Virus record (IMG/VR): IMGVR_UViG_3300044633_001253
Coordinates: 1 to 29,690 of that record
DNA length: 29,690 bases
Reading direction: 5' to 3' (one strand)
Source: a virus
Shown here: positions 1 through 29,690 of the stretch, in pieces
Position numbering within the stretch: the first letter of the stretch is position 1
Layout: the number at the start of each line of letters is the position of its first letter
Made by a program: the position numbers and the translations under genes
Notes under the pieces: model-generated
Told to the model about the DNA's origin: nothing
The model's input: only the letters and a program-made list of their open reading frames with translations
Database searches by the model: none

Positions 1-51
1 AATATAGATTTATCGACCGAACACAGAATGGGTTATTTGACAGATATATGA
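1..51 (+). CDS. 3' end of an upstream gene (partial)
   Basis: Frame 1 is open from the first base and encodes NIDLSTEHRMGYLTDI before a TGA at 49-51. That stop overlaps the ATG of the next gene as ATGA, the commonest gene junction in this window, which is why I read it as a real gene end. Too little is present to name a product. It may belong to the same surface-modification or tail module as the oxygenase that follows. Confidence 0.5.
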   Translation, partial: NIDLSTEHRMGYLTDI

Positions 52-611
52 AATTATATTCATATGATATAACAGAATTTAATTTTAAAGAACAATTACA
101 AACTGTTTTAAACACATCTAATTTAGATAATTTGGATGAAAATAAAGACATAGAGCGACTATATTCAGATTATCTATCAGATAAACAGTTTTTAGATATG
201 TATGTACAGTTTATAAGAAAATATATCACAGAGTTGTATAATGGTGTTATAGCATATCAAACTAAACCAGTGTGTAGATTAGTATATAAAAATAAATTAA
301 ATATGCATAAACTTCATAAAGACAAGTGGTATAGAAAAAATACGATTTATAGTGATATGCAGATAGATAATATTTTTTTACCATTTACAAATGCTTTTGA
401 TACAAACACAATTTGGACTGAATCAGTTGAAGACAGTCACGATTTTTCTCCGATAAAATGTGATTACGGTCAATTTGTACATTGGGATGGTTGCAATTTA
501 CTTCACGGTAATAAATTCAACAATACTAACAAAACAAGACTGAGTATAGATTTTAGAGTTTATAAATATAAAGATTTATTACACCCAGATTATTCTTTAT
601 TGAATTTTTAG
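48..611 (+). CDS. 2OG-Fe(II) oxygenase-like protein (StrG/phytanoyl-type)
   Basis: A 187-aa protein with the layout of phage 2-oxoglutarate/Fe(II)-dependent oxygenases. His90-x-Asp92 (LHKDKWY) and distal His153 (LLHGN) would hold iron, and Arg164 (TRLSIDFRV) would bind 2-oxoglutarate. Between them lies the typical stretch IFLPFTNAFDTNTIWTES. Family members hydroxylate small molecules, sugars or protein side chains; the substrate here is unknown. The gene overlaps the preceding stop by ATGA and precedes the glycine-rich adhesin gene, so modification of a glycan or virion component is a guess. The reading frame is open upstream to base 3, but the ATGA junction supports the start at 48. Confidence 0.72.
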   Translation: MKLYSYDITEFNFKEQLQTVLNTSNLDNLDENKDIERLYSDYLSDKQFLDMYVQFIRKYITELYNGVIAYQTKPVCRLVYKNKLNMHKLHKDKWYRKNTIYSDMQIDNIFLPFTNAFDTNTIWTESVEDSHDFSPIKCDYGQFVHWDGCNLLHGNKFNNTNKTRLSIDFRVYKYKDLLHPDYSLLNF

Positions 612-621
612 AAGAAAAAAC

Positions 622-636
622 TATTTATAATAGAAT
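622..636 (+). promoter_or_regulatory. Candidate late promoter motif (TATTTATA)
   Basis: TATTTATAATAGAAT directly precedes the ATG at 637. The first 13 bases recur identically, at the same 7-nt distance from the ATG, before the gene at 1945, and the octamer TATTTATA recurs before the genes starting at 19159 and 19611. No convincing -35 box lies upstream. It could be a phage-specific late promoter giving a leaderless mRNA; an embedded TATAAT is an alternative sigma70 -10 reading. Confidence 0.5.
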
Positions 637-1899
637 ATGGCAACTTTAATATCAGCATTAAGTACCTTAACAGGCAGTATAAACAATAATACAAATGTTT
701 TTCCCGTTTTGGATCAGACAATAAGTTCATCAGCAAATAGAAATAAAAAAGCTAGAATAACTACACACAATTTATTTTATAGCAATAATACTACAGTAGG
801 CAGTTTAAGCAGTTACGACAATTATTTTGGCACAGGTACAGACGGTGATTGTACCATAAGCAGTAGTGCGCAAATAAGTTCATCCACATCACCCGCTGGA
901 TTAAACAATATCAGCCGTGAATTTGGTGATATAATTGTAAAGAATTTTAAAAATTTAACCATTAACGGCGGCTTATTATTTAGTCCATTACGAGCTTGTA
1001 GAGGTTTGGTTATATATTGTACAGGCGACTTGACCGTGAACGGTACTATAAGTATGACTGGTAAAGGTGGTGGTGTTGGTTCCAAAATTGCTGCACCTAT
1101 TGGAATTGCTTCAAGCACCGATTCAAGATATGATTTGGTGGATGCTACACTATATTTCAATAATTTTTCATCAAGTGCCACTGGAACTATTGGTCATATG
1201 AATTGGGCGCCTAGTGGCAGTGCTTGGTTTAGCAACTATAAGATACGAGTGCCATTGAGTGGAAGTGTTGCTGGGGGGGCCGGTGGAATTCAACAAACTA
1301 GTACTCCCTTCACTGGAATTGGTGGAACTGGAACGGCTGGTATATTTTGTTGTGGAGGCGGAGGTGGAGGTGGGGCTAGTAACTATTACAATGGTGGTGC
1401 CGGAGGAAGAGGTACAATATTTTCTGCGGGAGGCGGAGGTGGAGGTTCTGGAAATGGCCCTGGTGGACAAACAGGAGGTGGCGGAGGAGCTGGTTGGGCT
1501 GGAATTCAAGGTGGTGGCGGCGGAGGAGCTGGATCTCCAACAGGCCCAGCTGGATCAGGTCGTAATGATCCACCTGCAACTAATGGTGGAATTGGTGTCG
1601 GCGGATTGTTAATACTTATTGTAAGAGGAAATATTACAATAAATGGCACTGTTTCAAATAACGGATCAGCTGGTGGAAATGGTGGAGGACCAAGTGGAGG
1701 CGCTGGTAGTGGAGCGGGTGGGGGTGGTAGTGGAGGTGGTAGAACCATAATAATTTATGGTGGTACATACACTAACGCTGGAAGTGTTGTTGCGAGCGGT
1801 GGTAGTGCTGGTGTTGGTCCTGGATATGGTCCAGGCGGCGGTTCTCCTGGCGGTGCAGGTGGAGCGGGTGCTATAACTCTGAGAAAAGTACATATTTAA
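637..1899 (+). CDS. Glycine-rich adhesin / tail-fibre tip-like protein
   Basis: A 420-aa protein. Residues 1 to about 200 are rich in Ser/Thr/Asn with beta-strand repeats such as NLTINGGL and DLTVNGTISMTG. Residues from about 205 to the end are dominated by glycine tracts (GGGGGGG, GGAGGAG) broken by short hydrophobic strands (LLILIVRGNITINGTVSN, RTIIIYGGTYTNAG). The strand 'NGT(V/I)S' theme recurs three times. Glycine-rich C-terminal blocks of this kind resemble polyglycine-II receptor-binding tips such as the gp38 adhesin of T4-like phage S16, but I see no direct homology. No signal peptide is visible. A candidate late promoter precedes it. Strongly G-biased DNA at 1260-1880 creates long spurious reverse frames. 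A run of seven G lies at 1273-1279. Confidence 0.65.
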   Translation: MATLISALSTLTGSINNNTNVFPVLDQTISSSANRNKKARITTHNLFYSNNTTVGSLSSYDNYFGTGTDGDCTISSSAQISSSTSPAGLNNISREFGDIIVKNFKNLTINGGLLFSPLRACRGLVIYCTGDLTVNGTISMTGKGGGVGSKIAAPIGIASSTDSRYDLVDATLYFNNFSSSATGTIGHMNWAPSGSAWFSNYKIRVPLSGSVAGGAGGIQQTSTPFTGIGGTGTAGIFCCGGGGGGGASNYYNGGAGGRGTIFSAGGGGGGSGNGPGGQTGGGGGAGWAGIQGGGGGGAGSPTGPAGSGRNDPPATNGGIGVGGLLILIVRGNITINGTVSNNGSAGGNGGGPSGGAGSGAGGGGSGGGRTIIIYGGTYTNAGSVVASGGSAGVGPGYGPGGGSPGGAGGAGAITLRKVHI

Positions 1900-1929
1900 A
1901 AATAAAAAAACAATTTTGGTATATAACAA

Positions 1930-1944
1930 TATTTATAATAGACT
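1930..1944 (+). promoter_or_regulatory. Candidate late promoter motif (TATTTATA)
   Basis: TATTTATAATAGACT directly before the ATG at 1945, sharing its first 13 bases and its spacing with the copy before the adhesin gene. It lies in the short gap between two + strand virion-type genes, consistent with a promoter or a start-proximal regulatory element. Confidence 0.5.
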
Positions 1945-2274
1945 ATGAAAGACACAATAATAATACATAATATTCACGACAAAGCGAGTAGAGAATTTGT
2001 TGCTGCATATGGTAACAGAAACGACGTTACTGTATTAGAAGACGATGGATTAAAAGTTCGTCTAGCATTTCCTTATATCAGCGCATTTCCTACTGTTGTA
2101 ATACCCACACCATCTTATGAAGATACAGATGAAAATGGGACAGTAACCACAATCGAAGGTAGCATTGAATATTTGAGAGCACCTGAAGATTGGAACAAAG
2201 TACAAGAACGGATTGATTATTGGGAAAACAAAGTGCCAAATTGGAAACAAACTGATAGCAGATATCAAGCTTAA
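1945..2274 (+). CDS. Hypothetical tail-associated protein
   Basis: A 109-aa soluble protein not recognised by name. It starts with a compact alpha/beta pattern (DTIIIHNIHDKASREFVAAY, then VTVLED), which is thioredoxin-like in flavour, followed by FPYISAFPTVVIPTPSYED and a C-terminal helix with Trp and charged residues. It sits 5 nt before a conserved tail-linked small protein and behind the adhesin gene, with its own candidate late promoter. A role in tail-fibre structure or assembly is inferred from position only. Confidence 0.6.
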   Translation: MKDTIIIHNIHDKASREFVAAYGNRNDVTVLEDDGLKVRLAFPYISAFPTVVIPTPSYEDTDENGTVTTIEGSIEYLRAPEDWNKVQERIDYWENKVPNWKQTDSRYQA

Positions 2275-2279
2275 AAAAT

Positions 2280-2657
2280 ATGAATCAACCAACAATTACT
2301 TGGAAAGTAACAAACCTAGACTGTTACCCAAAATACGATCAAGAAACCGACGTTGTATTTACTGTACACTGGGACTGTTTGGGCAACATTGTGGTTGCTA
2401 CAGGTAGTTTGAGTGGCAGTGTATATAACAGTAGATTATACGGTACCACAGGTGTACAATACCACAGTGGTTCAGCATTTATACCATATGATCAATTGAC
2501 TGAGAATGTGGTATTGGGATGGACATTTGATAGTATGGGTACTGGTAGCAAAGCTAATATTGAAGCTGGTGCTATATCTAGTTTATATACTCAAATAAAT
2601 CCTCCGGTGGTTCAACCGCCATTGCCTTGGGTAACAACAGGTTCTGTAAGTAATTAA
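2280..2657 (+). CDS. DUF7936-like phage protein
   Basis: A 125-aa protein whose pattern (TWKVTNLDCYPKYDQETDVV, FTVHW, FIPYDQLTENVVLGW, then INPPVVQPPLPW) matches a small protein family widespread in phages of T4-like and cyanophage type that I know as DUF7936; the family name is from memory. Family members lie among tail-fibre and baseplate genes and probably form a beta-rich virion or assembly component. The late-block location agrees. Start chosen at the only upstream ATG, 5 nt after the previous stop. Confidence 0.65.
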   Translation: MNQPTITWKVTNLDCYPKYDQETDVVFTVHWDCLGNIVVATGSLSGSVYNSRLYGTTGVQYHSGSAFIPYDQLTENVVLGWTFDSMGTGSKANIEAGAISSLYTQINPPVVQPPLPWVTTGSVSN

Positions 2658-2660
2658 AAT

Positions 2661-2692
2661 AATAACTATTGTATAGTAGTGTTCTAGTTATT
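2661..2692. other. Inverted repeat between late genes
   Basis: AATAACTA (2661-2668) and TAGTTATT (2685-2692) form a perfect 8-bp, AT-only stem with a 16-nt loop in the 53-nt gap between 2657 and 2711. There is no T-run on the + strand, so it is a poor terminator. It could be an operator or weak processing site. Confidence 0.3.
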
Positions 2693-2710
2693 TAACAAAG
2701 TTATAAACAT

Positions 2711-2899
2711 ATGGAAGAACAAAAACAAATTAATTTATCAGATCTCACATTAGTTGAATTGAAAGCTTTTGCTTACGATGAAGTTGTTAAGTTAAACTTT
2801 TCACAAAACAATTTGAGAATTATCAACCAAGAACTTTCTGCCCGTCAACAACAAGGTGTGGAAAATGCGTCACCAGTAACAACTGCAACAAAACAATAA
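2711..2899 (+). CDS. Small conserved phage protein, paralogue 1
   Basis: A 62-aa protein built around the core LSDLTLVELKAFAYDEVVKL followed by QNNLRIINQELSARQQQ. It is clearly paralogous to its neighbour at 2910 and belongs to a small phage family with the pattern 'ELKALAYDxxxxIExxQNNLxxINQEI' that I have seen near tail genes. Two helices are predicted, probably an antiparallel hairpin or coiled coil, with a polar, disordered tail. Function is unknown; oligomeric virion accessory or assembly factor is inference. Confidence 0.62.
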   Translation: MEEQKQINLSDLTLVELKAFAYDEVVKLNFSQNNLRIINQELSARQQQGVENASPVTTATKQ

Positions 2900-2909
2900 T
2901 ATAAGTTAT

Positions 2910-3104
2910 ATGCAAAAACAAATATCTGATTTCACCGTGGTTGAATTGAAAAGTTTGGCATACGATGAACTTGCAAAAATCGAATTGGCACAAAATAACA
3001 TTCGAATTTTGAATCAAGAAATCACCAATCGTATACAATCTCAATCACAACAAACAACTGGTGATTTTACTAGCCCCCCCACCGCTAATACCGAAACCGT
3101 TTAA
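2910..3104 (+). CDS. Small conserved phage protein, paralogue 2
   Basis: A 64-aa paralogue of the preceding gene: ISDFTVVELKSLAYDELAKI then QNNIRILNQEITNR, with a Gln/Thr/Pro-rich tail. Roughly half of the core positions match paralogue 1, so this is an older tandem duplication. The tail contains a run of seven C (3074-3080). Its stop codon lies in the palindrome GTTTAAAC and overlaps the stop of the converging - strand gene, so the late block ends with no spacer and no visible terminator. Confidence 0.62.
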   Translation: MQKQISDFTVVELKSLAYDELAKIELAQNNIRILNQEITNRIQSQSQQTTGDFTSPPTANTETV

Positions 3105-3364
3105 ACGGGATCACCATAGATATTGAAGCCTTTGGGTGGTTGTGGTACCACTTCTTCTTCAATAGTCTTAATAGCATACAATTTGCTATCTAGTGGGGCT
3201 AGTCTATATTCACACTTGATTTTGGTTTCTTTGAAATAAGATTCAAGCGCTTCAGTGATACTTGGATGAATTATTTTGCGGGTATCATTCACAAGAGTCC
3301 ATCTATCGCCAGGTGGTACTCTGGTAGCAATTAGTTCATTGTGTTCTGTAATTTTTGTAGCCAT
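3101..3364 (-). CDS. Hypothetical protein, last gene of the ligase operon
   Basis: An 87-aa soluble protein, not recognised. It is rich in alternating charged and hydrophobic residues (RWTLVNDTRKIIHPSITEAL, then CEYRLAPLDSKLYAIKTIEE) and ends in VVPQPPKGFNIYGDPV. It is the last gene of the long leftward operon headed by the DNA ligase, 6 nt after its upstream neighbour. Its TAA at 3103-3101 overlaps the converging late-gene stop. Confidence 0.6.
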   Translation of the reverse strand: MATKITEHNELIATRVPPGDRWTLVNDTRKIIHPSITEALESYFKETKIKCEYRLAPLDSKLYAIKTIEEEVVPQPPKGFNIYGDPV

Positions 3365-3370
3365 AATATA

Positions 3371-3652
3371 TTATCGGGGTTTGACAAAGAATATTTTGTG
3401 CATTCCTGTCATATAAAAAGTATTCAAATCCATATTCAACGCTTTACATTCAAGTTCCCCAGGCCAAAAGCCAGTCCATCTAGCAAATTGTTTATCGTGG
3501 TCAACACACTCACATCCTAACTTTTGGCCACCACATACACTACATCTTTCAATGTCACACTTTTTTTTGTGTGGTTTGCCAGCAACAACTTTACAACTAA
3601 AACAATTGTCTAGTTCCACTTTTTGACACGCTGGAGTTTGTTTCTTTTTCAT
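3371..3652 (-). CDS. Cysteine-rich, probable zinc-binding protein
   Basis: A 93-aa protein with many metal-ligand candidates: CFSCK, HKKKCDIERCSVCGGQKLGC, ECVDHD, followed by ARWTGFWPGELEC. This C/H spacing plus 'W-T-G-x-W-P-G-x-x-E-C' matches a widespread family of uncharacterised phage and actinobacterial zinc-ribbon-like proteins that I recall only as hypothetical. A TTG at 3664 is in frame, but the ATG at 3652, 2 nt after the upstream stop, is the better start. Function unknown; nucleic-acid or protein binding is plausible. Confidence 0.68.
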   Translation of the reverse strand: MKKKQTPACQKVELDNCFSCKVVAGKPHKKKCDIERCSVCGGQKLGCECVDHDKQFARWTGFWPGELECKALNMDLNTFYMTGMHKIFFVKPR

Positions 3653-3654
3653 AA

Positions 3655-3864
3655 TTAACAACAATGACCCTTTTTATCATCTGCGGTAAAACTATTAAGA
3701 TTGTAGTTACTAGCACGTATATCACGTAGTCCATACAGTTCTCGGTACATATCATATACAATATGATCCAAATCTTTTACTGTCATAGGAATGCTTTTGT
3801 TCTTATCTACTTCTTGCATTTTTAAGCAATGTTTTTTGATGATAGAATCAATTTGTTCTTTCAT
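3655..3864 (-). CDS. Hypothetical small protein
   Basis: A 69-aa, largely helical, charged protein (MKEQIDSIIKKHCLKMQEVD, then VKDLDHIVYDMYRELYGLRD) ending in KKGHCC. Not recognised. The start is the ATG at 3864, which overlaps the upstream stop as TGATG; the TTG one codon earlier is unlikely. Part of the tightly overlapping small-gene run behind the ligase. Confidence 0.6.
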   Translation of the reverse strand: MKEQIDSIIKKHCLKMQEVDKNKSIPMTVKDLDHIVYDMYRELYGLRDIRASNYNLNSFTADDKKGHCC

Positions 3865-4109
3865 CAATTTTTAATTGTTTTAATGATTTTACCGTCACAA
3901 TTATAATAAGCCCTATAATAGTTTGTGTGTACTACATATACACTATTTGTGGAGTTTTCAATCATACTATAAGTAATATACTCGTTGTTAATAGAATGCA
4001 CTCTGCTGCAAGGAGGTAGTGTTTCCAATGCTCTATTATAACTGTATCTCAACAACATTCCACTGGAACATCCAGTACACAATAATGCAATAATTAATAG
4101 TTTCTTCAT
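3864..4109 (-). CDS. Small putative lipoprotein
   Basis: An 81-aa protein with a short signal peptide, MKKLLIIALLCTGCSSG, whose Cys14 follows an imperfect lipobox (LCTG-C). The mature part is rich in Tyr and Asn (YYRAYYNCDGKIIKTIKN), suggesting a small periplasmic beta domain anchored to a membrane. Phage lipoproteins of this size can act in superinfection exclusion or lysis, but nothing here proves that. Overlaps its upstream neighbour by ATGA. Confidence 0.62.
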   Translation of the reverse strand: MKKLLIIALLCTGCSSGMLLRYSYNRALETLPPCSRVHSINNEYITYSMIENSTNSVYVVHTNYYRAYYNCDGKIIKTIKN

Positions 4110-4330
4110 TCTGTTAACTCACGTTCTTCTACTGAATAATTATGACTATCTTTGTACATATCACGATATTTTTCAGCATTTTCTTTCTTGAGATATACCT
4201 TTTCAATTGCCAAATCATTACCTCTATATGACATAATTAGATATACCTTAATTTTTGGTGGTTCTACTGTCATAGCAGTCAATAGAATTGCTGCTAAACT
4301 ACCCAACATAATTTTATTAAAACGATTCAT
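4106..4330 (-). CDS. Small membrane-anchored or secreted protein
   Basis: A 74-aa protein with a basic N-terminus and one hydrophobic segment (IMLGSLAAILLTAMTV, residues 7-22), acting as signal peptide or anchor. It is followed by a small charged domain (KVYLIMSYRGNDLAIEKVYL, then KKENAEKYRDMYKDS). Not recognised. It precedes the putative lipoprotein with an ATGA overlap, so the two may act together at the envelope. Its start overlaps the upstream gene by 14 nt. Confidence 0.58.
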   Translation of the reverse strand: MNRFNKIMLGSLAAILLTAMTVEPPKIKVYLIMSYRGNDLAIEKVYLKKENAEKYRDMYKDSHNYSVEERELTE

Positions 4331-4535
4331 ATTTGCTTAGTTTATTTTTATATCTTTGAATTGTAATAAAATCTTCATCCATATGATCATTAGCCTTTAC
4401 AATCTCACGGCTAAATCGTTCCACTTCATCACATAGATAACGAATATCTTCACACAACTTTGGATCAATTGTGGTATTACAATTTTTTTGTGTAAATTCT
4501 CGTAGTCTATCAATTACTATTTTGTTAGTCTTCAT
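4317..4535 (-). CDS. Hypothetical helical protein
   Basis: A 72-aa charged, helical protein (KIVIDRLREFTQKNC, then EDIRYLCDEVERFSREIVKA) with a likely coiled coil through residues 28-70. No family recognised. It overlaps both neighbours (14 nt downstream, 11 nt upstream), which supports translation as part of the ligase operon. Confidence 0.58.
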   Translation of the reverse strand: MKTNKIVIDRLREFTQKNCNTTIDPKLCEDIRYLCDEVERFSREIVKANDHMDEDFITIQRYKNKLSKYESF

Positions 4536-4716
4536 TGGTTCTGTAAATTACTTTATCAACAGTAATTCCTTTTTTATGTGACTTGGGACCATACATAGCC
4601 CCATACTGATTCTTGCTGTTAATATAAGCCATTAAATCAGTTTTAATGGCCTCTGCATCTACATCGTCAAAATTTGGTGGTAGATTAACTGTTAAATAAT
4701 ATTTTGGATTGCTCAT
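4525..4716 (-). CDS. Hypothetical small protein
   Basis: A 63-aa protein with a beta-alpha-beta feel (PKYYLTVNLPPNF, then DVDAEAIKTDLMAYINSK, then KGITVDKVIYRTNED). Not recognised. Ends 11 nt inside the next gene. Confidence 0.58.
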   Translation of the reverse strand: MSNPKYYLTVNLPPNFDDVDAEAIKTDLMAYINSKNQYGAMYGPKSHKKGITVDKVIYRTNED

Positions 4717-4722
4717 AAATGT

Positions 4723-4920
4723 TTACCAGTGATGAATGATGTTTGCGATAATAAAGGCGCATGTAATAAAGTTTACCAGAACAATGATAAACCTCAAGGA
4801 AAAACTAGCTAGAGCATAATTTACAGGCAATACAGGCACATCTGGCTTACATTCATCTGTATGACCTACACGGTGGTCAATAGTTCTAGCTAACTTCAAG
4901 AAAAACTTATTGGTTGTCAT
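4723..4920 (-). CDS. Small single-span membrane protein
   Basis: A 65-aa protein with a polar, basic N-terminal half and a C-terminal membrane segment (FIIVLVNFITCAFIIANII, residues 44-62), so probably tail-anchored. Not recognised; a holin-like or envelope role cannot be told from sequence. It overlaps the 31-aa membrane peptide upstream by 14 nt, suggesting a paired function or translational coupling. Confidence 0.58.
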   Translation of the reverse strand: MTTNKFFLKLARTIDHRVGHTDECKPDVPVLPVNYALASFSLRFIIVLVNFITCAFIIANIIHHW

Positions 4921-5002
4921 CTTTGGTTATAATAAAAAATGCACTGATAATTAGTAATAATCCAATAAAACACAATCCATAATATAGTGTGTCAGTGTTC
5001 AT
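4907..5002 (-). CDS. 31-aa membrane miniprotein
   Basis: Translating the gap between two genes gives MNTDTLYYGLCFIGLLLIIS then AFFIITKDDNQ: one clean membrane span flanked by polar ends. Its ATG overlaps the stop of the gene at 4999 as ATGA, and its 3' end overlaps the next start by 14 nt, the same junction types used throughout this operon. That placement is the main argument that it is real. Function unknown. Confidence 0.6.
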   Translation of the reverse strand: MNTDTLYYGLCFIGLLLIISAFFIITKDDNQ

Positions 5003-5187
5003 ATAATCAGAAATCTTACAATCTGTAGATCACCATCTGCATTCTTGGTTTCAAGAATTACATCTGGATTTGGACGATCACAACTAAGATAAACCTTAGC
5101 ATTAGGAATATTCAATTCCTTGATCATCTTCTTTTCCACTGCGTTTTTAACCCATTCAATAATTTCTGATGTTTTTACAATAGTCAT
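4999..5187 (-). CDS. Hypothetical small protein
   Basis: A 62-aa protein from the ATG at 5187 (MTIVKTSEIIEWVKNAVEKK, then INIPNAKV-like strand, CDRPNPDVILETKNADGDLQ). An earlier in-frame ATG at 5208 lies inside the upstream gene; the one at 5187, 5 nt after its stop, fits the operon better. Alpha/beta composition, no recognised family. Confidence 0.58.
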   Translation of the reverse strand: MTIVKTSEIIEWVKNAVEKKMIKELNIPNAKVYLSCDRPNPDVILETKNADGDLQIVRFLII

Positions 5188-5192
5188 ATAAT

Positions 5193-5387
5193 TTAATTTC
5201 CCATCCAATTAGTTACATTCTCTGGTCCATTTGGGGTTTGAATACCAATATACTTTACCTTGGTCAAATCCATAGGCATCTTGATGCGTTTCCAATCCCA
5301 TAGGGATGGTAGATCACTATCATCAACAGCTTCCCATTCAATGTCCAATACAATTCTAGCAGATTTAGTTTTATTAATATTATTCAT
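5193..5387 (-). CDS. Hypothetical small protein next to DNA ligase
   Basis: A 64-aa protein from the ATG at 5387, which overlaps the ligase stop as ATGAATAA (8 nt). It contains SARIVLDIEWEAVDDSDLPS, then LWDWKRIKMPMDLTKVKYIG and ends VTNWMGN. Compact beta-rich, not recognised. Translational coupling to the ligase is likely; earlier in-frame starts would lie deeper inside the ligase gene. Confidence 0.6.
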   Translation of the reverse strand: MNNINKTKSARIVLDIEWEAVDDSDLPSLWDWKRIKMPMDLTKVKYIGIQTPNGPENVTNWMGN

Positions 5388-6477
5388 AACTTTCACGATC
5401 AATGTTGGTGACATACGGGAATCTGGGCAGTTCATCTCCAGGTGTAAGGTTAAAATACTTCACCGTAGCACTCTTTCCAATGAGCTTATTTTTATTCTTC
5501 AATAGTTGCTTCAAATATTGCCGATCACCCTTAATATTACTGTGGAACTCAATACCTTTATGGTTTTTGAATACCATATGTCCAGCCATACCACTCTTGT
5601 TACCTACACCTTCAACAATATCAAGAATAGTGAATTCACTATCTTGAAACTCCTTACGCTTGAGAAGATGTTTGCTTCGTTTGTTCTCATATGGCCCATC
5701 GGTACGAACCATCTGACCCTCGTATCCTTCGTCAACATACTTTTCATACAACTCATTTAAATGTGTAATCGTGTCCACAAGGTGAGTCGGAACACGACGA
5801 ACCACATTGTTATTAACAATATAAGTAGTAATGTCACTATTGCGGTCACTAAAAGTCTTCTGTACAATCCAGTCATAAACCCAGTATTGAATATTCTTTT
5901 CACTCTCAGCCAAATCTTCAGCTGTAGGCTTGGTCTTCTTTACCAAACTACAAATAGCATTAAAGTCATTGGCAAACTTATCAGCATACAATTCGCCATC
6001 AAGAATTGCATTGGGGAACTTGTCAAAGAAAGGTTTCAATGCAACCAGTACGTGAGGAGCTGAAACAATAGGTTTACCATTACGGCTCCACATACCATCC
6101 TTCTTTACAACACAACGAATACCATCCAACTTGGGTTGACTATAAACAGGATACTTCAATTCATCCTTATAGTCATCATAGTTCTTGGCCAACATTGGTT
6201 CAGTAAACGAAGTATCGTCTATGTCTTTGATATTGTCAAAATAACCACTCTCTTTCTTCTTCTTCCAAGTGGCTTTAGCTTCCTTTGTAGCTTGATCTTC
6301 AGCAGAAGTAGCATTCTTCTTACCAGTATTTTTACCTTCACAAAGGGTCCATTCGGTTGTTTGAATTGCTCCATCAACCTGTCCATAGTGAGTACGATAC
6401 TTGTTACCATCAACCTCAATGGTCCAAGTTTGAATAGCACCCGTATTGGTACGAGCGAATAACATAGGTAGTTTCAT
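5380..6477 (-). CDS. ATP-dependent DNA ligase
   Basis: A 365-aa ligase that seals nicks in phage DNA using ATP. An N-terminal WGR-like region (residues 1-65: FARTNTGAIQTWTIEVDG, YRTHYGQVDG) precedes a linker and the adenylation domain. The AMP-accepting lysine is Lys116 in KLDGIRCV, motif III is LDGELY near 160, and EGQMVRTDGPYENKRS leads to the motif IV/V lysines (LLKRKEF). A C-terminal OB domain follows (about 280-365). The architecture matches ligases of T4-like and cyanophage-type viruses. The start at 6477 is fixed by the promoter at 6488-6516; an earlier in-frame ATG at 6528 would lie upstream of the transcription start. It heads an operon of about twelve genes ending at 3101. Confidence 0.93.
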   Translation of the reverse strand: MKLPMLFARTNTGAIQTWTIEVDGNKYRTHYGQVDGAIQTTEWTLCEGKNTGKKNATSAEDQATKEAKATWKKKKESGYFDNIKDIDDTSFTEPMLAKNYDDYKDELKYPVYSQPKLDGIRCVVKKDGMWSRNGKPIVSAPHVLVALKPFFDKFPNAILDGELYADKFANDFNAICSLVKKTKPTAEDLAESEKNIQYWVYDWIVQKTFSDRNSDITTYIVNNNVVRRVPTHLVDTITHLNELYEKYVDEGYEGQMVRTDGPYENKRSKHLLKRKEFQDSEFTILDIVEGVGNKSGMAGHMVFKNHKGIEFHSNIKGDRQYLKQLLKNKNKLIGKSATVKYFNLTPGDELPRFPYVTNIDRESYE

Positions 6478-6487
6478 ATCTTTTATA

Positions 6488-6516
6488 ATATTACCACGGC
6501 GCAAGAAAAAAGTCAA
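6488..6516 (-). promoter_or_regulatory. Sigma70-type promoter of the DNA ligase operon
   Basis: On the - strand: TTGACT (6516-6511), 17 nt, TAATAT (6493-6488), preceded by TGG. Only 10 nt separate the -10 box from the ATG at 6477, so the 5' leader would be about 3-4 nt. The -35 box is built into the 3' arm and T-run of the upstream gene's terminator. Confidence 0.8.
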
Positions 6517-6538
6517 GGAGATTTTCATCGTCCTTGAC
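6501..6538 (-). terminator. Intrinsic terminator after the DUF262 gene
   Basis: Read on the - strand, GTCAAGGA (6538-6531) pairs with TCCTTGAC (6519-6512) across an 11-nt loop, followed by TTTTTTCTT. It lies 11 nt after the stop of the DUF262 gene and shares bases with the ligase promoter. Confidence 0.8.
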
Positions 6539-6549
6539 TTTGGTGTGGT

Positions 6550-7731
6550 TTAAGCTGACACTGTATTGATTTTTGTTTTATACTTATAAACTGCTGTTAC
6601 GTTTTCGTCTGTCATTACCTTTGACTTAACCAATCCATTGGCCAACAGTTCATATCGCTTCTGACACTTTGGGGTTTCACGACCACGGAGCAACGCTGCG
6701 TATGTCATCTTTTTGTCGCCAACCTTGTGGTCAGCTTCAGGATTCTTCTTCAAAAGAGTGTTGATTTCCACAAACTTTTTCAGAAACATATTCACATCCT
6801 TGATCTGATTACGATGACGGTGATAAAACACAAACAAGTCAAACACAGTTTGCTTACTTAGCTTCATACTTTCCTTGAAGATATCTTCATTTGGAGCAAC
6901 CCACGTATTAAAGAATTCATCTACGTCATTCTTAAAACAAGTTGACTTGCTATTTAGCTCAGAGCCAGTTTCATATTCACTATAAAGAATACCATCACTG
7001 ATGTTCTTCTTGAATCCAAAACTATGGAAGAATGCCATACCAGCAAACTGTGAGTCAATCTTACGACGGTTATAATCCTGTTCTGAAAAGATTGAAAGAA
7101 TCCAACTACGGGTACTGAAATTCTTGTAATAGTTCTCACCCAATTCCCGACAAATCTTTGAGATGGGACTAATAATAGCGTTACGCTTTTCAGCAGCGTT
7201 CAATTCACATCCACTATTTACAGCGATGAAAATGTCACTCAACTGTGAACGAGTAGCCTTGGTATACACTTCCAGTGTAATTGTACGAGTAAGAATAAAA
7301 TCCTTAACTGATTCGCTTAGATCAGCCCACCGCTGTTCACGCTTGATAGTAAACTTATTGCCTAGATTGTCACAATATGTTCCAGCACGCAATTCCAGTT
7401 GGTTAGTAAACAACAATCGTAGGGTAGTAAAACGGTTGTTGCTATCAAGGTTAAGATAGTTAGCTCCCTCGGAAAGCCAATCGGAATAATAGTTGATATC
7501 TTCCGTTGACAGTGAATTCTTCCGGCATTCAACTACATCAGCAAAAATAAACTTGCTTGGAGCGATTCCCTTAAATAGCGAATCAAGATAACTGCGTGAC
7601 TTTGCACCGTCCCAACGTGCAGGACTTTGAAAACTATCGTCGATAAAGACGCTATCGAGAAACTTCTTTACATTGGAGAGTTCCCAGTTTTCAGTTGTGG
7701 ACTTAATTGTCTTTTCATTTGTACCGATCAT
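6550..7731 (-). CDS. DUF262 (GmrSD/ParB-like) domain protein
   Basis: A 393-aa protein with the hallmarks of DUF262: an N-terminal SPARWDGAKSRSYLDSLFKG segment, then LDSNNRFTTLRLLF (residues 95-108), the counterpart of the family's 'DGQQRxTTL', and later VNSGCELNAAEKRNA, the counterpart of 'INxGxxLxxxE'. The normal DGQQR is changed to DSNNR. DUF262 is a ParB/sulfiredoxin-fold NTPase or nuclease module found in type IV restriction enzymes (GmrS) and defence proteins. No C-terminal HNH (DUF1524, GmrD-like) motif is visible; the C-terminal half is helical and unrecognised. Phage copies are poorly understood; counter-defence or nucleotide-dependent regulation is inference. AAAGGA lies 10 nt before the ATG. 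Confidence 0.75.
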   Translation of the reverse strand: MIGTNEKTIKSTTENWELSNVKKFLDSVFIDDSFQSPARWDGAKSRSYLDSLFKGIAPSKFIFADVVECRKNSLSTEDINYYSDWLSEGANYLNLDSNNRFTTLRLLFTNQLELRAGTYCDNLGNKFTIKREQRWADLSESVKDFILTRTITLEVYTKATRSQLSDIFIAVNSGCELNAAEKRNAIISPISKICRELGENYYKNFSTRSWILSIFSEQDYNRRKIDSQFAGMAFFHSFGFKKNISDGILYSEYETGSELNSKSTCFKNDVDEFFNTWVAPNEDIFKESMKLSKQTVFDLFVFYHRHRNQIKDVNMFLKKFVEINTLLKKNPEADHKVGDKKMTYAALLRGRETPKCQKRYELLANGLVKSKVMTDENVTAVYKYKTKINTVSA

Positions 7732-7881
7732 ATTATTATTTTCCTTTTATTACTGGATTTGGGTTATGACATAATTGTCTAATTAATAATTTTTATCACA
7801 GACAGCGTAAGTGCTTTTTGGATTTAAATTAAGAGTTGTGAACCAGTTCCTCACAACAAAATCATCTTAACATTGGTTTCT
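7732..7881. other. Intergenic region with inverted repeat
   Basis: A 150-nt gap. GTTGTGA (7835-7841) and TCACAAC (7851-7857) form a perfect 7-bp stem with a 9-nt loop. On the - strand it is followed by TCTTAATTT, so it is at most a weak terminator for the gene ending at 7882 and could be an operator. I could not assign a convincing promoter for the DUF262 gene here. Confidence 0.35.
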
Positions 7882-8403
7882 TTAATTGTCAAGCGGAACG
7901 TTGAGCGTCTTCCAAAATTTTTCGTTGAGAATTTTTACAGGTACTTCGTTTTTTAACTCGAAATTAGGATGTTCATACACATAATTGAGCAAACTTTTTG
8001 CTGAAATATAAAACAACACCATTTTATCCTCACACAACTTGATACAAAAATACCCACCGTTGTTGAGAACTTCAGCTTTGTCTTCCCAAATCAATTTTTT
8101 AAGATTGCCTGATGTATGTCCAAGATAAATTGTATTTGTCGGAGATACACGACGAACGTCTACACGAACGGTGGGATCATCTGTTAATTCAAAATCCCAC
8201 TTGCTGTTTGCTGGACTCTTTTTGATATTGGTATAACCGCTTTTGGTGGTCAAATAATCCAATATGATTCGTTCAATCAATTCCCCACATCCGCCAACTC
8301 TAACTTGATTGTAAACATAGTCATTAATCATCTTGTATCGTTTCAGTTCTTTAAGAGAAATTTCTCCCAGACTATAAACCTCAGATTTGAATTCAATTTT
8401 CAT
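7882..8403 (-). CDS. Hypothetical protein, possible nuclease-like fold
   Basis: A 173-aa protein with no family I can name. GELIERIILDYLTTKSGY followed by KWDFELTDDPTVRVDVRR resembles the helix-strand-strand core of PD-(D/E)XK nucleases (Glu44, Asp70, Asp82-x-Arg84), but Arg replaces the usual Lys, so catalysis is doubtful. The C-terminal part (VLFYISAKSLLNYVYEHPNF) may be a small domain. It overlaps the deaminase gene upstream by 11 nt and is co-transcribed with it. Confidence 0.6.
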   Translation of the reverse strand: MKIEFKSEVYSLGEISLKELKRYKMINDYVYNQVRVGGCGELIERIILDYLTTKSGYTNIKKSPANSKWDFELTDDPTVRVDVRRVSPTNTIYLGHTSGNLKKLIWEDKAEVLNNGGYFCIKLCEDKMVLFYISAKSLLNYVYEHPNFELKNEVPVKILNEKFWKTLNVPLDN

Positions 8404-8785
8404 TTTTAATTACATCTCCATTAGAATCGCTATACCACACTTCACCCACATTAAATTGCTTGATCACACTTTGACAACCACAACACGGCTTGCTGTTGTT
8501 CAACTTGCCAGTTCGATCTACCCTAAGAACAACCATTTTAAAATCCCTAAGATCCTCCTTGCCACTCTTCATACACACACTCAACTCAGCGTGCAAACCA
8601 ACCAGTTGATGGTTTTTATAATCGTATTTAAGTGTCTCAGGATGACTCTTACAGCTATTTGTACCAATATGTACAATCTTTCCACACTTAATCAAAAAAG
8701 CTATATGACTACACCTATGCTCTAGGTTAAGCGGACACATAGCTTTGGCAATGTCAATGGTACGCTTCAAAATCTTACTGTTCAT
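8393..8785 (-). CDS. CDA-fold zinc-dependent deaminase-like protein
   Basis: A 130-aa protein with the zinc-deaminase motifs: His65-Ala-Glu67 (GLHAELSVCMKS) and Pro100-Cys101-x-x-Cys104 (SKPCCGCQSVIK). The core is GKIVHIGTNSCKSHPE. Family members deaminate cytidine, dCMP or bases in nucleic acids. It differs from the typical dCMP deaminase encoded at 23669-24187, so a second substrate is likely. The start is set by the promoter at 8796-8824: earlier in-frame ATGs at 8827 and 8797 lie upstream of or inside the -10 box. Confidence 0.75.
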   Translation of the reverse strand: MNSKILKRTIDIAKAMCPLNLEHRCSHIAFLIKCGKIVHIGTNSCKSHPETLKYDYKNHQLVGLHAELSVCMKSGKEDLRDFKMVVLRVDRTGKLNNSKPCCGCQSVIKQFNVGEVWYSDSNGDVIKNEN

Positions 8786-8795
8786 TACTAAATTC

Positions 8796-8824
8796 ATAAT
8801 ACCAGCGACTTTATAAAAAGTCAA
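8796..8824 (-). promoter_or_regulatory. Sigma70-type promoter of the deaminase unit
   Basis: On the - strand: TTGACT (8824-8819), 17 nt ending in TGG, TATTAT (8801-8796), then 10 nt to the ATG at 8785. It lies back-to-back with the promoter of the Mom-like gene. Confidence 0.82.
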
Positions 8825-8840
8825 CAACCTTTTTTATATT

Positions 8841-8869
8841 TTGAAATTTTGAGGTGGGTATGATATGAT
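8841..8869 (+). promoter_or_regulatory. Sigma70-type promoter of the Mom-like gene
   Basis: TTGAAA (8841-8846), 17 nt ending in TGA, TATGAT (8864-8869). Six bases separate the -10 box from the ATG at 8876, so transcription should begin at or next to the A of that ATG. This argues for 8876 rather than the ATG at 8870 as the start. Confidence 0.68.
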
Positions 8870-8875
8870 ATGTTT

Positions 8876-9583
8876 ATGGAAAATCTTTATGTTGAAAAAG
8901 TAAACAATTTGACTGCCAAAGAATTGATTGTTAAACATCATTATACACACAAATGGACCATAGCTGAGTTGTGTATAGGAATCTTCGACAAAAGCAAAGG
9001 TAGTGTATTTTTTGAAGCGCCTAAGCTGGTTGGGGCGGTTGTATTTGGACCAACTGCTGGTGCTAATGTGGCTAGAAGTGTATCACCTTTACTAAATCAT
9101 TCCAATTTATGGGAGTTGAAACGATTGTGGGTAGAAGATGATTTGGGTAAAAATACTGAAAGTTGGGTTATTGGTCAATGTTTGAAATATATCAAACTCA
9201 ATCATCCTGAAATAAAATGTTTGATAAGTTATGCTGATCCTGATGCTGGACACATCGGTACCATATATCAAGCTACCAATTGGCTGTATCAAAATATTGA
9301 AAGACCCAAAGGTACCAGTGGTTATATTGTTAGTTTTGATGGTGGTGTTAAATGGCAACATTCACGTACACTATTTAACAAATATGGTACGTTTAACTAT
9401 AACAAATTAATAGAAGTACTACCCAGACCATTTAAAATCAAAGAATTGTCAGTCAAAGAAAGATATATCTATCCACTGGGAAGCAAAGTGGAAAAGAAAA
9501 ATCTGATTAAAAGTTTGAATTATCCCATTATAGAATATCCCAAACTCAAATCAGATAAAGAAACAATAATAGAGTTTAATTAA
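8876..9583 (+). CDS. Mom-like DNA modification protein (GNAT-related)
   Basis: A 235-aa protein with the signature of the Mom-like family: AKELIVKHHYTHKW near the N-terminus, LVGAVVFGPTAGANVARSV, then LWELKRLWVEDDLGKNTESW and the highly typical LISYADPDAGHIGTIYQATN, which precedes NWLYQN. Phage Mu Mom converts adenine in DNA to a carbamoylmethyl derivative that blocks restriction; related phage proteins are thought to modify DNA similarly, on a GNAT-like fold. The C-terminal 60 residues are basic and may bind DNA. It is the only + strand gene among the leftward nonstructural units of this part, has its own promoter, and its 3' end overlaps the converging gene by 8 nt. Exact chemistry here is unknown. 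Confidence 0.8.
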   Translation: MENLYVEKVNNLTAKELIVKHHYTHKWTIAELCIGIFDKSKGSVFFEAPKLVGAVVFGPTAGANVARSVSPLLNHSNLWELKRLWVEDDLGKNTESWVIGQCLKYIKLNHPEIKCLISYADPDAGHIGTIYQATNWLYQNIERPKGTSGYIVSFDGGVKWQHSRTLFNKYGTFNYNKLIEVLPRPFKIKELSVKERYIYPLGSKVEKKNLIKSLNYPIIEYPKLKSDKETIIEFN

Positions 9584-10424
9584 TAATCTTCAACTGAATA
9601 TTACCCAGTGTAAGATTCTGCACAATAACATTCTTAGCATCAAGCAATTCATACTTGCTATCCACTCGCTTTACTTTACGATTGCCCTTCTTGCTCTTAC
9701 GATACACAACGACACCACCACTATAACTTTTAACAATCAGTTGCGCAACTTTCTTACGCCATTCGTAAGCTGAAAAGTTATTGATAACATCAATCAAAAT
9801 AGTACCAGTAATCTTGTTACGAATATCAGTATCAGATTTGATCATAACCAACAAATTATCAAACAATTCAAAATCAGCACTGGAAAACTCAGTGATCTTC
9901 TTACGAAAATATTGATTAAAATACTTGGTAACGTTACTGTCAACAAAATAGGCATTCAAAATCTTATCACAAAACGAACGAATCATAACAAGTTCATTGT
10001 AACGATCAGTGACTTCACCCCTCGTTTTGATAGCAAAATCAATAATGCCACTTTCCTTCTTCAATTCATACGACTTGTCATTAAGCGTTACATCACCAGT
10101 TTCACCACGTTTGATATTGCTCTTGCGTGAATCACCAAGCATCAAAAACATAGACAACTCACCACGACCAGTTTGATGCTTGATGTTCTCAGGCAACGCA
10201 AGCACATTGTCAATTTTATGTGCATCACTGTTAACATCATTCACTTCCTTGAGGAACTCATCCACACTGTCAAATTGAGGAAGCTTGTTGATGCCAATGT
10301 CAGTCAACGATGCAACCAAGTGGTCAACCCTAGAAAGGTGAGACTCAGACTTGTTTTTCTTCTCAAGCTTGAGAAGTCCATTTTTGATTTGATTGCTAAA
10401 AAAAGTGGTAGATTTGGTGCTCAT
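9576..10424 (-). CDS. Putative PD-(D/E)XK-fold phage protein
   Basis: A 282-aa protein. TGRGELSMFLML, RGETGDVTLNDKSYELKKES shows a helix Glu (Glu89), Asp111 and Glu120-x-Lys122 in the order of a PD-(D/E)XK nuclease core. Phage proteins with 'GxGE ... GDxxxxxxxxExK' are common in T4-like genomes and mostly uncharacterised. The N-terminus is Lys-rich (LLKLEKKNKSESHLSRVD), and the C-terminus ends with a basic KSKKGNRKVKRVDSKYELLD segment, suggesting nucleic-acid binding. The start at 10424 is set by the promoter at 10435-10462; the in-frame ATG at 10454 lies in its spacer. Confidence 0.65.
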   Translation of the reverse strand: MSTKSTTFFSNQIKNGLLKLEKKNKSESHLSRVDHLVASLTDIGINKLPQFDSVDEFLKEVNDVNSDAHKIDNVLALPENIKHQTGRGELSMFLMLGDSRKSNIKRGETGDVTLNDKSYELKKESGIIDFAIKTRGEVTDRYNELVMIRSFCDKILNAYFVDSNVTKYFNQYFRKKITEFSSADFELFDNLLVMIKSDTDIRNKITGTILIDVINNFSAYEWRKKVAQLIVKSYSGGVVVYRKSKKGNRKVKRVDSKYELLDAKNVIVQNLTLGNIQLKIIN

Positions 10425-10434
10425 CACAAGTACC

Positions 10435-10462
10435 AATCTATCACCTTTTTTCAAAATGTCAA
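10435..10462 (-). promoter_or_regulatory. Sigma70-type promoter
   Basis: On the - strand: TTGACA (10462-10457), 16 nt, TAGATT (10440-10435), 10 nt to the ATG at 10424. It lies directly after the stop of the upstream nucleotidyltransferase gene. Confidence 0.72.
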
Positions 10463-10466
10463 CAGC

Positions 10467-11192
10467 TTATTTTAAACCTTTATAAGTTTCAATTGGCTTT
10501 TTTGTAGCCAAGTCTTGGTCAAGAATGTCAATTGCTTTTTTCTTAGACTTATAAAAAGCGTGGGTCAACAATTTAAGATCCACATCTTCAACGTCATATC
10601 CCATCTTAATATACTTAACCAATCGTTTCAATGTTACACTAGGATAGTAAATACTACCTTCATTAAACTTCAATTTATTAGTCTTGATATCATCTAAAAT
10701 GCCATTTTCATAAACTACATTGGTACCATCATAAGCAATGCGACATACATTGATATCAAATGACTTAAATAGTTCTTCAATAGTATCAAAATATTTGAAT
10801 GTTACGCACTGAATCTTCCAATCAACATCCATATACTTAATTGTAAGTGTACAATGCCACTCACTGTATATGGTAGATTCAATTTTTATATATCCCGCAG
10901 TAACACTGCTTACACTCAGATCATATACAAACTTTTCAAATTGTTCTTTGTTTTTAAAGAATACATCTACATCAGCATTTGTTAATGGTAACTTACGATA
11001 GGTTCTATGTAAACAACCACCAGCAATCCACGGACCATTTTCAGTACACTTAGGCAATAACTCAATCAAATACTCCAACACACTTGATGTGGGTAAATGC
11101 TTTACAAATAAATTTAATGTGGTCTTTTCTAGTTTCATTGGAACTTTATATGGTTCTTGTGGTAGTTCCACAAATTTAATATCCAGATTCAT
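10467..11192 (-). CDS. Nucleotidyltransferase-like protein
   Basis: A 241-aa protein with the polymerase-beta-type nucleotidyltransferase signature: Gly58-Gly59 in PWIAGGCLHRTYRKLPLT followed by NADVDVFF, where Asp74 and Asp76 would bind the two metals. A third acidic strand may be YMDVDWKIQCVTF. Similar GG-DxD proteins occur in many large phages; targets (RNA 3' ends, small molecules or proteins) are unknown. It lies two genes from the RNA ligase, so RNA 3'-end processing is a possible role. Its start overlaps the 78-aa upstream gene by 17 nt. Confidence 0.68.
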   Translation of the reverse strand: MNLDIKFVELPQEPYKVPMKLEKTTLNLFVKHLPTSSVLEYLIELLPKCTENGPWIAGGCLHRTYRKLPLTNADVDVFFKNKEQFEKFVYDLSVSSVTAGYIKIESTIYSEWHCTLTIKYMDVDWKIQCVTFKYFDTIEELFKSFDINVCRIAYDGTNVVYENGILDDIKTNKLKFNEGSIYYPSVTLKRLVKYIKMGYDVEDVDLKLLTHAFYKSKKKAIDILDQDLATKKPIETYKGLK

Positions 11193-11412
11193 AAATCTTC
11201 TTCAATACGTTGGGATAACAATTGTCTGGGTAGTCTTTACTATTCTTTCCACTACTATAACTCAAACAAATTGATTCTTCAAGCACTGGTTCAAACTTTC
11301 GTTTGGTCTTGTAAAACATATTTACACTATTATTGGTGCAAGTTTGATAAAAATCACAACCTACACTCATACACATACCAATATCATTTGTCTTGATACT
11401 ATACTTTTTCAT
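11176..11412 (-). CDS. Small cysteine-containing protein
   Basis: A 78-aa protein from the ATG at 11412 (MKKYSIKTNDIGMCMSVGCD, then FYQTCTNN, CLSYSSGKNSKDYPDNCYPN). Five cysteines and many aromatic residues suggest a small disulfide or metal-binding domain. A longer in-frame extension to 11544 would run back through the terminator and RNA ligase gene and is rejected. The ATG lies only 8 nt after a strong hairpin, so its expression signal is unusual. Confidence 0.6.
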   Translation of the reverse strand: MKKYSIKTNDIGMCMSVGCDFYQTCTNNSVNMFYKTKRKFEPVLEESICLSYSSGKNSKDYPDNCYPNVLKKIYESGY

Positions 11413-11444
11413 AAAAATAAGGGAGGTACTGTTACATACCTCCC
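11413..11444 (-). terminator. Terminator after RNA ligase gene
   Basis: On the - strand, GGGAGGTA (11444-11437) pairs with TACCTCCC (11428-11421) across an 8-nt loop, followed by TTATTTTT and immediately the ATG at 11412. It lies 8 nt after the ligase stop. It may instead act as an attenuator for the downstream genes. Confidence 0.75.
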
Positions 11445-11452
11445 TTTTGATA

Positions 11453-12463
11453 TCAATCCTTACTTCCAAGAAGATACGTATTGCTAATAGCCTTGAAACT
11501 AAACTCCTTCTCAAGACCACGTACAACCACACCTTCCCTATCAACTTCCATATTCAATACACTCTTACCTTCAGCATACTTCAACATATAGTCAACAATA
11601 TTGTTTTCATTTGGAATTACAAATCCATACTTCTCAAGTACAGGCACCATCTGCAATTGCAAACCAAACAATACCCACTCAAGTTCATCAAAGAACATAC
11701 GGCGACCCTTATCAATGTCATAACCAGTAAAGAAGTACAACTTGTGGTCGCTCAATCCATACAAATTACCATTGATACCAGCACCAATTAGTTCTCCCTG
11801 CAAAGCAATATTCTTGCCGTGTTTAGTCATCTTGTCCTTCAATTCAAGCACCTTGGCCATACGCCATAGACTATTGTCATCAGTTTCAGACAACTCCCAA
11901 TTGCGGCCACAAACACCAAATACACCGTTGTTAAAATAACAAGTGAAACTAGTACCATCCAACTTTTCAGTTATATAAGCACGCTCACCAACTGGACTAA
12001 ATCCAACTTCACTCTCAAAGTTCTGAATACGAATTTCCTCAGTCTTTGGAATAAAGCTAGGAAATGTTCCCTTGATCTTTCCAGCCAATTGAGCGGGAAT
12101 AGGAGGTTCATACTTGACAATATCAAGAGCCTCAGTCAAATCATCACCTTCCTTTGGATTACTAATACCCTCTGGAATTGGAGTCAATAGACCCTGACTG
12201 ATCTGTCCACGGAGCCTAATGGTCTTGAGACGAAATCCCTCAGTAGAACCCATACGCTTGAAACTACTCTTGCGTAGAAATTCAAATTGAGGGCGGATCG
12301 GCAAAAAGCTGTCAATTTCGTAATAAACAGCCAAATCACCCACCTTGTATTTAGTCACAGAATCTACTACCCACCAACCCCCCACACGATATGCGCAAAT
12401 TTTATCTGCTCCTTCAATTAACTTGATTTCTTCAATTTTTTTGATTGACGCTAGTTTTCTCAT
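11453..12463 (-). CDS. RNA ligase, DRB0094/Rnl5-like
   Basis: A 336-aa protein matching the RNA ligase family typified by Deinococcus DRB0094. An N-terminal OB-type domain (MRKLASIKKIEEIKLIEGAD, VGDLAVYYEIDSFLPIRPQF, FRLKTIRLRGQISQGL) precedes the adenylyltransferase domain, with Lys167 in EKLDGTSF as the AMP-accepting residue. GRNWEL and LQGELIGAGINGN supply motifs III/IIIa, and DREGVVVRG with FSFKAIS supply motifs IV/V. Such enzymes seal RNA 3'-OH/5'-phosphate nicks. Its 5' end overlaps a homing endonuclease gene by 32 nt, so it has probably lost its own promoter and depends on transcription through that gene. Confidence 0.85.
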   Translation of the reverse strand: MRKLASIKKIEEIKLIEGADKICAYRVGGWWVVDSVTKYKVGDLAVYYEIDSFLPIRPQFEFLRKSSFKRMGSTEGFRLKTIRLRGQISQGLLTPIPEGISNPKEGDDLTEALDIVKYEPPIPAQLAGKIKGTFPSFIPKTEEIRIQNFESEVGFSPVGERAYITEKLDGTSFTCYFNNGVFGVCGRNWELSETDDNSLWRMAKVLELKDKMTKHGKNIALQGELIGAGINGNLYGLSDHKLYFFTGYDIDKGRRMFFDELEWVLFGLQLQMVPVLEKYGFVIPNENNIVDYMLKYAEGKSVLNMEVDREGVVVRGLEKEFSFKAISNTYLLGSKD

Positions 12464-13163
12464 AAAATTTTTTTAAACTATTTTTTATTTTTTCTCTCGT
12501 CTCTAACGATACACTATGTCCCTTCAAAGTACAAGATGTTTTTCTTCTTTTTTCCGGATTTAGATTTGCATTTCTGATGTTTTCAAGTGCATCTTTAGAA
12601 AAAGATTGTTTTTTCCTTTCAGGTCCTATTTTTTGAGTATTGCCTCTACCAAACAACCATCCATTTGGTATACCCTCATCATCTTTGAATTTTTTAGATT
12701 CTAGTGTTATGGGATTATGATACCATTTTTTACCGATTTTAGATTTAATTTGATTTAATTTATGTTGTACTGACCAAGTGGTACCTGTTTTAGCTTTTCT
12801 CATTTTTTCTCTCGTTTCAATCGAACGAGTTTTTCCTTTATTTAGTTGACTTATTTTTAATCTTGTTTCAGCTGTCATAGGTTGACCTCCCCATGCATAT
12901 GGAGTTATATTATAACCTATGTCTCTATTTGTAGAATTAAATTTTTTAATATAAAATTCTTCTTTTTCTCTAGCGTCGTTAAATGTAAAACATTCTTCTA
13001 ATATTTCTCGGTTAAAACTATTTTTTCCATATTTTTTAATTGCACTGGTAATTAGTTTTCCACTACCAATGTATCCATCATCAATGTTATCAGTTTTATG
13101 TTGACCTATGTATATTTTATTATTGACTGTACAAGTTGTTTTATATATAATCCATTTCTTCAT
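12432..13163 (-). CDS. GIY-YIG homing endonuclease with NUMOD3 repeats
   Basis: A 243-aa Seg-like endonuclease. The GIY-YIG nuclease domain spans residues 1-95 (WIIYKTTCTVNNKIYIGQHK, DGYIGSG, catalytic-type Arg in SFNREILEE, Glu in EEFYIKKFNS, GYNITPYAWGG). Then come NUMOD3-type DNA-binding repeats (SQLNKGKTRSIETREKMRKA, KGHSVSLETREKIKNSL) and a Lys-rich tail. Such enzymes cut sites in related phages so their own gene spreads. Base composition is distinctly more AT-rich than its neighbours. Its stop lies 32 nt inside the RNA ligase gene, so its last ten codons are read from ligase DNA in another frame, consistent with insertion at the ligase 5' end. Confidence 0.88.
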   Translation of the reverse strand: MKKWIIYKTTCTVNNKIYIGQHKTDNIDDGYIGSGKLITSAIKKYGKNSFNREILEECFTFNDAREKEEFYIKKFNSTNRDIGYNITPYAWGGQPMTAETRLKISQLNKGKTRSIETREKMRKAKTGTTWSVQHKLNQIKSKIGKKWYHNPITLESKKFKDDEGIPNGWLFGRGNTQKIGPERKKQSFSKDALENIRNANLNPEKRRKTSCTLKGHSVSLETREKIKNSLKKFYEKTSVNQKN

Positions 13164-13170
13164 ACTAATA

Positions 13171-13199
13171 AGTATGAAAATGAATATTGTTAATTACAA
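13171..13199 (-). promoter_or_regulatory. Candidate promoter of the homing endonuclease gene
   Basis: On the - strand: TTGTAA (13199-13194), 17 nt, CATACT (13176-13171), 7 nt to the ATG at 13163. Weaker boxes than the others but the same geometry. Confidence 0.5.
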
Positions 13200-13221
13200 C
13201 TTGCTATCTTATTTTTCTAAA

Positions 13222-13539
13222 TTAATAACTGGTAAACTCAACCTCAAGTGACTTGAAATTAATAGTAGACGGATCTACATTCAAATCAATTCCATCATTT
13301 ACAACAAACACCTTCAAGTCCTTCTTGGTATCAAGCGAGGGTCCACCACTACAGCTACAACCAGAGCTGTAACACCAAGTGACGTTACCATCCTTGTCAA
13401 CACCAATACCCTCATAAGAGTGGTGACCATAACCACCATCCCAATTCTCAATCTCCTTGAAAATTACGATGTGGTCATCATCAAACTTGCTCTTAGGAAG
13501 AGTGTCCCAATTCTTTACAATGTAATCTACGATATTCAT
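13222..13539 (-). CDS. Hypothetical protein
   Basis: A 105-aa acidic protein, not recognised: NIVDYIVKNWDTLPKSKFDD, then WDGGYGHHSYEGIGVDKDGN, a CSSGCSCSGGPS motif and beta-rich C-terminus. The Cys cluster could bind metal. Monocistronic: it has its own promoter, lies after a terminator, and is preceded by AAGGAG 3 nt from the ATG, one of few good Shine-Dalgarno-like sites here. Confidence 0.65.
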   Translation of the reverse strand: MNIVDYIVKNWDTLPKSKFDDDHIVIFKEIENWDGGYGHHSYEGIGVDKDGNVTWCYSSGCSCSGGPSLDTKKDLKVFVVNDGIDLNVDPSTINFKSLEVEFTSY

Positions 13540-13548
13540 TACTCCTTA

Positions 13549-13577
13549 ACTCTACCACGTAGTTTAAACAAAGTCAA
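13549..13577 (-). promoter_or_regulatory. Sigma70-type promoter
   Basis: On the - strand: TTGACT (13577-13572), 17 nt ending in TGG, TAGAGT (13554-13549), 9 nt to the ATG at 13539. The -35 box begins right after the T-run of the upstream terminator. Confidence 0.75.
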
Positions 13578-13609
13578 CAAAAAACCCGCCAGATTTCTCT
13601 AGCGGGTTT
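13578..13609 (-). terminator. Terminator after the SPFH gene
   Basis: On the - strand, AAACCCGC (13609-13602) pairs with GCGGGTTT (13589-13582), followed by TTTTTG. Strong GC stem with a T-tract, 18 nt after the SPFH stop. Confidence 0.85.
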
Positions 13610-13627
13610 CTCCACTTATCCTACCAC

Positions 13628-14533
13628 TTATCGGTTGGTATTTCCAACATTAATGAACGGCACAACTCCTCCGCCATTATATACCGGCAACTTACCATCC
13701 CACCTCTGAAGCGCTTCATACTGAACCAGTGCCGGGGTTAGAGACTGAGCCAACACCAAGTTAGCCTTGGACTGAGCCTCTGCCTTAAGAGCAATACTCC
13801 GAGCCTCACCCTCTGCCTTGGCAATGTTACTTTCCTTCTCACCACGAGCCTTCTCAATCACCTGATCCGCCTCAGCCTTACTTTGACGAACCTTGGTTTC
13901 AGCCTCAATAGCCTTCTGACTAGCTTCTAGTACAGCATTGATACGAGTCTGAACACTCTGATCAACACGAAGACCACCGTGGAAGCTGATCAACTCAAAC
14001 CTAAATCCCTTGGGTCCAAGTTGGACGTTAAGATTGCTCTTAACATTGTCAAGAAGATACTGCTTCCTCTCACCAAAGATGTCACTAGCCTTCATAGTAC
14101 TAGCAACACGATTGAATGCGTTATTCACCTCATTCCTCATAAATCCATGAGTAATAACATCAGGCGACTGACGAAACTCAACGAAAATCTGAGGAACCTT
14201 CTCAGCAATAAACGTGTAAGCCAGAGCAATATCAGCATTAACCACCGCACCTTCAATACTATTGAAAGTTACACTGTCATCGCCAGGACTTTCCTTGCTC
14301 CCACGTTCACGATCCCACACAGCATTCTGCATAAAAGTAGGGAACTTATAGATATCCTCAGTGATAGGGTTGTAGAACACACCACCAGTAACCAACGGGA
14401 AATCATTGACTCCCTTCTGGCTACCCCACTGATTTACCTTGATACCAACATAACCAGGCTCAACCCTATCACAACCAGTGAAAGTTGAGATGGCGACGAT
14501 ACCGGCGATTAGACTAACGATCTTCTTATTCAT
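13628..14533 (-). CDS. SPFH/Band-7 (prohibitin-like) lipoprotein
   Basis: A 301-aa protein with a lipoprotein signal (MNKKIVSLIAGIVAISTFTG then Cys21) followed at once by an SPFH start, CDRVEPGYVGIKVNQWGS. The SPFH domain spans about 24-195 (ITEDIYKFPTFMQNAVWDRE, VNADIALAYTFIAEKVPQIF). The C-terminal third is an Ala/Glu/Lys coiled coil (KAIEAETKVRQSKAEADQVI, ARGEKESNIAKAEGEARSIA). SPFH proteins oligomerise into membrane cages that scaffold or protect membrane complexes. Here the lipid anchor replaces the usual N-terminal membrane helix. It overlaps a two-span membrane protein gene upstream by ATGAATAA, so they likely act together. Codon use is more C-rich at third positions than in neighbours, suggesting transfer. 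Confidence 0.88.
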   Translation of the reverse strand: MNKKIVSLIAGIVAISTFTGCDRVEPGYVGIKVNQWGSQKGVNDFPLVTGGVFYNPITEDIYKFPTFMQNAVWDRERGSKESPGDDSVTFNSIEGAVVNADIALAYTFIAEKVPQIFVEFRQSPDVITHGFMRNEVNNAFNRVASTMKASDIFGERKQYLLDNVKSNLNVQLGPKGFRFELISFHGGLRVDQSVQTRINAVLEASQKAIEAETKVRQSKAEADQVIEKARGEKESNIAKAEGEARSIALKAEAQSKANLVLAQSLTPALVQYEALQRWDGKLPVYNGGGVVPFINVGNTNR

Positions 14534-14777
14534 TTTCTTTGTTTTTATTTTCTTTGTTTTTATTTTCTTCTAGTTTCTTGACCAACTTGGTCACATCACT
14601 TTTTAAGATTACCAGCGTGCTGATAAAAAGTCCAGCAAAAAGTGCGGACCCGATAAGATTTGCAATGTCACTTTTTTGATTAATCAATATCACGGATGTG
14701 TTAAAAACATAAGCACCCGCTGTCATCAAAACAAAATACTTTGTGCAATACTTTACAATATTTTTATTACTAAACAT
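14526..14777 (-). CDS. Two-span membrane protein, SPFH partner candidate
   Basis: An 83-aa protein with two membrane segments (YFVLMTAGAYVFNTSVILI about 14-32; IGSALFAGLFISTLVILKS about 42-60) and a charged C-terminus with the repeat KNKENKNKENE. That tail comes from a 15-nt tandem duplication at 14535-14565. AAGGAG lies 9 nt before the ATG. It overlaps the SPFH gene by 8 nt. Small membrane proteins often accompany prohibitin-like proteins, so a partner role is plausible but unproven. Confidence 0.65.
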   Translation of the reverse strand: MFSNKNIVKYCTKYFVLMTAGAYVFNTSVILINQKSDIANLIGSALFAGLFISTLVILKSDVTKLVKKLEENKNKENKNKENE

Positions 14778-14780
14778 ATA

Positions 14781-15170
14781 TTAATTCTCCTTGATATAAA
14801 GTTCTGGAACTTCAGTGGTCAATGGAATAACTACATCATTCAAAGGTTCATCTGATTCAGCTGAATCATAATCGCCGTCTCTTGTGTTTGGAATAGGCAG
14901 ATTATCAATATTCCAATTTGCACGACATTCTTTGGCAGTCTTCTTTAGTGGAGGAAGTTCATTGCCATCCTTGTCATATACAATGACATACTGAAAACTA
15001 TTATCATAGGTACAATCGTTGTACTCACTATGAACTACCATAACCATTGTGGTTGCTTCAGGAGGATAATACTTCTTGGCAAACGCAATATGTTCACTAT
15101 ACTTTTGTGTATTAGGAACGTAACCAAGTTTGGCTAGATCCTGTAATGTTGCTCTACGATATGAACTCAT
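14781..15170 (-). CDS. Hypothetical protein
   Basis: A 129-aa soluble protein, not recognised: RRATLQDLAKLGYVPNTQKY, FAKKYYPPEATTMVMVVHSE, FQYVIVYDKDGNELPPLKKT, and an acidic tail (DGDYDSAESDEPLND). Middle gene of the five-gene unit that ends with the SPFH lipoprotein; 3 nt from its upstream neighbour. Confidence 0.62.
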   Translation of the reverse strand: MSSYRRATLQDLAKLGYVPNTQKYSEHIAFAKKYYPPEATTMVMVVHSEYNDCTYDNSFQYVIVYDKDGNELPPLKKTAKECRANWNIDNLPIPNTRDGDYDSAESDEPLNDVVIPLTTEVPELYIKEN

Positions 15171-15173
15171 ATA

Positions 15174-15560
15174 TTAAAACTTTAGAACTTCCTCACGGAT
15201 AATAGACAGATGTTCATATTCATCACCATATAGGTCTTCGTGGATACACTGAACATCACCAAAAAGTTCAATTAGTGATTCAAGCAGTGGATTTGGCTTA
15301 TATTCCTTCGTTGCATTATCCCACTCACGTTCAACTTCTTCACCTTCTACTACAATCTTGAGATCTTCATATCCAATATAGAATGAGGTTGCGCCACCAT
15401 CGTTAAATTCGTGGTTATTAAGATACATCTCAATGCTGTCCAGTGTAGGATTATCAACAAAGATCTTCTTTAGTTCAGCCTTAAACTCCTTCTGGAGTTC
15501 TGACTTAACTGTGTTGAGTTGATTCTTTAGCTCTTCAATTTTCTTAAGTGACTCTTTCAT
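15174..15560 (-). CDS. Hypothetical protein with N-terminal coiled coil
   Basis: A 128-aa acidic protein. Residues 1-35 form a coiled coil (ESLKKIEELKNQLNTVKSEL), followed by an alpha/beta domain (TSFYIGYEDLKIVVEGEEVE). Not recognised. Upstream is a short (AAAAC)x3 repeat in the 18-nt gap after the DUF6915-like gene. Confidence 0.62.
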   Translation of the reverse strand: MKESLKKIEELKNQLNTVKSELQKEFKAELKKIFVDNPTLDSIEMYLNNHEFNDGGATSFYIGYEDLKIVVEGEEVEREWDNATKEYKPNPLLESLIELFGDVQCIHEDLYGDEYEHLSIIREEVLKF

Positions 15561-15578
15561 ATGTTTTGTTTTGTTTTG

Positions 15579-16055
15579 TTAGTCTCCGATTACATTTTTA
15601 ATACTACCACCGAAAGTTTTAGAAGTCAAACCATTTTTAGCACGGGATTTACGACCTTCATCAATTTTCACAAAGCTAGGAGGATGTGAAATGCCATTCT
15701 GCATCCAACTCTTGAACTCCATTTCAGCCAGATAATCTTGTGCTGAAGGAATAAACTTATTAGCAAAGTCTTCCAAACAATGTTGTTCACCAATATCCCG
15801 CACACTTACACTACGTCCATCACTATTAATAATAGTAGGAAAACGATGATCACTTGTTTCTGGACCACTATTAGCAAACTTTACTCGTTCCAGAATATTA
15901 CTAAGAAACCAACTATTGTGGGTTAGAGCACGATGTCGGTTATCCGCAATTGCACCCTTACTACAATCCATAAAGGCGTGAATAGGTTCATAATCCTGTG
16001 GCTGACCGCCGAACTTACGGACTGAACTTTGAGCGTGAATATATGGCTTTGACAT
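15579..16055 (-). CDS. DUF6915-like protein
   Basis: A 158-aa protein that matches the pattern I know as DUF6915: PYIHAQSSVRKFGGQPQDYE, PIHAFMDCSKGAIADNRHRA, LTHNSWF, then INSDGRSVSVRDIGEQHCLE. Conserved His residues in 'RHRALTHN' and 'GEQH' suggest a metal or phosphate site, possibly a hydrolase, but the function is unknown. Found widely in phages and bacteria. First gene of the unit leading to the SPFH lipoprotein; its promoter gives a near-leaderless mRNA. Confidence 0.75.
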   Translation of the reverse strand: MSKPYIHAQSSVRKFGGQPQDYEPIHAFMDCSKGAIADNRHRALTHNSWFLSNILERVKFANSGPETSDHRFPTIINSDGRSVSVRDIGEQHCLEDFANKFIPSAQDYLAEMEFKSWMQNGISHPPSFVKIDEGRKSRAKNGLTSKTFGGSIKNVIGD

Positions 16056-16064
16056 AACAAACTC

Positions 16065-16093
16065 AATCTACCACAGGTTTTATAACAAGTCAA
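16065..16093 (-). promoter_or_regulatory. Sigma70-type promoter of the SPFH unit
   Basis: On the - strand: TTGACT (16093-16088), 17 nt ending in TGG, TAGATT (16070-16065), 9 nt to the ATG at 16055. It follows directly on the upstream terminator's T-run. Confidence 0.8.
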
Positions 16094-16126
16094 AACAAAA
16101 ATCCCCTCTTTTTACGGAGGGGATTT
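16093..16126 (-). terminator. Terminator after the phosphoesterase gene
   Basis: AAATCCCCTC (16126-16117 on the - strand) pairs with GAGGGGATTT (16108-16099), followed by TTGTTTTG. A 10-bp stem, 6 nt after the stop at 16133. Confidence 0.85.
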
Positions 16127-16132
16127 GTATAC

Positions 16133-16807
16133 TTAATGATGTTTATCTTGCTTAACGTGGTTCTTATTCAACATAATCTTCTGAATCTCTGGGAATGACA
16201 ACGGCTTACCGTGACCATCCCAACCTACATCCAGAATTTTATTGTCTGGATAATCTACCTGAGTGGTTGGATTGGTATAGTGACTATGACCACTCAACTG
16301 CCAAGCACCCTTTTGCATTTGGTTAAAGATTTGATGTGGGTAATGATGAATAACAATCATATGACCGTTTACAATCAATTCCTTATAATAACCCAGATAA
16401 GTTAGTTTACCAATTGCATATGGATACACTTCAATGCCATCATTAGGACTGTTACCAGTGAATCTAACCATATTCAAATGGCCAGCAACAGCATCTTCAT
16501 AATGCTTACGAATACAGCTGTTATGATTGCCCCAAATATAAGCAATGTTTTGACAATTGATTCTAGCCAGAATTTCATTGAACTCAGGCGGAGTAATATT
16601 AAGACAAAAATCACCAAGATGAATTAGTGTATCTTCTGGACGCACCACTTCATTGATCTTCGCAATCAAAGCATCATCGTGTTCATAACGATCTTTATAT
16701 CCTCTAGCTTCAAATATGAAGCTTTGATTATGTCGGAAATGAGTATCACTGGTAAAGAATACCTTGTGATCATCATTATGAATTAGTTTTAGCGGTCTTT
16801 CAAACAT
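16133..16807 (-). CDS. Metallophosphoesterase (Pnkp-phosphatase-like partner)
   Basis: A 224-aa calcineurin-type phosphoesterase with the full metal-site set: Asp21-x-His23 (SDTHF), Gly65-Asp66 (HLGDF), Gly93-Asn94-His95 (WGNHN), His154 (VIHHYPH) and Gly173-His174-x-His176 (SGHSH). Family members hydrolyse phosphomono- or diesters using two metals. The gene overlaps the kinase gene upstream by 8 nt (ATGTTTGA), an order that mirrors kinase-phosphatase in bacterial Pnkp. A role in removing 2',3'-cyclic or 3'-phosphates from broken RNA is therefore attractive but not shown; a nucleotidase is the alternative. Confidence 0.87.
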   Translation of the reverse strand: MFERPLKLIHNDDHKVFFTSDTHFRHNQSFIFEARGYKDRYEHDDALIAKINEVVRPEDTLIHLGDFCLNITPPEFNEILARINCQNIAYIWGNHNSCIRKHYEDAVAGHLNMVRFTGNSPNDGIEVYPYAIGKLTYLGYYKELIVNGHMIVIHHYPHQIFNQMQKGAWQLSGHSHYTNPTTQVDYPDNKILDVGWDGHGKPLSFPEIQKIMLNKNHVKQDKHH

Positions 16808-17258
16808 AAATTACCTCATCAATGCCTTCATTTGTAGAAGGTTCTTCAAACTTAGCAAGCATTTTGTCGATTACAAAAGTAGGTACAACTCTACCACCTT
16901 CACTACCTCTCTTCTGGTTTCGTGCAATTAATCCATCACGATCCATCTTGAATACAAGAGCAACTACCTTTGCACCATACTTTTTGGCTGTATTAGTGTA
17001 GTCACTTCGTTCTCTACGATTTACACTAGTTGCGTCTACTAATACATTTTTACCATCTTTTAGAAATTCGTCAACCTTTCGTTTGATATGACCAAAAACT
17101 TGATTTGTGCAAGTTTGGTCCGTTTCTCCACTTCCAAATTTTGCACGTAGTTCATCACTACTTAGATATTCAATATCTTTGTCTTTAATAAAGTTCTTTG
17201 CATAAGTTGACTTACCACTTCCAGGCAAGCCAACGGCAATATAAATTGTGTTATTCAT
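16800..17258 (-). CDS. P-loop polynucleotide kinase-like protein
   Basis: A 152-aa P-loop kinase resembling the N-terminal kinase domain of T4 Pnk. Walker A is GLPGSGKST (residues 10-18). YLSSDELRAKFG follows. NVLVDATSVNRRERSDYTNT corresponds to T4's 'ISDTNLNPERR' region, and RNQKRGSEGGRVVP to its 'RNSKRGTKAVP' lid. The T4 HAD phosphatase domain is absent: 152 aa against about 301 aa. A separate overlapping gene codes a metallophosphoesterase instead. Predicted role: phosphorylating RNA or DNA 5'-OH ends before ligation. Confidence 0.85.
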   Translation of the reverse strand: MNNTIYIAVGLPGSGKSTYAKNFIKDKDIEYLSSDELRAKFGSGETDQTCTNQVFGHIKRKVDEFLKDGKNVLVDATSVNRRERSDYTNTAKKYGAKVVALVFKMDRDGLIARNQKRGSEGGRVVPTFVIDKMLAKFEEPSTNEGIDEVIYV

Positions 17259-17264
17259 ATGTGT

Positions 17265-17293
17265 ATATTAACATCTACTTGTTATAAAGTCAA
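17265..17293 (-). promoter_or_regulatory. Sigma70-type promoter of the kinase/phosphoesterase pair
   Basis: On the - strand: TTGACT (17293-17288), 17 nt, TAATAT (17270-17265), 6 nt to the ATG at 17258, predicting a leaderless mRNA. Confidence 0.8.
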
Positions 17294-17337
17294 GAGAAAA
17301 TTGTAAAGAGGAAGTAAAAGATGTTTATTTGGGGTGG

Positions 17338-17365
17338 TTGATATGGTATATATGTAATGTAATCA
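17338..17365 (+). promoter_or_regulatory. Candidate promoter of the EF-hand gene
   Basis: TTGATA (17338-17343), 16 nt, TAATCA (17360-17365). Unlike the others it leaves a leader of about 22 nt carrying AAAGGA 6 nt before the ATG at 17394, a normal Shine-Dalgarno layout. Confidence 0.45.
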
Positions 17366-17393
17366 ATGGTGGTTACACAAACAAAGGAAATAT

Positions 17394-17708
17394 ATGTTAA
17401 AATATCTATTAGTATTAACCGCAGCATTATCTCTAAATGCTCAAGAAGGTCCAAAAGGTCCACCTCCAGGTAATCGTCCTCCTCGTCCAAAGTTGACAGA
17501 GGAACAAAAAGCACAACGTGTTGCTTTGGTTGCTAAATATGATGTGAATAAAGATGGTAAGTTGGACAAAGAAGAACGTACCAAGGTCAGTGATGATGAT
17601 CGTAAATTAATGAGAAGTTTTGGTCCACCACCAGGCGGTCCAAGAGGTCCAAAACACGATGGTCCACCAAAAGATGGTGATAGACCAACCAAACCAAAGA
17701 AGAACTAA
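17394..17708 (+). CDS. Secreted single-EF-hand, Pro/Gly-rich protein
   Basis: A 104-aa protein with a signal peptide (MLKYLLVLTAALSLNA, cut probably before Gln17), a Pro/Gly-rich linker (GPPPGNRPPRPKLTEEQ) and one perfect EF-hand loop, Asp50-V-Asn52-K-Asp54-G-K-L-Asp58-K-E-Glu61, with helix VALVAKYD before it. A second Pro/Gly-rich, Lys-rich tail (GPPPGGPRGPKHDGPP) follows. It should bind Ca2+ outside the cytoplasm. Proteins of this kind abound in Verrucomicrobia and Planctomycetes but are rare in phages. It stands alone on the + strand with its own promoter, Shine-Dalgarno site and terminator, like a captured host gene. Function unknown. Confidence 0.78.
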   Translation: MLKYLLVLTAALSLNAQEGPKGPPPGNRPPRPKLTEEQKAQRVALVAKYDVNKDGKLDKEERTKVSDDDRKLMRSFGPPPGGPRGPKHDGPPKDGDRPTKPKKN

Positions 17709-17718
17709 TAAACAAATA

Positions 17719-17746
17719 ACCCCACTAAATTAATAGTGGGGTTTTC
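17719..17746. terminator. Bidirectional terminator, copy 1 of a repeated hairpin
   Basis: ACCCCACTA (17719-17727) pairs with TAGTGGGGT (17734-17742) around AATTAA, followed by TTTT on the + strand. It ends the EF-hand gene and, read in reverse, the gene at 17767-18081. The same 24-base hairpin occurs at 19188 and 19640. Confidence 0.87.
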
Positions 17747-17766
17747 ATATTCAACTAATATGTGAA

Positions 17767-18081
17767 TTAGGCAGTGGTTGTTGGATCATTGTCACTAGCA
17801 GCTTCCAAACGAGCAGCTTGTGCATTTACCAAGTCAGCAGCAGCTTGAATTGCTTCTTCACTTGGATGTGGAGTGTTTAATACTGTTACAGCACTATCAG
17901 TTGCAGCACTCAAACGTGCCAATGCGTCTTGTAGATTATTAATTGCAGCCATAATTTCGTTTAACCTTTCAGTTTGTTGTTTGTTACTATCTAAAACAGC
18001 TTTCAATAACACTAAATCATAACACTCGTTATTATCGTTATTACCAAAAACCATCTTAAAAAACTTTTTTAGTGTATTCAT
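17767..18081 (-). CDS. Hypothetical helical protein
   Basis: A 104-aa protein: a basic N-terminus (MNTLKKFFKMVFGN), then a long helical stretch (ERLNEIMAAINNLQDALARL) and an Ala-rich repeat region (HPSEEAIQAAADLVNAQAAR, LEAASDNDPTTTA). The Ala/Leu heptads suggest a trimeric or dimeric coiled coil as in small virion or fibre-associated proteins. Lies beside the two tagged head-protein candidates. TATTTAAT, one base from the candidate late motif, lies 5 nt before the ATG; a TTTACT-16-TATACA pair upstream is an alternative promoter. Confidence 0.62.
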   Translation of the reverse strand: MNTLKKFFKMVFGNNDNNECYDLVLLKAVLDSNKQQTERLNEIMAAINNLQDALARLSAATDSAVTVLNTPHPSEEAIQAAADLVNAQAARLEAASDNDPTTTA

Positions 18082-18130
18082 ATAATATTAAATATCAAAC
18101 TCTTGTATATAATTAGTTACATTAAAGTAA

Positions 18131-18163
18131 AAAACCCCACCAATTTATTTTAATCGGTGGGGC
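18131..18163 (-). terminator. Terminator after the 324-aa tagged protein gene
   Basis: CCCCACC (18162-18156 read on the - strand) pairs with GGTGGGG (18141-18135), followed by TTTTTTACTTT. Related to, but not identical with, the thrice-repeated hairpin nearby. Confidence 0.82.
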
Positions 18164-18184
18164 TTGATATAAAGATTATCTTTT

Positions 18185-19159
18185 TTATACTAATACAGCG
18201 TCATATAACTGGGTTGAATTTGCAGCTTTTATTCGAAGATGAACTTTGCCATCACTCGATGTCATTACATCAATTACCTCAGCGCCTTTTAAAGCAAGTT
18301 CAGGTAGTGAACCACCATCAGTAGTTACTTCACTTAATGCTAATTGTGGCAGTCCCAATCGATTTGCTAATGCTTCAACTTTAGATTGGTTACCTTTACG
18401 AACTTTTAGTTCAGCTAGTTCATCAACCATATTAAAGTATTCTTGTCCTTTGGAACTAATAATTTGAGATTTGATATTACGTTTTTCATCTTCCAAAGCT
18501 GGAGTGTCACCGTCGTAGCTTAAAGCTACACTCTTAAGAGTTTCTATAATTTCGATGTATCGTTCAATCATAGATACAATGTCACCAGTGTCCTCGTTCA
18601 ATTTTTTACGTAGAAGACCCAAGTGTTTTTGAAATGTTTCATCTACTGGTCTTTTTAATCCACCATCTGTATAAAGTATGTCTAATACTTGTTTAAAGTT
18701 TTCATCACTCCAATTTGGAAAGTTGCTTCTAATATCGGAATCTCCTTCTCCTTGACTCAAACTTACAAAATCTTTAGCTGAGATTCCCAAAGAATATGAA
18801 CCTTTACCAAAATGTTTTATATATTGCTTAGCAGTATCTTTTACTACTTCATCTGATACGCCACTACCTTTTTTAACTTTTTTAACAATTTTTACAAACT
18901 CGTTTCCTTTCAATTCATAACCACTTTCTTTGAATTCATCCACCAATTCATTAAATGCAGGCGTACCTTTTTCAATATCTAAATCATCCAAAACGGTATC
19001 AACTTCAAATGAAGAGGCATAACCACTACTATTTTGATCTAGCCAAAAGCCTAGTTTAGCACCTATGGTGTCGTCGTCAGGCTCAAATAATCCTTCATTC
19101 AATTTTTTATTGAGAAGACCTAAATGTTTTTTAAATGTTTCGTTAAGTTTATTACTCAT
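18185..19159 (-). CDS. Tagged putative internal head protein (two-module)
   Basis: A 324-aa protein with two copies of an 18-residue tag: residues 5-22 (LNETFKKHLGLLNKKLNE) and 172-189 (VDETFQKHLGLLRKKLNE). Each is followed by a separate module: 23-170 has winged-helix-like segments (FEVDTVLDDLDIEKGTPAFN, SDENFKQVLDILYTDGG), and 190-324 has a helical hairpin plus a small beta tail (ELALKGAEVIDVMTSSDGKV). The neighbouring gene carries the same tag at the same place. Tags that end in L-x-E resemble T4 capsid-targeting peptides cut by the prohead protease after (L/I)xE. I infer two injected or core proteins fused in one polypeptide. The TATTTATA motif precedes the gene. Confidence 0.65.
   Translation of the reverse strand: MSNKLNETFKKHLGLLNKKLNEGLFEPDDDTIGAKLGFWLDQNSSGYASSFEVDTVLDDLDIEKGTPAFNELVDEFKESGYELKGNEFVKIVKKVKKGSGVSDEVVKDTAKQYIKHFGKGSYSLGISAKDFVSLSQGEGDSDIRSNFPNWSDENFKQVLDILYTDGGLKRPVDETFQKHLGLLRKKLNEDTGDIVSMIERYIEIIETLKSVALSYDGDTPALEDEKRNIKSQIISSKGQEYFNMVDELAELKVRKGNQSKVEALANRLGLPQLALSEVTTDGGSLPELALKGAEVIDVMTSSDGKVHLRIKAANSTQLYDAVLV
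18593..18646 (-). repeat. Head-tag repeat, internal copy
   Basis: Encodes residues 172-189 of the 324-aa protein: VDETFQKHLGLLRKKLNE. It differs from the N-terminal copy at four positions (L/V, N/D, K/Q, N/R). The repeat is visible at nucleotide level too. Confidence 0.75.
19094..19147 (-). repeat. Head-tag repeat, N-terminal copy of the 324-aa protein
   Basis: Encodes residues 5-22, LNETFKKHLGLLNKKLNE, ending with the L-x-E that I propose as a protease site. Confidence 0.75.
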
Positions 19160-19163
19160 ATAA

Positions 19164-19171
19164 TATAAATA
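19164..19171 (-). promoter_or_regulatory. Candidate late promoter motif
   Basis: TATTTATA on the - strand, 4 nt before the ATG at 19159, in the gap after a terminator. Same octamer as before the adhesin gene at 637. Confidence 0.45.
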
Positions 19172-19187
19172 TATAGAAAAATAAAAA

Positions 19188-19211
19188 ACCCCACTAAATT
19201 AATAGTGGGGT
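19188..19211 (-). terminator. Terminator, copy 2 of the repeated hairpin
   Basis: ACCCCACTA, AATTAA loop, TAGTGGGGT on the + strand; on the - strand it is followed by TTTTTTATTTTT. It ends the gene at 19243-19611. Confidence 0.87.
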
Positions 19212-19242
19212 TAGTGTTTTAATTATTTAAATGATTAATTAT

Positions 19243-19611
19243 TTACTTATTAGTAGAGTTATTAAAATCATCAATAATACTTTCTATCTCCTCCTTCGCA
19301 TTTTGTCTTCTGCCAAAATATTTTGAACTAGTAAATCTATGAACCGCAATCAACCTTTTTATTCTTTCAGCCTTCTCAGGATCACTCACTTTCACCTTTT
19401 CATACGCGTCTTCCCATTTTTTCCTCAATTGAATATTGTCATATCCTACCTTGCCGCTAAGTAATACAGCACCCGCAACAGCCATAGCTGTCAATATATC
19501 TTTAAAACCTTCATTTAAAAGATCAACATTTTCTTCAGACATAGATTCATTCAATCTTTTGTGTAGAAGAGTTAAATGCTTTTGAAATGTTTCGTTAAGT
19601 AAATTGTTCAT
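19243..19611 (-). CDS. Tagged putative internal head protein (small)
   Basis: A 122-aa protein starting with the same tag in the same register, residues 5-22 (LNETFQKHLTLLHKRLNE). A second L-x-E (LLNE, 31-34) follows, then a hydrophobic segment (ILTAMAVAGAVLLSGKVGY, about 38-56) and a basic helical tail (KAERIKRLIAVHRFTSSKYF). A cleaved tag would leave a small basic protein with one possible membrane-inserting helix, in line with a capsid-packaged, ejected protein; this is inference. It has its own TATTTATA motif and its own terminator. Confidence 0.65.
   Translation of the reverse strand: MNNLLNETFQKHLTLLHKRLNESMSEENVDLLNEGFKDILTAMAVAGAVLLSGKVGYDNIQLRKKWEDAYEKVKVSDPEKAERIKRLIAVHRFTSSKYFGRRQNAKEEIESIIDDFNNSTNK
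19546..19599 (-). repeat. Head-tag repeat, copy in the 122-aa protein
   Basis: Encodes residues 5-22, LNETFQKHLTLLHKRLNE, ending at residue 22 exactly as in the neighbouring 324-aa protein. Confidence 0.75.
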
Positions 19612-19616
19612 ATCTA

Positions 19617-19624
19617 TATAAATA
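19617..19624 (-). promoter_or_regulatory. Candidate late promoter motif
   Basis: TATTTATA on the - strand, 5 nt before the ATG at 19611 (TATTTATATAGAT-ATG), very close to the copies before 637 and 1945. Confidence 0.48.
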
Positions 19625-19639
19625 TATACAAAAAATAAA

Positions 19640-19663
19640 ACCCCACTAAATTAATAGTGGGGT
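19640..19663 (-). terminator. Terminator, copy 3 of the repeated hairpin
   Basis: Identical to the hairpins at 17719 and 19188; on the - strand followed by TTTATTTTTTG. It ends the Rnl1-like RNA ligase gene 7 nt after its stop. Confidence 0.87.
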
Positions 19664-19670
19664 TATTGTT

Positions 19671-20762
19671 TTAGTTCTTTAATACTTGAAATAGTAACTT
19701 CTTATATTCTTCCTTGCCCAATGGACGATTATCCAAAATTTTGAACAAAAAAGCCGCACGATTGGTATTACCATAAGCTGAAATTACTTGTTCAGCCTGT
19801 AACTTACGAGTAGGTAGAGTCTTGAGTCTGTTATTCACAAAATCATTCATACCACTCACAATCAGATCCACTTCCTTCTTAGCATCACAAATACGGCTAA
19901 TTGTACCTTTAATTTGCTCTGCTAACTCAAAATCAAAAGTGGTAAAGATATAGTTGTAGAAAGTCCGATAGTCAGGCATACCTTGCTCTAGCCAGACATC
20001 CAATACTTTTTCTAGTGAACTAAGTTCAGACTTTAGATGATGTAACAGGAGATATTTTGATGCTTTAATCTTATGAATAACTTGGTCATTCTTACTATAT
20101 AAACATACACCCTCTTTATTCTGCCACTTATCTACAATCTGTAACATATCAGATATATCAGTAAAAGTATAGATTTCTGGACGAAGTAAATCATACTTCT
20201 TAGCCATAGCATCCAACATATCTTGTTGTGCAAGTGAATAGTTGATATGATTAATAAAACCAATCAACTTCCACATAGGTTCATCACCATACGATAGCAC
20301 AATTTTATTGATTGGAGACAGCCATTCCCAAATGATAGAATAATCCCAAGTATCATTATTATCCTGCAACTTATTTAGAATAGTTGACTTGAATAGTTCC
20401 AACTCAAAACCATTAGCCAGCTTAGACGCATCAACAGTTCCACGGGTACGCAGAATATATTGTCCGTTATACTTGCTAACAATTAAAGTGCTACCGTCAA
20501 GTTTTTCAACAATAGTTGCATTCTTTAGTGAGTTAGGAACAGGAAAGTGATCAGGATTCTCACCCCAGTTGGTAAACTTAGGAAATGATGCACTAATAAC
20601 TTCACCAGCATAATTCACAACCACACTACGCATGTGCTTGTTGTCTTGAGTCCACTTGGTGCCGATATGTTGAGGTTGAATCAAATAAACAATTTCACCA
20701 TTAAGTGAATGTTCATGCACCATAAATTGGGTGAGGTCAACCTTTTCTATGTCAATCTTCAT
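19671..20762 (-). CDS. RNA ligase, T4 Rnl1-like
   Basis: A 363-aa ATP-dependent RNA ligase. An N-terminal strand-rich region with ASFPKFTNWGE (residues 58-68), typical of Rnl1-like enzymes, leads to Lys87 in EKLDGSTLI, the AMP-accepting residue. LRTRGTVDAS and IIWEWLSPINKIV supply motifs III/IIIa; KEGVCLYS and VIHKIKASKYLL supply motifs IV/V. A helical C-terminal domain (about 240-363) would bind RNA. T4 Rnl1 with Pnk repairs tRNA cut by host anticodon nucleases, so the same role is likely here. It forms a single-gene unit between its own promoter and the repeated hairpin terminator. Confidence 0.87.
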   Translation of the reverse strand: MKIDIEKVDLTQFMVHEHSLNGEIVYLIQPQHIGTKWTQDNKHMRSVVVNYAGEVISASFPKFTNWGENPDHFPVPNSLKNATIVEKLDGSTLIVSKYNGQYILRTRGTVDASKLANGFELELFKSTILNKLQDNNDTWDYSIIWEWLSPINKIVLSYGDEPMWKLIGFINHINYSLAQQDMLDAMAKKYDLLRPEIYTFTDISDMLQIVDKWQNKEGVCLYSKNDQVIHKIKASKYLLLHHLKSELSSLEKVLDVWLEQGMPDYRTFYNYIFTTFDFELAEQIKGTISRICDAKKEVDLIVSGMNDFVNNRLKTLPTRKLQAEQVISAYGNTNRAAFLFKILDNRPLGKEEYKKLLFQVLKN

Positions 20763-20768
20763 ATGTCT

Positions 20769-20796
20769 AATTTACCACGACTTTACGGAAAGTCAA
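20769..20796 (-). promoter_or_regulatory. Sigma70-type promoter of the Rnl1-like gene
   Basis: On the - strand: TTGACT (20796-20791), 16 nt ending in TGG, TAAATT (20774-20769), 6 nt to the ATG at 20762. The -35 box lies in the last codons of the upstream gene (Val-Asp-Phe). Confidence 0.8.
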
Positions 20797-21115
20797 CGAA
20801 AAATTTAGAACCAGAAGGTGGATTCATCATTGGTTGGACAGACACAATTTCGTCGGCAGTTATAGTAGGCATCACTTTATTAATAACAGGAAATATGACT
20901 TCTGAGAACGGAGGATTTTTCTTCCAATGACGATCCATCTTTTCACGTTGCTTTTTGGTTAATGGTCGCCACGTATCCCAAAGAATAGATTTACCATCTT
21001 TGGATATAGTTCCCCAACCCTTAAGAAAGTCATGGATACGCTGATTTGCGTATGTAGAAGATATACCAATAGTGTTAGCATTACACTTCTCACGATATCT
21101 ACGATTATTTTTCAT
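20783..21115 (-). CDS. Hypothetical basic protein
   Basis: A 110-aa protein with a very basic N-terminus (MKNNRRYREKCNANTIGISS), WGTISKDGKSILWDTWRPLT, KKQREKMDRHWKKNPPFSEV, then a hydrophobic stretch. Not recognised; nucleic-acid binding is possible from charge. Single-gene unit with its own promoter. Confidence 0.62.
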   Translation of the reverse strand: MKNNRRYREKCNANTIGISSTYANQRIHDFLKGWGTISKDGKSILWDTWRPLTKKQREKMDRHWKKNPPFSEVIFPVINKVMPTITADEIVSVQPMMNPPSGSKFFVDFP

Positions 21116-21121
21116 AAAATC

Positions 21122-21149
21122 AATTTATCAAGACTTTAAAGAAACTCAA
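21122..21149 (-). promoter_or_regulatory. Sigma70-type promoter
   Basis: On the - strand: TTGAGT (21149-21144), 16 nt ending in TTGA, TAAATT (21127-21122), 6 nt to the ATG at 21115. The -35 box contains the TGA stop of the upstream gene. Confidence 0.68.
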
Positions 21150-21553
21150 GCCAAATATTTCAGAATCAAATAATTGCAAACTAGATGGTAGGTATTATCG
21201 CTTATAATGTATAGCCAAGTACTAATAAACTTGGGTCTAGCATCTGGATCGGTATTTTTCCAATCATCATAATAACCAGTTACATTACATTTGTCATATG
21301 ATGGATAGGACCAGTCTGGACCTATACGATTTTTATACCACACAAAGTATTTGATAATACACCATCTGTCTTGAACGAAGTGGGTAGCAAATATTAGAAA
21401 TAATGCCAATAAATTTTGGGTAAGCAACAAAAATGGTACAGTATATAACACACAATGAACCAAACAAGGAATGGATCGCTTGTTTTTGTTTAACGCCATC
21501 CAATCACTTTGAAAGTAATAGTCTGCTACTAAATGTACCAATAACTGTTCCAT
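21146..21553 (-). CDS. DUF3307-like membrane protein
   Basis: A 135-aa membrane protein resembling DUF3307: MEQLLVHLVADYYFQSDWMA, LNKNKRSIPCLVHCVLYTVP, then FLLLTQNLLALFLIFATHFV and QDRWCIIKYFVW, with two to three membrane spans and conserved His/Asp (HLVAD, HFVQDRW). The family's function is unknown; the His/Asp pairs within membrane helices suggest metal binding. An in-frame TTG at 21562 is a weaker start than the ATG at 21553. Last gene of the unit beginning at 22318. Confidence 0.75.
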   Translation of the reverse strand: MEQLLVHLVADYYFQSDWMALNKNKRSIPCLVHCVLYTVPFLLLTQNLLALFLIFATHFVQDRWCIIKYFVWYKNRIGPDWSYPSYDKCNVTGYYDDWKNTDPDARPKFISTWLYIISDNTYHLVCNYLILKYLA

Positions 21554-21570
21554 ATAACCCAATCTTGTTT

Positions 21571-21795
21571 TTATCCAATTTGTAATGCATCAACAACATT
21601 AGCTTTAACTTCTTCATTATGGATGGTTGACGCATCCTCATGTTTGCCATAATACCATGCACTATGATAGTCAAGCACAATCTTGAGATTTTCAAAAGTG
21701 TCTACATCATTGTATCCACCTTCATAACCACGAACAACCACACGCAAATCTGGTGGGTACATTTGTAGTCGTTTAATCAATTGATTCACATTCAT
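21571..21795 (-). CDS. Small conserved phage protein
   Basis: A 74-aa protein with the pattern MNVNQLIKRLQMYPPDLRVV then VRGYEGGYNDVDTFENLKIV and WYYGKHED. I recognise this as a common uncharacterised phage and bacterial family ('LIxxLxxxPPDxxVVxxGYEGGYND'). The ATG at 21795, 1 nt after the upstream stop, is preferred to a TTG at 21807. Function unknown. Confidence 0.7.
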   Translation of the reverse strand: MNVNQLIKRLQMYPPDLRVVVRGYEGGYNDVDTFENLKIVLDYHSAWYYGKHEDASTIHNEEVKANVVDALQIG

Positions 21796-21796
21796 A

Positions 21797-22318
21797 TTAA
21801 TTAACAAAAGTTACATTTTCAAATCCAACAATCCAACCACCTTGCTTGGTAGCATTTTCACTAACAGTTACTTGATAAGTGTCTGGTCTAATTCCAGTAA
21901 TGTAATGATCTTCATATTTACGAAGATTCTGTTTCGCATTAACCTTCTTACCAACCACATCCTCTGGAATGGTCAAAAAGTTTTCTTTAACCCATTGAGC
22001 AAACATTTCTCTTTCAAGAGAACTCTTCACAAAAAGAGCATCATCCAGAATATCTACTAGTTCAGTGTTTGGTTCAACATATTTGTAATCATGCAAATAT
22101 TCAGCAAGTTGATAACCATCCAAATCATAATGACCAAGACACTCAATAATGTCGTCTTCATATGTCGAACGAGGTTCATTAAGACCCTCATCTTCATTCC
22201 ATTTCTGGTAATTATCAACCAATCGTTTGAATTGGGTATTCGCACGATTGATGTTTTTAAGATCAAACTTAGGACGCTTTACTGCATCTTTTAGGTTCAT
22301 ATAGGTTTGTTCACTCAT
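21797..22318 (-). CDS. Hypothetical protein
   Basis: A 173-aa acidic protein, not recognised. The N-terminal half is helical (INRANTQFKRLVDNYQKWNE, DDIIECLGHYDLDGYQLAEY), the C-terminal half beta-rich (DTYQVTVSENATKQGGWIVG). First gene of a three-gene unit with the DUF3307-like protein. Confidence 0.65.
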   Translation of the reverse strand: MSEQTYMNLKDAVKRPKFDLKNINRANTQFKRLVDNYQKWNEDEGLNEPRSTYEDDIIECLGHYDLDGYQLAEYLHDYKYVEPNTELVDILDDALFVKSSLEREMFAQWVKENFLTIPEDVVGKKVNAKQNLRKYEDHYITGIRPDTYQVTVSENATKQGGWIVGFENVTFVN

Positions 22319-22324
22319 AAGTCT

Positions 22325-22352
22325 AGATTACCAAAGATTTATATTAAGTCAA
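22325..22352 (-). promoter_or_regulatory. Sigma70-type promoter
   Basis: On the - strand: TTGACT (22352-22347), 16 nt ending in TGG, TAATCT (22330-22325), 6 nt to the ATG at 22318. The TGA stop of the upstream gene (22351-22349) is inside the -35 box. Confidence 0.8.
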
Positions 22353-22666
22353 GAGATTTCTGGACACAAAGTTGCGTCATACGCCATTGGTAAAGATGGA
22401 TTTCTACCGTCTTCCCAAGGGAATTTACGACATACAGATGGATAAAATTTATGAGAGTGAATGGTACATTCATTATTTTTCCAAAATACACATCTGCCAT
22501 TCCAAGTTTGAGTACGATATTCTTTTTTATCATTATCAAAAAATATGAACTCAACACCAAATTCTTTTAGTAAAGATTCACCCTCTTCATTTGACAAAAA
22601 TGTTCCCCATTTACAACATACTGAATTATGAGGACACGTATTACATGGTAATTCCATTTTACTCAT
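22349..22666 (-). CDS. YkgJ-like cysteine-cluster protein
   Basis: A 105-aa protein of the Cys-cluster (YkgJ-type) family: CNTCPHNSVCCKWGTFLSNE near the N-terminus, then NGRCVFWKNNECTIHSHKFY, PSVCRKFPWED and a final CPE. Eight Cys and a His in this order bind Zn or an Fe-S cluster in relatives; the function is unknown. The start at 22666 overlaps the previous stop by ATGA; a longer in-frame extension is not needed. Confidence 0.8.
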   Translation of the reverse strand: MSKMELPCNTCPHNSVCCKWGTFLSNEEGESLLKEFGVEFIFFDNDKKEYRTQTWNGRCVFWKNNECTIHSHKFYPSVCRKFPWEDGRNPSLPMAYDATLCPEIS

Positions 22667-22860
22667 ATCTTTGGAAGTTTGTAGTCTGGAATTTGACCGG
22701 GAAACCAAAAGAAATCCTCATCAAAACTATAGAAAAAGTTCTGATTAATTGCATGATTGTACGCTTCAATCACAATTCTATCATTTAATTGACGTTGTTT
22801 ACCCCTAAATTCCATATGAGGATATTTAGATTTAATTTCTTCGGGAACGTGAATGTTCAT
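22663..22860 (-). CDS. Hypothetical small protein
   Basis: A 65-aa protein from the ATG at 22860 (MNIHVPEEIKSKYPHMEFRG, then KQRQLNDRIVIEAYNHAINQ). One helix plus an aromatic C-terminus (FFYSFDEDFFWFPGQIPDYK). Not recognised. ATGA overlaps at both ends place it firmly in the zinc-finger gene cluster. Confidence 0.62.
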   Translation of the reverse strand: MNIHVPEEIKSKYPHMEFRGKQRQLNDRIVIEAYNHAINQNFFYSFDEDFFWFPGQIPDYKLPKI

Positions 22861-23105
22861 AATCTGGGTTTGTTCTTGGTTTTCCACTTATCGTAATGAC
22901 CGGGAAAATTACGTTCAATATTTGATTCAATTATCTTAGACGCTTTAGAATCTAAAATTTCAGCACCACAAGTGTCACAACGTTGAATTGTTACATCTTT
23001 GGTTACACAACTTCTTCCCCCACTTAATTGTGAGAAATAATTGACAGTAACATCTTTGTATGTTCCAGTCTCACATTCAAAACACTGTGATGGTCTAATA
23101 TTCAT
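22857..23105 (-). CDS. YgiT/MqsA-type zinc-finger protein
   Basis: An 82-aa protein with paired CxxC motifs (CFECETGTYKDVTVNYF, then VTIQRCDTCGAEILDSKASK) separated by about 35 residues, the layout of YgiT-type zinc fingers such as the MqsA N-terminal domain. No helix-turn-helix domain follows, so it is not a full antitoxin. The basic C-terminus (GHYDKWKTKNKPRL) may bind nucleic acid. Confidence 0.68.
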   Translation of the reverse strand: MNIRPSQCFECETGTYKDVTVNYFSQLSGGRSCVTKDVTIQRCDTCGAEILDSKASKIIESNIERNFPGHYDKWKTKNKPRL

Positions 23106-23272
23106 TTTTCAGCAATCCAATCGTGAAATCGTTGTGGTAAACACATATACACAACAATCAATCCAATAGAAATAATTGTGGGAGATACATCCACTTTAAA
23201 TAACTTATAAAGCAATATACTGGTTAACAATGATACTGACAAATTAATAAAAAATACTAAAAAGATTTTCAT
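23102..23272 (-). CDS. 56-aa two-span membrane miniprotein
   Basis: Reading the gap between two genes gives MKIFLVFFINLSVSLLTSIL then LYKLFKVDVSPTIISIGLIV and VYMCLPQRFHDWIAEK: two membrane helices with a short polar loop. Both ends overlap neighbours as ATGA, supporting a real gene. A holin-like or envelope role is possible; nothing diagnostic. Confidence 0.66.
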   Translation of the reverse strand: MKIFLVFFINLSVSLLTSILLYKLFKVDVSPTIISIGLIVVYMCLPQRFHDWIAEK

Positions 23273-23430
23273 AGAAATATTGCTTGAATGCTTTTTAACT
23301 TACGATTCAATTCTTCATTATGTTTTTCTAACGCTTCGATTTTCTGAAGCAACCTAGCATTTTCTTTATGTAATGTATGTAGTTGATCCATCAAATCTCT
23401 TAAAATATCCGTATTACTTTCAAATTCCAT
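23269..23430 (-). CDS. 53-aa coiled-coil miniprotein
   Basis: Encodes MEFESNTDILRDLMDQLHTL, HKENARLLQKIEALEKHNEE, LNRKLKSIQAIFL. Leucines every seven residues give a leucine-zipper-like coiled coil over nearly the whole length. The ATG is 1 nt after the upstream stop, and the stop overlaps the next ATG as ATGA. Probably a dimerising adaptor; function unknown. Confidence 0.66.
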   Translation of the reverse strand: MEFESNTDILRDLMDQLHTLHKENARLLQKIEALEKHNEELNRKLKSIQAIFL

Positions 23431-23431
23431 A

Positions 23432-23644
23432 TTATTCTACCTTTCCATATACAGTTTCAACATCAATATAATAATTGGGTAGTCCATATGGACGAATAGT
23501 AAACTTCCAAGTCTTTTCACGGTCCTTGAAGTTATAACCACTGATATAACCAATACCACGATTGGTATTTACCTTATCACCACAACGATACGGAAGAGGA
23601 TTATCAGCCAGTACCTTAGCGAACAACTCATTATTATTGATCAT
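23432..23644 (-). CDS. Hypothetical small protein
   Basis: A 70-aa protein, beta-rich and basic: CGDKVNTNRGIGYISGYNFK, then WKFTIRPYGLPNYYIDVETV. The pattern suggests a small SH3-like barrel, which is only a composition-based guess. First gene of the six-gene unit ending with the YkgJ-like protein. Confidence 0.62.
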   Translation of the reverse strand: MINNNELFAKVLADNPLPYRCGDKVNTNRGIGYISGYNFKDREKTWKFTIRPYGLPNYYIDVETVYGKVE

Positions 23645-23650
23645 AGATAA

Positions 23651-23679
23651 ACTCTACCACACCTTTTTTTAAATGTCAA
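23651..23679 (-). promoter_or_regulatory. Sigma70-type promoter of the zinc-finger cluster
   Basis: On the - strand: TTGACA (23679-23674), 17 nt ending in TGG, TAGAGT (23656-23651), 6 nt to the ATG at 23644. The -35 box overlaps the last codons of the dCMP deaminase gene. Confidence 0.82.
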
Positions 23680-24187
23680 ACACTTTTCCGTCAAAATATG
23701 CTTTACATCCTAAAATTCTATCAATGGTATGTACTTCTACTCCAGATTCATTAAACATTGTGAAAGTAGCATTGTCATGTCCCTTCCATTGTTCTCTTTG
23801 TGTTGAGTTACACAAATCATTGAATTGTTGATGTATATAAACACATTTGATACCACTTTGAATTATACCCCTAGCACAATCTGCGCATGGAAGCGCATTG
23901 GTATAAAGAATTGCGCCATCGGTGTTTATACCGTACTTGGCAGCTGCGTAAATTGCATTACGTTCGCCATGTTCATACCACTTGTATTTTTCTGGTCTTT
24001 CGTGACGTAATTCATTTTTGTCATCTACTCCAATAGGAATACCGTTGTAGCCTGTTGAAATGATACGTTTGTCTTTTACAATAAGAGCGCCAATCTTGGT
24101 CTTGGGATCTTTGGATTTACTAGCAACCCAATAAACTCCTTGCAAAAACCATTCGTTCCAGTCTGGAGGTGTATAATTTAATCCCAT
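23669..24187 (-). CDS. dCMP deaminase
   Basis: A 172-aa deoxycytidylate deaminase: dCMP to dUMP, feeding thymidylate synthase. Zinc and proton-shuttle residues are His73-Gly-Glu75 (YEHGERNAIYAAAKYG) and Cys101/Cys104 (ALPCADCARGIIQSG). The N-terminal SKDPKTKIGALIVKDKRIIS and GYNGIPIGVDD are typical of the family. It lies in a two-gene unit behind the 187-aa gene (10-nt overlap), a few kb from the thymidylate synthase gene with which it works. Confidence 0.92.
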   Translation of the reverse strand: MGLNYTPPDWNEWFLQGVYWVASKSKDPKTKIGALIVKDKRIISTGYNGIPIGVDDKNELRHERPEKYKWYEHGERNAIYAAAKYGINTDGAILYTNALPCADCARGIIQSGIKCVYIHQQFNDLCNSTQREQWKGHDNATFTMFNESGVEVHTIDRILGCKAYFDGKVFDI

Positions 24188-24741
24188 AGTTGTTGATAAT
24201 ATTCAGCGAACAATAACATTCCTTTTTTACGACGTTCTTCTAGTTCTTCATTTTTCTTCAGATATTCATCCCAAGCTTGTTTTTGTTCTGGTGTTTTTTC
24301 ACGTTTGATATTTTTAAAGTAATCATCCATATTGTCAACTTCATATCTAAACATAGGAGTTGGATTGAACTTTTCTTCATCATGCATATATTCAAATGTC
24401 CAAATCAATTCATCCAATATTTCATTCCATCGTTCAGGTGTAATATCTGGTGGGTATGTATGAACATTGATCTTCTTGAAATGTTTTAGTCTGGGTAGAA
24501 TAAAATTTGTAAGTGTCCAGTCCAAACTCCAACATTCACTATCACTTACACCATAACGCATACGTTGATAGGTACTAATAATCCATCGTTTTACATCATA
24601 ATATTTGTAATATACACGCCATCCATAGGCAATATGATCCAATATCCAATCGCCATATTTGTTGGTTCTGTACCAAGGTTTCAATTCAGTAGCTTCAGAT
24701 TTTTCTAAGCTTTCGTTGATTTTTTTAGCGTTGAGATCCAT
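24178..24741 (-). CDS. Conserved hypothetical phage protein
   Basis: A 187-aa protein, rich in Trp, Tyr and charged residues: MRYGVSDSECWSLDWTLTNF, ILPRLKHF, TPERWNEILDELIWTFEYMH. It resembles an uncharacterised phage family with 'RxGxSDxDxWxLDxxLxxxxxxxLxxL' that I know only as hypothetical. The C-terminus is a charged helix (QKQAWDEYLKKNEELEERRK). Co-transcribed with and overlapping dCMP deaminase. Confidence 0.68.
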   Translation of the reverse strand: MDLNAKKINESLEKSEATELKPWYRTNKYGDWILDHIAYGWRVYYKYYDVKRWIISTYQRMRYGVSDSECWSLDWTLTNFILPRLKHFKKINVHTYPPDITPERWNEILDELIWTFEYMHDEEKFNPTPMFRYEVDNMDDYFKNIKREKTPEQKQAWDEYLKKNEELEERRKKGMLLFAEYYQQLWD

Positions 24742-24749
24742 ATTATTAT

Positions 24750-24777
24750 ATTATATCATAGTATATTTGACTGTCAA
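24750..24777 (-). promoter_or_regulatory. Sigma70-type promoter of the dCMP deaminase unit
   Basis: On the - strand: TTGACA (24777-24772), 16 nt, TATAAT (24755-24750), 8 nt to the ATG at 24741. Both hexamers are perfect consensus. The -35 box follows the upstream terminator's T-run. Confidence 0.85.
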
Positions 24778-24805
24778 ACAAAAACCCCACATTTTACTGT
24801 GGGGT
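24778..24805 (-). terminator. Intrinsic terminator
   Basis: ACCCCACA (24805-24798 on the - strand) pairs with TGTGGGGT (24791-24784), followed by TTTTGTTTG. It ends the gene at 24833-25057 and lies against the next promoter. Confidence 0.85.
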
Positions 24806-24832
24806 GTGTGATGAATAAACAAACAAATAAAA

Positions 24833-25057
24833 TTATTGAACGTTCTTCAAACCAGGATGTGCTTTGTGCCAAGGCATTTCGTGTACAACAGTACCTTGTC
24901 CTTGATTCCACTTTGAATCTTGATGAACTGGTTGTGGTTGTTGTTGTGCTTGTGCCATTTGTTGTGCGGCTAACATAGCATTTGCTGCGCCTGGATTGTT
25001 GCTGGTAATACCAACTACTGGATTTTGTGTTTTGATTCCCAAATAAAGACCTGACAT
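24833..25057 (-). CDS. Hypothetical small Gln/Ala-rich protein
   Basis: A 74-aa protein from the ATG at 25057 (MSGLYLGIKTQNPVVGITSN): an N-terminal strand region, an Ala/Met/Gln helix (NAMLAAQQMAQAQQQPQP) and a C-terminal HEMPWHKAHPGLKNVQ. Not recognised. Possibly a virion or assembly component, judging only by composition. The earlier in-frame start at 25090 lies inside the upstream gene. Confidence 0.6.
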   Translation of the reverse strand: MSGLYLGIKTQNPVVGITSNNPGAANAMLAAQQMAQAQQQPQPVHQDSKWNQGQGTVVHEMPWHKAHPGLKNVQ

Positions 25058-25060
25058 AAT

Positions 25061-25090
25061 GTTATACCTTTCTTTAAGTATAACTATCAA
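25061..25090 (-). promoter_or_regulatory. Candidate promoter
   Basis: On the - strand: TTGATA (25090-25085), 18 nt, TATAAC (25066-25061), 3 nt to the ATG. The -35 box again holds the stop of the preceding gene (TGA 25089-25087). The spacing is less good than in the others. Confidence 0.4.
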
Positions 25091-25284
25091 GCTTTGGCTT
25101 CATTATACACAAAATTATCACTGAACATAGAATATAAATAATCGTGATGTTTGTCTTCTAAAAGATACTCTCGTATATCAATTATACGACGGTCATCATC
25201 ACAATGACATTGCATATAAATCTTATCCCGTTTTATTTTAGCTGCGGTGTCACAATAGTTACAAGTAATTTGAAGGTCGTCCAT
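25087..25284 (-). CDS. Small probable zinc-binding protein
   Basis: A 65-aa protein from the ATG at 25284: MDDLQITCNYCDTAAKIKRD then KIYMQCHCDDDRRIIDIREY. CNYC and CHC would form one zinc site (ribbon-like), followed by an acidic helix. The promoter at 25292-25319 rules out the earlier in-frame start at 25329. Confidence 0.65.
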   Translation of the reverse strand: MDDLQITCNYCDTAAKIKRDKIYMQCHCDDDRRIIDIREYLLEDKHHDYLYSMFSDNFVYNEAKA

Positions 25285-25291
25285 ATACTTT

Positions 25292-25319
25292 AAAATATCA
25301 TAAACAATGCAAAAGTAAA
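25292..25319 (-). promoter_or_regulatory. Candidate sigma70-type promoter
   Basis: On the - strand: TTTACT (25319-25314), 16 nt, TATTTT (25297-25292), 7 nt to the ATG at 25284. The -35 box coincides with the T-rich tail of the upstream terminator. Confidence 0.5.
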
Positions 25320-25346
25320 GGGATGTCACAGTTACGTAACATCCCT
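25314..25346 (-). terminator. Intrinsic terminator after metallophosphoesterase 2
   Basis: AGGGATGT (25346-25339 on the - strand) pairs with ACATCCCT (25326-25319), followed by TTACTTTTG; the loop holds the palindrome GTTACGTAAC partly shared with the stem. Confidence 0.72.
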
Positions 25347-25377
25347 CTGTAATTTGTTACAAATAAACCTTTATTAC

Positions 25378-26157
25378 TTACAGATCTATGTAATTTTTTA
25401 ACTCCAACTTTCCATCGGTCATTACAAGATACTGATTCATATGACAATCAATACAAATATTATTTGCATCTGTAATATTAATGTATCCTTCACTATTGTG
25501 TTGTTTAGCTCTACCAGTTTCCCATTGACTAGTATGACCCACAATTTGTTTCAAATCATCAATAGGACTAAACTCATGATCAAAATCACACCAAACAATG
25601 CCACCAGTTCTATTCATACCGCCTCTACTACGTCCAACTTGATAAAACCAATGAAGATCATTTGAAAGCAATTTGGAAGATGCTTGTTTTGACTGTTCAT
25701 CAAGATAATTAAATATATCCGTGTTAGTTTTAATCTGTGGAGGTAATAGTCTAGTATCCAATCCAGCGTGGGTTAGTAGAATATCATCCAACACAATAAA
25801 CCAATGAAACTTGTTACGAACAGTTCCACGATCTTTACCTAATGTTTCGTCAATAGTTCTATATTTCCATTCTTCATAACCACTACACATCGCACTTTCA
25901 TTGTAATACAGATAATGTATATCGTGGTTACCAAATAGAGTATAGTTCTTTGGGTTGGGTAGAAACGTGTCTCTTAGATATTTTGTAGTAGCTTCGTAAT
26001 GAATTGGATCATCATATACAAAGCTATCATACCAATCACCCAAAACAATGTTGATATCAGCATCCTCTTTAGTGAGGATCTTATCAAGTTTATTAATATC
26101 ATTGTGTGGATCAGCAACAATGACAATCTTCTTTTTATCTGAATTAAAATTTAACAT
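25378..26157 (-). CDS. Metallophosphoesterase (serine/threonine-phosphatase-like)
   Basis: A 259-aa calcineurin-type phosphoesterase: Asp16-x-His18 (VADPHND), Gly40-Asp41 (VLGDWYDS), Gly76-Asn77-His78-Asp79 (LFGNHDIHY), LLTHAGL and QIVGHTSQWETGR give the complete two-metal site. It is larger than, and not closely similar to, the enzyme at 16133. Phage enzymes of this type include lambda protein phosphatase and nucleotide or cyclic-nucleotide hydrolases; the substrate cannot be told. Single-gene unit with its own promoter and terminator. Confidence 0.87.
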   Translation of the reverse strand: MLNFNSDKKKIVIVADPHNDINKLDKILTKEDADINIVLGDWYDSFVYDDPIHYEATTKYLRDTFLPNPKNYTLFGNHDIHYLYYNESAMCSGYEEWKYRTIDETLGKDRGTVRNKFHWFIVLDDILLTHAGLDTRLLPPQIKTNTDIFNYLDEQSKQASSKLLSNDLHWFYQVGRSRGGMNRTGGIVWCDFDHEFSPIDDLKQIVGHTSQWETGRAKQHNSEGYINITDANNICIDCHMNQYLVMTDGKLELKNYIDL

Positions 26158-26162
26158 AACCT

Positions 26163-26191
26163 ATGTTAACAATTAACTAATTAAAAGTCAA
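26163..26191 (-). promoter_or_regulatory. Sigma70-type promoter of metallophosphoesterase 2
   Basis: On the - strand: TTGACT (26191-26186), 17 nt ending in TTGT, TAACAT (26168-26163), 5 nt to the ATG at 26157. The -35 box lies in the last codons of the upstream gene (Leu-Asp-Phe). Confidence 0.75.
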
Positions 26192-26426
26192 GTGTTTTGT
26201 TTTTTACTTTGGTGAGTAACCATCTTACCATATCATATTTGGTAGATGGTTCTCCGTATTTTTTAATTTTATAGTATTCCATTTCCAACTCATATAGTCT
26301 TTGAGTTGTATCTAGTTTTTCAGACCATTTGGGATCTGCAAGAGAATTATCTGTTTGTTTCTCTAGTTTCTCCAAACATTCCACTAAAAACTCATATTCT
26401 ATTTTGGAAAGAATTACTTTTTTCAC
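26181..26426 (-). CDS. Hypothetical helical protein
   Basis: An 81-aa protein (MKKVILSKIEYEFLVECLEK, then LYELEMEYYKIKKYGEPSTK), mostly helical, no recognised family. It starts with GTG at 26426, whose GTGA overlaps the stop of the 39-aa gene upstream. Last gene of the thymidylate synthase operon; no terminator hairpin follows, so read-through into the next unit is possible. Confidence 0.62.
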   Translation of the reverse strand: MKKVILSKIEYEFLVECLEKLEKQTDNSLADPKWSEKLDTTQRLYELEMEYYKIKKYGEPSTKYDMVRWLLTKVKNKTLDF

Positions 26427-26542
26427 TTCTCAGTTGATTTGGATTTCTTTTTATCTCCCCAATTAATTGAGTCGTAATTTTTATCGTATTGTTTTTTATT
26501 GGTTGGTCTGGGTTTGCTCCCCTTGCCGTTCTGGTTGCTCAT
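26423..26542 (-). CDS. 39-aa conserved phage miniprotein (KGSKPRP)
   Basis: Encodes MSNQNGKGSKPRPTNKKQYD then KNYDSINWGDKKKSKSTEK. 'KGSKPRP ... YDKNYDxIxW' matches a short family scattered through many phages; function unknown. Highly basic and probably disordered. It lies inside the 3' end of the 125-aa gene in another frame (47-nt overlap) and joins the next gene by GTGA. Confidence 0.75.
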   Translation of the reverse strand: MSNQNGKGSKPRPTNKKQYDKNYDSINWGDKKKSKSTEK

Positions 26543-26873
26543 AAAATAATTGATATCCTTGTTCTATTGTTTCAAAAAAAGTTCCCTTGCTATACATTTC
26601 ACTAGCGATTGATGTATCACTTTTGAGATATTGAGCATTAACGTTTTTCAAAGTAAATGATCCATTTGTTTCATCTGTTTTTTCATATCCTACAAATAGA
26701 ATACTGAAATTTTTCTCATGAAGCACATCATCGAATGCTCCATCGTAGTTTTGGATATATACAATATCTTTTTCACTCCACTTATTATCAATACGAGGAC
26801 ATACACATAGTCTGTATTGATTGTCAATGAATGCTTTAAATACAAAAGCATTTGGTTTAGTTAGTTTATTCAT
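26496..26873 (-). CDS. Hypothetical protein
   Basis: A 125-aa protein from the ATG at 26873 (MNKLTKPNAFVFKAFIDNQY), beta-rich through residue 80 (VYIQNYDGAFDDVLHEKNFS, ILFVGYEKTDETNG), with a Gln-rich tail (QPERQGEQTQTNQ). Not recognised. The start overlaps the upstream stop as ATGAATAA; the earlier in-frame start at 26909 lies inside that gene. Confidence 0.62.
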   Translation of the reverse strand: MNKLTKPNAFVFKAFIDNQYRLCVCPRIDNKWSEKDIVYIQNYDGAFDDVLHEKNFSILFVGYEKTDETNGSFTLKNVNAQYLKSDTSIASEMYSKGTFFETIEQGYQLFYEQPERQGEQTQTNQ

Positions 26874-27045
26874 ATTTTTCAGCACATTTACCGCAAAGTT
26901 GACCAACACCTTCTACATAGTGATATCGATAGTCAATATGTTTGTCTTTGGGTTCATTTGTTTCAACACCACATACAATACATTCTTCCATTTCAGATAT
27001 TACTTTAAAGTCACCATTGGGTAATTTTTCAATTTTATTATTCAT
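26866..27045 (-). CDS. 59-aa zinc-finger protein
   Basis: Encodes MNNKIEKLPNGDFKVISEME then ECIVCGVETNEPKDKHIDYR, YHYVEGVGQLCGKCAEKYE. Two CxxC pairs (CIVC and CGKC) about 30 residues apart make a zinc ribbon. Such small phage zinc proteins often bind nucleic acid or RNA polymerase, but no specific family is recognised. Overlaps the downstream gene by 8 nt. Confidence 0.72.
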   Translation of the reverse strand: MNNKIEKLPNGDFKVISEMEECIVCGVETNEPKDKHIDYRYHYVEGVGQLCGKCAEKYE

Positions 27046-27048
27046 AAT

Positions 27049-27390
27049 TTATTTCCACAAAACTTGTAATATAACTATTAATGCACTTAATGCAATTAGT
27101 GTCAATGTTTTAATACTTATTTTTTCATTAAAATAAATATGTGTCAATATTGTAAACATAACTATACCAATACTAAATGTAAAAATTCTATTTGGCCACA
27201 TTTTTCCATTAAAATATTCTGCTAATAATTTTGTAGCATATATTGATAACAATGTACTAGGCACACTTAACCATATCAACCACATTTCATATTTTTTATA
27301 AAATGAATTAATAAATTGTCCGTAAATTTGATGCCAACCAATAATATAAACAAATACTAATATTGACAGTGCAAATAACAACTTAATCAT
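27049..27390 (-). CDS. Four-span membrane protein
   Basis: A 113-aa membrane protein with about four hydrophobic segments (LLFALSILVFVYIIGWHQIY; WLIWLSVPSTLLSIYATKLL; FTFSIGIVMFTILTHIYF; TLTLIALSALIVILQVLW). The layout and 'NEKISIKTLTLIALSALIVI' ending recall small drug/metabolite (SMR/EamA-like) transporters, and similar proteins occur in T4-like phages. Transport function is not established. Confidence 0.7.
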   Translation of the reverse strand: MIKLLFALSILVFVYIIGWHQIYGQFINSFYKKYEMWLIWLSVPSTLLSIYATKLLAEYFNGKMWPNRIFTFSIGIVMFTILTHIYFNEKISIKTLTLIALSALIVILQVLWK

Positions 27391-27581
27391 TTTGCCCTCA
27401 AAATTGTATTATACTTGTTTACTGAAAGCTTACACAATATGTTTCCTTTACCTACTTTAGCATAAGTATTTTCTTCAATATGAACCAAATCATCAGACTT
27501 GATATTTTCACCCTCTTTTAACTTGGTATACTTTTTAATATCTTTATCTGTTAATTCAACAATATTATCAGCGCTCTTCAT
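27387..27581 (-). CDS. Hypothetical small protein
   Basis: A 64-aa protein: NIVELTDKDIKKYTKLKEGE, NIKSDDLVHIEENTYAKVGK. Beta-rich C-terminus, not recognised. GGAG lies 4 nt before the ATG, a clear Shine-Dalgarno site inside the upstream gene. Joined to the next gene by ATGA. Confidence 0.6.
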   Translation of the reverse strand: MKSADNIVELTDKDIKKYTKLKEGENIKSDDLVHIEENTYAKVGKGNILCKLSVNKYNTILRAK

Positions 27582-27774
27582 ATTCTCCTCTCATTTCTTT
27601 ATAGGATATTTTATTAAACATTAAAGCGTCACCAATATGAATCATTTGCTCTGTTCTAGTAGCCCAAGGATGTCTAAGTGCAAAGACAATACTTGCAATA
27701 GCGAAATAAAACAAAAAGATAACTATACACCCACTAGCAATGTCTTTAAACAGTTTTGTTATACGATTCCACAT
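27568..27774 (-). CDS. Small single-span membrane protein
   Basis: A 68-aa protein with one membrane helix (GCIVIFLFYFAIASIVFAL, residues 15-33), then RHPWATRTEQMIHIGDALMF and SYKEMRGEYEER. The 'HPWAT-TE' after the span recalls a small membrane protein I have seen in other phages. Function unknown. Confidence 0.65.
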   Translation of the reverse strand: MWNRITKLFKDIASGCIVIFLFYFAIASIVFALRHPWATRTEQMIHIGDALMFNKISYKEMRGEYEER

Positions 27775-28117
27775 AACTAATAATATTTTGTTTACCCACG
27801 GGATTCATAGAGTGTACTACATACGGAGGATGTTTAACACCCTTCTTCATACAATAATCCACAAGCCATTTTGCAGCGTCATATCCAGTCTTTTCAGTAT
27901 ATGAATCGTATGGAATATCATCACCTTGTAAACCATGTCCATAATGAATATCATTTAAATCGTGATCGTAGCAAACAAACTTAGGAAGTCCTCGTAGTGT
28001 AATTATGTCTACGAACTCTTGATAGTTTCTTACCACTGAATAATGTTGATCTTTTGGGACATTAACCCAAGTTACATGCGTTGGAATGCGCAGGTCATCC
28101 AAAAATAAATTATACAT
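27746..28117 (-). CDS. Cyclic-phosphate-processing receiver-domain (cREC) protein
   Basis: A 123-aa receiver-like protein with LFLDDLRIP at residues 4-12 (Asp7-Asp8 pair), VCYDHDLND (Asp51-His52-Asp53), TGYDAAKWLVDYC and VVHSMNPVGKQNI (His102-Ser-x-Asn105). This matches the family named cyclic-phosphate processing receiver domain, predicted in comparative genomics to act on 2',3'-cyclic phosphates at RNA ends. Activity is a prediction for the family. It fits with the RNA ligases, kinase and phosphoesterase elsewhere in this window, although it is transcribed with thymidylate synthase. Confidence 0.8.
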   Translation of the reverse strand: MYNLFLDDLRIPTHVTWVNVPKDQHYSVVRNYQEFVDIITLRGLPKFVCYDHDLNDIHYGHGLQGDDIPYDSYTEKTGYDAAKWLVDYCMKKGVKHPPYVVHSMNPVGKQNIISYVESYNKTV

Positions 28118-28123
28118 ATATTA

Positions 28124-28309
28124 TCATTTTTTAATTTTCTCTTCTAAGTATAGAGTATATCTAGCTTGTTGTCTACAGTTAACTAGTTTAGAACCTAAGA
28201 AATCTGCTTTAATGACGCGAATACCTTTTGAACCATATTCGTTCATTATAGTTTCTAATTCTTCGGTAGTAGATACATTATGTATTCTAACGCTATATTT
28301 GTATTTCAT
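28124..28309 (-). CDS. Hypothetical small basic protein
   Basis: A 61-aa protein (MKYKYSVRIHNVSTTEELET, IMNEYGSKGIRVIKADFLGS), with a beta-alpha-beta pattern and basic C-terminus. It recalls the DUF4177-type fold ('V ... LE..LNEYG.KGWRV'), a tentative match. Function unknown. Confidence 0.62.
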   Translation of the reverse strand: MKYKYSVRIHNVSTTEELETIMNEYGSKGIRVIKADFLGSKLVNCRQQARYTLYLEEKIKK

Positions 28310-28449
28310 CTGCTTGGACGTACCAAACTGCTTAAATCTGGTACAGTATAACCTTGTTTAATTAGTTCACGGGTTTGTTTTACAAGTCGGTCAAAATAAG
28401 CCAACTTCATCTTAATTTCTTCTTTTTCTTTCTTGGTCTGTTTTTTCAT
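28306..28449 (-). CDS. 47-aa basic miniprotein
   Basis: Encodes MKKQTKKEKEEIKMKLAYFD, RLVKQTRELIKQGYTVPDLS, SLVRPSR: a Lys-rich helix. Its ATG overlaps the thymidylate synthase stop as ATGA, and its stop overlaps the next ATG the same way, which is strong evidence for a real coupled gene. Function unknown. Confidence 0.66.
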   Translation of the reverse strand: MKKQTKKEKEEIKMKLAYFDRLVKQTRELIKQGYTVPDLSSLVRPSR

Positions 28450-29660
28450 ACAGCTACATCAAACTTAATTGTTGGATGAAACTCATAATCTAATAATTTG
28501 ATATCATCATACTTGAAATCAAACAGTGATTTAACTTCTGGATTCAACCAAACTCTAGGTAGTTTCTTTGGTTCTCTAGTTAATTGTAACTTCAATCCGT
28601 CAATGTGATTTACATAAATATGCGTATCACCCATTGAATGCGTAAACATACCTGGAACCATATTAACAGTTTGCGCAATCATAGCAGTTAACAGTGCATA
28701 ACTTGCAATATTAAATGGCTTTCCAAGTGCAGTGTCCACGGATCTTTGGTAGAGCAAACAATTCAAACGACGGGTTGGAATATTGTCCTCGTTCAGTTTT
28801 TGAATGATCCACACATCAGATTTAGGAAGATTTACAGGACCAACTTGTTTCTGTAAAATCTCAACTCTCTCTTCCAAAGTCAATTCTTCTGTATGAAAGT
28901 GGAAAAGACAATGACAGGGTGGCAATGCGCAATGATCTACCCAGTGTGGATGCCATGCACTCACAATCATACGACGATCATCTGGATTGTTTTTTAACTT
29001 TTCAAGAACTTTTGTAATTTGATCAATTCTTCCTAGAAAAGTTAATGGTTCATCTCCACAATACGTTCCCTTTGTTCCTAAAGATTTGAATTTTGGCATC
29101 GTTGATGGATCAGTTTTATCAACAATTGTAAAAAATGGAAAATCCCGCCACATTCTACCATAAGTTCCTTCACCCAATTCACCCCATTCCTTAGCAAATT
29201 CAACATCGTTTTTGATTCGGTCAATGAATTTATTTTGTTTTTCCTGTATTGATTTCTTTATACTATCAACCACATCAAAATCTTCTGGTTCTAACTTGGA
29301 AGCCAATACTCGTTTTTCTTGATTAGACAACAATAATTCATCTGCTAACATTAATCCACCCAATCTTGGTTTGACTTTCTGATAACGAGAAAATGCCCAT
29401 TCATTCCAAATACGAACATTGTTATCAACCAGATACTTGATGTTGGTATCTCCACTGATAAACCAAAGCAATTCGTGAACAATTGCTGGCCAATGAACTT
29501 TTTTGGTGGTTAATAGAGGAAATGCGTTTAGATCCACATTGTATTTGGCTTGAGCACCAAAAATACCAATGGTATCTACACCAGTTCGGTTCTTTTTAAG
29601 TCTTCCGTTTGTCAAAATATCATTGACAATTCTGAAATATTCTGTGTCTACTTTGTTCAT
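28446..29660 (-). CDS. thyA: Thymidylate synthase with large insertions
   Basis: A 404-aa ThyA, converting dUMP to dTMP with methylene-tetrahydrofolate. Core motifs are present: the N-terminal KKNRTGVDTIGIFG loop, catalytic Cys249 in LPPCHCLFHFH, CLLYQRSVDTALGKPFNIAS, and GDTHIYVNHIDGLKLQLTRE. Against the usual 264 aa it has three insertions: about 67 residues after IWNEWAF (91-157, helical and charged), about 30 at 176-208, and about 40 at 257-298. Reading is continuous, with no sign of an intron or intein. It heads an operon of eleven genes. A -10 box (TATACT, 29673-29668) lies 7 nt before the ATG. Confidence 0.94.
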   Translation of the reverse strand: MNKVDTEYFRIVNDILTNGRLKKNRTGVDTIGIFGAQAKYNVDLNAFPLLTTKKVHWPAIVHELLWFISGDTNIKYLVDNNVRIWNEWAFSRYQKVKPRLGGLMLADELLLSNQEKRVLASKLEPEDFDVVDSIKKSIQEKQNKFIDRIKNDVEFAKEWGELGEGTYGRMWRDFPFFTIVDKTDPSTMPKFKSLGTKGTYCGDEPLTFLGRIDQITKVLEKLKNNPDDRRMIVSAWHPHWVDHCALPPCHCLFHFHTEELTLEERVEILQKQVGPVNLPKSDVWIIQKLNEDNIPTRRLNCLLYQRSVDTALGKPFNIASYALLTAMIAQTVNMVPGMFTHSMGDTHIYVNHIDGLKLQLTREPKKLPRVWLNPEVKSLFDFKYDDIKLLDYEFHPTIKFDVAV

Positions 29661-29667
29661 ATTACTT

Positions 29668-29673
29668 AGTATA
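29668..29673 (-). promoter_or_regulatory. -10 box of the thyA operon promoter
   Basis: TATACT on the - strand, 7 nt before the thyA ATG. A matching -35 box would fall at about 29690-29696, beyond the end of the window, so the promoter is only half visible. Confidence 0.5.
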
Positions 29674-29690
29674 CTTTATAACTTTGTGTC

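Follow-up and report, generated by a model that had tools for sequence, protein, structure and literature searches.

Does the glycine-rich gene at positions 637-1899 (plus strand) of a 29,690-base virus record encode a phage adhesin with a glycine lattice and, if so, how might such a protein be held on the virion? The record is a single contig and was analysed over its full length, which is referred to here as the window. Its genes fit a large tailed phage and include a DNA ligase, a thymidylate synthase and a T4-type RNA ligase, the listed matches of which (27-31% identity) are from phages of Vibrio, Tenacibaculum and Campylobacter. The gene in question is an uninterrupted open reading frame (ORF) that starts with ATG, encodes 420 amino acids and has exactly the bounds given in the original prediction. 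Comparison with two relatives yielded dN/dS ratios of 0.20 and 0.18 for the whole gene, 0.15-0.25 within the glycine part and 0.13-0.25 across all regions, and the reading frame is, by this measure, under purifying selection; because the ratios are low in every region, positive selection is not claimed.

Glycine accounts for 42% of residues 205-420 (216 amino acids), compared with 2-9% in the seven other ORFs of the window that were measured, and the longest glycine runs comprise 7, 6, 6 and 5 residues. The stretch had been described as about 215 residues of mostly glycine; the length was right, but it is glycine-rich rather than mostly glycine. The short hydrophobic strands that were said to interrupt it are present (LLILIV, TIIIY and AITLRKV). 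The claim that repeated NGTxS strands lie ahead of the glycine part has to be dropped, because only two copies exist, NGTIS (residue 135) before and NGTVS (residue 336) inside the glycine part, so that no repeat precedes this region. The first observation on the gene was partly confirmed and stands with these corrections.

The protein was modelled with AF2 as a monomer, using a 35-sequence alignment. The model has a mean pLDDT of 68 and a pTM of 0.70, with values below 50 at residues 1-64, 83-96 and 147-201, and it is taken to be unreliable at residues 1-64 and 147-201. Strands were predicted in sets of three at residues 99-115, 123-139, 324-340 and 369-385, with further strands at residues 72-80 and 412-417. 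Hardly any strands were assigned to the intervening glycine segments, for which the pLDDT averaged over ten residues is 62-96 (mostly 85-96 in the glycine runs from residue 241 on). The AF2 model of a distant relative, L021 (38-sequence alignment), has a mean pLDDT of 90.6 and a pTM of 0.90, and only residues 1-16 are below 50. Both monomer models contain an ordered glycine core that is free of strands, and thus disorder throughout, which would have been at odds with the original prediction, did not occur. The glycine segments of the models probably adopt polyglycine-II (PGII) geometry, of which the DSSP assignment shows only the absence of strands.

A stem in the form of a beta-helix had been proposed to precede a glycine tip. 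Rungs of a beta-helix are indeed predicted, but in the models they alternate with glycine-rich fingers instead of making up a preceding stem. In the predicted order, a head of 60 residues at the N-terminus (637-816; pLDDT below 50), which is proposed to dock to the virion, is followed by the opening motif of the module (residues 62-70; 820-846), by rungs 1 and 2 (residues 98-145; 928-1071), which include the predicted strands at residues 99-139 and a single indel start in residues 101-140, and by a variable insert of low model confidence (residues 146-204; 1072-1248). Finger block 1 (residues 205-322; 1249-1602), rung 3 (residues 323-345; 1603-1671), finger 2 (residues 346-368; 1672-1740), rung 4 (residues 369-389; 1741-1803), finger 3 (residues 390-411; 1804-1869) and a closing strand (residues 412-420; 1870-1896) make up the glycine-rich part, all on the plus strand. 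These boundaries were drawn from the AF2 strands together with indels and, for finger block 1, composition and the shuffle control described below, or, for fingers 2 and 3, the alignment of close relatives.

The conservation pattern of the 35-member family alignment follows the same division. Rungs and glycine runs are constant, and the window protein has both in register with its relatives. Within residues 205-420, 37 of the 90 glycines occupy columns that are at least 90% glycine, and only 3 of the 126 other residues reach 90% identity. As a control, residues were shuffled within each of 34 sequences (the row of L029, with its Hint insert, was left out) and realigned; in 20 such controls 11.9 columns on average, and never more than 17, reached 90% glycine, compared with the real number of 37. 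As judged from these alignments, the glycine arrangement is more than compositional chance. Indels are found mainly at residues 211-250, 271-290, 311-320, 331-340, 351-360 and 391-400, while the blocks 251-270, 291-300, 321-330, 361-370 and 401-410 are free of them. Not all indels are at finger tips, since those at residues 331-340 sit within rung 3, where the window protein is without two residues common to most relatives. When three close relatives are aligned, 17 of 23 columns are identical and none is gapped in each of rungs 3 and 4, whereas in finger 1 only 56 of the 130 columns are identical and 34 are gapped. The comparison of sequence diversity suggested in the original prediction largely agrees with that prediction, in that it showed variable finger tips, with most indels, next to constant rungs and glycine runs, but the dN/dS ratios give no sign of diversifying selection.

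Foldseek against the PDB gave no significant match for either model; the top row was gp38 of phage PP01 for the window model (E 0.89) and the tail tip of mycobacteriophage Bxb1 for L021 (E 3.4), neither of which is significant. VIA-align was used to compare 10 chains with the window model and 17 with L021. The window model gave Z scores of 7.1 with 7dc5, 5.8 with 9v85 (125 residues, 4.8 A) and 2.6 with 9d93_Qb (68 residues, 34% identity), and L021 gave 7.4 with 4wa0, 6.6 with 3ml3, 6.4 with 6n2b, 5.5 with 3sze, 5.5 with 9v85 and 5.7 with 9d93_Qb (115 residues, 26% identity). Both lists include two known glycine-lattice phage proteins, PP01 gp38, for which a PGII lattice has been solved, and the Bxb1 tail tip. 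It should be noted, however, that unrelated beta-helix proteins (7dc5 and 4wa0) score at least as high as the phage proteins, so that the matches may reflect only a shared beta-helix arrangement. The structures 6F45 (phage S16), 7YFW (phage Pam3) and ALK were absent from the returns for both models, an absence that is uninformative. In BFVD, seven proteins matched the window model at E values up to 0.001, including one of an uncultured Caudovirales virus, and the best named matches were 'collagen-like' proteins of giant viruses (Pandoravirus, E 1.8e-7; Orpheovirus, E 9.4e-7). The fold is thus not exclusive to phage adhesins, and a similar combination of beta-helix and glycine segments may, to judge from the window model, exist in giant viruses.

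The window protein has no Pfam match at E values up to 1 and matches PHROG 13336 weakly (E 0.016). A close relative is encoded on a viral contig, L001, of a sister virus, which has five tandem glycine-rich paralogues (L001:3470-9188) that are preceded by a region of more than 30 kb in which most genes are fibre-like and some have Laminin_G or collagen-repeat matches. An alignment of six proteins (the window protein and those of L001) led to L010, with 41% identity over residues 57-152 (E 7e-17), where the module forms the middle of a 630-aa protein that adjoins a fibre-like ORF. A search with the L010 module retrieved 44 loci, including its own contig; on this sequence evidence, the family is widespread in metagenomic phages. 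In some relatives the module makes up the C-terminal portion of a larger, fibre-like protein. Ten other members were scanned, and one tail-spike and one neck-whisker match were found in PHROGs, one Laminin_G and one He_PIG match in Pfam. Several members match PHROG 13336, to which no function is assigned, at the beginning of the module (best E 3.4e-8), and most of these matches cover the opening segment only.

No curated Pfam model was found for the family, and none of the 35 members matched Gly_rich_2 (PF21722) at 0.01. The latter is also a glycine-rich domain and is present in 3 of the 41 genes directly downstream of adhesins, but the window protein does not match it at E values up to 1. No relative in a cultured phage was found in the phage collection with tblastn or megablast, searches that are weakened by the low-complexity filter of BLAST; the RNA ligase query did match phages, so the search of this collection works as such. 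Among 49 pattern matches in bacterial genomes, no relative was confirmed. A sequence search of the PDB gave nothing credible, and the best phmmer match (E 0.0032) was to the glycine-serine stretch of an antibody-type construct. As separate observations, L029:495-1931 contains a Hint/intein-like insert in the middle of the glycine-rich region (Pfam Vint, 5.4e-7; PT-HINT, 4.2e-5), and the contig of L001, on which L011 and L012 lie, carries more than 30 kb of consecutive, mostly fibre-like genes with tandem Laminin_G proteins, an unusually large set of surface proteins.

Solved examples of glycine-lattice adhesins are, to our knowledge, limited to a few phage proteins, a group to which this family, common in uncultured phages, would add. 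With gp38 of S16 and PP01 (6F45 and 9V85), to which the original prediction had likened the protein, the adhesin would share, if its AF2 models are right, a beta-helix, packed glycine runs and variable tip loops; in the portion available of the report on PP01 gp38 (9V85), a beta-helix, a lattice of glycine runs and variable tip loops are described (PMC12892980). The gp38 gene of S16 directly follows the fibre gene gp37, and split adhesins of the present family (see below) likewise follow a fibre gene. This order is not found in the window, where the upstream gene is the ORF at 48-611 and not a fibre gene. In contrast to S16 gp38 (249 aa), the window adhesin has 420 aa, a head of its own, an insert, and fingers that are separated by rungs. 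YFGDGSDG, the motif treated below, is not among the last 99 residues of S16 gp37, and tandem paralogues distinguish the present family from both gp38 proteins. No homology to S16 gp38 was found: hhalign of a family alignment against it gave a probability of 0.2 (E 0.34), and no gp38 was among the PDB sequence matches. The likeness to the S16 type of PGII tip is suggested by the ordered glycine core of the models and the weak, non-significant structural match to PP01 gp38, but not by sequence homology.

Pam3 gp24 (7YFW) has glycine-rich motifs stacked in a lattice, a conserved stem and a hypervariable distal tip, according to the part of the article available (PMC9608196). It differs from the adhesin in that it contains a TNF-like domain and no beta-helix in the available description and forms a trimer with the chaperone gp25 (PMC9608196), a comparison that is by description only. 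The hub of Alishewanella phage LSH1 is described, in the available part of its report, as a beta-helix with glycine-rich 'brush fingers' (PMC13243795). The Bxb1 brush (9D93) may resemble the adhesin, to judge from the Z scores for 9D93_Qb of 2.6 with the window model and 5.7 with L021, without a significant E value. The brushes of Bxb1 and LSH1 belong to siphovirus tail tips or hubs, whereas the proteins described here stand alone or are fused to fibres. By analogy, the protein would work like a PGII or brush adhesin; the sequence comparison did not place it in the gp38 family.

In single-chain members of the family, the module starts with YFGDGSDG or a near variant. The window protein has YFGTGTDG (residues 63-70), and its residues 62-70, NYFGTGTDG, align with the motif, with threonine at the position of the first aspartate. 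The search expression for the motif is matched by 22 of the 23 other single-chain loci, L044 being the exception. In 22 split loci, the adhesin ORF starts past the position of the motif, mostly as MANVTYTVPNKNGSYDGDM. In 20 of these, the motif forms the end of the ORF immediately upstream, at a gap of 9-22 nt or with a one-base overlap; in the other two (L055 and L056), one small ORF intervenes, and the fibre encoded ahead of it has NYLGDGSDG at its end. The tag is thus present upstream in 22 of 22 split loci and in 0 of 24 single-chain loci (the window included and up to three upstream ORFs considered), a comparison in which the classes were defined partly by the absence of the motif from the adhesin, so that the free variable is whether the fibre carries it. 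The loci are partly near-duplicates, and 17 of the 22 split fibres are left in a set with less than 90% identity. The upstream proteins of split loci are Ig-like (He_PIG in 17 of 22, TIG in 10 of 22). Joining of fibre and adhesin by readthrough or frameshifting was rejected, because neither the relative frame (0, 1 or 2) nor the gap (-1 to 22 nt) is constant among split loci. A DNA pattern scan found the motif at no fewer than 80 loci; among the matches listed, the glycine-rich module is encoded in cis in 61, in trans in nine and neither way in ten, and most of the nine, again among the matches listed, are contigs already found with the L010 module. A profile of the head, built from the six glycine-rich proteins of the window and L001, matched a 1425-aa fibre only at E 9.4, which is not significant, and gave no significant match to the other fibres of the sister virus. 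A search of the open-access literature found no paper describing the motif.

From this distribution we infer that the motif belongs to the adhesin module and can be supplied in trans by the fibre. Because the motif that opens the module is the C-terminus of the fibre in split loci, the fibre probably completes the first rung of the adhesin there, which would hold the adhesin at the tip. A more detailed version, for and against which we see the chances as evenly balanced, is that the last 9-17 or so residues of the fibre (YFGDGSDGxLxTTP) form the first segment of the adhesin beta-helix, that an untagged adhesin snaps onto a tagged fibre, that phages can switch between fused and split forms and swap cassettes without redesigning the fibre, and that the 2OG-type enzymes encoded after many of these adhesins may modify the complex. 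Exchange of cassettes is proposed because of the tandem arrays and the clean presence or absence of the gene at one site. The docking motif would be the new element in comparison with known systems. The tag might instead be a leftover of gene fission that does not dock anything. Single-chain and split versions do coexist, and thus fissions or fusions must have happened; nevertheless, such a leftover is improbable, as the tag is the most conserved nine-column stretch of otherwise divergent fibres (0.85 versus 0.43 elsewhere, a value reached by none of 117 other windows of the alignment), is encoded by 16 nucleotide versions in the 17 sequences below 90% identity, is found in all 22 split loci, and in the L021 model lies in residues 21-40, which have ten-residue mean pLDDT values of 97-98. 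The distribution of the motif in cis and in trans suggests a way in which fibres are joined to receptor-binding tips that are made as separate proteins, which bears on modular host recognition in laboratory phages, and YFGDGSDG offers a sequence handle for adhesin genes that escape alignment programs because glycine misleads them.

The gene is likely to encode a glycine-brush adhesin on the surface of the phage, and the first interpretation, which was partly supported, would be largely right as to kind. The head of about 60 residues would anchor the adhesin to the virion, YFGTGTDG would open the functional module, and five or six short rungs of beta-helix would form a spine. The glycine-rich fingers between rungs 2 and 3, between rungs 3 and 4 and between rung 4 and the end would fold back and be packed without strands, probably as polyglycine-II, with the variable finger tips facing the host surface, in a manner similar to gp38 of S16 and PP01, Pam3 gp24 and the Bxb1 brush domains. 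Relatives adjoin genes of Ig-like fibres or form C-terminal parts of fibre-like proteins, and from this context we infer virion location, receptor binding and a role in host range. A different function would be that of a decorating or head-fibre protein, which would form a coat on the capsid or tail and attach without specificity to polysaccharide, mucus or particles, and which would not determine host range. Five paralogues and many LamG or collagen-repeat proteins in one sister genome exceed what a single tail-fibre tip needs, and the glycine part is under purifying instead of diversifying selection (dN/dS 0.15-0.25). We regard decoration as unlikely, though as the most serious competitor, because the module follows an Ig-like fibre gene in split loci and is C-terminal in larger fibre-like proteins elsewhere, and because variation and indels are greatest at the finger tips. 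Far less probable still is a flexible linker or low-complexity filler that has no defined fold and is conserved in composition only; the high glycine content and the low confidence at residues 1-64 and 147-201 would fit such a filler, but the models of the window protein and L021, with pLDDT values of mostly 85-96 in the glycine runs from residue 241 and a mean of 90.6, respectively, and the shuffle control speak against a disordered glycine part, position-specific glycines exceed that control, and most runs and rungs are constant in length. A surface adhesin of the brush type thus remains the preferred explanation.

In the window, the adhesin gene belongs to a plus-strand block that comprises the ORFs at 48-611, 637-1899, 1945-2274 and 2280-2657 and two small genes, and most of the longer ORFs beyond it are on the minus strand. 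In a related contig, L182, precisely the adhesin gene is missing from this site: L182:1511-2137 aligns with window 1-628 (91%), and L182:2148-3509 aligns with window 1937-3316 (83%). L182 carries another glycine-rich ORF, which is truncated where the contig stops and lies about 1 kb 5' of the 88% identical copy of the 48-611 gene. In L001, the upstream neighbour of the adhesin is a further glycine-rich paralogue; a search of this record, which is possibly a fragment, did not reveal the 48-611 gene. The 109-aa gene at 1945-2274, directly 3' of the adhesin gene, also follows the adhesin in L001, and a related ORF follows a glycine-rich ORF in L182; its product is a candidate assembly partner. 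The gene at 2280-2657 encodes a DUF7936 protein (PF25590, 8.4e-22).

The 48-611 gene encodes 187 aa and, by its motifs (HKD ... LHGN ... TRLSIDFRV), a candidate 2OG-Fe(II) oxygenase, the pattern of which we take to be StrG-like; no significant Pfam or PDB match was found for it. Of the first proteins downstream of adhesins, 8 in 41 loci (the window excluded) match Pfam 2OG-FeII_Oxy_3 at E values up to 0.01. Among the first downstream ORFs, 29 encode 120-300 aa, and 20 of these contain a loose HxD/E...H...R/K pattern, as opposed to 8.9 in shuffled sequences and 1 of 33 first upstream ORFs. The 2OG-type enzymes beside adhesins are thus a lead from sequence patterns and not a finding.

A scan of the window for promoters and terminators yielded 14 promoter-like sites, compared with 13.4 expected, and no terminator. 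The sequence TATTTATAAT occurs in the window at 622-631 and 1930-1939 only, in both cases 5-6 nt before an ATG (637 and 1945), and a similar sequence, TATTTATTA, lies 7 nt ahead of two ATGs in L001. The count of two is not significant (1.6 expected); TATTTATAAT is possibly a late promoter or a recombination point. The gene before the 48-611 homologue in L182 (L182:887-1561) is presumably sulfotransferase-like, and the counterpart of its C-terminal end lies at window 1-51. ORFs related to L021:3823-4932 lie close to four adhesins; we assume that these neighbours, which are also found in L020, L045 and L050, are similar to flavin-dependent halogenases. At the other end of the window, the thymidylate synthase (28446-29660, minus strand; 404 aa) covers the whole 266-position Pfam profile and has extra stretches between the conserved blocks, at about residues 175-211 and 260-297.
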